Source of the DNA: Dysidea avara
Taxonomy: Eukaryota; Porifera; Demospongiae; Dictyoceratida; Dysideidae
DNA: 64,000 bases
Reading direction: 5' to 3'
Assembly: GCF_963678975.1 (NCBI RefSeq)
Contig: NC_089285.1
Span: 6,496,694-6,560,693, forward strand
The notes under the pieces are model-generated. The model did no database searches. It was not told where the DNA came from and saw nothing but the letters and a program-made list of their open reading frames with translations. Shown here piece after piece: positions 1 to 64,000 of this stretch; position 1 is the stretch's first letter; each line of letters begins with the position of its first letter. The position numbers and the translations under genes are program-made.

Positions 1-290
1 AGTGGGAAATTTTCGAAAGGTCAAATTTTCAAAAACGAGTGCTTGATAGTAAGTTTGAAAAAATATACTTGATACAGTTTCTCTCTGCCATTACCACGTC
101 GCACTGTAGATAAGACAGATTTATGAACCTAACTGGAGGAAGCTAACAATTGTTGTATTGATCACGTGTATGTAGCTACAGTAGAATTTGCTGCTTTGAT
201 TGCTCAGTATAGACAAAGGCCGTGGTAGAATCGTGTCTAGCTACTTATTCCTCCTTTGTGGCTTGAACCATATTGTTTGGTAGACTATAC

Positions 291-577
291 TAGTCTGGCG
301 CCGCCCGCCCCTTCGCAAAAAGTAAGGGTCTGGTGAAATACAAATACCTAATCATTTCAAAAGGAATTCAAATAGACAGCGCACGTAATGCTTGTTACGT
401 AAGATGATTGCACTTCAATTCGAACAACAAAAGTATTGTGTTGCCAAGGCGATTTCTGTGTGAACGTCATTGGCATGCACTAATTGGCTATTGCCGAATC
501 TGGGCGCTAGAAATGATTTAGTATCTGTATTTCACCCGACCCTTACTTTATGCGAAGGGGCGGGCGGCGCCAGACTA
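291..577. mobile_element. Mutator-like MITE with 9-bp target duplication
   Basis: The element begins TAGTCTGGCGCCGCCCGCCC and ends with the inverse, giving inverted repeats of about 50 bp. It is flanked by the 9-bp direct repeat AGACTATAC at 282-290 and 578-586. The duplicated copy near 49270 shows the unoccupied site with a single version of this 9-mer (one base different), which proves a mobile insertion. A 9-bp duplication is typical of Mutator (MuDR) elements. There is no coding capacity, so it is non-autonomous. Confidence 0.85.
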
Positions 578-1650
578 AGACTATACATGGCTTTAATCCA
601 CTGAATGGCCTGCAGATTGAGCCATCACTAGTTAGCACTATTCATCACTTCCAGATATTCACTATCATTTCACTCAAGCTGGAATAATAATTTTCTCGAG
701 CTCTTAGGCTTCAAGACTCATGGTGACACTCATTGTATAGCTTGCATCGTGTTTGCCAGTGGCCTAGTACCTATAGTTAGCTAACTGATAAAGTAGAAAA
801 CATGCAGCACTTACCCTTGTTTATAGTTTGATAGGTGTTTTTCTGGTAAGCAAATTACATAAATATGTTATTGAAAGGCAGTTGTTTTGAATTTTTTGAA
901 TATTTAACCTTTCAAAAATTTCCTTTTATACAGATATGTATGAGGTCTCTGATACTGTATACCAATTAAATTTGGCGGTGAACTAAATTTGGTGACTTGG
1001 TGATTTGTCACTAAACCGCCAAATTAAATTTTCTTCAATATTATTTTGATACCTTGGGTCCAAGCTTTTGATACCAGTTGCAGAAGTAGGTTTCAACATC
1101 CCAAGCATGACTTCGTGGATACTACTTAAATACACCTTTAAATTATCACATGCAAATGGGTGTGGATTACAGACTAGACTAGATAATAGATACTAAACAA
1201 CTCATACTTGAATAGTGGGCATGGCTCCACGTAAGCTTGCAGGTAGCAAGACATGAATTCGTGTGCAGCCATTGATAAATGGGTGAGGCTCTACGTATGC
1301 CTACAGACAGCAAATGATCATGATAAGTGGGCGTGACCCATGACTGCAGAAGGGCCTGGATTTTCTTTAAAGCAGATCAGACCCAGACCTGTCCCATGAA
1401 AACGACTCTGCCAGACTCATGCATGCAGTGACTGAATCCATAATATTTCAACACAAAAAGGATTGTACGTTACAGCACGCACCTTACACCACTCGTGTGC
1501 ACCGCCAATTTTTCAGTGACAGCATTTCACCAAATTACATTTTTGCCAACTGCAATTTTATAGCAAATCACCAAATATCAGTTTTGCCAATATTTGTTGT
1601 TATACGGTAGGGCATACAACATTACTAGCCAGAGAACTACTACACAATAC

Positions 1651-1726
1651 CTTCTGGTTTGTCATTAGCTGATTCATATGGTCCAGTCCTTAACACATAG
1701 TCAGTGTTGAGACATAGTGTGTTCAC
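1651..1726 (-). pseudogene. NLE1: NLE1-like exon, copy 1 (VNTLCL exon)
   Basis: The 76-bp exon reads VNTLCLNTDYVLRTG and continues to DKPEG, with an AG acceptor and a GT donor at the ends. It matches the Notchless segment that follows the HW residues of the fifth WD repeat (VNTLALSTDYALRTG in vertebrate NLE1, from memory). Three differences from the other copy in the first 21 bases are all synonymous. The exon is intact, but the gene copy is broken elsewhere. Confidence 0.75.
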
Positions 1727-1775
1727 CTGACAGGAGCTCACATGATCCAGTTACTACTACATGTACACCACTAAC

Positions 1776-1818
1776 CCAGTGACCACATCCTGATAGTGTC
1801 CTACATAACATAATATTC
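1776..1818 (-). pseudogene. NLE1: NLE1-like exon, copy 1 (LSGCGHW exon)
   Basis: This 43-bp exon reads MLCRTLSGCGHW and is separated from the next exon by a 49-bp GT-AG intron. The WD-repeat glycine-histidine pair is changed to glycine-cysteine here, while the other copy (50784-50826) keeps LSGHGHW. Immediately upstream in gene order the WD4 exon is absent and the 29-bp minisatellite begins. Confidence 0.7.
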
Positions 1819-1847
1819 CTATGGAAGATGACGGAATTCTGCTTTGT

Positions 1848-1883
1848 ATCCTATAGTGTGGAGTACATACACTACTATCCTAT
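1848..1883. repeat. 29-bp minisatellite, first fragment
   Basis: A little over one unit (ATCCTATAGTGTGGAGTAC and so on) that continues after the transposon at 6202. The array is one locus split by the ISL2EU-like element. Confidence 0.85.
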
Positions 1884-1969
1884 AGACTATGTGCGATCTA
1901 GGGCGTGGCACTTATTACATCATTAAAAAATCACGTGAAAAACGCATCCGCCATTTTTTGAGGGCAAAA
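1884..1969 (+). repeat. Left terminal inverted repeat of ISL2EU-like element
   Basis: These 86 bp are the exact reverse complement of 6116-6201. The repeat contains CACGTG-like and poly-A tracts and ends where the accessory gene's leader begins. Confidence 0.9.
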
Positions 1970-1984
1970 GCGAATGTTGAAATT

Positions 1985-4205
1985 ATGACTTCTGAGTATT
2001 TTAAATCGTTAGAGTATTTAGCACAAAGACGCTATGTTGAAAAGCTCACAATACGTGATGAAGTACTACCTGATCCATACTCTATTGGCGAGGAATCGTG
2101 GACGGATGATATGACACAGTGGCCAGATCTGGTGTATGGTGATTTATATTCATATTTAATCGAAACCAAAGGGCCCTATACCAAGGAAAAGTTGAAAGCC
2201 CACAAGTCTCTGGACGCGTACAACTATTTTTGCAACGGTCATGTCCGCACTGTCTACTGCTATGGGCATGGGAATCATGTCATCCTAAAAGCATTGGTGA
2301 ACCCCAGTCAAAAGACTCCAGATCAAGCCCATAAGGCCTGGGTCATATTGCAGAAGGCTGATGCTGAAGTTATAACAGCACATTGTACTTGCAAAGCCGG
2401 GTAAGTTCTACATGGTAGTACAGATATATTGTCATTCTTGGTTTAATATGTAGCCTGGGTGAAGTGTGCAGTCACATAGCGGCAATACTTTTCAAGGTTG
2501 AAACTGCTGTTCGATTGGGTCTTACTAAGCCATCGTGCACCTCCACAAGCTGTAATTGGAACAACTGGTATAAAGAAAATGTGAGTTATCATATTGCTGT
2601 ATTTACGAATTAGGTAATAAATAGTGTTTATAACTTTTTATCTTTCTACAGATAAATCCTGCTGAAGTCAGAAATATTAATTTTGTAAAGCCTAAACACA
2701 GTTCTAAAAGAAAACAGACTTGCAGTGAGTTTACTTCTTCAGCTAAAAAGTAGCAAAGAAATTTGTCACAAATACCACCAGAAACACTCTACAGTGCAAT
2801 CAATAATTGTTTGCCCCATGCTTCTGTCTTTACTATTGTTCCAAAACCTGATGACGATTCTCAGCTATCCAAAGTGACATCGAGTGTTGGTACACCAATT
2901 GTAGATTCTGTAACTGACTCAGGAATGATATCCTCAAGTGTTGATTCATCAATTGTCACAACACCTGTGATGGAATCATCAGTGAGTCCTGATACATCAA
3001 CGGCCACTACACCCATGGTGGAATCATCATCGAGTCCCGATACATCAATGGTCACAACACCCGTGGTGGAATCACCATCGAGTCCTGATACATTAACGGC
3101 CACTACACCCATGGTGGAATCATCAGTGAGTCCTGATACATCAATGGTCACAACACCCGTGATGGAATCAACAACATCCAGTGCTGATGCATCAATTTCT
3201 TCCTTGGTGATTACACAAGTAGTACCCAGTATCCCAAAGCCTTTGCTTGAATTATTTGATCCCAAACACAAAAAACTGAGTAAGGAAATGTTGCTTCAGT
3301 TGTCAAAAGAAGTGTTTTTAAGCTTGTCTGTTACTGATGAGCAAGCTATGGCCATTGAATTAGCAACACGCACCCAAAGGCTAAGCAGTGACTGGTATAG
3401 TCAACGACAAGGTCGTATTACTGCTTCTTTGTTCCACGATGTCTTCACTTTCAAGGAAAAAAATAGTCCTGATAGTCTTTTAAAGAGGTTGCTATGTAAT
3501 GTGGACATCAGTCACATTCCGGCCATTAAATGGGGAGTTGAAAAAGAAGACACAGCAAGGAGAGAATACATTGCTAAAATGTCATCATTACATCAAGGAT
3601 TCCGGTGTACATTGGCTGGGTTGGTTGTTAACCCCCAATATCCTTTTTTGGGTGCAAGCCCAGATGCATTGGTAGAATGTAGTTGCTGTGGTGGACAAGG
3701 AATTGTGGAGATTAAGTGCCCATTTTCAGGTAAATGTACTCACCCATCACAGCTTCACAGATCGAAAAACTCATTTTAAAATGAAACTGGGCTTCGTCAG
3801 AATCACAAATATTATACACAGGTACAGGGACAGCTTGTAGTTAGCTGCAAACAGTACTGTGATTTTGTTGTATGGACACCCGAGGGAATTCTAATAGAGC
3901 GAATGGAAGTTAATTCTAACTTCACTGAAAGTTTGATTAGAAAGCTAACGAAGTTTTATGTAGAAATTATGTTACCAGAAATCCTAACTCGCAATGTAAT
4001 AGATACAAGTGAGTTGTCCAGCTCCACCACTGTAGCAGCCACCAGCAATGAAGAAGTTACATACTGTTTTTGTCAAGAAGGTGAGCATGGAAAGATGATT
4101 TGCTGTGATAATTCTGAGTGTAAGATTTCATGGTTTCACTTCAAATGTGTTGGCATAAAGCGAGCCCCTAGAGGAGATTGGTTCTGTCCTAACTGTAATA
4201 TTTGA
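1985..4205 (+). pseudogene. Transposon accessory gene: SWIM, YqaJ nuclease, PHD (two stops)
   Basis: Exons are inferred at 1985-2400, 2454-2580 and 2652-4205 with GT-AG introns of 53 and 71 bp. The ATG at 1985 is chosen because the upstream in-frame codons lie in the inverted repeat. Visible in order: a SWIM zinc finger split by intron 1 (CTCKAG then EVCSH), a Ser/Thr-rich stretch of about five 15-residue repeats (2965-3175), a YqaJ-type PD-(D/E)XK nuclease core (LGASPDALVE then GIVEIKCPFSG, later YYTQVQGQL), and a C-terminal C4HC3 PHD finger ending WFCPNC. The frame runs through exon 3 but is cut by TAG at 2751-2753 and TAA at 3777-3779, so this copy is probably inactive unless unseen splicing removes them. 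In the family the nuclease is thought to assist transposition; the PHD finger could bind histone tails, which is inference. Confidence 0.8.
2965..3175. repeat. 45-bp in-frame coding minisatellite
   Basis: About five 45-bp units encode alternating SSPDTSMVTTPVVES-like 15-mers in the linker between the SWIM and nuclease domains of the transposon gene. Because the period is a multiple of three and the units lack stops, the antisense strand is open here too (about 2861-3271). I do not consider the antisense frame a gene. Confidence 0.8.
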
Positions 4206-4337
4206 TTTTCTTAATATGTGATTATGTACTGTCCCATTTTATATTCTGCATCATAGTTCAAGTTTTAGATTTGTGAATTCTTTATAATATACTGATGAAC
4301 TAAAATGTTGTGGCGTATATAATTTCTTCACATAATT

Positions 4338-6104
4338 TTAAACCAAAGGTGGTTGCAAGTTACATAATGCAGCACATACAAATAAGATCTTATCAATGGT
4401 ACAAAATTCTTCATCAGTAGTAGATTTCACCAGGGTGATCGGTAGAGTTGACTGTAAAATTCTGAAGTTTTTGAGCCTCCCAATGGCTCGTTCCACATGG
4501 ATCCTCACCCTAGACAATTCTCTAGCTGTCTCCACTTCCCTCTGTGAGAGTTGGGGTTTTCCCTTTGTGAAAGGAGGAATTGCTAGTGAAGCACCACGAA
4601 GAGCTAAAGGTTCTGTTATATCAAAACCTCTATCAGCTAAAACCAAGTCACCGTGCATCAGCTTGTCCAAAAACCCACTGTGTGCAGTAATGTGTTTGTC
4701 ACTGGCACGTCCTCCCCAACACTTAGAAACAAAGATAATTGCACCCGTGGGGCTAATAGCAATTAGAAACTTCACAGTGTTATGACTTTTGTAATTAGAA
4801 TATGTTTCAGCTCTTGCTGCTAATGAAGATGGGCGTTGAATAAAGATTTCTGAGCAATCAATAATACATGTTGTACGGGCATATTTTGGCTTAAAACAGT
4901 CAGGGATAGTGGTCCGGATCATTCCTCTTTCTGGCCATTTTACTAGAGGCTTTAGCTGAAAGGCCATTGTATCAATCCACAGATGAAAAATTTTAGACAC
5001 TCTGGTTACATCAATTCTGAATCGATAAGCTAGATCCTGATTCGTTGTTGCCCGTCTCAGTTTCATCAAGACCATCAGAAGCTGGTCACTATGACTTATT
5101 CCTCTGTGCTCGTACGGAGGTAAAACAGTAGAAAGCAAAGCAAGTAGTGTGGTAAATGCAGAATATGATGGCAAACCAGAATAAAAATAAGTTTGTTCAT
5201 CATCATCCTTCATTCGGAGAGAGGGGCTGAGTAATACAGATGCAGTCTGCAGCTCTTCTTTCACCATTTCAGTTAACTCTTTTTGTTCATCTAGACATTT
5301 TTCCAGTGACACCTTTTTATCATTAAGTGCATCAATAACGTGATGTTGTTGCTGAATAATCTGCTGCTGCTTATGAATGATCATTACAAGTGAAGGTATG
5401 TATCCCTTAAGACATTCTTCTGCTAGATGTGAAAGCGTTCGGGGCTGATGTAACACAGAAGAATCGTCAGGACCATCACAATGCTGCTCATGGTCAATTT
5501 CCATGGTCTCAACAGCACTACTTAAAATTTCATTATCCATTATTCCAGTGCTATCAGTTATATCATTTCCTGTCGACGTCAACTCCTCGGCATTTTCAAC
5601 TTGTGGCACCTGATCACGAGTAGTAGTTGATTTGCACTTTCGTGATGCCTTACGTGTACTCGAGTGTGTACTTGATGAGTAGCCCCTTCTCCTGTTCTGC
5701 AATCTATGACTTCTAGCCAACTTATCTTCATCTGCTTCTTCATTTCTCTCTTTAAATGAGAATATTGATGGAACATAGTCAGGATCCCATTTCAACCTGC
5801 AAGGTCTTCCTGTAAAATACAGAAAAACTTCAGTAGTGGTTGTAGTGCATTCACAAAATATTACACTTAACCAAGCAGCATTCTGATTATTTACAGTATA
5901 ACTATTACACACTTTCATCCCGTGTCTACCTGAAATGAAATGTCTTCCACAGACCCGAGAATGCTGAGTTGGTTCCCAAGCTTCACGGTGAATAGCTTGT
6001 ATCCACTGTCTTCTTCGCACCAGATTCTTAGGGAAGGTGTACAATGTAACTTTTCCCGCTTTACAACGATTTCGGCACTCAACAGCACAGCAACTCGACG
6101 GCAT
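4338..6104 (-). CDS. THAP-domain DDE_4 transposase
   Basis: Starts at the ATG at 6104 (MPSSCCAVECRNR). Exons are 5930-6104 and 4338-5809, and the 120-bp GT-AG intron happens to be open in frame. Removing it joins HFIS to GRPCRLKWDPDYVPS, restoring a normal THAP C-terminus. The product is about 548 residues. The N-terminal THAP zinc finger has C6-x3-C10 and C52-x2-H55. A glutamine-rich coiled-coil stretch lies near 205-250, followed by a helix-turn-helix (NQDLAYRFRIDVTRVSKIF) and the DDE_4 nuclease with D376 (IIDCSE), D451 (LADRGFD) and E498 (HVERAIGR). All three catalytic acids are present and there is no stop or frameshift, so the enzyme may be active. It would bind the element ends and cut and paste them. 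Confidence 0.88.
   Translation of the reverse strand: MPSSCCAVECRNRCKAGKVTLYTFPKNLVRRRQWIQAIHREAWEPTQHSRVCGRHFISGRHGMKVCNSYTVNNQNAAWLSVIFCECTTTTTEVFLYFTGRPCRLKWDPDYVPSIFSFKERNEEADEDKLARSHRLQNRRRGYSSSTHSSTRKASRKCKSTTTRDQVPQVENAEELTSTGNDITDSTGIMDNEILSSAVETMEIDHEQHCDGPDDSSVLHQPRTLSHLAEECLKGYIPSLVMIIHKQQQIIQQQHHVIDALNDKKVSLEKCLDEQKELTEMVKEELQTASVLLSPSLRMKDDDEQTYFYSGLPSYSAFTTLLALLSTVLPPYEHRGISHSDQLLMVLMKLRRATTNQDLAYRFRIDVTRVSKIFHLWIDTMAFQLKPLVKWPERGMIRTTIPDCFKPKYARTTCIIDCSEIFIQRPSSLAARAETYSNYKSHNTVKFLIAISPTGAIIFVSKCWGGRASDKHITAHSGFLDKLMHGDLVLADRGFDITEPLALRGASLAIPPFTKGKPQLSQREVETARELSRVRIHVERAIGRLKNFRILQSTLPITLVKSTTDEEFCTIDKILFVCAALCNLQPPLV
5810..5929 (-). other. Intron of transposase gene, no in-frame stop
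   Basis: The donor is CAG|GTAGAC and the acceptor is TTTTACAG|GAAGACC on the minus strand. The length is 40 codons exactly, so intron retention would keep the frame and insert 40 residues into the end of the THAP region. Confidence 0.75.
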
Positions 6105-6115
6105 CACTTGTTCCT

Positions 6116-6201
6116 TTTTGCCCTCAAAAAATGGCGGATGCGTTTTTCACGTGATTTTTTAATGATGTAATAAGTGCCACGCCCTAGATCGCACATAGTC
6201 T
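6116..6201 (-). repeat. Right terminal inverted repeat of ISL2EU-like element
   Basis: Exact inverse of 1884-1969. The transposase ATG lies 12 bp inside it, so the repeat probably contains the transposase promoter. Confidence 0.9.
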
Positions 6202-6566
6202 ATAGTGTGGAGTACATACACTACTATCCTATAGTGTGGAGTACATACACTACTATCCTATAGTGTGGAGTACATACACTACCATCCTATAGTGTGGAGT
6301 ACATACACTACTATCCTATAGTGTGGAGTACATACACTACTATCCTATAGTGTGGAGTACATACACTACTATCCTATAGTGTGGAGTACATACACTACCA
6401 TCCTATAGTGTGGAGTACATACACTACCATCCTATAGTGTGGAGTACATACACTACCATCCTATAGTGTGGAGTACATACACTACTATCCTATAGTGTGG
6501 AGTACATACACTACTATCCTATAGTGTGGAGTACATACACTACTATCCTATAGTATGGAGTACATA
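6202..6566. repeat. 29-bp minisatellite, second fragment (about 12.6 units)
   Basis: Units of 29 bp (CCTATAGTGTGGAGTACATA plus CACTACTAT) are nearly identical, with a few T/C changes. No spacers separate the units, so this is not CRISPR. The array is interrupted at 6567 by the 12-kb element and resumes at 18642. Confidence 0.92.
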
Positions 6567-6570
6567 CACT

Positions 6571-7190
6571 GTTAAAACAGTTGGTTGCATATCACACCAA
6601 ACTGCAGATGATATGCTTCCTCACACCGAGCATTCCATTTGTTGTGTGCATTACTGACCATTCGACCCATAGTATGTAATGCACACTGTATTCCCAGTAT
6701 GATCTACATCCATAATGCATTACTATAACCATTCTAGCCATTGTATGTAATGCAGACTGTTTTTTTGGTATGATTAACATCCATTTACAATTACAAATAC
6801 ATATTTCAAAATATTGCTAATTATATTTATTGTTCTAGGTTTCGACACTGCATATCTGAACATCTAAGATGAATGACATCCATGGGAACTGCATACAGCT
6901 ATCACTATCTTCTATTTCTGCAGTTGTTTCTATGGCATTATGGTATGCATTGTGAACAGATGAAGCCAAGAAATAATGTACTTACCATGCATGATTGAAA
7001 TCTCTTTCAGAAGCAATGTATAGCTAATTCTGTCAATTATTATAGATTATGAATTTTAATGTAAGAATTGTACGGTATAATACCTGTTGTTATTGAATCA
7101 GTTGTGTCTTAATAGCATAAGACTGGTCTTATACATTTACAAATCGGTGTTCTGGGAAGAAAAAAAATGATTGATAAATCATAGCATTCC
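6571..7190. other. Subterminal region of 12-kb element, no gene
   Basis: Contains repeated GTATGTAATGCA/TGCATTAC words on both strands near the left end, then AT-rich sequence. I see no gene. Confidence 0.5.
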
Positions 7191-7198
7191 ATAATCTT

Positions 7199-7552
7199 AC
7201 CACGTTTGGTGGTCTGGCCATCCCGACTATATAGCAGTATTTCAATCCATGTCACTAGAACTAATTGCTGTTTGCTAGAAAGGATATGATATGTGACATG
7301 ATAACACCTTTGTACTGTCCGTACCTGGTGTCACTTCATCCTGACCTGTCACTTCTGTCAACACTTTTCTGTCAGCACACCTATATTAAAACTAAAAGCC
7401 ACTGCAAGTAACATAGTTACCAACCTGTTATCAGTGCTAGTATGTAAACCCCGGCCGCCGGAACTGAGAGAATGGTAGTTAATTGAACCGGCCCCCTGAG
7501 CCGCCGGCACAGGAGCCTGCGGAGCGCCTTCGTACAGTTCATGGTCGACTGC
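7199..7552 (-). CDS. Possible CpG-rich two-exon fragment, unidentified
   Basis: The interval about 7449-7552 is strikingly GC- and CpG-rich in an AT-rich surround. On the minus strand it is open in two frames (for example ATG at 7542, MNCTKALRRLLCRR) and ends at a possible donor GGG|GTTTAC. A second open stretch follows at about 7199-7279, after TTTCTAG and before GTAAGA, reading LVLVTWIEILLYSRDGQTTK. I do not recognise the product. It could be the promoter and 5' end of a small gene carried by the 12-kb element, or chance. Confidence 0.22.
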
Positions 7553-7599
7553 AGTATGTAGCCGCCTGCTAAAAAGTTTAGTCAAGCAAGAAATTATTA

Positions 7600-9585
7600 T
7601 CAGTATAATGAAACAAACCGAATAGTCTGGTATGGTTCAACCCAGTAGCGGCAGCTCAGTCCAACACCGGCCTACACCATGCACCACCAGCTCCGACAAC
7701 TTTAAGTACAGCCCTACTCAACAACCTCCGTTTGTGAATATTCGACTCAACGTCGTATGTCCAAACGGTTGCTAACAAATTGCAGCTGCCGATAGCATCC
7801 TCACGTGAGTGTTATAGGGATGGTGACAATTAAATAGAACACGGGATGGAACATCGAATCATGTGAGTACAGCAAGGTTAGTTGTGATTCCAAGTATGTG
7901 AAATCTTATCTACTGTACGATTCCTTGTCAATGTAGAGTCACTTCACCATCACTTGAGGCGCCTACGCAAAAATAAACTGAGTCGGCTAGCTACCTGAGC
8001 TACCAGACAATCACTCGCTGCCAAGTTTGTGGCGGACTACCGCTACTATGCTGCTTTTATTCCAGGTAGATATACAGTACTCATGTTGAAAGTTTGCATC
8101 ATCAGATTGAGGTCACTCTGCAATTGGTAGTCACTTCCACACTGCCAGTTGATGATGGGTGATGCACTTTCAACTGGAGTAATGAACTGTGATCATCAAT
8201 ATTTTTCCTTCTTGATCACCATTTTATATAGAGGTTTCAGAAGAATCTGGAAACGCATATTTACAGAAAGCCATTACATTTAAACTCACGTCCGTCAATA
8301 GCCATGATGTTTTACAGAACTTAGGTCACTATGGATGTATAAAACATGGGGTGCTCTATTAGCATCTCGAAAACCACCACTGCAAATTGGCCACTGAACA
8401 AGTATGTCTTTAAACACTATAACATACCCATAATATTATTGTCTGAGGAGTATTGTAGCTTAATTCGGGCTGGTGGGACGAATTTCACATTTGACCGAAA
8501 TCATTTTGGCGACTAAAGCATACTTAGTCACTGACTTTTCTTCAAAATATAGTGCTGGATAATCTTTGTTTATATATAATACTGACAAGCATCTATCAAG
8601 AGTTCATAATATTATGAACTCTTGCTTCCATCCTTCACTGTTTCTTTACACAGTCTCCGAAGTCAAGTTACAAAAATTCATACGTCCGGAAGTCTGAATC
8701 ACATCTATTATTTTCACATGACTTCCAATGTTTCTTATAGATTGTCAGGGCTATTACATATGACATAAAGGTTAGACATAATGGTGTCCTGTGATAATAC
8801 ATGTTTACGGATTCTTCTGAAACTTTTATGGACTAAAGTGAAAAACTAGTGAATTATCCTAATTGTAAGGTCCAAGGTTGTGTGTTTCTGCAACACCAAG
8901 CCAGCAACAAAACAGTTTCATATACAGCCAAGCCAACCCACGTTTTGTAGTGACAGTACAGGGTCAGGGCCCGGAGATTTTGAGCGGTCAGGGGGTCACG
9001 AACACTTTTATTGATCTGATGTGATATTTCATGTGTGAAGCATGTATATGTGTGATTGAATTCATCGCTTTTACATTACATTTTGTCACTTTTGCACAAG
9101 AATTCATCATAATTGCATCGTCTGCAGTAAACTAGCCGCTTATCACAAGGTGGATCATTTTACCATAGAGAATACCACTTGAGACACTAGATACGCAAAG
9201 GCCTTCAAGTTAATTAGTTTGTTGGCGAGTGACCACACCCATCACCAATGGTTAAGCAAAAATTGCAAAGCTGTTAAAGAAGCTGTAAGAAGAATTAAAG
9301 AGTTGTTTACAACAGTTGTGCTTTAACAAGATTGTCAAGCACTTGCTATAATCTTGTTTTCGTGTTTACTGCAGCTGCCAATCTTGTTAAGGATGATAAA
9401 ATCAATAGCAAAAGAGAATTCTGCAAAAGTGACAAACTCTATTGCAAATGGGACAAAATCAATTGTAAAAACCTGTAAATTCAATTTCACGTCCTCCAGT
9501 AGGTTGTATTATTCATGATACAATAAATTGTGAAAGTTTAGTTATTTGAGATTTGGAAGAAATTTGCTTTACTGACCAAACTAAG
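7600..9585. other. No gene recognised
   Basis: Mixed AT-rich sequence with a few exon-sized open stretches near 7930-8070 that I could not assign. No long inverted or tandem repeat stands out. Confidence 0.4.
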
Positions 9586-9589
9586 ATAA

Positions 9590-9918
9590 GGTACTTCAAC
9601 TAAATCTTTTGTTTCTTGGGCCCGACCGACCCTATATTTTTAGCATAAAATAATTATGTTAATCACGTGATCACCTTGCAAAGAGTGATAATGCCACGAA
9701 AGAGTTGCAAATTTATCTTTAAGCTCTTAAAAAGTAAGTAACACTAAATATCTCAACATATAGCTGCCTACTCACAAGTGATACAGCAACCGTAATGTAG
9801 CTTAGCCACCGCTTGACTCGCAATATCACTCTTCAGCTAGCAAAATAGCCTATTTTTATTTTACCGACCTTTATTTGGCTGAATTTCGCCCGAGAAACAA
9901 AGATTTAGTTGAAGTGGC
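9590..9918. mobile_element. Small inverted-repeat element (ACTTCAACTAAATC ends)
   Basis: The left end ACTTCAACTAAATCTTTTGT and the right end ACAAAGATTTAGTTGAAGT are inverted copies of about 28 bp. The interior is non-coding. The target duplication is not clear. Confidence 0.6.
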
Positions 9919-9982
9919 CTAATGGTACTACTTTTAGCTGGATCCCAACCTGGCTTACTCGCTACCACGTGGTTCCAAACCC

Positions 9983-10024
9983 AATGGCATAACAAACTAG
10001 CCTGGCCAGTTTGTTATGCCATTT
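9983..10024. repeat. Perfect hairpin, 16-bp arms
   Basis: AATGGCATAACAAACT is followed by a 9-nt loop and its exact inverse. It may be a remnant tip of an inverted-repeat element. No function is assigned. Confidence 0.6.
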
Positions 10025-10973
10025 TAGTTTTGTTGTTTCTTGAGCAAGAAACTAATTGGGAACCTGTTATGGGTGTCTTGGAAAAACACATTTTCATTAT
10101 CAAGATAATATTATTGTTCTGATTTTCTACTTTGGGGCCATTGATCACGCCCAGTTGATACCAATGCACAAGTTTCATTTTATTGCTTACAATCTGTTTC
10201 AACCCAAGGCTATGCCAGACCAAGTCCATGCCTTAGTTTATGAGTCTAGCTTGATCTATTTTTCTTAAAGATATAGATTAAATATTGTAGTAATACAATT
10301 TTTCATATGTGATCTGATCTTCAAAAACCTGACATAATGGCGCAAGCCTAAATTTTCAGTATTAGCCATTGATTATAATGGGTAAAATATTAGTGTAATT
10401 TGAAAAAAAATTTTGTAAAAATTTTTAATTTGTTTTTTGTGAAGAGAGAGTCCAATGATAAAAGCCTGGATATCATCTTATTCACCTACTCAAGAGGAGT
10501 TCGAAAGTCTTTGTGTCGTTGCAGTAGACTAAAGGATGTGTGAGTTATGAGTATTTGTTTACGTCACGTCGAAGCAGTCATACGTGATTGATCTTTCTTC
10601 ACTGATTTTGACCTGTACATAGTGAAGAAAAGTGATAGAAGGAAAAACTTACCCAGTAGTAGACTCCCCTATTCATGGTGAACACAATAGTGCAAGTTGC
10701 AACTCTGTACTGCATTGTGTTTGTAAGTTACAGCAGTTTTTGTAAGCACCTGTAATTTATTTTCCCAATACTTGCTGTATTAGGAAAATCAATCTTTCTG
10801 TTGTTGCTACTTTGTAGGGATATAACTCCAAAAGTTGTTGGCATAGAAGGCTAAAACTTGGTCAGAGCAAATACTTGATTTAGTAGATTATAATATTCCA
10901 TAATAAAGAATTTGAAAAAATGTGCCATTATGTTGGGTTTTTGTAGATCTGTTCACATAATTTTATTATATAA

Positions 10974-11072
10974 CAGTTATACCACGGCTGGGAGGGATTT
11001 GCTAATATATACACTCAAAGCCCGAGGGCTGCGGGTGTATAATATCAGCAAATTCCAAGCAGCCGTGGTATA
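10974..11072. mobile_element. Short (about 100 bp) foldback element
   Basis: The ends TTATACCACGGCTG and CAGCCGTGGTATAA are inverted. Arms of about 38 bp surround a GC-rich 20-bp centre. It resembles a minimal MITE or hairpin. Confidence 0.55.
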
Positions 11073-11434
11073 AATGATATATATTACTTGGGCCGCACTC
11101 ACCTAATAGGTGAAAGAACTACTGAGAACTCATCCCTTTTATTTTATACAGTAGCATCTGAAGATCAATTATGGTTTTAATAGTGTGGGCTAATAGCCAT
11201 CAGAACGTTATCCATATGTTAAAACATTACTATGCTTTAACATGCAATGTTAGAAAACTTGTGATTGTGGGATGGAGTTTATATTGTTATCATTTTTGTA
11301 CTAAGTTTAGCCAACTAACTTTGATATTGGGACAGTAAGTAAGTTATTATATTAAGTTAAGTACTTAGGACTGTAAGTTACTGACCTGTTTCAAAGCAGT
11401 AGTAGTAGCTTTGCTTTTCCGTGGTCTGTTCAAA

Positions 11435-11757
11435 GGCTGATACGCGGTGGGTAGAAATACACATCCATGATCGCCCAAACAATTATTTTGTGCCTTCATT
11501 ATCCTTTAGTAACAACCAACTAGTCTATCTTAGCAAATATACTAAGCTTAGTAACCAATACAAATATGAGTTCCACAATACAAAGCTCTATGTTGCTCAA
11601 TATAACAAGTCAAAGCGCATTGGTTCTTTGGTATCAAAGTCATTGGCAAACCGCTTTCCCATGATATTGCCCAGACGATATCTTGATATTTCCTGGGCAA
11701 TATGCGAGTTAAACACTGAGCGGTGCCTTTGAACACCCACGTTAAAGTGGTATATAA
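11435..11757. repeat. Dispersed repeat family, member 1
   Basis: About 320 bp beginning GGTGGGTAGAAATACACATC are similar throughout to 48303-48597 (GATGGGTAGAAATACGCATC and so on, ending near AAAGTGGTATA). The copies are diverged, with no intact coding frame. Confidence 0.6.
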
Positions 11758-11880
11758 AATAATAAAAAAGCAAATTACGGTATTATCAATAACATGAATG
11801 TTATTGATCATCCCACATAAGGACAGGGCTGGATAAATGTATTTATCTTTGTTTGTCCTTTTTGTAGAAATCAAGATGTT

Positions 11881-11941
11881 AAACTGATACTCCATTAAAC
11901 TGATACTCCATTAAACTGATACTCCATTAAACTGATACTCA
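11881..11941. repeat. 16-bp tandem repeat
   Basis: AAACTGATACTCCATT is repeated almost four times in tandem. Confidence 0.85.
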
Positions 11942-11944
11942 AAG

Positions 11945-13925
11945 AATTATCCTAAACAGAAATAAAACAGTTCATAACTCTTAAATTAATGAATAGACTG
12001 TGTGAGTTTACATTTAGTCTAATCTATGCTAAGAAATTCTATTTGTATTTTGTGAACATTCTATTCCAATTTGGGCAATTTGCGAACACATGGCATGCAT
12101 GTTTTTAATTGAAGTATCAGGGCTGGTAAAATACAATAGGTAACCTGAGTGAAGGAGTGATCTTCAAAAATATAACCACCAAAATTCTGACATTTCTTAA
12201 TCCGCATTGAAAATTTGTAGGTATATGGTCAGTAAAATGTAGTTCAAGAAATGTACACAAATGATGATTTGCTCAGTTGATCCCATGTGCATCACAGTAC
12301 GCAGGTTTAAACCTTAAATGATATAAGGGTATAATTGTTAATTTAAAGGATGAAAATTTTGTGGATAGCCAAAGTCCACGAATAATACGCCCAGTACAAT
12401 TCAGTATCCATGGTAAACAGTGGACAACCAAAGCTTCAGCCTTTTATGATGAATAGTGTTGGAGTTGGAATGTAACAGCAAGAAATTTAATTTCAATCTA
12501 TTTACCAGCAAATCTGTCAAAATATAGTGTTTTATTCCCTCTATTCTTCATGTGTACAAAGAAAACCATTCCCAGAAAGCAATGACAAAAGTAAAGTTCA
12601 TGTCTATTGCATTGCAACTAACTCGCATGCATTTTGCTATAAGTTTTCTCACTCTCCATGCATGAATACATGCTAGGTACCAAAGAAAGGCATTCGTTCA
12701 GCTAGTTAAGAATTCCTAAGTGACCACAATTATTTTAATGTCATTTTGAGGGATTCCATCCACTGTAACACTGCTGAGAACAAGTGACACTACAAAGTAA
12801 TTATGACACAAATTATTAGGATGCACTTTTATCATAACCAACAATGTTACTTCACATACAAATTTCACCTATCATAGCTACTGTACATCATAAACAATCC
12901 AGACCTGCTGGACCCATATCACATTGATTAGATACTGTATAGTGTCTGTCTACTGAACATGCTCAAAGGCATTTATAAATGACATCAACCTAGTACATTT
13001 TGGTGGCACTACATCCATCAGTAGCACTTGCTTGTGCATATCCAGCAAATTCGCAGCAATGAATATATACTACTCTGGTGAACGATCAGCTTATTACCAA
13101 ACATGTGGGAATTATGTATAGTGCAGATTTTATTTGTGTTTCATCTTCCAGTTGTATTGGTAGGAAATAACATGCACGTTAGAGGTTTTGCAGGGAATGT
13201 TCACATAATATGTGCGCAGACATTGTGGGTGAATGTACATACCAAAACCCACAATACGTTACAAAATTCATAGCTACATGTCAACCCTCAATATTATACA
13301 TATTTGCTAGAGATAGCCACTTGTTACAATGGCTTTTTAGCATATCCCAGTAAAACTTCTCGCTTTGTACTTTTAAAAATCAATGTAGAATCCTCAATCC
13401 ACTAGTCAGTGCATACATGCCTAAGGAATGTGTACTGCAAAACCTCTATGTATATACACTGCAATACATTTATTTCATTTTCACAATTTTAACATATATA
13501 GTTAACTTTCGTGGACAATGTATTTGTGTTTGTGTGGTTATCTGCACAGTATGTGTACACAACCAAAAAGTTCATGAGTGCTACACACAACACAGCACAT
13601 TGATAATATGACTGAACACCTTGAGAAAACAGTTTTTAGTTTCGTATGGTTGATGAAAGGGATTCAGAGAATATCCCTCACTTAGACCTGTGTACAGAGT
13701 TGCTGTATGTTGAGTACACATTAGTTGGGCCAGTTGCCAGCATCATACATAAAGCCCGTATGGTCCAAGGTACATCCATAAAAACACTGACCACAGGTCG
13801 GGGAAACTTTGCCTCAACAAGATACCAAAACTGAAAGCTATGTATTCTATTGTTATCTCCATACTGAAATAATATTGCAAACAGTACAGTTCATACAAAG
13901 TTATACAAGAACAAGATACATCTTT
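11945..13925. other. No gene recognised
   Basis: AT-rich unique sequence within the 12-kb element. Open frames here are short and lack recognisable motifs or convincing splice structure. Confidence 0.4.
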
Positions 13926-13935
13926 TGTATCACTG

Positions 13936-14223
13936 TAGGGCTCAAACAAATAGTGGTTTTTACTATTCGAATATTCTTTATTCACAACTACCGAATATTC
14001 GAATATTCTTTTTCAGCATTGGTATATGGACGAGATATCAATAATCCTGTTGTACAAGATGTCTCTTTAATACAATTCAGATCAACATGATTTGATCATT
14101 TATGTCATAGATATGCTTATGTAGGATCAAGAATTCCAAGTATTTACACACTGATGTTACGTATTTCCTTTGAAACGAATATTCTCCGAATATTCGAATA
14201 ATAGAATATTCGTTTGAGCCCTA
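13936..14223. mobile_element. hAT-type MITE with 8-bp target duplication
   Basis: The 288-bp element has ends TAGGGCTCAAAC and GTTTGAGCCCTA, and subterminal ATTCGAATATTC palindromes. It is flanked by the perfect 8-bp repeat TATCACTG (13928-13935 and 14224-14231), the size made by hAT transposases. No coding sequence. Confidence 0.85.
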
Positions 14224-14231
14224 TATCACTG

Positions 14232-15280
14232 TTTCAACTGGTTGACGATGATCCAGTGTCAGCTCCTATCAAATGAGATAGCTTTCACTCTGCATGCACA
14301 ACACCACATAATACACACAAAAAATGTTTAATGAGTGTTTCCACAGTTTCTAAAAATAATTTTACCATCAAAATATTCAAATAGCTACTCTAATAGAGCA
14401 GTCATACTTTTCAACAAAACATTTGTCAAGCTAAGTGCTAGTATGAGTGTTAAATAACGGTTAACCATGCATGGAAATAATACTGTATAATGGGAATCAT
14501 TCGCGGAAGATAACATTTGTGAATTTGCGATTTTAGATGCATTCATGAAAGGTTTTTAAATTGACAAAAATTCCCCCCTCTTTCCCAAAAAAGCCTTTTT
14601 ACTAATCTCCAACCTTCCCCATATGATTCACACCTTAGTTCATGCAGTACTGACATAGTGACAAGCATAGTGAATGCATGAGTGGATGATACTATTAAAG
14701 ATTTGTTGTAGCTACTTGCTAAACTGCTATGTATGCGTGACACTACAGTCAGGCACAACACGACACAATTTGAACAGAGATATAAACTTCAGTGACAGTA
14801 GTTACGTAAGGTGACAGTGCAAGAAAGAAACCAGTGCTATATAATCATGCAAGAGAAATGGGATATTTCACTGTGATGTGCCCCCAGGCTGATTTCCCAT
14901 TTATATTGCGAATGTTACCTGCTTCTCTGCTTAAAAACAGCCATCTACACAACACATCACAGCCCTCCCTTAACAATCAAGTAGTATCAAATTTGGTTTG
15001 ACTGAAAATGACCCAGCTGGAACAATTTTTGTCCCAGATCTAAATTTTTATTGCAGCAATCAATTCAAATTCAAACAACTTACCAGTCTCTTCCTTCTAA
15101 CTGTCTCTACTGTTTCCATGTATATTTGCAGACTTTGCCTTCTAGGAACCAATGTTAGCAAACACCGATTTAAAAAAAATCTTTATAACCACCCTAAACA
15201 GTTTAACACACAACATATAAACCAGGACTTCATTGCCGCCATCCCTTGACAAACTCTCACCCCATTAAATTGTTAACAAT
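14232..15280. other. No gene recognised
   Basis: AT-rich sequence without recognisable exons or repeats. Confidence 0.35.
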
Positions 15281-15284
15281 GCAT

Positions 15285-15625
15285 CAGAAGCAATCCGAGA
15301 GTCTAAAATACAAAAATTTCATGGCGGACATGTGGTACGAGAATGCACAAGAAGCCACCTATGAGAGTTTAAAATGCAAAAATGTCCTGGAGTGGCTTTG
15401 CATTCTCATGTACCTGAGAATGAACCACAAGTAATTTGAGTCTAAAAATGGCATGTTATTCTCAGGTAATTGAAAATGCACCATAAGCAATTTGAAACAA
15501 AAATACAAAATTTTCTTCACTCTGAGATACTCAAGAATGCACCAGAGGCAATTTAAGAAAGCCTAAATTTCTGGAGTGGCATGGTCATCCTCAGGCACAC
15601 GACAATGCACCTGAGAGTGTAAGAT
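15285..15625. repeat. Degenerate tandem repeat, about 90 bp period
   Basis: Phrases such as GAGAATGCACCA, GCAATTTGA, CAAAAATTTC and GGAGTGGCATG recur three to four times in the same order. No coding frame survives. Confidence 0.55.
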
Positions 15626-15744
15626 ACATCCTAGGTGGAGTGTGCATAGGGATGACACGTGGATCTTTAATTATTGCCCACTCATGGTTATCCCCCCCCC
15701 CCCACCTTGAGTCATTTCCTAGATGAAGGCCTGTATTAAAGACA

Positions 15745-16030
15745 AGGCTTAGAATCTTTGTTTATGTATAGGTTATTAATCCCACTTGTGACCCTCGGTT
15801 TTACCATAGACTTTCTCTACGCGGATATCGAATACTAAAAACTCACCCTGTTACTATACCAGTCCGCGTGCAATTTAGTCAACTCGTTTCTTCATGATCC
15901 TTCAGTCTCTAAGCCTTACTCCTTCGAGTATTTCTCCCCCAGACCCTGATGCTGACGCTCTTGCAAGTGCCTATTCCGGCATAAATGTTCCAGATAAGAG
16001 GTGCTTATTCCTGTGGGTATGATGTCAGCA
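15745..16030. repeat. Dispersed direct repeat, member 1
   Basis: Similar in order to 18185-18450: ACAAGGCTTAGAA, CCACACTTGT-like, ATACTAA(A)AACTCAC, TCATGATCCTTCA and the final GCGCCTATTC-like words all recur. Old copies of one interspersed element, not recognised. Confidence 0.45.
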
Positions 16031-16039
16031 CAGCAGTTA

Positions 16040-18180
16040 TATTACTATAGGAAAAGTATAACATGTCATGAGGTAAGAAAAAACTTTATTTGTACCCACT
16101 CCAACATTTGCATACAGCTCCATGCAATCTGTTCTTATTTTCCACCCTAAGAACGTTGTCACCTGATGAAGCAATAGAAGTAGAAATGCATTGTGACTGC
16201 TATAAAGTTCTTAGTTACCTGACTATTGACAATACCATTGTCAGAGTCTACAGGCATTCTAACTGTCTTTACAGATCTAGAGTTCCTCTTTTGTCTTCAA
16301 TTTACTCTCTGTACCAATATAATATAATATAAACAAGTTTATTTGCATATAAACTAACTTTTGATAGTTTATTTCCATAAGCAGAAACTATGAGGACTTG
16401 TATGCCTCCAGTCTCCTGGATAAGTTCACCGATGTGATCACAGAGACACCATCTAAACTGAAATCTCGACAGTCATTCTCCAAGGATACTGAATATACCT
16501 TGGGTCTGTAACCATTTAATCAGGTAGAGTCGATACCGCTGAACCATATTATTCAGATAAAATCAACATATGCATAGCTACTCTAAAATAACAATCATAC
16601 ATTTTAACAGAGCAGTCGTCATGCATACGTGTGTCAAACAGTAGCTAACCATACATGAAAATATACACCTAAATAAGCAAAGCAACTACTCCCTGTATTT
16701 CAGAACTTGAAACCAGGTGAGCAACATTTCTAGAACTAACCCTGGACACACACAAAAGCAAACAAAAAGCAAAGCCTTCAGCTGTCATGCTAGTATGGTC
16801 ATGCCTACCCAGTGAACAAGCACAGGAGTCAGTGCAGGCAAATCCTAGGACTAGTAACCCCGCAGGAGGCTGTACCATATCCCACAAGTGAAGGTGTAGG
16901 CACCCGAAGTCTCACCTACACACACACATACACACTGTACAATATTATCTAGCATATTCCGATTTAAAATGGTTACCCATATCACGGTGTGAACAGTCTC
17001 CTCCACCTGATACTACCGTGCACACATACCCTAGTCACAGCTATCATTGAAATCTATATTAATGTAGTTAAGGTAGGCCATTGACAAAGTTTATCAGTGA
17101 GTTATATCATTAGGTGACAGTACAACCATGCACTTGCTTAGTTGTGAGAACGTTAATTGAGCATGGATAGTGTATCTTAGTAAAATTTCAATACCACTAT
17201 ATATGAACCCATAAACAATAACTATATCTGTATACATCTGCTGATTTGCATGACTTGCTTTTGAGGTTACTGGTCCATAGTTCTATTACATGAAAAAAAA
17301 TCTGGTTAATCAAGCGTTTTGAATATAGGTAATTAGCCGGACTAAATTTGGATATCAAACTGGTCTAGCCGGACTGATTTTGTTTGACTAAATGGCTGGA
17401 CCAGTATTAGCATCTAAATGGGTCTACCTATAGGCTTATGTAAATAATTATTATAGCCAACTCCAGCTAGCTCCTGTTTGTATAATAAAAGCCGTAGAGC
17501 AGAGTAGCAAGTTATATTAATGTAGCAAATAGCCAACATGCAGTTTTAAAAGATTGCATACTGTTACCCACTACTGTAACTAGACAGAAACCGGTGTATC
17601 ATTAACACTCACCTGCAGTACTTCAGTGGCTACCAAGGGCTGAATGGCTAGTTGCACCATTGCTAAGATGTAATTATATTACAAAAGTGCATGACTGCTC
17701 CAAACACAAGGCCACTCTAAATAAAGACTCTGTTTCCCGTCCTCCACATTTATGCAAGCGAGCAGTCCATTTCCATTATAAAATTGGTAGCTTTTCCTGA
17801 GCATAGCCAGCATAAAATTAAGTTGCAGGTAGAACAAAATGTAAATTTGTAGAGACTCAATGCACACTGACGCATTATAAAATTGAAACTGTTCAGTATG
17901 CAAGAAAAAACGGAAGAATTATAATATTATTAGTGACACGGATGCAGGCAGTGGACTGGAACAGAGAATTTATTTGGAGTGACCAAAGCAATGCAGTTTC
18001 GTTGTAGATGCATGCATGAAGATAGTCAACACGGATCAAATTTAAATTCGATTGACTAAGATTCAGCCAAACTTTCATTGGATGCCAAAGCTGGTTGACT
18101 GAAAATGGCCCACTGGGTCTGGGTATGAGACAGATGGTATTCATTATCAACTCTAACAGTTACACAACATATAAAGGAGC
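16040..18180. other. No gene recognised
   Basis: AT-rich. Contains a TAGCCGGACT direct repeat near 17333-17380 and short open frames only. Confidence 0.35.
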
Positions 18181-18184
18181 TTGG

Positions 18185-18450
18185 AACAAGGCTTAGAACC
18201 GAACCAGAGTTTATTTAACCCACACTTGTCACGGGAGTTATAATTGTAATCTATGGTTTCCTGAAACCGTTGCTTATCAAATACTAAGAACTCACTCTGT
18301 GCTTCAGTTTACTCGACTCGTCATGATCCTTCAACCTCTTTCCCTCGAGAGTTTCTAACAAGCTCCCAAACCCATCTCGCATCCAGTGCTTTTGTATGCG
18401 CCTATTCATAAACGCTCCATATAAGAAGCGCTTATCTTCCCATATAAGAG
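18185..18450. repeat. Dispersed direct repeat, member 2
   Basis: Diverged copy of 15745-16030, near the right end of the 12-kb element. Confidence 0.45.
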
Positions 18451-18641
18451 GCGCATATCTCTGAGCTATGGCGTCATGGTATGCTCACAGGGTATGTTAT
18501 TTCATACCAATATGTTAGTGTGATATGCTAACGTTTTTAGTATGTAATGCATGCAGATCTGTTTCATACCTTCTAGTGTAGCAACTCAGTATGCAATGCA
18601 TACAATTTTGGTATGAAATGCACTCAGGCTTTTTAACAGTG

Positions 18642-18906
18642 TACACTACTATCCTATAGTGTGGAGTACATACACTACTATCCTATAGTGTGGAGTACAT
18701 ACACTACTATCCTATAGTGTGGAGTACATACACTACTATCCTATAGTGTGGAGTACATACACTACTATCCTATAGTGTGGAGTACATACACTACCATCCT
18801 ATAGTGTGGAGTACATACACTACTATCCTATAGTGTGGAGTACATACACTACTATCCTATAGTGTGGAGTACATACACTACTATCCTATAGTGTGGAGTA
18901 CATATA
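18642..18906. repeat. 29-bp minisatellite, third fragment (about 9 units)
   Basis: Same unit as 6202-6566. It ends in GGAGTACATATACAGGATCC, which aligns with the end of the array in the other copy at 51597. Confidence 0.92.
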
Positions 18907-19306
18907 CAGGATCCCTAACAGGAATTATGTACCATAAAATATTATGTAATTATCAATGCAAAATATAGTGTATACAAGCACAGGCTGTTATGATCGCAGT
19001 ACACAAAGTGTTATAACTACCAACACAATTAATGATAAATGTACGCAAGGACCAAAAGTTGAAAGCAAGCACAAAGCTTGTATAGCTTCTAGAAAAAAAT
19101 GTTACAGTGGTTGTTACATGTAGACCTACATGTAGCTAATTGACTATACTTTCCATTGGCATCACAATAAAAGCTAATGGAGGTAAAAGCTAAGTCCACA
19201 CTGATCATTTCCAACAGTTTGACTTCACATTTACAAGTCCCATACAATTCAGTCTCACAACTATATGCAGAACGTCTATATATGGTCTGCATATGAGCAT
19301 ACTTAC

Positions 19307-19404
19307 TGATGCATTGGTCTCCATGACAACCATGTTATCCACTGTCTGTGGCCAGTTAGGAATTTCCCCAATTGTTTACCAGTTACTGGGTCCCATATAC
19401 ACAC
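19307..19404 (-). pseudogene. NLE1: NLE1-like exon, copy 1 (WD3), intact
   Basis: The 98-bp exon reads VCIWDPVTGKQLGKF then LTGHRQWITWLSWRPMHQ, with AG and GT borders. It matches Notchless WDP-x-TGKQ...LTGH-x-WIT-x-LSW. The homologous exon in copy 2 is one base shorter within GGGG and loses frame. Confidence 0.8.
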
Positions 19405-19531
19405 CTGTAGATTGTATGATAAACTGATAACAATTGTATCGTGGTGTGTAGAAGAGAAATTTTCACAAGTATTGGATATGTCTCACACTGTGTAGTAGGG
19501 TATTAACATACTGTGTATAACTGTGTAGTAT

Positions 19532-20262
19532 AGTGGAACCTCTCTTAATGGTCACCTGAGTTGGGTGGTCACCTCAGCAAAATGGCCATGTGACTGGTCC
19601 CGACTGATTCCTAAACAGTTTGTACAGAAATAGTTTGCATTAAGCAGTCACCTCTATAACACATATAACAGTCAGCTTTTGGAAGCACTTCGTTATACAA
19701 AAAAGCCTCTTACAAAGCAGCCACAGCAAGTCATAACAGTGAGTAAACCAGGTACACTACTTTATACTTCTATAACATTTTATACTCACAGTTGTCTGTA
19801 TAGATAAACTTATAGCCACTCCATGGCTTTGTCTCTTCACATGATTCCAATTAAAGCTCACCCCACAATATGCTAATTTTTTGAATTTATCTCGGAATTT
19901 ACAGTTGTGTAGTTACTAGTTACCAGGTAACTGTCTTTCCAGTATAAAAACCATAGCCTTTCCTTCACTGGCTTTGTAGCAAGGCAGCCTAGTGATAATG
20001 TCTCCATATAGTGGTTTCTCGCTCTTGTTGGTCATCCTTTCTGGTTTCTGCTACTTTGTTTATGCCTGTTATGTAAGTAATGGATTGAAGAGTAGGCATG
20101 TGTGAGGATAGCTATAATCCCAGGAACCTTTGTATAAAGGTCAAACCTTGATTTGTGGCCTATGGCTGCTTTATAGAGATATGATAGTGAGTTAGGCAGC
20201 CACCTCTCTATAAAGACCAAATATCTCTGGCCCGAAGGTGACCACTTTAGACAGGTTCCACT
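19532..20262. mobile_element. MITE with GTGGAACCT ends, in both duplicates
   Basis: The left end AGTGGAACCTCTCTTAATGG and the right end AGACAGGTTCCACT are inverted, with GGTCACC-type subterminal repeats. Flanking TA suggests a TA target. A near-identical copy lies at 52232-52942, so insertion preceded the duplication. Confidence 0.65.
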
Positions 20263-20328
20263 GTAGTAGTAGTATTATTAAGGGTGGTAGAGGGAAATGA
20301 GGTGGACAACTCCATACATTTCATTCAC

Positions 20329-20405
20329 CTTGCCAGCTTTACAACCTGATGCAATCTTCTTCCCATCTGGTGACCAGGCAATACTGAGGATCCAATGGCA
20401 GTGAG
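20329..20405 (-). pseudogene. NLE1: NLE1-like exon, copy 1 (WD2), intact
   Basis: The 77-bp exon reads HCHWILSIAWSPDGKK then IASGCKAGK, joined in phase to VCIWD of the next exon. It matches Notchless GH-x-HWVLS-x-WSPDG. In the other copy the tryptophan of AWSPDG is a TAG stop. Confidence 0.8.
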
Positions 20406-20639
20406 CTACATGTATGTAGAGCAAGAGAGAAAGATAAGACACTACATCAACCTTTTAGTATGTACACTACAATAAGGTACCACTCAATTGTGTTAGCTAT
20501 ACAAGCACATTTCAACAGCAATATGAACACCTAAAATGATACCTTTGATGTGACCATTGTAGGAATTAATTGTGAACCACAGTGCTTATATTTCAGCAGT
20601 TACTTATAAGCACAAGGACTCTACTGAGAAGATGGCATT

Positions 20640-22165
20640 CAGTCCTGGCACTGGGTAAAGATTATGGGAGTTCACACTGATCCACAAACATGCCATAGGA
20701 GACAAGACGAAGTGTTAAGAGATCACACAAGGACTGTGTTGATAGTATGTCAACAATTGGTAGTTTTTCAGCCTCACATGCTAATGATCTCTCATCAAAT
20801 TGGATTTATGCACCACCATCTGCAGTCAGTTTTATCTGAAAAAAAAAGAAAAAAAACTCTCACACCTGGAATTCAAATACTCAAACAACAGTTAATGCCA
20901 GAAGGCAATTCCAGTACTTTATAAATGCTCAGGTCATTTATTGATCTAGCTAATTCTACCAGTATATTTGTGCTAGATTTGCTGGCATGGCCCCACAAGT
21001 GGGCAGTTGAACATGACAGATTAATGGTCTAAAGTAATCACTATTGTAATTGCTTGTGGTGACACATTTACATTACCTACAGATGCCTCAGATGTGGGAC
21101 TTGGGGCTGTCCTGTCAACAACCTATAATGATGTTGTTGAGTATGCAAGCTGAGCAACACAAAGCTACAAAACAGTGTCTGGCAATGATAAGGGCCACTG
21201 TGAAAATTAGGTAGGTATTACCTGACCATTTGCACATTACAAACACTTGGGTCATCAAAGTCTAGCAGGGCTTGATCACAACATCTGCCCTTAGAACTTC
21301 ACACATATAACTTCCAAATATTGTTCATCCTATTGGCAGACCAAACCAATAAGCTGATTCCCTACAGCCTAATGCTTTAACAGCATTTTAGAGGTATCAC
21401 ATGCTTTTGGTAGTCAATACAACAAACTGTTGCACAGAGTGGTTAAGTCCTTTCAACCAATACAGACAATGGTGATCGTAGCTGATTATACTAGTCCATC
21501 TTTTGTCACAAAGTCAAGTCTTCCACTACTCAACAATAGTCAGTTATTGATTGTGGAACAGGAGGAACACTCACAGCTCCTACTGCTCATGTAACTACAT
21601 ACCAAACATGTCACTACTGAACTGTCCTCTTTATGAGATCCTGTTTACACGTAACTGTCAGTGCATAACTAACCAGTACTGGTCTATCAATCTGACTACA
21701 GTGAGGAGAAACCCCTTCTAGTAAAATGAGATACGTAGTATATGTCACGTGTCAGATCAGCAGAAACACTCTAATCATAAAAGAGAAAGAGTATACCCAG
21801 CTAACCCTGGACAACAAGTCCTTCTAGCAATGAAGAAGCTAGGTACACAATAGACAGCACTTTGGATGGTTACAGAAATGAAAAGGCTGTCAACTGCACT
21901 ACTGAGTATAGACACTGCCAAATGCTAAGTCCACATCAAAAGAATACACCCCCTGATACACAGAATACCATGATGGAACAAGACTGTAGAACTCTCCTGT
22001 TTACTTATGAGTTAGCTCAGACACAGTCAACTCATTCTACATTAGACATCATCTCCTCCACAACTAGACCACATCATGTGACTACTGGACAAGTTGTCAA
22101 GACAGTTCAGAGACTTGGCAGGACACTGAAGACTCATAAGAGACATATATGTGATAACTGAACTG
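20640..22165 (+). pseudogene. Ty3/gypsy pol remnant (RT end, RNase H, tail)
   Basis: Fragments of a gypsy-type polyprotein occur in order on the plus strand with many stops and shifts. A FIGLANSTSIFVLD-like stretch (about 20935-20985) corresponds to the end of reverse transcriptase. TDASDVGLGAVLS (21079-21117) is the start of RNase H with its first aspartate. Later open pieces, such as 21862-22161, lie where integrase or the tail would be but are not recognisable. No LTRs were identified. The 5' part is shared with copy 2 (53560-53965), where the rest is missing. Confidence 0.7.
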
Positions 22166-22308
22166 TTTGTATATACTATTGTACATTAATGGTTTGTATT
22201 ATATAGCTATGGAGACTATTATATGATTGTATCCTTCTTATACACAGTGTCTACCATGTGATCTGTATCTTCAACACATGTACACAGTACACACTATACT
22301 ATACACAC

Positions 22309-22388
22309 CTTTACAAACATCATGAGGAGTCTCCATACTGGTATCCTATAATCTAACAGTACAATCACCTGATCCACTAGCTAGACCC
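22309..22388 (-). pseudogene. NLE1: NLE1-like exon, copy 1 (WD1b) with nonsense codon
   Basis: The 80-bp exon reads GLASGSGDCTVRL, stop, DTSMETPHDVCK, in perfect splice phase with both neighbours. The stop is TAG at 22346-22348 (minus strand), where the WD tryptophan (TGG) belongs. This exon is absent from copy 2. Confidence 0.8.
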
Positions 22389-22415
22389 CTGTACAACAGA
22401 ATGACAAGTTATATG

Positions 22416-22420
<5 letters not shown>

Positions 22421-22501
<81 letters not shown>
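22421..22501. repeat. (AC)n microsatellite
   Basis: About 40 uninterrupted AC dinucleotides, in an intron of the NLE1-like copy 1. Confidence 0.97.
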
Positions 22502-22505
<4 letters not shown>

Positions 22506-22651
22506 CTTGTACTTTACAGCAATTGCTTCAAAAGAACCCAATTGTAATACTGAGAATGGAGCTGGACTGTAATTACAATCACTAACATGCTAGTACACAC
22601 ATCTACATAAACTTCCGACATTTCATAAGGTCCTTATACACACACACTCAC

Positions 22652-22697
22652 CTTCCATCAGGACTAAATGATACTGCTATGACAGCCTCGCTGTGAC
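22652..22697 (-). pseudogene. NLE1: NLE1-like exon, copy 1 (WD1a), intact
   Basis: The 46-bp exon reads HSEAVIAVSFSPDGR after a split glycine codon, with the acceptor CACACAG and the donor GTGAGT. Its phase fits the N-terminal exon of copy 2, which ends CTPSMPG (54100). Copy 2 has no counterpart. Confidence 0.78.
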
Positions 22698-22751
22698 CTG
22701 TGTGTAACAACAGGAACATGAAGTGCTCTTTAGCATACAAGTTCATAGTAT

Positions 22752-23648
22752 GGGCGTCACTATTCAGTGGACTGGACTACTGGACTGGAACACTGGACTG
22801 GACTACTGGACTGACATATTTTTGGTTTTTGCACATTCTATGGTTGGATTTACGGAGTCTTGCTAGTAAGAACTCTTTGGGCACCTGCAGCCCACTTCTA
22901 AACGCTTCTAAACACTGAAGACAAACAGTGGAATATGCAAAAACTGTCTCTTACTAATTTCGCTACTGTTCATTATGCCACTATACAACACTTATTCCTT
23001 ACCTGGTGTGTAGTAATGCTGCAGGCAGCGCAGGGAATTCTGGCAGTGAATGTGACAGCAATAGTTAACCAGCAATCAACTAGCTAGTAGACAATATCCT
23101 TCAAGATATATCCTTAGAGCAAGCTTGAGGAGCAAGCTTGAGGAGCAAGCTTGTCTCATTAGTCTTGCTCTCACTAGTATCGCTGTTTCAGTGTAGGGGC
23201 TTATCAAATAAAGATTATAAGCGCCCATGCTGAAAAATCTCTAATTGGTAAGCCCCTGCACTGACTAGAGAGGTCTGGCCATGCTGGCGAGACTAGCTTG
23301 CTCCTCAAGGATATCTCGAAAGGTTGTCTACTGGCTAGTCGGTCGCTGGTTAACTATTGCTGTCATATTCAGTTCCCTGCACTGCCTGCAGCATTACTAC
23401 ACACCAGGTAAGGAATAAGTGTTGTATAGTGGCATAATGAACAGTAGCGAAAATATTAAGAGACAGTTTTCGCATATTCCACTGTTTGTCTTCAGTATTT
23501 AGAAGTGGGCTGCAGGTACCCAAAGGGTTCTTACTAGCAATACTCAATAAAACCAACCTCAGAATGTGTAAAAACCAAAAATATGTCAGTCCAGTAGTCC
23601 AGTCCAGCGTTCCAGTCCAGTAGTCCAGTCCACTGAATAGTAACCCCC
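22752..23648. mobile_element. Long-inverted-repeat (foldback) element, 9-10 bp target duplication
   Basis: The 897-bp element has arms of nearly 400 bp that are imperfect inverse copies (GGGCGTCACTATTCAGTGG at left, CCACTGAATAGTAACCCCC at right), each beginning with a CTGGACTACTGGACTGG-type internal repeat. It is flanked by TTCATAGTAT at 22742-22751 and 23649-23658. The duplication size suggests a Mutator-like origin. The centre has three tandem AGCAAGCTTGAGG units. No transposase. Confidence 0.8.
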
Positions 23649-23693
23649 TTCATAGTATGAACTTTTAGCTGTAGTAATAGTCTAACAGGAACA

Positions 23694-23785
23694 TCTCTGA
23701 GACTCCCCACAAAATGTGGACATGTTTACAACTAAACACATGACATGATAATCCCAGTCCAGCATAAACACACTTCACTCAGATT
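23694..23785. repeat. Segmental duplication, short outlying block
   Basis: Aligns with 53965-54053 (TCTGAGACTCCCCACAAAAT and following). In copy 2 this block abuts the gypsy remnant directly, so about 2.6 kb including both WD1 exons was deleted there. Confidence 0.8.
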
Positions 23786-23789
23786 TTCA

Positions 23790-25320
23790 CAATACATTTC
23801 CTATGGGAAAGCCATATAAGTACAGTGTCCATTACAGCCCTTGCCTTGTAGTGGAGCCAAACAGTGTGTGTCTGTTGTTGACACCTTTGCTGTTACCACT
23901 AATCATCTGGTTGGCTAAAATGTTAACTCTGTTGAGAAAAAACTCACTTTTAATTTTTAGCTGTTTCTCAGGATTCAGCTCAACTTGTACAATCCCTTCG
24001 AATTGGAAAGGGGGCTTATCCCCACGTACATGAACAAAAATGAAGAGCAGCTTTGAGGCTTTGTCGAAAGAATTTGTGGGGAAAAACACTGCAGTCAAAC
24101 TATAAAACAGTTTAGAAGATACTTCTGTGCATGTGTTGTTAAAAGTGGTTTATTTAACAAGCACTTCCTTAGCAGTGTATAGCAATGCAATTGACGAATT
24201 ACAAAAACTTCATGAATTACAAAATCCGAGAATTAATGAATCTTTAAGTAATAGTATATATATATATTCTCTTACGTGTGTTGTTATTTGTAATTGTTTA
24301 TTACTGCAAGTTATTTACCTTTAGAATTAATTATGTGTTGTTGCACAACATAATAAAATAGTAATACATATTTGGTTAATTCTAGATGAGTTAGCTAGCT
24401 GAATGGCACCTGGTAGTTGAAAATCCATTTTTTTTGTGTACTTGTAGCTATGCAAGACTGAATTAAATATGATGACAGTGTGGGAACCCATAAATGCAGA
24501 CACGTTCATTAGAGATGTACCGATTCAACTTTTCTGAGCTTTACCGATACCGATCCAATCTAGGAAATTTATTACCAGTCTATCGATATTGTACTGATCT
24601 GATATCAGTTATCTAATATGGTGACTGATCTTGTACCAGTAGTTCTTTAATAGCATTTTATAATTTCAGACTAAGCTAATTGGTCAATTGTTAGCTGAAT
24701 GATGATCACAGCATTGTTACTGGAGTCAATACCAATGGTGGTGTGGCCTCAATTACACCACCAAGATAATCAGCAGTGACAGCATCCACAGATTTTAATA
24801 CATGCTCCTACCAACACTGTTAAGCAGCTGTTTGTCTCAGAGATTCTAATAGTTTAGTGTATTTGATATGGTGTAGCACTATTCATTATTTTCTGCCAAG
24901 GACCTCTGGTAAGTTCAAGGGTAAGTTTTCAGTATTTAAAACAGTTAACTCGCGCGTATTTATATAGCTTCTAGTGGAGTGGGTTATTCAAGCCCCATGC
25001 ACTTTTGGGTGTCCATGTGAAAATGGTGTTATATTATGGGTTTCGATTTTCCATTAGAACTTCTAAGTGTGATCAAGGTCACAGGATTAAACTTGCAAAG
25101 TATCAGTGTAGTACTATTTCCTGTCATAGGCCTAGCGCCTTTCCCACGTTGCCTGCTGTCTCGAGAGTACACACATGTAACACTACAATACCTGTATTTC
25201 ATGTTCTCGACGTCTGCTAAATCAGCGCACTACCCAACTGTCTTCATCGCGTCCGAAATCGCACATTGTAGCATCACGTGGATTCTTACATCACATGATC
25301 ACAAAGCAGACGGACGCCCA
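23790..25320. other. No gene recognised; hAT-like end near 24515
   Basis: Mostly AT-rich. AGATGTACCGATTCAAC at about 24513 followed by ACCGATACCGATCC resembles a hAT terminus. A similar inverse end lies near 35850. Confidence 0.35.
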
Positions 25321-25328
25321 TGAGGATA

Positions 25329-25563
25329 CCGTGTTTTTCAGGTTTCTTGCGAAAATCAAAGTACAAACACGTGATCTGTAATTCAAAATATCTCGAACTT
25401 GCAAGGCATTTAAAGTGAATATTCGCACCTTTTGCCGATCATTGTACACGTTCAAGTATTGCTAGTATGCTGCAAGTTATGTAAGCCTTGCTAGTTCGAA
25501 GCACGGATCACGTGTTTGATCACGTTAATGCTTTGATTTTCGCCAGAAACCTGAAAAACACGG
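25329..25563. mobile_element. MITE with CCGTGTTTTTCAGG ends, TA target
   Basis: The 235-bp element has inverted repeats of about 33 bp and TA on both sides (25327-25328, 25564-25565). Non-coding; Tc1/mariner-like by target site. Confidence 0.8.
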
Positions 25564-25680
25564 TAGCTCTCAGAGACTCAGACATAACGAATATTTATTA
25601 CTGTGCAGAAATCAAGAGATTATAACGCACAGGTATTAATCATATTACAAAATTGATCAAGTGTAGGGGAGTTAATTACA

Positions 25681-26000
25681 ATCTAATCCAAAACAGCCAA
25701 GCTGTAAAAAAAGTGTGCGGCCCTCAGAAAGGCTATGGTGAAAAAAGTGTGAAATCCAAGGTGGCGGCCAAGAAATGGCTGTGATGGTAGGTTAATAGTA
25801 AAACTTTTAATAACGACAATTCAGGTGAATTTTTGTGCCGCTTCACAAAATTTACCTAAATTGTCATTATTAAAATTTTTACAATTAACCTACCATTACA
25901 GCCATTTCTTGGCCGCCACCTTGGATTTCACATCTTTTTTCACCATAGCCTTTCTGAGGGCCGCACACTTTTTTTACAGCTTGGCTGTTTTGGATTAGAT
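25681..26000. mobile_element. Near-perfect palindromic MITE, about 150-bp arms
   Basis: The sequence starting ATCTAATCCAAAACAGCC is mirrored by GGCTGTTTTGGATTAGAT. The two halves match almost throughout, including GTGCGGCCCTCAGAAAGG and its inverse. As RNA it would form a long hairpin. Confidence 0.85.
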
Positions 26001-26162
26001 TTCATTTCTTTTTGTATTTGTATACCCCAAAGCCAGCCTATAGCTAGCTTTGGGACTTTTTTAACCTATGTTTTTTTTCTTTCTACAGGAAGAAGAAAAG
26101 ATGAAGTAGATGTACTTTAAATATTTTATCAGTTAATGTACAAATTATATATATAATACATA

Positions 26163-26401
26163 TGTGACCGGATTTGCGAAAAGGGATCTTCCACACACAT
26201 CCAATTTGCAAACTTTGACAATTGATAACTTCAGATTGGAAAGAGCTATTGCCTTGAAATTTGGGAAGTGGTGAGCATCACTATAGCTGAATACATGGTG
26301 AAATTTTCAGGTTAATATGTTACTTGAACACTGAGTTATGGTCTCCAACGTTTACGGAATTGGATGTGTGTGGAAGACCCCTTTTCGCAAATCCGGTGAC
26401 A
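26163..26401. mobile_element. TGTGACCGG MITE family, member 1
   Basis: The ends TGTGACCGGATTTGCGAAAA and inverse extend to TTCCACACACATCCAATT. Flanked by TA (26161-26162 and 26402-26403). Same family as 46329-46549. Non-coding, Tc1/mariner-like. Confidence 0.82.
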
Positions 26402-26414
26402 TATTGATTACAGA

Positions 26415-29400
26415 AATCTCCATGGTGGTTTCTTTGTAACTGAACACTCTACAAGGTGATTTCTTCTGATTGCTCTCTCTACAGGGTGAATTGTTTGTAG
26501 CTGAACGATCTACAAGGTAACTTCTTCTAGCTGATCTCTCTACAGGGTGATGTGTTTGTAGTTGAATTCTGTACAGGTGATTTGTTTGCAGCTGAGCTCT
26601 TTACAGAATGGTTTCTTTGTAGCTGAACTCTCTAAAAGGTAACTTCTTCTAACTGATCTTTCTACAGGGTGATTTGTTTGTAGCTGAACTATCTACAAGG
26701 TAATTTCTTCTAGCTGAGCTCTTTACAAAATGGTTTCTTTGTACCTGAACTCTCTCCAAGGTAACTTCTTCTAACTGATCTTTCTACAGGGTGATTTGTT
26801 TGTAGCTGAACTATCTACAAGGTAATTTCTTCTAGCTGATCTCTCTACAGGGTGATTTGTTTGTAGCTGAATTCTGTACAGATGATTTGTTTGCAGCTGA
26901 GCTCTTTACAGAATGGTTTCTTTGTAGCTGAACTCTCTACAGGGTGATTTGTTTGTAGCTGAAATCCCTACAAGGTAACTTCTTCTAGCTGATCTTTCTA
27001 CAGGGCGATTTGTTTGTAGCTGAGTTCTCTACAGGGTGCTTGTTTGCAGCTGAATTCTCTACATGATGGTTTCTTTATAGCTCTACAAGGTGACTTCTTC
27101 TAGCTGATCTCTCTACAGGGTGATTTGTTTGTAGCTAAACTCTCTACAGGTGATTTGTTAGTAGCTGAACTCTCTACAAGGCGATACTTCTAGGTGATCT
27201 CTCTACAGGATGACTTGTTTCTAACTGAACTCTCAACAGGGTGATCTGTTCATAGCTGAACTTTCTACTGGGTGATTTGTTTGCAGCTGAACTCTCTAAA
27301 TGGTGGTTTCTTTGGAGCTGAACTCTCTACAAGGTAATTTCTTCTAGCTGAACTCTCTACAGGGTGATCTGTTCATAGCTGAACTTTCTACAGGGTGATT
27401 TGTTTGCAGCTGAACTCTCTACATGGTAGTTTCTTTGTAGCTGAACTCTCTACAATGTGACTTCTTCTAGCTGAACTATCTACAAGGTGACTTGTTTCTA
27501 GCTGAACTCTCTACAAGTGATTTGTTTGTAGCTGAACTCTCTACATGGTGGTTTCGTTGTAGCTGAACTCTCTACAATGTGACTTCTTCTAGCTGATCAA
27601 CTCTCTACAGGGTGATTTGTTTGAAGCTGAACTCTCTACATGGGAGTTTCATTGTAGCTGAACTCTCTACAATGTGACTTCTTCTAGCTGATCAACTCTC
27701 TACAGGGTGATTTGTTTCTAGCTGAACTCTCTACAGGTGATTTGTTTGCAGCTGAACTCTCTACATGGTGGTTTCTTTTTAGCTGAACTCTCTATAAGGT
27801 AACTTCTTCTAGCTGATCTTTCTACAGGGTGATTGATTTTTTTGCAGCTGAACTCTTTACATGGTGGTTGCTTTGTAGCTGAACTCTCTAAAAGGTGACT
27901 TCTTCTAGCTGAACTCTCTACAGGATGATTTGTTTGCAGCTGAACTCTCTACATGGGAGTTTCATTGTAGCTGAACTATCTACAATGTGACTTCTTCTAG
28001 CTGATCAACTCTCTACAGGATGATTTGTTTCTAGCTGAACTCTCTACAGGTGATTTGTTTGCAGCTGAACTCTCTACATGGTGGTTTCTTTGTAGCTGAA
28101 CTCTCTACAAGGTAACTTCTTCTAGCTGATCTTTCTACAGGGTGATTGATTTTTTTGCAGCTGAACTCTTTACATGGTGGTTGCTTTGTAGCTGAACTCT
28201 CTAAAAGGTGACTTCTTCTAGCTGAACTCTCTACAGGATGATTTGTTTGCAGCTGAACTCTCTACATGATGATTTCTTTGTAGCTGAACTCTCTACAGGG
28301 TGATTGGTTTGTAGCTGAAATCCCTACAAGGTAACTTCTTCTAGCTGATCTTTCTACAGGGCGATTTGTTTGTGGCTGAGTTCTCTACAGGGTGATTTGT
28401 TTGCAGCTGAACTCTCTACGTGGTAGTTTCTTTGTAGCTGAACTCTCTACAATGTGACTTCTTCTAGCTGAACTCTCTACAGGGTGACTTGTTTTTAGCT
28501 GATCTCTCTACAGGGTGGCTTGTTTCTAGCTGAACTCTCTACAGGTGATTTGTTTGCAGCTGAACTCTCTACATGGTGGTTTCTTTGTAGCGGAACACTC
28601 TACAAGGTAACTTCTTCTAGCTGATCTTTCTACAGGATGATTTGTTTGTAGCTGAATTCTCTACAGGGTGATTTATTTGCAGCTGAACTCTCTACAAGGT
28701 GACTTCTTCTAGCTGAACTCTCTACAGAGTGATTGATTTTTTTTGCAGCTGAACTCTCTACATGGTGGTTTCTTTGTAACTGAACTCTCTACAGGGTGAT
28801 TTGTTTGTAGCTGAACTCTCTACAGGGTGATCTGTTCGTAGCTGAACTCCTTATAAGGCAACTTCTTCTAGCTAATCTTTCTACAGGGCGATTTGTTTGT
28901 AGTTGAGTTCTCTACAGGGTGATTTGTTTGCAGCTGAACTCTCTACATGGTAGTTTCTTTGTAGCTGAACTCTCTACAATGTGACTTCTTCTAGCTGAAC
29001 TCTCTACAAGGTGACTTGTTTCTAGCTGATCTCTCTACAGGGTGGCTTGTTTCTAGCTGAACTCTCTACAGGTGATTTGTTTGCAGCTGAACTCTCTACA
29101 TGGTGGTTTCTTTGTAGCGGAACACTCTACAAGGTAACTTCTTCTAGCTGATCTTTCTACAGGATGATTTGTTTGTAGCTGAATTCTCTACAGGGTGATT
29201 TATTTGCAGCTGAACTCTCTACAAGGTGACTTCTTCTAGCTGAACTCTCTACAGAGTGATTGATTTTTTTTGCAGCTGAACTCTCTACATGGTGGTTTCT
29301 TTGTAACTGAACTCTCTACAGGGTGATTTGTTTGTAGCTGAACTCTCTACAGGGTGATCTGTTCGTAGCTGAACTCCTTATAAGGCAACTTCTTCTAGCT

Positions 29401-30705
29401 AATCTTTCTACAGGGCGATTTGTTTGTAGTTGAGTTCTCTACAGGGTGATTTGTTTGCAGCTGAACTTTCTACATGGTAGTTTCTTTGTAGCTGAACTCT
29501 CTACAATGTGACTTCTTCTAGCTGATCTCTCTACAAGGTGACTTGTTTCTAGCTGATCTCTCTACAGGGTGATTTGTTTGCAGCTGAACTCTCTACATGG
29601 TGGTTTCTTTGTAACTGAACTCCCTGCAAGGTGACTCCTTCTAGCTGATCTCTCTGCAGGACGATTTGTTTGTAGCTGAACTCTCTACATGATGGTTTCT
29701 TTGTAGCTGAACTCTCTACAAGGTGATTTCTTCAATAGCTGATCTTTCTACAGGGTGATTTGTTTGTAGTTGAACTCTCTACAAGGTAACTTCTAGCTGA
29801 TCTCTCTACAGGACAATTTGTTTGTAGCTGAACTCTCACATGATTGTTTCTTTGAAGCTGAACTCTCTACAAGGTGATTTCTTCTAGCTGATCTTTCTAC
29901 AGGGTGATTTGTTTGTAGCAGAACTCTCTACAAGGAAACTTCTTCTAGTTGATCTCTCTACAGGCAGATTTGTTTGTAGCTGAACTCTCTACACGTGATT
30001 TGTTTGCGGCTGAATTCTCTACATGATGGTTTCTTTGTAGCTGAACTCTCTACAAGGTAACTTCTTCTAGCTGATCTCTTTACAGGGTGAATTGTTTGTA
30101 GCTGAACGATCTACAAGGTAACTTCTTCTAACTGATCTCTCTACAGGGTGATTTGTTTGTAGCTGAACTCTCTACAAGGAAACCTCTTTTAACTGAGCTC
30201 TGTACAGGGTGAATTGTTTGTAGCTGAACTATCTACAAGGTAACTTCTTCTAGCTGATCTCTCTACAGGATGATTTGTTTGTAGCTGAACTATCTACAAG
30301 GTAACTTCTTCTAGCTGATCTCTCTACAGGGTGATTTGTTTGTAGCTGAATTCTGTATAGGTGATTTGTTTGCAGCTGAGCTCTTAACAAAATGGTTTCT
30401 TTGTACCTGAACTCTCTACAAGGTAACTTCTTCTAGCTGATGTATCTACAGGGTCACTAGTTTGTAGCTGAATTCTCTACATGGTGGTTTCTTTGTAACT
30501 GAACTATCTACAAGGTGACATCTTCTAGCTGATCTTTCAACAGGGTGATTTGTTTGTAACTGAACTCTCTACAAGAAAACTTCTTCTAACTGATGTCTGA
30601 ACAGGGTGAATTGTTTGTAGCTGAACTCTCTACAGGGTAACTTGTTTGTAGCTGATCTCTATACAGGTTACTTATTTCTAACTGATCTCTTGAATTCTGT
30701 TCAGG
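26415..30705. repeat. 4.3-kb satellite of about 31-bp units
   Basis: Around 140 units alternate among three variants: GGTGATTTGTTTGTAGCTGA, GGTAACTTCTTCTAGCTGAT and TGGTGGTTTCTTTGTAGCTG, each followed by ACTCTCTACA. Longer blocks repeat as higher-order units (a block starting near 28425 recurs near 28947, and one near 27640 recurs near 27950). Every frame is closed within a unit by TAG or TGA, so it is non-coding. The array is bounded by a MITE on the left and the CTCTATTAGAG motif on the right. Confidence 0.93.
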
Positions 30706-30706
30706 G

Positions 30707-30751
30707 TGACTGCTCTATTAGGATGACTGCTCTATTAGAGTATCTCGATCT
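30707..30751 (+). repeat. CTCTATTAGAG dispersed motif, site 1
   Basis: Two tandem copies of TGACTGCTCTATTA, the second continuing GAGTATCTCGATCT. See the related finding for all sites. Confidence 0.8.
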
Positions 30752-31610
30752 CGCTACACCAAGTTGGATTTCGTGTTATAACTCCGTGGCTTTAAGTCTG
30801 ATTCTTCTACACCATTGAAGAGCCTTTCTAAGATGATTACTCCATCTGTACAGTGAATTTCAAAGCATTACCCCAAGAGGTTTATCTGGTAGGCGTGGCA
30901 AGTATTCGTTTTTTATTAGCTAATCTCGGTTGCGTAATTATTACACACTGTTGGTTTTGTTGTTGTATCTTCCTGGTTTTTAGCTCGATTTCTTTCAAAC
31001 CACAAAAGGTTTGAGGTTCAATAGTTAACCTATTCACCCTCCAATTTTCATCTTCTTCCCATACGCGGTTTACCCTGTAGGCATGACAACATATTGGTGT
31101 TATGTTTCGTGCATAATCGCTCATAACTCTTTGCCTGTTTATGGTATTCCAGCCAAAGTTGGTACCGAGATGCACCTTTATACCCCCCTTCTGTGTGCCA
31201 AATTTCAAGGCAATCGGATAACGCGTTCGCGTTTTATAGCAGTTTTTGTAAGTGTGCGAAAAGAGGAAGAAAAATAAGAAGAAAAAAAAAACGAAGAAAC
31301 TAAGCCAATTTTTGAAGTCGCATATCTGAAGCGATTTCGCTCAAATTTGGAATGTGGAGTACTGAAGTTGGAGGGAATGTACACAGCAAAATTTGTCTTG
31401 TTTCATCAAGGCAGCACAGAGCTACGGAGGTGCGAAAATTGCGTTTTCTTTCTGTCAATATACTCACGGGGTTGCGCGCCGGCTTCTTGGGCCGCACGAC
31501 ACACTACCGTGTGTCTTGATGGGGGGGGAGGGGGATGGAGCGAGTTCCATGACTTAACAGTGGAGGGGGAAAAGGAACAATTTATATGCCAGTTTATAAT
31601 TGGGTAAAGT
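30752..31610. other. Interspersed repeat body, unidentified
   Basis: Contains a purine-rich GAGGAAGAAAAATAAGAAG tract followed by 10 As (31260-31290) and a G-run (31520-31540). It follows the CTCTATTAGAG motif. The style suggests part of a repeat. Short open frames (30882-31208 minus, 31347-31607 plus) have no recognisable domain. Confidence 0.35.
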
Positions 31611-31689
31611 ATTCTCTTCTTGAATCGCGTTGATTGGGGATCAGTGAGTTGGAGGGATGTGTAAATTTCTATTGATTATTTTATACATA

Positions 31690-32165
31690 ATAATGAGTTT
31701 GGCTATGTTCCTTCTGGTTTGGAGGCTCTGTAGATCTTAAAAACTCTAACATGTTGGTCACACTGGAGTATGGAGAAAATTTGTTGAAGCAGAATCTGGC
31801 TGCACGTCTTTGTACAGCTTCTAGTCTCTGAATGTTAACATTAGTGTGGGGGGCCTATACGGAGGAAGCATATAGTTCAAGGATTGGATGAACCATTGAC
31901 TTGAAACATATCGCTTTAATATTTGAGGGACATTGTCTTAGATTACGATGCAGGAAACCATTTACTTGGGCAGCTTTATGAGCAACAGACTGTATGTGGT
32001 TGTTCCATGTAAGCTTACTGTCAATTAATACTCCAAGGTATTTGGTGGTTGTAACTTCCTTGATAGGGGGATTTTTGCGATAAAATAAGTATGAGTTATT
32101 GGGCTCTTTTTATTTGTAATATGTAAAAATTTGCATTTTGAAGGGTCGAAAGGCAATTACCATTT
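31690..32165 (-). pseudogene. LINE reverse transcriptase, C-terminal fragment
   Basis: Minus-strand translation gives, in order, WQLPFDPSKCKFLHI, a TKYLGVLIDSKLTWNNHI block, FLHRNLRQCPS and a QRLEAVQRRAARFCFN block. These are the thumb and connection signatures of jockey/CR1/RTE-like LINE reverse transcriptases. It is broken by a few shifts. It belongs with 33490-33790, but the YADD-containing part is missing and a MITE lies between. Confidence 0.75.
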
Positions 32166-32456
32166 AAGGGTGCTCAGTACAGTTCACTTATATGGCTTCC
32201 CATAAAATTTAATTTGTTCTATAACTTGCAAATGGTTTTAGCAAATGTTCTGTACTTTTTTACTGGATAACGCTAGTACACAGTTTAGTCCAAACCCCAA
32301 CTGCTAAACTTGAATTGCTGAGCTACAGTTTTCCCTTTATACTAGAACTAGTCCTACAGTTTACGCACAAGAGCCTTGATACTTTTATGATATACTATGC
32401 TAAACAGCTGTGCATTTTTATTTTTGTCTTTCAGCTTCTCAATCATCACATAATTA

Positions 32457-33103
32457 TGTGACCCTATTTTGGAAAACCATACATTTGGGCACATAGTCCA
32501 ATTTTCTTTTTTATAGCTACAATGAAGCACTGAGTGGTTATCTACCTTGTGTGAAAATTTTGTGTTGATACATTGAAGTATTCCAAAGATATGGCTAATT
32601 TACTATCTAATAAATAACAAACTAACTTTTCACTATCAGTTTATATAATAGAAGTGTATAGTGATCAGGTGACAAATTGATGACAAATCAAATCACTTTG
32701 TTGACAAAGATCTCCTTTCTCACAATCTAAAATGGATGAAAAGAGATCCTTGAGAGTTTAATCATGTGTTCTTTGTGCTTTTCCTCAATTAAATCACTTG
32801 TATTATTGTCCCTAGGCTAAAGACAAGAAAATGTTTGGTTTTGGGAATGAACAAATTAACCCATTTGTAGTTAATTGCTGTCACACGCATTGTGAAACTA
32901 CTACATGGCCTGATATAATTGAGTATATCTCCTAGAATAAAGAAGCTATGGATGTAATTTTTTTTTAAAGCAAGAAGGCTTAATAAGTTGCTTTATCAGA
33001 ATATGCAAAAAAAGTTAATTAAAAAATCGATGAAATTTTCAATTGAGCATTCACACAAATTTTGCATGTGCCCAAATGTATGGTTTTCCAAAATAGGGTC
33101 ACA
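32457..33103. mobile_element. TGTGACCCTATTTTGG MITE, TA target
   Basis: The 647-bp element has about 38-bp inverted repeats (TGTGACCCTATTTTGGAAAA and inverse) and TA flanks (32455-32456, 33104-33105). It inserted within the LINE fragment. The first seven bases are shared with the TGTGACCGG family. Confidence 0.82.
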
Positions 33104-33454
33104 TATTAGTCTTTCGGGTTGACACTCCCAGGAATCCTTTTCTTTACTTCCACGTTATTCATCATCTGAACTTGCTATTTCAAAATGGCAAATGCTCTTC
33201 TTTGGCAAAATTACTAAAGTAGCTTGTGTGAAAATTTCATGTCTATTGGACTAAAAATGATGGAGTAGTTTTAATTTAAGTGAGAGGGTGTAGAATAACA
33301 AGATGCGTGTGCTTGTTGCTATGGAATACCTGATTTACAGGTACTAAAATGCGTCAACATGTCACAGACTAATTAAGTGATCATAATATTTATTTCTTTT
33401 AGTGCAAAACAGACTATAAGTCTTGTACGAACTGTACAGAGCACTGGAGATCAT

Positions 33455-33482
33455 TGATATATATATATATATATATATATAT
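33455..33482. repeat. (AT)n microsatellite
   Basis: About 13 AT dinucleotides beside the LINE fragment. Confidence 0.9.
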
Positions 33483-33489
33483 CAGAATT

Positions 33490-33790
33490 AAAAGGGGGGG
33501 CTAACACTGTTCCTTGTGGCACAACTGAAAGTACATGAGTTGCAAGATTTTTCATGTTAACTACAATGACACGCTGGGATCTGGTTAGAAAAGCTTGGAG
33601 CCAAGTTAATATTGGTCCACGAATTCCATAAAGGGAGAGTTTCTGATACAGCCGGGCATGTGGGACTTTATCAAAAGCTTTGCTAAAGTCAAGAGTTAAA
33701 ATATCACACTGGCCTCCTTCATTTAGACATTCAGCAAAATCATTAACAGCGGTAATTAACTGATAGTACTGACTACCAGAGATTATTCAT
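33490..33790 (-). pseudogene. LINE reverse transcriptase core fragment
   Basis: The minus strand encodes a continuous stretch with LTLDFSKAFDKVPHARL, YGIRGPILTWLQAFLTRSQR and VLSVVPQGTVLAP, which are RT motifs A (first catalytic Asp), 2a and B. It stops before the YADD box. This is the N-terminal partner of 31690-32165. Confidence 0.82.
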
Positions 33791-33794
33791 TACT

Positions 33795-34285
33795 ATGAAT
33801 ATAGTATAGTTTCTATATACCATATTTCCTTTCCATGCAAAGCCTAAAGTTGGGTGCATGGGGTCAGGATTAGTCTTGTTAAAATTTGAAACTATTTGTG
33901 AGAGCCATAATTCTAGTGTCTGACCATATTGCGTAAACAACATGGCTTCAATTCATGCTGCTGATAATCCATGGTTTACAATAGACGTTGTACGTAGCTA
34001 CACAGTATTTGACTTGTTGTTGTGAATGATACAGAATAGCTACTGTACAGTTTACAGGACTGTACATGATGTAGTAGTTATAGCTGTGTGAAATAATTAC
34101 TATATTTGTAGATGCCACATAGTTTCTGGGAAGCCATATGCATTCATACATATACAACATAGATTTCACTGTGGTATACCCAATGGATATAATACAACAT
34201 ACTCTGTATATTACGTAATACGTATCTCTTTTCTGGCATTATATCTACTGTGCACCATAATTATTCGGTACAATAATTGTAATCC
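33795..34285. other. No gene recognised
   Basis: A minus-strand stretch at about 33830-33945 is open (QYGQTLELWLSQIVSNF), which might be more of the LINE. The remainder is AT-rich. Confidence 0.3.
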
Positions 34286-34290
34286 ATGCA

Positions 34291-34759
34291 CTGCTGGTAG
34301 ACATGAGGCTATTATGCTCTAAAAATTGAGCATTATGCTTTTGAGCAGTGCTCAAAAAATCACCTATTATGCTTTTGAGAATTGCCCATTATTCCCAAAA
34401 TTATGCCACCATAATTAGCTAATAATGCTAGTTTATTACTTTATCAGACTATTTTCATTGATGTTTAAGCTTCCAATAGTCTTGAATTCTTTGGCTGGTT
34501 GCTGTATTTCAGTATTTCGTTGCAATGTGACTGCTTTATTAGAGTAAATAATATTCAGTGACTGTTCTATTAGAGTTTCTGACTGCTCTATTAGAGTATC
34601 TCGATCTTTTTAAACGGAACTGTGCAATCTGCAGATTTTCCTACTGTTAAAGTCTTATAATCACCTCAAAATGCTAGCATAATTCCTGATTCCCACACAT
34701 ACCTATTCAGAGTATGCCCGAAATTATGCCGGCATAATCGCCGCATCCCCGTCTGCTGG
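34291..34759. mobile_element. hAT-like non-autonomous element with CTCTATTAGAG module
   Basis: The left end CTGGTAGACATGAGGCTATT and the right end, read inverted, CAGCAGACGGGGATGCGGC then GATTATGC form an imperfect inverted repeat. Repeated ATTATGC words lie inside both ends. The centre carries three CTCTATTAGAG motif copies (34527-34611). Target duplication unclear. Confidence 0.5.
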
Positions 34760-35202
34760 AAAATCTGCTTATGATTCTTATTGTGTATGGTCTTGGCTGA
34801 AATGATAAATGCACAAACACTAGTACTGAATGTTCAACTTGTATAATTATATCCATTATATCCTCGTCAGAGTTCCATGTCTTGTGACAAGTAGCTAGCT
34901 AGCTCAGTATCATACCAGCTGGTGAGTATTCATGAACACTGCATGAAGATACTACAATAACTAAGTGTCCTGACCATGTAGCAAGACAACAGCTGCTCAA
35001 TATTAGGAATGTGTGTAATGTATGTGTATAGTCTTGTCGACAGCCAAGAGCAGTCATGTAAATACTCTAATAATGCAGTCAAGTGTGTCTAATAACTCAA
35101 ACTGAACTTGACAGCCACTAATATAATGTAAATTGCTATAATATGTATTTACAACAATAATATAAAACAAATCCATTACTGGATTAATAAAAAGTACACA
35201 AA

Positions 35203-35472
35203 TTAGATGAATAAAAATTGAAAATTTTAAAAGGGGAATAGAGATCACTGAAAAGAAAAGCCATGAAACAAGAAGGGATCGCTGGGGTGGTAATGTAAAC
35301 CACACATCTCTATTTGACTCATCTCAAAATGACAGAACATGTAACTAAAATTTATGATACAAAGTCAAAATAGTGATTTGTGGTTTACATTACTACCCCA
35401 GTGATCCCTTCTTGTTTAACGGCTTTTTTCAGCAATCCCTATTCCCCTTTTAATTTTTTTTTATTCATCAAT
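35203..35472. mobile_element. Foldback MITE with about 90-bp arms
   Basis: The left arm (GATGAATAAAAATTGAAAA, AAAAGGGGAATAGAGATCAC, GGGATCGCTGGGGTGGTAAT) is mirrored by the right arm ending AATTTTTTTTTATTCATC. Non-coding. Confidence 0.75.
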
Positions 35473-35689
35473 ATAGAGCCATCCTGCAAGAAAAGGTCCT
35501 TTTTTATTACAAGATAAAATCTTGCAGGAGAAAGGTTCAATTCCTGGAGGATCCTGCAGTATTCTTGTGTAGGAAAAGGTCCTTTTTATTGCAAGATCTT
35601 GCATTTTTGCTCTTGCAAGATGGTTTCTTCTGGAAGTAGATGTAACTGAGTGTCAGGTATGTCAATTAATAAGATTGTGTAAACACAAT

Positions 35690-35830
35690 AACTTTTAGTT
35701 GGTCTCAACAATGTAGTAGGGTTGGCTAGTTTAGCTTTTCAGTGGAAGGAATAATCATCAACCACAAACCTTGCAGCACATCTCTGTACTGACTCAATGC
35801 TAGATATACCAAAAACTTGAGGACTTATAT
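35690..35830 (-). pseudogene. LINE RT fragment
   Basis: The minus strand reads SIESVQRCAARFVVDDYSFH, the QRRAARFV-type motif near the end of LINE reverse transcriptases, then a stop. Confidence 0.5.
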
Positions 35831-36742
35831 AAAACGGTAGGCCTTTTTGGCGATCCAATAATCGGTACACCTCTACCTAACACTGCATACTGCACAGTCT
35901 GTTCCTGGCAATTAGATTTGTGTAGTATACATACAATCTAGTATCATTCAGTATTTGATCATAAAATATATTTTAGGTGGTATATTAACTAATACACTAT
36001 AGAATTTTAAATTCCACTATTGTTGTGATCTGTGCATATGGTACATCATTTCCTAGCCCAGTTATAATCAAAATAATTTTATAACAATGTTAAACACATA
36101 TAGCTACTGAGGATTTTCTGTCCATTTGAACATTGCATACTGCATGTTAATGCAGTATACGCAATACAATGTTTGAACAGACAGAATGTCATCAGTATGC
36201 TCCTCCTGTTACACAGAATTACAAGTGAAGAACAGTACGAGAAGCATGTCTGCAATCAATCCAGTCACTATGGAAAATATGGGCGATAAGCCATGCAACA
36301 CAGCCACAGGGAAGCTCCATTGTGCTATTGTGAATTGACACCTTACGTTGTCAGCAAAAGAACTAGGATACAAAGGAGGACAAAGGCAAGTCCATGATAC
36401 GTGTATTGAACGTACTGTGGTTGGCAAAAAGGCACATCTTGGGATGAAGCAAAGTCAAAACAGAGAAGAAATCGTGTCTGTAGCCTTATCCATTGTTGAG
36501 TTATGCTGGCTGGAGGCATCAATTAGGTAATACTGAGTCAATCAACATAAAAATCTGTTAATAGATTTTTTTTGAATTTCATAGAAACTTTTTGGATGGC
36601 CTGAAGATATTTTTGAGTTTAGCTGTGCCTAACCAGACTGTCATGGAGGGAATGGTTTTAGGGTGATATTTTTTGGTTTGAAAAGCCCAGTTCTTCATTA
36701 TCAATCCCTATACAGTACTACTGTACTGTATGATACAAATTA

Positions 36743-37085
36743 GGGCTGACACGATCATTATATGGTTTTTTAGTATTCAAGTACTCTCTAGAGTTAATGA
36801 TCGTGTACTCACAATTACTAGTTGCAAGTAGTCATACCCATTTGACATGTTTTGTACCAACCTTAAACAGTTTACAGCTTTTTTCAAGTAACAACAATGA
36901 TACACACACTGTATTAAAGTACTGATGTGACCAGAAATTATGCCAATCAAACTCTACAGCCTTCATTGTGTCACTCACTGATGACAATACATCATGTGAG
37001 CTGGCTCACATGATCTTAATGAGTACTAGAGTACGAAAATCCTTAATGAGTATTCGTCAAGTATTACTATTTGTTTCAGCCCCCA
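36743..37085. mobile_element. Probable hAT-like MITE (GGGCTGACACGA ends)
   Basis: AGGGCTGACACGATCATTAT at the left is partly mirrored by GTATTACTATTTGTTTCAGCCC at the right, with GTATTC/GAGTACT subterminal repeats. The inverted repeats are imperfect and the target duplication is not clear. Confidence 0.4.
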
Positions 37086-37179
37086 AATACTAAAAATTTA
37101 CATCATGTCTATCACTCTATGTAGTGCATGCTATTATAATCCATCAGTCAATACTACAACAGTACACCAACATCAAACA

Positions 37180-40100
37180 GTTTCAATAAACTGCTTCTGT
37201 TCTTACAATAACAACAGTGTTCTTGCGTGGCTGCAGCAGTTCCAAAGCATGTTAAATTTCTGCATTAAAAATTGATCCATCCAAGGACTCTGTGGTGATG
37301 CTCTGTCCACTAGTGGTTGCTGTATCAACACTTGAGGTACTTTGAGTTACATTCCTTTTCTTGATCTTCACCCACTGTGCAGTCTTAGGGTTATTACAGT
37401 GGGCACAAGACTGATAATAGGTGAAGAAAAAATACTAGAAAGAACAATAGGAAGATTTAAAAGCATACTCCGTGGGTCCCTGAACACAGTGTGTATGTGA
37501 GGAAAGATAAACATGTACAGTAATACTATTCTAGGGGTATTGGCATATAAACATGAATGATACGTTAGTACACAATTAAATCTGAGGGATGCTGTATAAG
37601 ATTGACTGTTCTCTTGCTAAATTACCTCACTAGCTATATTATTTCAACTATCATACCTCTAGTGTGATTCTCTCTGAATTGCAATCTCACCCAAGGTATT
37701 CAATCTCACGATGAAGCAATGAAACTTAAACTTTCAACAAACACTAAATAAACTCTCTACAGTTCTGGACATTTACACACAGAGTTTGTGTCATGTGATC
37801 CTTCTCACATGAGTGTCATGTGATCCTTCTCACATGATACTGGTGTTTAAACAAGAAAATGGTGTTGATAACACTGGACTGAGACATGGGTATACTGACT
37901 GATAGTTTAATAACCATTAAGCTGCAGCAATAGACAGTAAGCATACAATAGGTAAATAACTACACAGCAATTATCAGCCTAAGGGCACATTTCTCATGTA
38001 TGAGACTATTTGTCTGGTTCCACATGTGTAGACAAAAAGGTTGCTAAAATGAAAATATATATATAATAACCTGCAACACTTTCATGGTTAGAACCATGGA
38101 CCACTGATGTGTGAGATCAGTGTAGTACCAACTGTGCTTCTATTGCTATAGTCTGTTTGCATTCACCAGAGCCCTCGTTTCTTGTTAATAAAAAGAAAGA
38201 GGGCTGGAGCCTCTCTAATAATTTTCTGCTGTTAGTTTTCAAAAAGATCAAATAACTCTAATAGAACAGTCAGCTGATCTAATAGAGCAGTCATTGTGTT
38301 TCAGAAGGTTAAACCCTCAAAATTTTCCTGTGGGGGCATGTCCCCAGACCCCTAGAGGGATAATGCTTTGCATGTTGACTGTGCTTGACAACAGCATAAA
38401 CAGAGTCCCCCTATCTAAAAATAGTTTGCTATGACTACACGTGAGTGAAGAAGAAACCAAAGCTGAACCCGACCCTAACGCTATTACCAAGAGTATATAA
38501 TAGAAACCAAGAATATCGAACAGGTGTATTACCCTGTGATTAATGATTGCATAAAGTAACATGGATATATCAGTAATTGTTCGTTTTCATTACCATTAAG
38601 GTTTGCTGTATTTAGCTAAATTTGGCCACAAAATCAAGTGAAAACATGATAGGAGTTAAAGGGAATTGACAAATGCTAAAGTTCTGGTACTACCAAGAGG
38701 ATCCCTGAAGGCGTAGCAACACGCTTGTTTGTGCAACCATTGTTTTAGCAAGCTGGAGTTATCTTGGGTCCTTATTACACTTTCCTTGTACAATAACTGT
38801 TGATACTTGGTTGAATAACACAGAAAACTGGCAAACAAAGACCCATTGCCATGTGTGCATTTCAAATTACCACTTTGTGTAAATAAACAATTACTGAAAT
38901 ATCTGTGTTACTTTACACAATCATTAATCACAGGCTAATACACTGTTCGACACTCTTGGTTTCTATTATATACTCTTGGTATATGCTATGAAGGTAAATT
39001 TTTGGTGAGTTTGAGACATGCTATGGTTGGCACTTGCTCCAACCCTAGCTCCCCTTGAACTCACCAACCTTTATACAACTAGTGTCCTTGGGTGAGTGCC
39101 AGATGAATAGCCTGAATAAGTAGGTGTCTGGAATCAGATGAATAGCCATTACGTTATTTATTTGTTGGTGACATAATTTTAACCACATCTTTTTATTTTA
39201 TTAATTATTATTGTTGGATAATGTAGCTATTAGGCAGGTACTACTGTATGGTCCAGTTCCCCCACCCCTTCCTGTCGGTGGCCCTGTTTACATACATATA
39301 AAGTATATGTGCAGTTAAGATGCTATCTGGTTACGGACGTCCTTACTTATTAATAATAAACTCTTATTAATTACCTGGAGGTGTTGGTCTTTTAGAATAC
39401 AAATTGTGTGAACTAATTTCTCGCTTCTCCAAGAGAGCAGACAGTGCATCTTTGAACTCTTCTAAATCTCCACTTGATATAATTATAACAAACTGCTTAC
39501 ATGAGTGATCTGAACACTGAATCACTCGTATCTATATAACAAAACAGTACATACAGCTAGGTGATTTCACAAGTATAAAAAGTGTATAATACACAATATT
39601 AATTTGTGCTTGTATACAGGGCCGCCCAGAGAAATTAAGGGGCCCAGGGCAAAGAGTTAAAGTGGGGCCCCAGAGGCAAGGAGGTTTCCATTCTAAATCA
39701 CTTCACCCAAACTGTAAGTTGAAGACCAAAAAAAAAAAAAAAAAAAAAGGTCACAACCTACTCACAATGACAATAGCTACCCTTCACCAACCATATCTCC
39801 TTATCTATAGGTTTGCTACACTGCTCTTCTGAAGAATACTGTGACTGCTCTATTGGGGTATATCGATCTCTTAGGCGGGTATTCGGGGGGCCCTTCGTGG
39901 GGCCTCCTGGGCCCCTTTCAGGCTGGGGCCCGGGGCAAAATGCCCCAGTTGCCCCCCCCCCCCCCCGTGGGCGGCCCTGCTTATATATGATACTGGTAAG
40001 CAATTATAAAGTAGACAAATAATTTGTACATTAATGCACCTTCACAAATATTCCACCTTTGTTCTCTCTCAAATCAACACGGCATTGTGTTTCTGTGTCA

Positions 40101-40246
40101 CTCCAAAGAACACGAGTCTCCAGTTGTTTTTGGCGACGGCACTTCTCTCTTGACACTTGGCTCCGCTCATTTATCTTTCTCAAGAGACCATCAAAAATAC
40201 CTACAAGACTTTGAGCATGACTCCATTCCATTTTGATAGTACGTGG
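37180..40246 (-). CDS. Unidentified multi-exon gene with PUR-like segment (partial)
   Basis: Two exons are clear: 40040-40246 (69 codons, starting PRTIKMEWSHAQSLVGIFDG, with ATG at 40231) and 39375-39531, joined in phase to give VDLRENKGGIFVKIRVIQ and later SGDLEEFKDALSALLEKRE. The layout (basic strand with ENKGG-x-F-x-K-I, then a helix EF-DALS-L) loosely recalls a PUR nucleic-acid-binding repeat, which is a weak inference. A further open exon lies at about 37200-37416 (SCAHCNNPKTAQWVKIKKR, ending FNAEI and TAA). Its phase does not match the 39375 donor, so an exon is missing or unseen. A hAT MITE occupies the first intron. Confidence 0.4.
37440..39370. other. No gene recognised; one motif site
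   Basis: Contains the CTCTATTAGAG motif in inverse orientation at 38241-38293, a duplicated TCATGTGATCCTTCTCACAT (about 37791-37830), and unassigned AT-rich sequence. It may hide an exon of the flanking gene. Confidence 0.35.
39375..39531 (-). CDS. Exon of unidentified gene
   Basis: 157 bp, acceptor TATATAG and donor GTAATT. Encodes a segment with VIIISSGDLEEFKDALSALL and ends RPTPPG. See the gene entry at 37180-40246. Confidence 0.5.
39617..39979. mobile_element. hAT-type MITE (CAGGGCCGCCC ends) with CTCTATTAGAG-like module
   Basis: The 363-bp element starts CAGGGCCGCCCA and ends TGGGCGGCCCTG, flanked by CTTGTATA (39609-39616) and CTTATATA (39980-39987), an 8-bp target duplication with one change. 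GC-rich ends (GGGGCCC blocks, a C-run of 16) enclose CTCTATTGGGGTATATCG. Confidence 0.82.
40040..40246 (-). CDS. Exon of unidentified gene (contains ATG at 40231)
   Basis: 207 bp, acceptor GATTATAG and donor GTGCAT. It may be the first coding exon from ATG 40231, or internal, since the frame is open upstream to the acceptor. It encodes a basic region (REKCRRQKQ) followed by VDLRENKGGIFVK. Confidence 0.5.
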
Positions 40247-40659
40247 CTATAATCAACAACAACAAACAGGATATGATAATATTATATAGTCTACTAGTTA
40301 CATGAAATTGCAGAAGAACCAATGTAAAACACTTTGGGTAATCATTTTTTTTCAAATAGGCTGATACCATCGCTACATGGCACTTGAGAGAATTCCTTAC
40401 AATGGATGAATGAAAATTTTTAGGGTTGTCACCCATACAGATGGTGAGAAGTCTAGACTTAACAGTAATATGTGTCCGATTATACTGTGAGGTGTTTCTC
40501 TGGTTCATTAACTTGAGTACTTTTTTCACTACAACTTTAATAAATAATTTAAAGTCTAGCTTTGTAGCTATTTAACTTGTCCACAAGACAGCATTTAACA
40601 TTGTTCATCAATTATAATTCCATATATGGCACCACGGTGTTACTTTTGCAAACACTTGC

Positions 40660-41175
40660 AGGCAGTGGTGGAGGATGTGGGGGGTGGGGGTGCGTGACCA
40701 GAGTGTATAGATCAGGGGCCCCAGAAACTGTAGCCATTTTCACGATGTCTCAGAAAGTTCATCAGAATTAGTTTTATACACACAATTTGAAGCATTTTCA
40801 ACTAAAACACCAACTTTTAAACTCATCATATGCTACAGTGTATTTGCAGTCAATAAAAACCTCTTGTGACAAAGTTTTTAGCTGTTGACTACAGCACAAA
40901 ACAGCTTTTAGACAGTTGGAAATACTTGGTACAGGTGTAACACACCAACTCTTAAAGTGAAAGGTCAGTGGTTCAATTCCCACTGTAGGCAAGTACTTTT
41001 AGGAACATATTTTTAGGAAGCGCTTTGACTGCTCTATTAGGGTATTTTAGTGTTCTATTAGAATATATCAATCTTTTTTAGCCTCACTCCAATTTCGGCA
41101 AGATATTCTAAGGGTGGCTATATAGACCCCCCTCAGCAGACCGAGGGAAAGCTTCAGCCCCCCACCGCCTATGGC
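40660..41175. mobile_element. Probable non-autonomous element with tRNA-like segment
   Basis: The left GCAGTGGTGGAGGATGTGG and right CCCCCCACCGCCTATGGC are loosely inverted. Inside lie a tRNA-like stretch with GGTTCAATTCC (about 40970-40981) and two CTCTATTAG motif copies (41025-41077). It may be several elements nested. Confidence 0.35.
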
Positions 41176-41179
41176 TACA

Positions 41180-42555
41180 GGTACTGCAGCGAATCTTCCA
41201 TGATGAAAATAAGTACCGCGCATTAAACATCATGTAAGTCTGTTCATCTAAGTAGATAATGAGTTACTATATTGTTGAAGCCAAATGAATGATTTTGTGA
41301 TTTCAGTGTGCCAAGCCAGCATACTGAAAATGATGGTTGTTTAGTATAGTATCTTGCCAAATATTCTATAGGGTAAGAGCTTCACCAAGTTTGTGGATTT
41401 AGGATTCAAACAAACATGAAATAGAGAAAAACTGACAGTTTTTAAACATTATATTGTCTGTAAACAACACCAAAGCCCAAAGGTCAAATCTGAGGTGGTT
41501 TGTCATATGCAAACTTTGCCAAGTTTCATGCTTTTATCCAAAAGTACACAAAAAGGTCTATTTAAAATGCTTAGAACCCCGACTATTTGTAAGTATGGTA
41601 TCTAACAATCATTCAAATAAGTACAAGTTGAGCTGGATCCTAAAAAACACCTAAAAATTAAAAGTGGATTTTTTTTCTCTCTTGAGAGTAAACACTTCAG
41701 CCAACCAGATGATTAACGGCGACACCAAAGGTGTCTGCAACAAACTAGTATGGTTTGGTTCCATTACAAGTTAGAAAAAGGGCTGTAATGGAGATTACAC
41801 TTTTAAGGCTTACCCATAGGAAATGTATAGTGAAAATGTTGATTGACTGTAAATATTATGTCAGACATTTGAACGAAAAGATTTAAAATATTTTTAGCAG
41901 GTCAAGTAGTACTACAAATGAGCCAAATTTCAACATGGTCTGTAATTGCATCTATGAGTTATTAAATGTTTTTGAGGATTCAGCTCAACAGGTACATGCT
42001 ATACCATAGCTAATACCATAGTAATTATCCCCTATAATATATTCCATACAATTATTATTATTATAATAAGGCCAGGCAAAGTAGATTGCTAGTTTCTCAT
42101 CAGCCACTTCCTCATTTTGATGCAGGCGGGCAGTCATTGAAGCACACAAAATCACAACAACAGTAGGCTAGCCATTTCTGTCACTACAAGGATTATCAAG
42201 AGTCTTAAAGCTATACATTTTACTACCTTCCCTAAGAAGAAAGAATTAGCTGAAAATGATAGTAATTGTAATATTTACACAGGGAATCCACCCAGTAAAA
42301 CTGACTTACATTGGAGCCCTGCACATAGCTGAAAATTATGTATAGTTTGTCAAAATCCTAGCACAGCTGATAATTATAGCAGTAATGGAGGTGGCAGGGT
42401 TGAAGGTGATGCAGGCAAACTATAAATACAGTTTGGTCGCTCCATATTCCAAATATGAGACCAGGACAAATGACTTGCTGTATTAATTTTTTTTAATTCA
42501 CAGAGGTTGTGCTATAGATAATATATGTCACATACAGTATATTATCACCTTGCAT
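41180..42555. other. No gene recognised
   Basis: AT-rich sequence with short open frames only. Confidence 0.35.
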
Positions 42556-42559
42556 TTAC

Positions 42560-42740
42560 TCAAAAGTTTTTAAGGTTTACTGCTTCTCACTGGTGGAATG
42601 CAATACCATCCGACTTCCATCCTACTATCACAGACCTCCACTACCAGCAATTCCACCATGATTGTACTTCGGAGGTTCCAGGTACAAGGCACAACACTAA
42701 CTAATGGTATTGCCCTCAAGATTTTGTTGCTATAGAAGCC
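42560..42740 (+). pseudogene. Possible LINE ORF2 C-terminal remnant
   Basis: The plus strand reads FTASHWWNAIPSDFHPTITD, resembling the W-N-x-L-P motif seen after the RT domain of many LINEs. Short and isolated. Confidence 0.35.
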
Positions 42741-43206
42741 TTTAAAGCAAAAACTATAAATAGAATGACCTCACTTCCTTCCGCTAATCGCCTGTTTGAG
42801 TTGCGAACAAGAAGTTGTCAAATACGTATACAATGTATAGTGTATCAACTCCATGCAGACACACAATGTAATCACAGAGTTGATATGAAAGTGGAGGTTA
42901 TTCCATCCTTGATACCATCGATAAGGCGAACACATGTAGACTCTATGTATTTTTGTAATTTGTGACATGAATTTCTATTTGCTTGAAATCCACCTGTACT
43001 TCGAAATTAAAATCTATGAAATTCAGATTTTACTGTTCCTACGAAAATTTCTGGTTCGAAAATAACCAGCTATATGGTAGTATACCAGTTGACAAACAAT
43101 ATAATTGTATCTTTATTGATTCTGGTTGTAATTCTATTTCTCCAGAAGACTGAGTTATAGTGGAGTAATTAACAGCCACTGGCGAGGCAATCAGCTCGAT
43201 CAGGGT

Positions 43207-43432
<226 letters not shown>

Positions 43433-43486
43433 ATGGCATTGATTCCCAACAATGGCCATTATGGATAGTTTACTGCACTCACAAAT

Positions 43487-43769
43487 CAAGGGGGAGGCAC
43501 TATATATTCTGTACTCTGATCTTCGTCCTCGGTCAAAACAAAAGTCAAGCAAGAAATTTGCAGTAGGTCAAAAGACAGGCTTCGATTGTAAAAGGTATAC
43601 CACAATTGGTACTTTTACAGTTACAACATAACTGTATTTTTATGAAAATATGCAAGAATTTGGTCAAGAGTCAAGCATGGATTTTAGCAAAGGGTCAAGG
43701 CATTTTTTTTTTTTTACTTTGACCCAGGACGAAGATCGGAGTACAGGGTATATGGAGTATCACCCCCTT
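43487..43769. mobile_element. Inverted-repeat element (GATCTTCGTCCT ends)
   Basis: TGTACTCTGATCTTCGTCC at the left is mirrored by GGACGAAGATCGGAGTACA at the right, within about 48-bp arms. The interior repeats GGTCAA words. Target duplication unclear. Confidence 0.55.
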
Positions 43770-43984
43770 GCAAGTGTCATTCTCTGATGCTTCTGTGATG
43801 CTTGTGAGAGCCTAAGTGAGATGTGATCTGTGTACATGACAAGAGGCGCAAAGTTGCTTGAGTAAATAAAACTTAGCTTCATTAGTTGGTTTGTCAATAC
43901 CAATTTAACACTCCTGGAGCTGGCCTTTATTCCCGGATTTTGAGAGTCTGGAGATCCACCAGACCTTTTTCATGTCGGCTCATG

Positions 43985-44450
43985 CTGTAGGTACAGTAGA
44001 TCTGCGACTACGGTCAAAGTCTTGACCAGGGAAAATTTCACCTTGACCCTTGACTTGCAGCATTTATTGTCTTTGACCTATGACTTGAGCATTTCTTGTC
44101 AAACTTTTGACCTCCACTTATTTCTCTATTTTCCTATACACACCTGTGCTTATAACCTAGTATAATATTTTTAGTGCATGCTACCAGCAGCCAGGAGAGA
44201 AAAAATCGTTATAATTACGCCTGTTGGAGCTTTAAAACATCTTCATGGAGATCCTTACTTCTTGTGAATTACGTATAATTCCGTAAACTTGATAATGCTA
44301 CGTATAGTTTTCGATTGTGGGTTTCGAACCTTCCGTATCGTCTTGACCCACTGTAAGAGCTATTTTGTGGCCTTGACCGTTGACTTAGAGTTTGACCGTA
44401 GTCGCCGATCGACCTACAGCAAGACCCTGAATGACACCCCCTTGCTTTTT
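43985..44450. mobile_element. Inverted-repeat element rich in TTGACC words
   Basis: GCGACTACGGTCAAAGTC at the left is mirrored by GTTTGACCGTAGTCGC at the right. TTGAC(C) words recur about ten times in the interior. Probably related to 43487-43769. Confidence 0.5.
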
Positions 44451-44817
44451 CCTCTCCCACACACAAAGCCGTTTGGGTATATACAAGACTACCGATATTA
44501 CGCTCATAATCACGTACCTCATCTCCGGCACGGATTTTGATAATTTTTTTCTTTGATATGGCTGCTTCGATTTTCATCCCGAAATCCAATTCCTTCCTTC
44601 CTATTTATATATATCCTGTACAGGTGCGAAAGAGAAGTACAAGTTAAATATATACATTGTGTTAAGCCCTAACTTGAGGGTGTGCTCTTCAGAGTGCTAC
44701 TCACTTCTAGGCATTCTTCGATTTTCACCGAGTGACGATAATATGTATATAAAAAAATCCCCCTGGTTTTCAGTAATTCTTGAAAATCGAAAAGCAAGTG
44801 TAAACGTACATATAAAG

Positions 44818-44871
44818 TAGTCTGGCGCCGCCCGCGTATTTTTTTTGCGAAGGGCGGGCGGCGCCAGACTA
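44818..44871. mobile_element. 54-bp minimal Mutator-like element with 9-bp target duplication
   Basis: It starts TAGTCTGGCGCCGCCCGC and ends GGGCGGCGCCAGACTA with only about 15 bp between arms. It is flanked by CATATAAAG at 44809-44817 and 44872-44880. The ends are the same as in the 287-bp element at 291-577, which also has a 9-bp duplication. Confidence 0.85.
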
Positions 44872-44884
44872 CATATAAAGGTGT

Positions 44885-45465
44885 GGCATTGGCTGTGTGC
44901 AAATATTAGCTAATCATTAGATCTTTAGTTTTGTAATGTTGTACAATTAATTGCAATATCTGGTAATTTGTTCTACAATTTAATTGTATCTGGGTAAAAG
45001 GAATATTTTAAATGAAATAACTGTGGCTCTAAAATGGTTGCTTGAATCAATTAATGTCCTCGGGTAAGTAAATTATTCCTGATGAGTGAGTTCCCTGTTT
45101 CAGTTTCAACAAGATTAACAATTTTATCCATCCCTGATTCCCTTCTAACTAAAGTGTCGTACAGGCTCAGGTCCCTAGAGGGGTAGTTGCCTAATAAGTT
45201 GACCCAGAAAGAAAAAAATGAGAAGTCAAGATGTACTGGCAGAATGCAGGGGAAATCCCAGATCCAGGTTGTGTGGCTCCTCAGGTACTTGCAGCTAAGT
45301 CACTGCCTGACCTGGGATTTTTTTCTGTATTCAGCAGTTCTCAATTACAGGTCTCTGACTCCCTACTTCACAGGCATACTGTTGAGCTGGGGAATAACAG
45401 ATTGTCCACTGCATCCCATTTAACATGTTAGTGACAAATACATTGAAAAATCACTACAATACTGC
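44885..45465. other. No gene recognised; short inverted repeat
   Basis: AAATCCCAG and CTGGGATTT (about 45253 and 45312) bracket a small palindromic segment. Otherwise unassigned. Confidence 0.3.
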
Positions 45466-45469
45466 TTGC

Positions 45470-45715
45470 TTTCCTTTGTACTTTTTCTAGTTTATCAATA
45501 TTAGTCAGAGTATAGGGTGACCAAACTACACAGGCATACTGTAATATGGATCACACTAAAGAATGATAGAATCTTTCCCTTACACTTGTTGATCACTATC
45601 TCAAATTGCACTGCAGATATGCTTGGACATTGTTTGTTGTATACAGAAGTAACGTGGAAGTTTCAAGAAAATGTTTCATCAATATAAATTCCCAAGTACT
45701 TGGCTTGTGGATCTT
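45470..45715 (-). pseudogene. LINE RT-like remnant
   Basis: The minus strand contains KYLGIYIDE followed by degraded sequence, recalling the YLGV-x-ID motif of LINE reverse transcriptases. It lies in the intron after the last NLE1-like exon seen. Confidence 0.35.
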
Positions 45716-45802
45716 AAATACTTAGCCTTCTCTATACATTTGATGCAGTTTATAAACAAACGTACACAAGTTCATTACACAATAAACTGACTGAGTACTC
45801 AC

Positions 45803-45930
45803 ATTTTAATATGTCTATCTCGTCCACCACTAGCCACTTGTTCCCCATTAGTACTCCAGTCAACACTAAACACTTCATCAACATGACCTGGTAGATCCAT
45901 CAGTAACTTCCTGTTCTTAATATCCCACAC
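45803..45930 (-). pseudogene. NLE1: NLE1-like exon, copy 2 (last WD repeat)
   Basis: The 128-bp exon reads VWDIKNRKLLMDLPGHVDEV then SVDWSTNGEQVASGGRDRHI. It is a close match to the Notchless end (DLPGHADEV, VDWSPDG, VASGGKD). It ends at a GTGAGT donor before the expected terminal IWR residues. The tiny last exon was not found, though an in-frame TGA would also follow directly. Confidence 0.8.
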
Positions 45931-45980
45931 CTGTAGGGAAGGGTGGGTAATGAGTGGGTGGGGCTGATGGTGCAGGTCAC

Positions 45981-46040
45981 CTTTAGTGTACTATCTGAAC
46001 TACCACTACACAATAACCTGCTGTCTGCTGACCAGGAGAT
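45981..46040 (-). pseudogene. NLE1: NLE1-like exon, copy 2 (WD7)
   Basis: The 60-bp exon reads ISWSADSRLLCSGSSDSTLK and is joined in phase to VWDIK. Borders are GTACAG and GTGACC. The preceding GHV-x-x-VYQ residues expected in Notchless are not visible in frame, so an exon may be missing. Confidence 0.78.
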
Positions 46041-46328
46041 CTGTACGGGACAGTAGCCAAGAGTTATGTGAGATACATGTACATGCACACAAGTTTAGTA
46101 CACAACTTGGAATGGTATAAAATTATATATAGCACATTATCAGTACTTCCAGATGTGGGTGGGAAGGATTTTTCTTTTTTAAAGAGATTGTATCAGTGCC
46201 TGTGTGACACTCACATGAGTAAGCAAAGCAGAATGCTACGGTAGCTACTTACAGAGAATGTCTTTAACATTAAGGATGTACCAAGTATGGACATTTTAGA
46301 ATCAAAAACATTTAGTGTTAATATACTA

Positions 46329-46549
46329 TGTGACTGGATTTGACAAAACCAGGTTTCCACACACATCCAATTCTTTGACGTTAATCACTTGTAACTTGAC
46401 AACTCAAATTTCACACAATGCTTTCATTGCATTATACAATAACAGGTCCAAATTTGAAACTGACAGCATTTTTATACATTGAGTTATGGTCCTTTAGAGT
46501 CACAAATCTGGATGTGTGTGGAAGCCTGGATGTGTCAAATCCGGCCACA
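46329..46549. mobile_element. TGTGACCGG MITE family, member 2
   Basis: The 221-bp element has ends TGTGACTGGATTTG and CAAATCCGGCCACA, subterminal TTCCACACACATCCA, and TA flanks. Diverged sister of 26163-26401. Confidence 0.78.
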
Positions 46550-46554
46550 TAATT

Positions 46555-47035
46555 ATGTTGATTGAAGCATTACAAATTCTAAAAGGTGCACACTGGCATC
46601 TGCAGCACCATCCCATAGACACAGTTAGAACTTTTGTAGATAGCTCCTTTGCATGCCAGTTTATATGACAACTGAACTACTAGTGACTGTCATTGATCCC
46701 TACAAATCTTGACCAACGCAGACCACTTAGAAAGCAATATTATTTAGATATTTACCTAAAACTGCTCAAAACTGCGTCAAAAACCTCATCCCTGAAGTAC
46801 CTTGGGAGGCTGTGCCTTCCAGATCAACCTTCTGCTGCTCCAGATGCCCACTTTGCCAAGCCCTGGATCCACCTCTGCTTTTTTAAAGTTCAATATGACA
46901 TCTTCAAATGCACACATAATCACATACACAATACTAGTTCAGCTCACCTGATATACAGCACTGACACGACCCCTCAAACTAGTGATGTACCTGTATGGTG
47001 TGTATACTAGTAACATTACTAGTGTAACTATCTCC
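46555..47035. other. Intronic, no gene recognised
   Basis: An open stretch at 46693-47010 (plus) includes SLKYLGRLCLPDQPSAAPDA but lacks splice support or a known motif. Confidence 0.3.
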
Positions 47036-47039
47036 TCAC

Positions 47040-47149
47040 TGACTTGCCCGTCCTGCCATCCCATAACTTCACTGACTTGTCAAATGAAGCACTAGCAATG
47101 AGACGAGCATCAGGAGAGAAACTGACTTGATTGATAAGTTGTTGATGAC
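47040..47149 (-). pseudogene. NLE1: NLE1-like exon, copy 2 (WD6)
   Basis: The 110-bp exon reads HQQLINQVSFSPDARLIASA then SFDKSVKLWDGRTGKS, nearly identical to the Notchless LINQVLFSPD, ASASFDKSIKLWDGRTGK block. It is bounded by TTTAG and GTGAGG. The phase with the preceding donor at 48663 is off by one base. Confidence 0.8.
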
Positions 47150-48179
47150 CTAAACAATATCACACTGTAATAGCCTGATGTTACAGGGTTTGCAATTTCA
47201 AGTAAAATGCATAGTGAGGTTACGCATGTGTATTTGCTATACTGTATTTACTCGATTTGTGCCCCAGGGGTACTATTATTTTTCGTCCAAAAATAAGGAT
47301 AACACCCATGGAATAGTGCCGCAATATTTGAGGATGCGCTACTAATATTTTAAACCTGCCACTACTATAGCTATTCTACATTATAGTTTTATAAAACAAT
47401 CACAACACGTTGCTACTTACTTTGTCTACACAGAACCTTCTTTCACTCAAGTCCTTGTAGCACAACTATGTCACCCCTCGTGCTATGTGGTCAATTTATT
47501 AACTAATATCCGGAATTTTCAATATGTGACAGCTGTTCAAGTTTTACCAGGACAATGCATTCCTCAAATCTACATTGAGATTAATACTAAAGGTATGAGA
47601 GCACTAGTAAAGAGTAATTATGAAAGTATAATGTGGCACTATTCGAGGGTGTGGTACAATTTAAAAACTTTTCAGAAACAAGCTTCAAATAGTACCGCAC
47701 TACGGTACTATTCGAGGGTGTGGCATAAATCGAGTAAATATGGTATTTGGCTTTTCTTGAAGTGAAATAAGTCATGTTACACCATCCCTGTTAAAGAGAT
47801 TTGTCGAGTGTATAGCAGCCTGAGGCACAATATGGACCATTGTGGTACCAGATAAATCGCTTGCAAAAACACGCATGTGTACGCATTCACACTACACAAT
47901 TTGTATGAAATTTCAAGTGTTGAAACCCTGTAGTGAATACTCAGAGGCGGTTGGTCACACCATAACATGATCACATACTGCTATGTGTAATTGTACAACC
48001 AAATATGGCAACAAGTGCATGACAATAATCTTATATCTTAGTTGGAAGGTACACAAGAAGGCTTTGTCAGTGCACTCATTACTAATGGGTATGTATTGCA
48101 TAATTCTTAGGAAATAGGAAACAGGAAATTTTACATTAGTGTTTACAAGGTTAAATTACGTACACACACAGCACAAGTG

Positions 48180-48285
48180 CTGAAGGTCTGTAGGACTCTT
48201 GGTCCTACAACTTCAAATAGGCTGTAGGCCTACAGACCTTCAGCACTTGTACTGTGAAGTCTAATAAAATAAATAAATAAAATAC
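48180..48285 (+). repeat. SINE 3' end-like sequence
   Basis: GACCTTCAGCACTTGTACTG then TGAAGTCTAATAAAATAAATAAA resembles the 3' tail of the SINE at 56735-56960. A nearby inverse copy (AAGTGCTGAAGGTCTGTAGG) makes a hairpin. Confidence 0.45.
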
Positions 48286-48302
48286 ACTATGGCTGACACG
48301 GA

Positions 48303-48597
48303 TGGGTAGAAATACGCATCCACACACTGCCCAAACGATTATGCTATTGATCATTCGTCTCATTTAGTAACTGTCAACTAGTTGAAACTTAGCAACTACA
48401 TTGAGCCAAGATTAACCTGTAAACCCAAACCCATAACTAAACACTCAACGTTGCCCAATATAATGATAGTCATATCTTTGAACTGGTTGGGCATCAAAGC
48501 CATGAGCAAACTACATTCCCAGGTAATATCTTGCATGACAATATGCAGGTTAAACTGTAAGCAGTACCTTTAAACGCCCACACAAAAGTGGTATACG
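48303..48597. repeat. Dispersed repeat family, member 2
   Basis: Diverged copy of 11435-11757, sharing GGGTAGAAATAC, CATCC, GCCCAAACGATTAT and the end CACAAAAGTGGTATA. Confidence 0.6.
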
Positions 48598-48662
48598 TAT
48601 AATAAGGACACTATAAACCATAGTACATATTTACTATAAGATATGTACTGTATTGTACCTAC

Positions 48663-48757
48663 CCATCATTCAATGGTTTCTTGCCAGTGGATGGTTGCCA
48701 TAGGAACAGTGTGAAGTCATTAGATCCAGACACAAGTAGTTCTTCACTGATCACTTC
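48663..48757 (-). pseudogene. NLE1: NLE1-like exon, copy 2 (WD5 end)
   Basis: The 95-bp exon reads EVISEELLVSGSNDFTLFLW then QPSTGKKPLND. It matches Notchless ERLVSGSDDFTLFLW-x-P. One extra G at the GGG before the donor would explain the phase mismatch with the next exon. Confidence 0.8.
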
Positions 48758-49502
48758 CTAATATGGTAATAACCAATGTACCATCAGTACCTATTACTGG
48801 TACTCACCTTCACTGGTGAAGGTCACCTGTGTAGAGTAGAGATTCAAATTAGCAACACATTAAATAATGTCATTACGTAAGGGTCTAGAAAATCAAGACC
48901 CTTCTCCATATACTATACAATAAAAGTATTGTTCACATCATGACAAGGTGTATACCAAAATGGCTTCTAGAAACTTCACAGATACCGTATAGTGGGAAAT
49001 TTTTGAAAGGTCAAATTTTCAAAAATGAGTACTTGATGGTAAGTTCGAAAAATATATTTGATACAGTTTCTCTCTACCATTACCATGCCGCACTGTAGAT
49101 AAGACAGATTTATGAACCTAACTGGAGGAAGCTAACAATTGTTGCATTGATCACGTGTATGTAGCTACAGTAGAATTTGCTGCTTTGATTGTTCAGTATA
49201 GACACAGGCCGTGGTAGAATCGTGTCTAGCTACATATTCCTCCTTTGTGGCTTGAACCATATTGCTTGGTAGACTGTACATGGCTTTAATCCACTGAGTG
49301 GCCTGCAGATTGAGCCATCACCAGTTAGCGCTTTTCATCACTTCCAGATATTCACTATCATTTCACTCAGGCTGGAATAATAATTTTCTCGAGCTCTTAG
49401 GCTTCAAGACTCATGGTGACACTCATGGTATAGCTTGCATCGTGTTTGCCAGTGGCCTAATACCTATAGTTAGCTAACTGATAAAGTAGAAAACATGCAG
49501 CA

Positions 49503-49805
49503 CAGGGGTGTACACAGGAATTTTGAAAAGGGGTTTCCACTACAGCTAAGTGACTGTTATATTAGAGTTACCTGACTGCTCTATTAGAGTATCTCAATCT
49601 TTTTACCAAAATCATAATTCAGAACAATGCTATAAGTGTTGCTAACATGCTAGAAACTATTATTTAACTAAGATAAAAGTTTAAAATATATCCTGTTCCA
49701 GGATATTCTGGAAACCTGAAGTTTTGATTCCTTAATCTTTCAAGTAGTGTATAAAATCCAAAGGGGTTCCTGAAACCCCTGGAAACCCCCCTCGGTATGC
49801 CCCTG
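49503..49805. mobile_element. hAT-like MITE with CTCTATTAGAG module, empty site known
   Basis: The 303-bp element has ends CAGGGGTGTAC and GGTATGCCCCTG, flanked by CAGCA on both sides (TGCAGCAC, 8 bp, if the terminal bases are counted as target). Copy 1 at about 800 has the uninterrupted site. It carries two CTCTATTAGAG motif copies (49551-49605). Confidence 0.8.
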
Positions 49806-50658
49806 CAGCACTTACCCTTGTTTATAGTTTGATAGGTACTTTTTCTGGTAAGCAAATTACATAAATGTGTTATTGAAAAGGCATTGTTGTTTCGAATTTT
49901 TTGAATACTTAACCTTTCAAAAATTTCCTTTTATACAGATATGTATGAGGTCTCTGATACTGTATACCAATTAAATTTGGCGGTGAACTAAATTTGGTGA
50001 CTTGGTGATTTGTCACTAAACCGCCAAATTAAATTTTCTTCAATATTATTTTGATACCTTGGGTCCAAGCTTTTGATACCAGTTGCAGAAGTAGGTTTGG
50101 ACATCCCAAGTGTGACTTCGTGGATACTACTTAAATACACCTTTAAATTATCACATGCAAATGGGTGTGGATTACAGACTAGACTAGATAATAGATACTA
50201 AAAAACTCATACTTGAATAGTGGGCATGGCTCCACGTAAGCTTGCAGGTAGTAGCAAGACATGAATTTGTGTGTAGCCATTGATAAATGGGTGAGGCTCT
50301 ACGTATGCCTACAGACAGCAAATGATCCTGATAAGTGGGCATGACCCATGACTGCAGAAGGACCTGGATTTTCTTTAAAGCAGATCAGATCCAGACCTGT
50401 CCCATAAAAACGACTCTGCCAGACTCATGCATGCAGTGACTGAATCCATAATATTTCAGCACAAAAAGGATTGTACGCTACAGCACGCACCTTACACCAC
50501 TCATGTGCACCGCCAATTTTTCAGTGACAGCATTTCGCCAAATTACATTTTCGCCAACTGCAATTTTATAGCAAATCACCAAATATCAGTTTTGCCAATA
50601 TTTGTTGTTATACGGTAGGGCATACAACATTACTAGCCAGAGAACTACTACACAATAC

Positions 50659-50734
50659 CTTCTGGTTTGTCATTAGCTGATTCATATGGTCCAGTCCTTA
50701 ACACATAGTCAGTGTTAAGACACAGCGTGTTCAC
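50659..50734 (-). pseudogene. NLE1: NLE1-like exon, copy 2 (VNTLCL exon)
   Basis: The 76-bp exon encodes the same residues as 1651-1726 (VNTLCLNTDYVLRTG). The donor is GTATTG. Confidence 0.78.
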
Positions 50735-50783
50735 CTGACAGGAGCTCACATGATCCAGTTACTACAACATGTACACCACTAAC

Positions 50784-50826
50784 CCAGTGACCATGTCCTG
50801 ATAGTGTCCTACATAACATAATACTC
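50784..50826 (-). pseudogene. NLE1: NLE1-like exon, copy 2 (LSGHGHW exon)
   Basis: The 43-bp exon reads SIMLCRTLSGHGHW and keeps the canonical GH pair that copy 1 has lost. Confidence 0.75.
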
Positions 50827-50857
50827 CTATGGAAGATGATGGAATTCTGCTTTGTGG

Positions 50858-51222
50858 TAGGCATGTCATGATAGTCGTGACATATGACACGTCGTGACAT
50901 AAAGCTCCATGATATGATATGACATAGGCTTCTTTGTCGTGACATAAATATCTCCAAATAATGCACACTTTTCCATTCATATTGATCAAATTTGATGCAA
51001 TAAATATGAGAAAATTGACAAGTAAGTACAAGCAATGCTGGTTGTTTGATGTCATAGTTAATATAGCTGATGTTTAAGCTGATATTTTTGCATGTTTGAA
51101 TCAAAATAGCTATACAGTTTCATAAGTAACAGCTTCAGTTGTGAAACTTTAAGAATTGCTTATGCCGTGACATAAACCTCTATGATATGTGACATAAAAA
51201 TTTCTATGTCGTGGCATCCCTA
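50858..51222. mobile_element. hAT-type MITE with 8-bp target duplication
   Basis: The 365-bp element has ends TAGGCATGTCATGATAG and GTGGCATCCCTA and internal GTGACATA repeats. It is flanked by the perfect 8-mer CTTTGTGG (50850-50857, 51223-51230). Absent from copy 1. Confidence 0.82.
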
Positions 51223-51312
51223 CTTTGTGGGTACGGATAATACATGTACACACACATGCACAAACATACATACACACTCACTCACTCACACACACACATA
51301 CGCACACATTAC

Positions 51313-51457
51313 GGTCTCTCCACACTTCACAGTCCTATCTTGTGATGAGGTATATATCAGTCCCTCTCCACCCCATCGTACACAAGTCACTGACTGACTG
51401 TGACCAGTTAATATCATCACTGAATGAGCCAGCCTTGTATTCCATATGTGAACTTTA
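51313..51457 (-). pseudogene. NLE1: NLE1-like exon, copy 2 (WD4), frame broken near donor
   Basis: The minus strand reads VHIWNTRLAHSVMIL then TGHSQSVTCVRWGGEG and LIYTSSQDRTVK. After this the expected K-V-W-R is disrupted by a short deletion just before the GTAATG donor. It matches the Notchless LTGHTQSVTCLRWGGDGL, SQDRTIKVWR block. The 5' side abuts the 29-bp minisatellite, and the expected preceding residues (RYVASSSKDG-type) are missing. Confidence 0.75.
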
Positions 51458-51460
51458 CTA

Positions 51461-51597
51461 TCCTATAGTGTGGAGTACATACACTACTATCCTATAGTGT
51501 GGAGTGCATACACTACTATCCTATAGTGTGGAGTACATACACTACTATCCTATAGTGTGGAGTACATACACTACTATCCTATAGTGTGGAGTACATA
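51461..51597. repeat. 29-bp minisatellite, copy 2 (about 4.7 units)
   Basis: Same unit as in copy 1 (6202-6566 and 18642-18906) but short and uninterrupted, so it serves as the empty-site reference for both transposons in copy 1. Confidence 0.93.
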
Positions 51598-52001
51598 TAC
51601 AAGATCCCTAACAGGAATTATATACCATAAAATATTATGTAATTATCAATGCAAAATATAGTGTATACAAGCACAGGCTGTTATGATCGCAGTACACAAA
51701 GTGCTATAACTACCAACACAATTAATGATAAATGTACACAAGGACCAAAAGTTGAAAGCAAGCATAAAGCTTGTACAGCTTCTAGAAAAAAAAATGTTAC
51801 AGTGGTTGTTACATGTAGACCTACATGTAGCTAATTGACTATACTTTCCATTGGCATCACAATAAAAGCTAATGGAGGTAAAAGCTAAGTCCACACTGAT
51901 CATTTCCAACAGTTTGACTTCACATTTACAAGTCCCATACAATTCAGTCTCGCAACTATATGCAGAACGTCTATATATGGTATGCATATGAGCATACTTA
52001 C

Positions 52002-52098
52002 TGATGCATTGGTCTCCGTGACAACCATGTTATCCACTGTCTGTGGCCAGTTAGGAATTTCCCAATTGTTTACCAGTTACTGGGTCCCATATACACAC
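52002..52098 (-). pseudogene. NLE1: NLE1-like exon, copy 2 (WD3), 1-bp frameshift
   Basis: 97 bp against 98 bp in copy 1. GGGG is GGG after KQL, so the frame meets TAA four codons later. The rest of the exon is conserved. Confidence 0.8.
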
Positions 52099-52231
52099 CT
52101 GTAGATTGTATGATAAACTGATAACAATTGTATCGTGGTGTGTAGAAGAGAATTTTTCGCATAAGTATTGGATATGTCTCACACTATGTACATAGTAGGG
52201 TATTAACATACTGTGTATAACTGTGTAGTAT

Positions 52232-52942
52232 AGTGGAACCTCTCTTAATGGTCACCTCAGCAAAATGGCCATGTGACTGGTCCCGACTGATTCCTAAACA
52301 GTTTGTACAGAAATAGTTTGCATTAAGCGGTCACCTCTATAACACATATAACAGTCAGCTTTTGGAAGCACTTCGTTATACAAAAAAGCCTCTCACAAAG
52401 CAGCCACAGCAAGTCATGACAGTGAGTAAACCAGTTACACTACTTTATACTTCTATAACATTTTATACTCACAATTGTGTTCTGTATAGATAAGCTTATA
52501 GCCACTTCATGGCTTTGTCTCTTCACATGATTCCAATTAAAGCTCACCCCACAATATGCTAATTTTTTGAATTTATCTCGGAATTTACAGTTGTGTAGTT
52601 ACCAGGTAACTGTCTTTCCAGTATAAAAACCATAGCCTTTCCTTCACTGGCTTTGTAGCAAGGCAGCCTAGTGATAATGTCTCCATGTAGTGGTTTCTCG
52701 CTCTTGTTGGTCATCCTTTCTGGTTTCTGCTACTTTGTTTATGCCTGTTATGTAAGTAATGGATTGAAGAGTAGGCATGTGTGAGGATAGCTATAATCCC
52801 AGGAACCTTTGTATAAAGGCCAAACCTTGGTTTGTGGCCTATGGCTGCTTTATAGAGATATGATAGTGAGTTAGGCAGCCACCTCTCTATAAAGACCAAA
52901 TATCTCTGGCCCGAAGGTGACCACTTTAGACAGGTTCCACTG
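52232..52942. mobile_element. GTGGAACCT MITE, duplicate
   Basis: Copy of 19532-20262 carried by the segmental duplication. Confidence 0.65.
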
Positions 52943-53023
52943 TAGTAGTAGTATTATTAAGGGTGGTAGAGGGAAATGAGGTGGACAACTCCATACATTT
53001 CACTCACCTTGCCAGCTTTACAA

Positions 53024-53100
53024 CCTGATGCAATCTTCTTCCCATCTGGTGACTAGGCAATACTGAGGATCCAATGGCAGTGAGCTACATGTATGTAGAG
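53024..53100 (-). pseudogene. NLE1: NLE1-like exon, copy 2 (WD2) with nonsense codon
   Basis: Aligns base for base with 20329-20405, but the AWSPDG tryptophan codon is TAG (near 53054). Borders are conserved. Confidence 0.8.
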
Positions 53101-53559
53101 CAAGAGAGAAAGATAAGACACTACATCAACCTTTTAGTATGTACACTACAATAAGGTACCACTCAATTGTGTTAGCTATACAAGCACATTTCAACAACAA
53201 TATGAACACCTAAAATGATACCTTTGATGTGACCATTGTAGGAATTAATTGTGAACCACAGTGCTTATATTTCAGCAGTTCCTTATAAGCGTAAGGACTC
53301 CACTGAGAAGAAGATATCAAGTTCTAAACAACAGGTACAATTAAGTTTTATATGATAAACGAGTTTTGCCATGTTTCAATTTTTTCTGAATAGCATACGT
53401 TTACAACAGCTTTTGTACCTGTCGTCGTCGATATCTCCATACCTAGCTGAAATATGAACGACCAAAAATTTATCTCCATAGGCACCTGTATAACCATTGC
53501 AGCCATTTTTATTCTCATGATGTCATAAAATGTCATTGTGGATAAGGCTCATACGTACT

Positions 53560-53965
53560 GTAGGAGATAAAACAAAGTGTTAAGAGATCACAAAGACTGT
53601 GTTGATAATTAGAGTATGTCAACAATTGTAGTTTTTCAGCCTCACATGCTAATGATCTCTCTCTCATGTTCTTGGCAAATTGGATTTAAGTACCACCCTC
53701 TCTGGCCAGTTTTATCTGAAATAAGAATACTGTCTCACACCTGGAATTCAAGTACTCCAATAATGGTAAATTCCAGAAGGAAATTCTAGTGTACTTTATA
53801 AATGCTCAGGTCATTTATTGGTCTAGCTAATTCTACCAGTATATTTGTCCTAGATTTGCTGGCATGGCCACCAGGGTAGTCCATAAGTGGGCAGTTGAAC
53901 ATGACAGATTAACGGTCTAAAGTAATCACTATTGTAATTGCTTGTGGTGACACATTTACATTACC
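53560..53965 (+). pseudogene. Ty3/gypsy pol remnant, truncated duplicate
   Basis: Holds RSFIGLANSTSIFVLDLLAW (end of RT) and stops just before the RNase H start that copy 1 retains. Confidence 0.6.
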
Positions 53966-54099
53966 TCTGAGACTCCCCACAAAATGTGGACATGTTTGCA
54001 ACTAAACACATGACATGATAATCCCAGTCCAGCATAAACACACTTCACTCAGATGATAAAAAGTAACCTACACATCTACATACACACAGACAGACACAC

Positions 54100-54218
54100 C
54101 TGGCATACTAGGGGTACATCTCGTCACTGCTTGAACCTTAAACCTGGCCTGTGGCTGGTACTGTATCTCAACCAGTTTCTCTGTTTGTACATCTTCTAAC
54201 TGTCCCAGTGTCTCTCTC
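54100..54218 (-). pseudogene. NLE1: NLE1-like exon, N-terminal domain end
   Basis: The 119-bp exon reads RETLGQLEDVQTEKL, then VEIQYQPQARFKVQAVTRC and TPSMPG. It matches the Notchless EKVLDI-x-YQPQA-x-FRVRAVTRC segment that precedes WD1. It ends at GTGTGT with one base of a glycine codon. The upstream part of the gene falls in or beyond the assembly gap. Confidence 0.8.
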
Positions 54219-54241
54219 CTTCAGTCCGATGATCACCAACA

Positions 54242-54441
54242 NNNNNNNNNNNNNNNNNNNNNNNNNNNNNNNNNNNNNNNNNNNNNNNNNNNNNNNNNNN
54301 NNNNNNNNNNNNNNNNNNNNNNNNNNNNNNNNNNNNNNNNNNNNNNNNNNNNNNNNNNNNNNNNNNNNNNNNNNNNNNNNNNNNNNNNNNNNNNNNNNNN
54401 NNNNNNNNNNNNNNNNNNNNNNNNNNNNNNNNNNNNNNNNN
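54242..54441. other. Assembly gap (200 N)
   Basis: A run of exactly 200 N, the usual placeholder for a gap of unknown size. Order and distance across it are therefore uncertain. Confidence 1.
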
Positions 54442-55380
54442 ATCAATGGGGATAGAGCTATGAGCTTAATGTCTTCACCGTTCAACATCGCTTCATCCCA
54501 AGATGTGCCTTTTCGCCAACCGCAGTATGTACAATATATGCATCATGGATTTGCTTTGTCATCCTTTGTGTCCCATTTCTTTTTGCTTTGCAACAGTATG
54601 ATGCGGTTTCCCTGTAACTGTCATGGTTGGTATCTCACCCAAAATTTTCTGCAGTGACCGGATTGATTGCAGAGACGCTTCTCATACTGTTCTTCACTTG
54701 CAGCACAGTGTAATGAACTGAAATAGGTGAAGCGTAATGGGCACCATTCAAAGTTAAGGCTCACAAATCGTCCATATTTATCATGGTGACTGCCTGACTG
54801 GATTAATTTCAGAGGTGCTTTTCCTACTGTTCTTCACTTATAGTGCTGTATAATGGGGTGAACATAGCTGATAGCTAAGCATAATGGCTACTTCAGTTTC
54901 AAGTTAGTAATTGATACCTGGGGAGCATGCTCAGATGAAAACATCAATTCTTGGCGTCATCCTTTCTTTTGATGCAATATACGTGGGTTCACCAGTCATA
55001 ATAATGTTGCAAAAATGTAGGTACACTGCCTAAAGGTTCTTAGTTAACTAATTTGTTAAGCTGCTTTACTGTAGCTGTACACAGTTATACTGATAGTATC
55101 CCTACTAAATCAAACTTAAAATTCCTAATTTTTCCTTATTAGTTTTTCTTGTAACATTATTATGACTCCCTTGTTTCCCTACTTTTTGTTTCTATGATCC
55201 CTAATCAAACTTAAAATTCCTAATTTTTTCTTATACTTGCTAGTGTCACTTGATCTTTTGTAGTTGTACTCAGTCTATTTTACCAATGTAGTTGCCCCTT
55301 TTGCCAAAATGGTAGCTATGTCACCATCATGTAGTAGATACTCTGGTTTCATAAATGTGTTGATTTTGTAGTTGTTTGTT
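54442..55380. other. No gene recognised; dispersed repeat
   Basis: The stretch at 54485-54535 (minus GGCACATCTTGGGATGAAGC) also occurs on the plus strand at about 36430-36450, so it belongs to an interspersed family. Two CCCTAATCAAACTTAAAATTCC-like lines repeat near 55110 and 55200. Confidence 0.4.
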
Positions 55381-55411
55381 ACTGTTCTGTTGGATACTAT
55401 CTTCATTGGTA

Positions 55412-55594
55412 GCACAGAAGCTATACAGACACTTCAAAGAGCACAAACAGACTTGTCCACCATTACACAACCTTAAAGATGAGTTGTTCCAGTGGGTCAA
55501 CAAGGGTAGACCATTAGCTGTGTCCACTACTGTTCATCCTTATAGTAGCACATGGGGACTATTACTGGATAGTAAATTGAGATCAACACTGTAA
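55412..55594 (+). CDS. Possible terminal exon, unidentified
   Basis: After the acceptor TTGGTAG an open stretch reads KLYRHFKEHKQTCPPLHNLK, then a segment with GRPLAVSTTVHPYSSTWG, ending in TAA. It looks protein-like but I do not recognise it and found no upstream exon. Confidence 0.28.
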   Translation, partial: AQKLYRHFKEHKQTCPPLHNLKDELFQWVNKGRPLAVSTTVHPYSSTWGLLLDSKLRSTL

Positions 55595-55769
55595 TTTGAT
55601 TTTGTTTTTGCAAATTTTTAATCACTGGCATGCAATATAATGTGTGAATAAATATATGTGGAGGCTGTGTATCTGTGTGTGTGCATATAAGAATTATGTG
55701 TGTATTGGTGCATGTAACAGCGGTTTGTATGGTATTATACCACCACTCCCAGTATGTATGAAGTATATC

Positions 55770-56345
55770 TAGTTCTGTGCCTCTGCAACATTTCTTTTCT
55801 TCTGCCTGCTTTAGGCACCACAATGGACACTTCTAAAATTGCAATACATGGTACTCTGTTACCTTTTGAAGCCACCAGCTATAAACACAGTTTGTTTATT
55901 ATTCTTATCAGCGAACACTACTGCTGATGCACCATATCTTGATACTCTGGAGAGACCAATGTACTCCCGGCCCATTCTTGTTTGTCAGGCAAAAACTGGT
56001 ATATGTCAGAGAATGGTTCCCAATATTTATCACATGCAGCCATCTACTACAAACAAGGTCTCCTCAATGACAAATGGAGTACTGTTCACATACCCCTTTT
56101 CTGTTACATCTTATTCAGTCAGTAAGTCAAGTCACTAGGTCTAAGTCCTTGTAGGTTAGGTAATCCTAAGGCCGCAGCACATGTTGCTGTTAGACCTTCA
56201 GTGCTGGTCACTGTAAAGCGCTAATAATAAATAAAAAAATAATAAATAAAAATGTTGAGTAAATTCTACAGTGCATATATATATATATTGGAACATTTTA
56301 AATGTGTCGCTATCAATGACAATCTTTTCATTTTCAATGTAAACA
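55770..56345 (-). pseudogene. Decayed Kelch-gene paralogue
   Basis: The minus strand is alignable with the 3' part of the intact Kelch gene (58246-58700), for example GCTGATGCACCATATC and CCACCAGCTATAAA in both. Stops and shifts abound. A SINE fragment at about 56110-56260 interrupts it before the CATTTTGTTTACATTG-like stretch. Confidence 0.7.
56110..56260 (+). repeat. SINE 3' fragment
   Basis: CCTTCAGTGCTGGTCACTGT then AAAGCGCTAATAATAAATAAA is the inverse counterpart of the element at 56735-56960, inserted in the Kelch pseudogene. Confidence 0.65.
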
Positions 56346-56734
56346 AAATGGGCAAGATTACCATTTGAAATTAAGCAAATCGTTTGTTCCTTGCCATCAC
56401 TGCATGTGATTAGAAATTACTTCTCGTAAAAATAAACACTATAACATCAACAGCGTTGGATGTTTAGCAGAGTTGCAGGCTGAACCAACATCTAGCTGTG
56501 AAAATTCAAGCCTGTAGCCTTAGCTGTTTAATTATGCTTGTCTGAAATAGTCAGCAGAAAATTCTACTATAATAATTTTAAAGATTAGCAACTTACATAT
56601 TGGAAACATTTTGGGTCCACTGAAGACATGTTTTAGCTTGATTATACCCAGTGAGGTTGCTATTGGTTTCTGGTCAACACATCACCATACTGTATGATAA
56701 TATGTCTGGCTGGGACCATTCTTTCCTTTGATCA

Positions 56735-56960
56735 TGATGTTATTTATTATTATTATTATTAACACTTTACAGTGACCAGCACTGAAGGTCTGCAGCAACA
56801 TGTGTTGCAGCCTTAGGATTACCTAACCTAATTTCAAGGACTTAGACTTAATGACTTATAGCTGGAAAGGTGTAACAGAAAAGGGAAGGAAAAAAAATCC
56901 CTCCAGCCCCAGGATTCGAACTGCAGGTCACCCAATATCTAGTCGGGGCCACACTCAGTC
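56735..56960 (-). repeat. tRNA-derived SINE
   Basis: On the minus strand a tRNA-like head contains the Pol III B box AGTTCGAATCC (56912-56922), followed by a T-rich stretch, a shared body (TAGGTTAGGTAATCCTAAGG, CTTCAGTGCTGGTCACTGT) and an (AAT)n tail. An A box is not clear. Confidence 0.65.
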
Positions 56961-56964
56961 TCCC

Positions 56965-58225
56965 TCCAGGAGGGATGGATTTTCTTCCTTAAACCTAAAG
57001 TATTTATTGTGTGTATTGGTTTATCTGTCATAATTAAATTATGCAATAAAAAATGGAAAATTGCATACGTAGATAGAAATGAAACAAGGGAGATAATCTA
57101 GTTACACCCACGGCTATACTAGTGGACATTATCTACTTTGTTCATGTCTGGAATGTCCACTCATGGTATAGATGACCTCCCTTGTTTCATGATCTCTACT
57201 CATGGCCCAGTGAGAATTCTTTGCCATGATGCTCTACTTAACATCACATTATACAATGCTCTTTCACAAGATCATCCAGGTGTACTTGAGCTTCATATGA
57301 TGATGGGATATATGCCCTGGTGATGTTTTTCATTCTGACTTCCAACTTGCTTATTTTGATATCCCCATATGCAGCACTACTCAGCCTGTGTTTTTTCCTC
57401 CTCTGCTTCTTGTGCTGGGGTGGCTACTGCAGCTGGAGAGGTGACCAAGGATGGATGAGATGTATTTGGCGACTGTAGAGAAAGCAGGATCTGCATTTCA
57501 TTCCCATAGTGATGTAATGTTTTGGAGTCGGGACCTCTCTTGCTTAAAGCTTTATACACAATTTCTGACCATATGGTAGTATTCCTCCTAAACTTGCAAG
57601 AAAGAACCTGCTCCAGCAACTTTCTTTTGCATTATGGATGAACAGTGCCAGAATGATCCTGCAGGTATTAGGGTACTGATGTTGACAACAATCTCGTCTT
57701 CTCTTATTATAGTAGTATTCCCCTGTATGCATAGTAGTAGCAGTAGTTATGTAGTTGTAGATAGTGCGAGTAGATATGTTCTTGTCTGTTTTAATATTTG
57801 TGATATACTGTATGTTTAAGGTTGCTGCTGATCAAAGTGCATGTGCTTCATTCTGCATAGCCACTTGTGTAAATGCTAAACAAGGATTTACTATGCAAAA
57901 GGTAACATTATGAAAACTACATAATTACATATCTTTGTATTTGCCTCCCAAATAACTGAATGCAAAACCGACCAGAAAGATTAGAGTAACAAGTGAGACC
58001 ATAGCTGGAGATACTTGACCATAGCTACCTTGTAAATTTCAAATGCAATTGTACATGCAGACCTATAAGTCTTTTAACAGACAAAATTAAGTGAATAATG
58101 ATATACAGCATAATTATAGCTACAAAAGAAAAGCTAATGTGTAATGTGATATTAATATTAGCTATATGCATAAGTAAAATCGTATGCGGCATGTCAAGTA
58201 ATCTCTTTATGACTTTCATAAAGTA
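56965..58225. other. No gene recognised
   Basis: A minus-strand open stretch (57380-57619, with SEIVYKALSKRGPDSK and ending EEEKTQAE) may be an exon but has no recognisable domain. The plus stretch 57138-57323 is likewise unassigned. Confidence 0.3.
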
Positions 58226-58227
58226 CA

Positions 58228-59438
58228 TTAATCAAGTGCTGCCTCTGTAACATTCCTTTTCTTTCCTCTAATTTTGCTGTCTTCAGTAATTACAGGTATC
58301 TGTTCTATAACACTACATGGCATGCCTTCACCTTTAAAGCCACCAGCTATAAATACAGCTTGTTGATTATTCTTGTCAGTGACAACAACTGCTGATGCAC
58401 CATATCGTGATATCACGGAGCGGCCAACACATTTCCATTCTTGTCTCTCAGGTACAAATTGGTATATCTCAGAAAACGGTTCACTGTCTTCATCGCAACC
58501 ACCCACAATAAACAAGGTTTCCTTAATAACAAATGGTGTACTGTTAATACGAGGAATGTCTATAAGAAAATCAATAATCACAGTGGGCTTTGTTGGTGGG
58601 TCAGTAGTAGTAGAAAGTAGTGACTTAACATTTTGAATTTTAGCCATTTTGTTTCCATTGACAATGTAGATATTGTCATTGATGATAACACATTTCACAT
58701 GTTTGTTGAACTCATTAACTAAAAATGAGCATGACAAGGACTCGTCATTGTTATCAATAATGAATAGGATGTTCTTGTAGCAATAGACATCATATTTGCA
58801 ACAATGTTGGATAGCTATCAAAGGGGGAAGATGGTAGGCAGATTTACGTGACTTGTCTTCTGACCAATGGGTGCACTGGGAAGGTCCTGAAGTCAAAGTT
58901 ATAGTCCAACATTTTGCATTACTCAATGGATTCTGTACAAATCTCCTCCTTACTAGTAATTGAGACAAACATTTATTACGTATCATAGTTTCACCAAACA
59001 TCTTAATCTTCTCTCTACTGGCATACCCACCATAAATGTATATAGTGTCATCATGTGGTTTAGTTAGAATCAAACCTGGAACTTCGATTTGAGGTATGGT
59101 AGACCAAATGTAAGAATGCTCTGCAGCCACACCATCAACAAAGGTGGCAGAACAGCCATGACCATGCATTATGTACCTGCTCTCATCTTTTTTCTGAATA
59201 ACTGTGGTTGTGCCTTCGGTCGCGCCACTGCTTGCAGCTGCGCCAAAATATACGAAACTTTGTTTGTACTGGGTGGCAAAGAAGTAATCACATTTAACGG
59301 AAGTGTTCCATCGTTTGATATCGTTCAAATTCAGTTCAAACTGCGAAACGAAATTGGTAGCTAAAGTTTCATGAATTTTATGCAAACCTTTGTTCGCTCT
59401 AGATCTGTTTCTGACACGCTCCTCGACTCCTCGGCCAT
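58228..59438 (-). CDS. Kelch-repeat protein, single exon, apparent 5' frameshift
   Basis: A continuous frame of about 385 codons (59385-58228) has Kelch-type blades: IYIYGGYAS (about residue 112), TLFIVGGCDEDSEPFSEIYQ followed by a W (about 290) and AVFIAGGFKGEG (about 353), ending in a basic tail (RGKKRNV). Kelch propellers mediate protein binding, often as adaptors. The expected start is ATG 59438 (MAEESRSVSETDLERTK), which flows into LHKIHETLATNF only if one base is added near 59385 (TTT in place of TTTT). As written, that ATG frame stops after 25 codons. This is either a sequencing error or an early frameshift. It is intronless, with a decayed paralogue at 55.8 kb and head to head with a kinase exon. 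Confidence 0.72.
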
Positions 59439-59527
59439 TTTAGGTCTGCTTTGTCACTTCCGGGCACATCAAATATTCGGAAAAGTTAATTATTGCTGTG
59501 CCACGCCTTCTCACAAGCATACGCGTC
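59439..59527. promoter_or_regulatory. Bidirectional promoter, 89 bp
   Basis: This is the whole interval between the divergent ATGs of the Kelch gene and the kinase exon. It contains CACTTCCGGG, the classic ETS/GABP-type element of animal bidirectional promoters. No TATA box. Promoter role is inferred from position and motif. Confidence 0.55.
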
Positions 59528-59623
59528 ATGGCTGCTGATATTCCCGATCACCTTGTTCTCAAAGACGTGAATCCAACTGAAAAGGATGATATTGGTCGGG
59601 GAGCTTATGGGAGAGTCTTTGAA
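59528..59623 (+). CDS. Protein kinase first exon (truncated gene)
   Basis: ATG 59528 opens MAADIPDHLVLKDVNPTEKD followed by DIGRGAYGRVFE, the ATP-binding glycine-rich loop (G-x-G-x-x-G-x-V) at the start of a kinase domain. No GT donor follows VFE. Instead the sequence passes into T-runs and then repeat sequence (CAGTGGCGTAGCTACC at about 59730). The invariant lysine and later kinase motifs are not found downstream in the window. The gene seems truncated by a repeat insertion, or its next exon is out of reach. Confidence 0.6.
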
Positions 59624-59727
59624 ATTTTTTTTTGTTTTTTTTTCATTATTATAAATGAACACGTTTTAACAACACGTCATAAAAACAATTGTTCTAAGTC
59701 GACTACCACTGAAGGAACATTGTGTGC

Positions 59728-60130
59728 CCAGTGGCGTAGCTACCATTGAGGCAACCGAGGCAGATGGGCAGATGTCTCGGTAAAAAATGCTCAACAGGCT
59801 GAGCAGCCTGAGTTTTCAGTGGCACCTCTATTTATTTATTATCTAATTCATCCAAATAGGAAGGGGTGGCACCAAAAGGCTAGGCCTGCACGAGGGCCCC
59901 TAATTTTCTACTCAAACATTTACTACTAGCATTACTGTACCACACCATGGCCGTAGTACTAAGCAGGGCTGGAGCCCACGATGATGGCAAAGTCCCGACG
60001 CCATTGCCGCTGCCGGGACCACTTTTCAGCTACTTGAAAAAGATCGAGATACTCTCATAGATAATATATACCTTACTATGCTCTAATAGAGCAGTCGTCG
60101 TAATGTACTCTAATAGAGCATTCAGTACGG
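59728..60130. repeat. Non-autonomous element remnants with CTCTATTAGAG module
   Basis: CAGTGGCGTAGCTACC resembles a hAT end. The motif occurs in inverse orientation at 60038-60125 (AAAAAGATCGAGATACTCT and two CTCTAATAGAGCA copies). Confidence 0.45.
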
Positions 60131-60134
60131 ATTA

Positions 60135-61400
60135 TAGTCACTGTTCTCATTACACTGCTTGGTCTAAACCATTTATGTTAATTGTCTTTAAACTGCTTTT
60201 CAAAAGTTCCAATGAGTCAACTGCATGGTAAAAAATATCTTTCACATTTCAAAATTTTCCTTGAAGGAGCATGCCCTCATACTCCTAGCTTGACATGCAG
60301 CTGAATATCACATGAAAGAGATACTCTCTGACTAAAATGTCACATCAGATCAATGAAAAGTATAGTGTGCATGGCTATGACTTCCATTGCAGTCCATGGA
60401 TAGCCTGACCTCTAAAAATATCTCCGGAGCAAGTCAGCTTTTTGTGCTGCATATCAAAACATATGTATGGGATTTGTCAAATCAAGCATTTTCAGGTGGT
60501 CAACATTAAAAGTTTTCAAAACACTGGGTTAAACCCTTAAAAATTAAGAATTATGCATTAACTAAATTTAATATCAGTTTAATATCTTTTTTGAAACCTC
60601 AACTTGGTAAAACAGGCTGATTATAAAATCTCATCATTCCCTGTCATTCGTTATCCAATGCAAAATACATGTATTTTACACTACATACAAAAACACTAAT
60701 TTACAACCTTTAACTCACAAAATCTCTACAGCACACCATACAATAAAAGAAAGCCCTTGAATTTCTCTATCCAATTCCGACCGTACAAATGGGAAAATGT
60801 CACCATAGCGACAGTTATTTACTGTTGATGATGACATAATACGCGCTCCATACGTTAACCCATTGGAAAATTTAATTATCTCGGAGGGAAAATCCCAATT
60901 TACAAGTTGTTATCCTCAACCAAAGTCGCTAAATTTGGTATCATACTACGCAGCAAAGGATGCTTAATAAGACTCCGACCGTACAAATTGTTAAACAGGT
61001 TAGTTTACAAAGATATGCTTAAAAACACGTGTTTTTACGGGCATTATGAACACGTAAATTTCGCGGTACAAGGCTCCTTTTTAGCTTCCCCTTCGTTACT
61101 ACATACAAAATTTACGCATGAATCGAATCGCCTTTCATCAAGGAGTCCGATTAACCAAACCTCTTGTCTGTCAACCAGAGTACGCGGAAGTTATGGCGCT
61201 TTGTTTAAAATATGGTGTTATTTTATATGAAACGGGCGTAACCCATTCGGAAATCCGGAATATCTTACGCAAGTTTTGATATGGAGTGAAATTGAACTAG
61301 TCTAATAATTGAAGCATGGTATATATTGTAGCATTAATTAAGCTGGAGTATGACATGTAGAAAAATGCTCATAGTCTTCTGAAACAGTTTCTTCCATCCA
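60135..61400. other. No gene recognised
   Basis: CTCCGACCGTACAAAT-like words occur at about 60776 and 60975. The open frame at 60907-61230 lacks recognisable motifs. Confidence 0.35.
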
Positions 61401-61404
61401 ACCA

Positions 61405-61531
61405 CACTGTTAAAACTGATGTGCTATGGTAGCACTCCAGGTCAGTGCTACCATAGCATCTATAAAATGTGCTACGATAGCATTTTACAGGTGCTGTTTT
61501 CAGTAGCACCCGTTGCGAGTGCTACCATAGC
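61405..61531. repeat. CACTGTTAAAA end with TGCTATGGTAGCA palindromes
   Basis: It starts CACTGTTAAAACTGATGTG and contains four GTGCTA-x-x-(A/G)TAGCA palindromic words. The first 11 bases equal those of the 12-kb element at 6567, so it may be one end of a related element. No matching other end was found. Confidence 0.5.
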
Positions 61532-61839
61532 ACAATACTTAGCTGCAATTAGCCTAGACTATAAACAATCTCTTTTACGTCTGCTTCAGCCATCTTCGCC
61601 ATCTCATTATGAGCGGCGCTTAAATATTAAAACATTGGTGCGCTTATTGTGGGTGTGCAGACGATGTGGTGGAAAATCTCCCATGCGTGCATGGCATGGC
61701 GAAATGAGGTACACAAAACTTATCTCATTTGTATACTTACTTGTTAACGTATTGTAAAAACGTGTGTTGCATCGCTAATGGCTGCCTATACTGGCAGCTG
61801 CCCGTCTGGCAGGGGTTGTACCATATTTGGTGGAGACGG

Positions 61840-62105
61840 AGGGGGGCACGGGCCCCCCGCTTTTATGGGACAATGTTTGCAAGAAAAGATCGAGATACTC
61901 TAATAGAACAGTCAGGATCTGGATACTCTATTAGAGCAGTCACAGTATTCAGAGAAGCAGTGTAGCAAGGCTACTTAGCTACGTATGCGTTGTTATAAAT
62001 AAGGAGAAATAATTGGTGGAGAGCAGCTATTCTCAGCAGGTAATGACCTTTTTTTGGTCTTCAGCACAACTGGCCTGGCCCCCTCACTCTTTGGCCTGCT
62101 CCACC
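61840..62105. repeat. Non-autonomous element remnant with CTCTATTAGAG module
   Basis: GGGCACGGGCCCCCC, then the inverse motif (AAAAGATCGAGATACTC and CTCTATTAGAGCAGTCACAG, 61884-61943), ending near CCGCCCCTGGG. It has the same module order as the 39617 element. Confidence 0.45.
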
Positions 62106-62109
62106 GCCC

Positions 62110-63185
62110 CTGGGTTGTACAATCCTGACAGCAATTGTACCTGACACAATCATGTAGTTTCATCTATGGTTTTAGCACTTTTTAAAAACTCGAATATTAG
62201 CTACAGCATCTTGTAGAGCATGAAAAATGCTGCAGTATTTGCCAATTGCTTTTGTATTAACTTGTGACTTAAACAAAATATGCATGGGTAGTTCAGGGTA
62301 GCCATATGCAGAGCATGAACATATAAGTTACCGGGTATGCATATTGTTAGCATCACAGCTGTTAATGCAGCTGCTAAACTTGGAACTGGAAGTTTTTTTC
62401 ATAAATTCATTTATGCCACTTCAACTTGACTACGTAGTTGTTTCATAAGTGAAAATCTTAACAGTATAAGGTCAGTAGGTCAGTACATACATAAATACAA
62501 ATATTGACAGAAATCAGGACAAAATAACAAAATATGCTATGGTGCAGACGAAATGGCAGGCAGCCATGGAAAAATTTATGCAGAAACGGCAGCATAATAC
62601 CAGTCACTTGATAGGATCTCAGGTGGCTAAGACGGTACGTATATGCCTGTAAAAATAATTGGTTATAATGTAAACATGAAACTTGTTCTTGTACCTTCCT
62701 CTCATTGTAATCATGTTCTCTCACTGTAATCACCATATTCCATCCACACAAATGAACAAGCCATCTCTACTTTTCAATGACATTTCATTGTTTGTGTTGC
62801 CTACAACTTGAAAAATATGTCCAGTAACACTATTATTCCATTTTCCATTGCTAGGTTTGTATTTATGCTAATGTGACCCATTATGGCCTAATTATATTAC
62901 AAGGCCATTGTGATTCATGTTTATACAAAAATTGAAAACTTAGGGCTTCTTATAGCAAACAAGGAACAGTCTGTACTAACAAACTAACAAATCCACATGT
63001 GAGGTCCAAATGTTTGAGAAATGTGCATATCGAAGTTCAATTTGCAAAAATTTCTGCTGGCAGATTCTCATATTTTCGAGTGAGCAATGTCTTGCCTATA
63101 AGCCATCAGTATTCTTAAGTATTCGTAAGTCTGTCATGCGCATGGTTTCGAAAAAGATGCAACCAATTACAAGAAATCATTTGTG
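62110..63185. other. No gene recognised
   Basis: AT-rich with short frames only. Confidence 0.35.
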
Positions 63186-63189
63186 TCTC

Positions 63190-63705
63190 GCAAATCAGGA
63201 TACCTCAATAGTCGGGACACTTGTCTATGGTCCCATTTTTATTAGTTTAAAACCCTAAAATCAAGACACCTCACTGAATAAGGACACCTCAATAGTCAGG
63301 ACACTTGTACATGGTACCATTTCTATTACAGTACACACATTTAAATCCCTGAAATCAGGACATCTCACACATAACGAAGCCTCAATAATCAGAACTCTTG
63401 TCTGTGGTTCCATTTGTATTGGTGCACACACATTTAGACCACTGAAATCAGGGCACCTTGATAATCAGGACACTTGTCCGTGGTCCCATTTGTATAACTG
63501 TCCACGCATTTAGATCACTGAAAGTAGGACACTTGTCCTTGGTGTCATTTGTGTTTGTACACACATGACATGTACGTACTAGGGCACCACACTAATAAAG
63601 ATGCCTCAATAATCAGGACATTTGTCTGTGGTCCCATTTGTATTAGCATACACACATTTAGACCCCTGAAATCAGTACACCTCACAAGTAATAGACACTT
63701 GCAAT
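63190..63705. repeat. Degenerate tandem repeat, about 100-bp period
   Basis: About five units share CCTCAATAATCAGGACACTT, GTCTGTGGTCCCATTTGTAT and CACACATTTAGACC with variable spacing. The wording resembles inverted-repeat DNA transposon ends (GTGGTCCC type). Non-coding. Confidence 0.7.
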
Positions 63706-64000
63706 AGGTGTCTTTGAGGATTTAAAACCTGAGGTGACATCCCAGCAATTACAAAGATACAGCAAAGGTATCTACTGACCTCAAAAATGATTTTTAAATT
63801 ATAACAAGTGTCTAACACCCTATTCACACTATCCCGGGTTAGCCAGGATTTTTCAACTCGAGATGTTGAACTCGGGTTGGCTCTTATTCAAACTACCGCA
63901 TCAGACTCAAGCTCAATAGTACGAGTGCCAAATAATTAGTTAGGTAAAACAATTGCACAATAATTAAAAGCTTTCGTTATTTAGGTGCTTAATAAAAAGC

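Follow-up and report, generated by a model that had tools for sequence, protein, structure and literature searches.

At the locus described here a DNA transposon with two genes, of the ISL2EU type, has inserted very recently, and in this copy the gene of its partner (helper) protein is broken. In related copies the partner protein combines a SWIM-like zinc finger and a YqaJ domain with a PHD finger, a putative histone reader through which the element may be directed towards active chromatin. Our best reading, to which we assign a probability of roughly 0.6, is that the insertion is very recent, that the partner was lost by two substitutions on the lineage of this copy, and that the partner is a PHD-guided nuclease subunit.

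The element and its insertion site

The analyzed stretch, called the window, comprises 64,000 nucleotides of the sponge Dysidea avara (contig NC_089285.1). The features are as follows.

1880..1885, left flank CTATAG, within it the duplicated target site, either TATA or its central AT
1886..6199, whole element, ends ACTATG / CATAGT
1886..1969, + strand, left terminal inverted repeat, 84 bp
1985..2400, + strand, partner exon 1
2369..2496, + strand, SWIM-like zinc finger spanning intron 1, placed via the protein of copy L042, score below the cut-off
2454..2580, + strand, partner exon 2
2652..4205, + strand, partner exon 3 (YqaJ, PHD)
2751..2753, + strand, premature TAG, partner codon 215
2942..3170, + strand, 48-bp coding repeat
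3390..3845, + strand, YqaJ nuclease domain, placed via the L042 protein, TAA inside
3777..3779, + strand, premature TAA, partner codon 557
4065..4196, + strand, ING-type PHD finger, placed via the L042 protein
4338..5809, - strand, transposase exon 2
4359..4862, - strand, DDE_Tnp_4 catalytic domain (Pfam and triad)
4947..5090, - strand, HTH_Tnp_4 (Pfam)
5810..5929, - strand, transposase intron, 120 nt, GT-AG, in frame, from the sequence
5930..6104, - strand, transposase exon 1 (THAP domain)
6116..6199, - strand, right terminal inverted repeat, 84 bp
6200..6205, right flank CTATAG
6200..6570, + strand, 29-bp minisatellite hosting the insertion, 12.8 copies

Counted from ACTATG to CATAGT the element is 4314 bp long. 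The initial annotation gave perfect inverted repeats of 86 bp. They are indeed perfect, but 84 bp long (84/84 bases identical from ACTATG) or 90 bp with the flanking CTATAG palindrome included (90/90), so that 86 lies in between. A search for a 24-bp piece of the end, with up to three mismatches allowed, gave two places in the window and none in any of 100 shuffles. An Rfam scan of the window gave no match at the gathering threshold.

As had been proposed, the element sits within a minisatellite unit. The target was a CTATAG palindrome inside the 29-bp repeat, of which a 39-bp remnant is left on the other side (1847-1885). Two more arrays of the same unit are found in the window at 18642-18904 and 51456-51597. 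Among 14 copies for which both ends were tallied, the left flank reads TATAG in all 14 and the right flank CTATA in 13; the target is TATA-centred and often CTATAG. A palindromic target is compatible with a duplication of AT or TATA, and the right flank CTATT of copy L042 fits AT better.

The two genes are convergent. On the minus strand the transposase frame is intact and pieces of the window match THAP (2.2e-11), HTH_Tnp_4 (5.2e-16), and DDE_Tnp_4 (1.5e-50). The proposed triad D376/D451/E498 is present and, as judged from the letters, the single clean intron is borne out as well. The intron measures 120 nt in all 12 close copies and is open in nine of them, the exceptions being L034 (a stop) and L037 and L039 (out of frame upstream). 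An in-frame intron serving as a conserved switch was considered and dropped because it is not kept in divergent copies: the gap between the two exon matches is just about 47 nt in L043 and L045, and in L044 a single match continues across it.

The partner gene on the plus strand had been described as one continuous frame. Instead it contains two introns (2401-2453 and 2581-2651), whose splice-site dinucleotides are identical in 12/12 copies. The proposed domain set of the partner is recovered in this order: SWIM, YqaJ, PHD. On pieces of the window YqaJ (6.8e-17) and PHD (4.6e-6; 27.0 bits, cut-off 24) pass Pfam; in the whole L042 protein PHD scores 23.6, slightly below its cut-off. SWIM stays below the cut-off in the L042 protein (E 0.025, 14.5 bits against 19.6), but the motif CxC...CxH is plain there in spite of the weak score and is seen in other partner proteins too. 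By Foldseek the modeled YqaJ domain shares its fold with LHK-Exo (1e-11) and lambda exonuclease (3e-9), and the residues that we take to be the catalytic Asp, Glu, and Lys are kept. The coding repeat of the window copy has one 48-bp unit more than seven of the eight other aligned copies in which this stretch is whole.

Origin of the two stop codons

The genome (551 Mb) was searched for further copies, of which the best 40 of 117 candidates were scored, and 12 close copies were aligned. This alignment does not include two fragments (L048, L049), the interrupted 12-kb copy C4 (L046/L047) or the divergent copies L043-L045 and L050-L055; C4 and L049 were inspected separately for the stop sites. 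Both premature stops reported for the partner gene are confirmed and lie in exon 3. Of 13 other copies in which the TAG position is present, not one carries this stop; the TAA is shared by one of ten (L037). The latter looks independent because the nearest kin of L037, L039, has TTA. Most kin have CAG at the 2751 site and TTA at the 3777 site, and in the nearest copy, L042 (99.4% identity), both genes are open. The insertion is young, as had been supposed: the ends are identical and the window copy has two private substitutions in 4314 bp. The transposase is open in only three of the 12 copies and the partner in five, so this may be a family on its way to extinction.

For the stops, three explanations had been offered: very recent origin, inheritance from an element mobilised in trans, and read-through. 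The copy comparison favors the first, and as far as the sequences tell the stops are recent decay on the lineage of the window copy and not recoding. The second explanation still stands as a minority reading, which we consider unlikely though far from negligible. According to it the partner was broken before the insertion, the lineage was mobilised in trans and the stops were inherited from the source. This would go well with the perfect ends, the very few private substitutions and the five copies able to supply a partner, and also with the fact that nonsense accounts for two of about four substitutions, a share that would not often arise by chance (P 0.011, calculated post hoc). Yet no second copy with both stops was seen among the copies examined (from the best 40 of 117 candidates), and the apparently separate origin of the TAA in L037 speaks against a shared source.

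Assembly errors are very improbable. Position 3777 is at the edge of a T-run and an A-run, but both changes are substitutions and not run-length differences, and the rest of the copy shows just one other private substitution. Least of all do we believe that the stops are read through to give the full partner. The TAG stands before CAA, as in a type of leaky stop context that occurs in plant viruses and of which CAA forms a part; TAA AAT is not known as a leaky context. We reject read-through because most kin carry sense codons at these sites and a full-length partner would require two read-through events.

The PHD finger of the partner proteins

The combination of PHD, YqaJ, and SWIM had been called unusual. 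It is in fact common in the ISL2EU-like partner genes of this genome: of 113 YqaJ places, no fewer than 84 have a PHD match behind them. For this count 113 of 119 YqaJ matches (the other six being extra pieces of copies already counted) and 149 of 168 PHD matches (those listed, minus one second piece) were used. Many ISL2EU-like genes are present in the genome, some in long open frames. We aligned 13 partner proteins chosen for long open frames (alignment A1), some of which reach 61% identity with each other; L056, one of 13 stretches, was omitted since its frame ends before its PHD match. All 13 proteins, which are 28-41% identical to the partner protein of the window family, carry the finger with invariant C4HC3 zinc ligands. 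By sequence the finger is of the ING type (6e-19). A chance match or a quirk of one copy is rejected on the strength of this score, the genome count and the presence in 13/13 proteins.

At the presumed places of the cage residues the window copy has Tyr, Met, Asp, and Trp. In the 13 proteins Trp is found 13 times, Met and Asp 12 times each and an aromatic residue at the Tyr place 12 times. The nearest solved relatives are ING fingers (2pnx, 2vnf, 2qic, 2g6q, and 3c6w), several of them with H3K4me3, and the modeled finger matches ING-H3K4me3 complexes with 52-58% identity, a Foldseek probability of 1.00 and E values of 0.002-0.007. Comparing the window family with L043/L044 over the PHD stretch or its core gives a dN/dS of 0.05-0.17, although dS is close to saturated there; within the near-identical pair L043/L044 it is 0.63 over the PHD region, from few changes. 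The earlier idea that the PHD could act on chromatin thus gains from an ING-type finger with a mostly kept cage, from which binding is predicted.

It is possible, but in our estimate improbable, that the stops are ordinary decay and the finger has a task different from reading H3K4me3, such as subunit cohesion or the reading of unmodified H3. PHD fingers have several kinds of ligand, the window copy has Glu where we take the ING cage to have Ser, and protein L058 lacks the cage aromatic and Met. Against this stand the retention of Trp, Met, and Asp in 12-13 of 13 proteins at such low identity and the ING fingers as best matches. We keep H3K4me3 as the predicted ligand.

The finger was also sought beyond this genome. 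The element layout, PHD included, recurs on a contig that has no match to this genome at the DNA level. From a scan of prokaryote genomes with 14 loci two were examined, L073 and L074, both of which look like eukaryotic strays. In the frames inspected on the ISL2EU-like contig L074 there is a YqaJ but no PHD, so ISL2EU-like elements can do without the finger. Relatives on viral contigs (best 80 of 417) were not used because none covers the finger, the furthest reaching residue 475 while the finger occupies about 472-515.

Known systems and a possible role of the partner

In print ISL2EU, a member of the PHIS superfamily, is marked by a THAP-HTH-DDE transposase gene and a second gene for YqaJ (Han et al. 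2015, PMC4482050). As had been suggested, our element is of this kind, since ends, THAP-DDE transposase, and YqaJ partner are all recovered. Compared with that description the element is of similar length (4.3 kb against about 4.8 kb on average), the 84-bp repeats are within the range of 6-259 bp, the ends read (AG)ACTATG where GG is usual but not required, and the target is TATA-centred and not A|AT|T (PMC4482050). The description gives a 2-bp AT duplication; here the duplication may be AT or TATA. Further, the partner adds a SWIM-like and an ING-type PHD finger, terms missing from the main text of PMC4482050. In the literature searched we found no description of a SWIM-YqaJ partner with a PHD. 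We see hardly any room for another PHIS group such as NuwaII. Its target C|TNA|G resembles CTATAG (PMC4482050) and our ends do not start with GG, but its partners are Myb/SANT proteins and the very similar NuwaI transposases have no other domain (PMC4482050), whereas here we find YqaJ and THAP. A scan of the partner pieces for Myb/SANT gave none; YqaJ and PHD are there.

The following steps would be consistent with the domains. The THAP domain would bind the 84-bp ends, the DDE domain would cut and join them, and the transposase would insert the element into TATA-containing palindromes. The partner may join as a second subunit, a putative lambda-exonuclease-like nuclease with a SWIM-like finger and the PHD at its C-terminus. 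By docking on H3K4me3 nucleosomes the PHD could guide the transposition complex to active chromatin, or else cause donor-site repair to take place there. Should transposition require the partner, the window copy could move only with partner protein from other copies.

A parallel is perhaps RAG1/RAG2, a two-gene DNA transposon lineage in which the PHD of the vertebrate partner binds H3K4me3 (accessible parts of PMC4411706 and PMC11844651). RAG1, unlike our transposase, derives from a Transib transposase, and RAG2 folds into a six-bladed propeller (Kelch), with no nuclease domain named for it in these parts. The same part of the preprint PMC11844651 states that ProtoRAG RAG2L lacks the PHD. The two PHD fingers are likely a convergence. 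CR1/L2 LINEs also carry a PHD in an accessory protein, ORF1, for which help in host-genome targeting during integration was suggested, but they are retrotransposons with other neighboring domains (PMC4120745). ING proteins share the PHD type, but are host chromatin proteins and not nucleases, and lambda and LHK exonucleases share the YqaJ fold, but are single-domain proteins of phage and bacterium without chromatin-reading domains.

For additional genes of the PHIS superfamily the functions are given as unknown in the accessible part of Han et al. (PMC4482050). The PHD kept across divergent partners suggests a testable job for one of them, namely reading H3K4me3. If true, this would add to RAG2 another instance in which a DNA transposase is paired with a PHD reader. 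More tentatively, with somewhat less than even odds, sponge ISL2EU elements may long have carried an H3K4me3-reading ING-PHD that ties a lambda-type exonuclease and a THAP-DDE transposase to active promoters. A PHD reader would then have been acquired by transposition machinery separately from the RAG1/RAG2 lineage. PHIS elements were stated to be absent from sponges (PMC4482050), which would need correcting given the sponge host.

A minor observation concerns L069, a nuclear copy of mitochondrial DNA with cox1, nad1, and the start of cob. ARAGORN detected no tRNA in this insert. Set beside the literature on such genomes, the insert by itself points to a non-bilaterian host, probably a keratose demosponge. 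According to the accessible parts of the respective reports, all but two tRNA genes are missing from keratose mitochondrial genomes (PMC2444032), tRNA loss is a feature of Keratosa (PMC10695373), and in the keratose sponge Igernella, which has repetitive hairpins, there is no complete hairpin at the cox1-nad1 boundary (PMC2800124). Within the insert AGA fits Arg.

Anatomy and insertion site of the element

The element is an ISL2EU-type DNA transposon of 4314 bp. The transposase gene and the partner gene are convergent, and the start of each lies just inside a terminal repeat. The features are as follows (introns and exons read from the sequence).

1886-6199, no strand: whole element, with perfect inverted repeats at both ends
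5810-5929, minus strand: single 120-nt intron of the transposase gene, which encodes 548 residues
1985-2400, 2454-2580 and 2652-4205, plus strand: three exons of the partner gene

The initial annotation described perfect inverted repeats of 86 bp. Their perfection holds; however, the length is 84 bp. With up to three mismatches allowed, a 24-base end piece matches the window only at the two element ends, and never in 100 shuffles. The element was also said to have inserted in a minisatellite unit, and indeed the insertion point is a CTATAG palindrome within a 29-bp unit. Among the copies with both ends tallied, the left flank is TATAG in 14 of 14 and the right flank CTATA in 13 of 14, the exception being the nearest copy, L042, with CTATT; the next base outward is C in 7/14 on the left and G in 9/14 on the right. 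Accordingly, the target-site duplication is either the whole TATA or the AT inside it. In L041, which is truncated on the left, the right flank reads CTTAA.

The partly palindromic 29-bp unit forms three arrays in this one window (6200-6570, 18642-18904 and 51456-51597) and is therefore a dispersed repeat, perhaps itself mobile. Reading through the array at 18642-18904 we found no element inside. Directly upstream of both start codons the element ends (1886-1969 and 6116-6199) carry ATCCGCCATTTT, which most of the aligned divergent ends retain. We take it to resemble a YY1 initiator site, and it may be the promoter for both genes.

The transposase is as first described, with an intact frame, one intron and the triad D376, D451 and E498; its domains are THAP, HTH_Tnp_4 and DDE_Tnp_4. 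The intron keeps the frame and contains no stop, so that translation of unspliced RNA would yield a longer product whose THAP domain is split.

Copies in the genome and the stops of the partner gene

A search of the 551-Mb assembly (108 contigs) with a 91-base end showed that other copies exist: 40 scored matches were obtained among 117 candidates, and 25 stretches were fetched. Twelve close copies, the window copy included, share 98.0-99.8% pairwise identity; L041 lacks the left end, and a large internal part is deleted from L035 and L036. The partner frame is open in five of the twelve, the transposase frame in three and both in one, L042 (transposase 548 aa, partner 698 aa). Across the twelve copies the per-site ratio of nonsynonymous variants, nonsense included, to synonymous ones is 0.41 for shared versus 0.78 for private variants in the partner, and 0.51 versus 0.83 in the transposase. 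In this descriptive comparison of small counts, the lower ratio for shared variants is as expected if both genes were in use while the family spread. L035 and L036, on different chromosomes, lack the same internal stretch of about 1.5 kb, in which both genes have their 3′ ends. They form a non-autonomous subfamily which has probably moved.

The partner gene had been read as a single continuous frame with two stops. The former is a small error, since the gene has three exons; TAG at 2751 and TAA at 3777 are both present, within exon 3. At the TAG site all 11 other aligned copies have CAG, as do a 12-kb interrupted copy (C4) and the fragment L049. At the TAA site eight aligned copies and C4 have TTA, L035 and L036 are deleted, and only L037 also has TAA. 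In the tree L037 groups with L039 and the window copy with L042, both splits with support 100. L039 and L042 both have TTA, so that two independent origins of the TAA are the simplest account.

Over its 4314 bp the window copy carries two private substitutions, of which the TAG is one. Two further changes, only coding ones being counted here, are each common to one distant copy, namely the TAA (L037) and a change in transposase codon 107 (L033). Under random substitution at least two nonsense changes among four would occur in about 1.1% of cases, a value computed after seeing the data. This excess is no more than a hint that the lineage has been relaxed or supported in trans. The broken partner of the window copy is probably ordinary recent decay.

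The PHD finger of the partner nuclease

Against PDB sequences the exon-3 tail of the partner matches ING PHD fingers, ING4 best with E = 6e-19, and the best 20 of 55 matches listed are all ING or yeast and plant kin. We aligned 13 exon-3 proteins of this genome, picked for long open frames, which are 28-41% identical to the first and at most 61% to each other. An AlphaFold2 model from this alignment predicts the YqaJ domain confidently (block pLDDT mostly above 90) and the PHD finger near 80, whereas the first 190 residues are poorly predicted. With this model Foldseek retrieved LHK-Exo (1e-11), lambda exonuclease (3e-9) and ING PHD fingers complexed with H3K4me3 (E 0.002-0.007, probability 1.00).

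The YqaJ residues D338, E353, K355, Q390 and Q394, among them the presumed catalytic Asp, Glu and Lys, and the eight zinc ligands of the PHD finger are invariant in all 13 proteins. Of the residues presumed to line the PHD cage, Trp is present in 13/13, Met and Asp in 12/13 each, and Tyr, Phe or Trp occupies the Tyr place in 12/13. At E = 0.01 the Pfam PHD model matched nine of these 13 proteins; the remaining four miss the threshold although they have the ligands.

The genome contains at least 119 YqaJ matches (118 of 1480 candidates scored) and at least 168 PHD-region matches (150 of 953 scored). At no fewer than 84 of 113 YqaJ places a PHD-region match follows downstream, on the same strand and at a distance of up to 2 kb; this is a lower bound because L060, scored as a miss, has a PHD finger. 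L035 and L036 are among the places without a match, the region being deleted there. The domain set, initially called unusual, is thus common in this genome.

Between the window family and the divergent relatives L043 and L044, dN/dS is 0.16-0.17 for the PHD region, 0.05 and 0.12 for the PHD core, and 0.10 and 0.25 for the YqaJ region; synonymous sites are saturated or nearly so. Between L043 and L044, a near-identical pair with few changes, it is 0.63 (PHD) and 0.27 (YqaJ). L066 has an open partner frame of 537 codons, and its PHD region scores like those at several other places. The adjoining convergent long frame (L167) matches the window transposase with 42% identity over 361 residues, and with 27% in the THAP part (E = 5e-6). 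Within this genome, ISL2EU-like partner nucleases commonly carry an ING-type PHD finger, and the finger is conserved.

Relatives on other contigs and published systems

JAAXGN010000095.1, a contig binned as Poribacteria, carries a convergent pair composed like that of the window element, with YqaJ and PHD (the latter at its cut-off) and with DDE_Tnp_4 and HTH. By eye a SWIM-type motif is split across two frames, and the contig ends before any THAP domain could show. A DNA search with its exon 3 gave no match in the genome of the window, where the same search method found the window element's own ends, so its sequence likely comes from another animal. Poribacteria live in sponges and the split gene looks eukaryotic; the contig is therefore probably sponge DNA that strayed into the bin. 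In QNXQ01000076.1, which is assigned to Aquifex, YqaJ and DDE_Tnp_4 are present, but the frames examined show no PHD. Thus the PHD finger is present in more than one genome and perhaps missing from some ISL2EU-like elements. As the predicted finger is common, conserved and not confined to this genome, with at least one outside contig carrying it, it could well read chromatin, which we consider the best working hypothesis.

In the main text of Han et al. (2015, PMC4482050), ISL2EU is described as having a THAP-DDE transposase with a YqaJ partner, PHIS elements (the superfamily holding ISL2EU) are stated to be absent from sponges, and neither PHD nor SWIM appears. The same text gives ISL2EU an AT target-site duplication, which would agree with our element if its duplication is the AT inside TATA, and an A|AT|T target and usual GG start, which our element does not have. 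The available text of Etchegaray et al. (2022, PMC9179366) has the same two-gene picture, "PHD" there being the academic degree, and that of PMC12730594 contains none of YqaJ, PHD and SWIM. In the literature searched, which left Repbase, supplementary tables and subscription papers outside its scope, we found no description of a PHD finger on the YqaJ partner of a transposon. In the portions available of the respective papers, CR1/L2 LINEs carry PHD fingers with a suggested part in targeting (PMC4120745), the RAG2 PHD finger binds H3K4me3 and ProtoRAG RAG2L is without one (PMC11844651, preprint), and a Kelch-PHD RAG2L protein is placed in a hypothetical ancestor (Kapitonov and Koonin, PMC4411706).

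Elsewhere in the window we noted a 4.25-kb tandem array (26417-30667; 138 copies of a unit of about 31 bp), a perfect CAG run of 74 units (43208-43429), exactly 200 N at 54242-54441, either a gap in the assembly or sequence that was withheld, and an uninterrupted 385-codon frame with Kelch repeats (58228-59385, minus strand; Pfam Kelch_4, 5e-10). COX1 has 21 matches in the genome, many of them broken, which are nuclear copies of mitochondrial DNA. In one such copy (L069) cox1 is followed by a spacer that is open on both strands and looks palindromic, then by nad1 and the beginning of cob.
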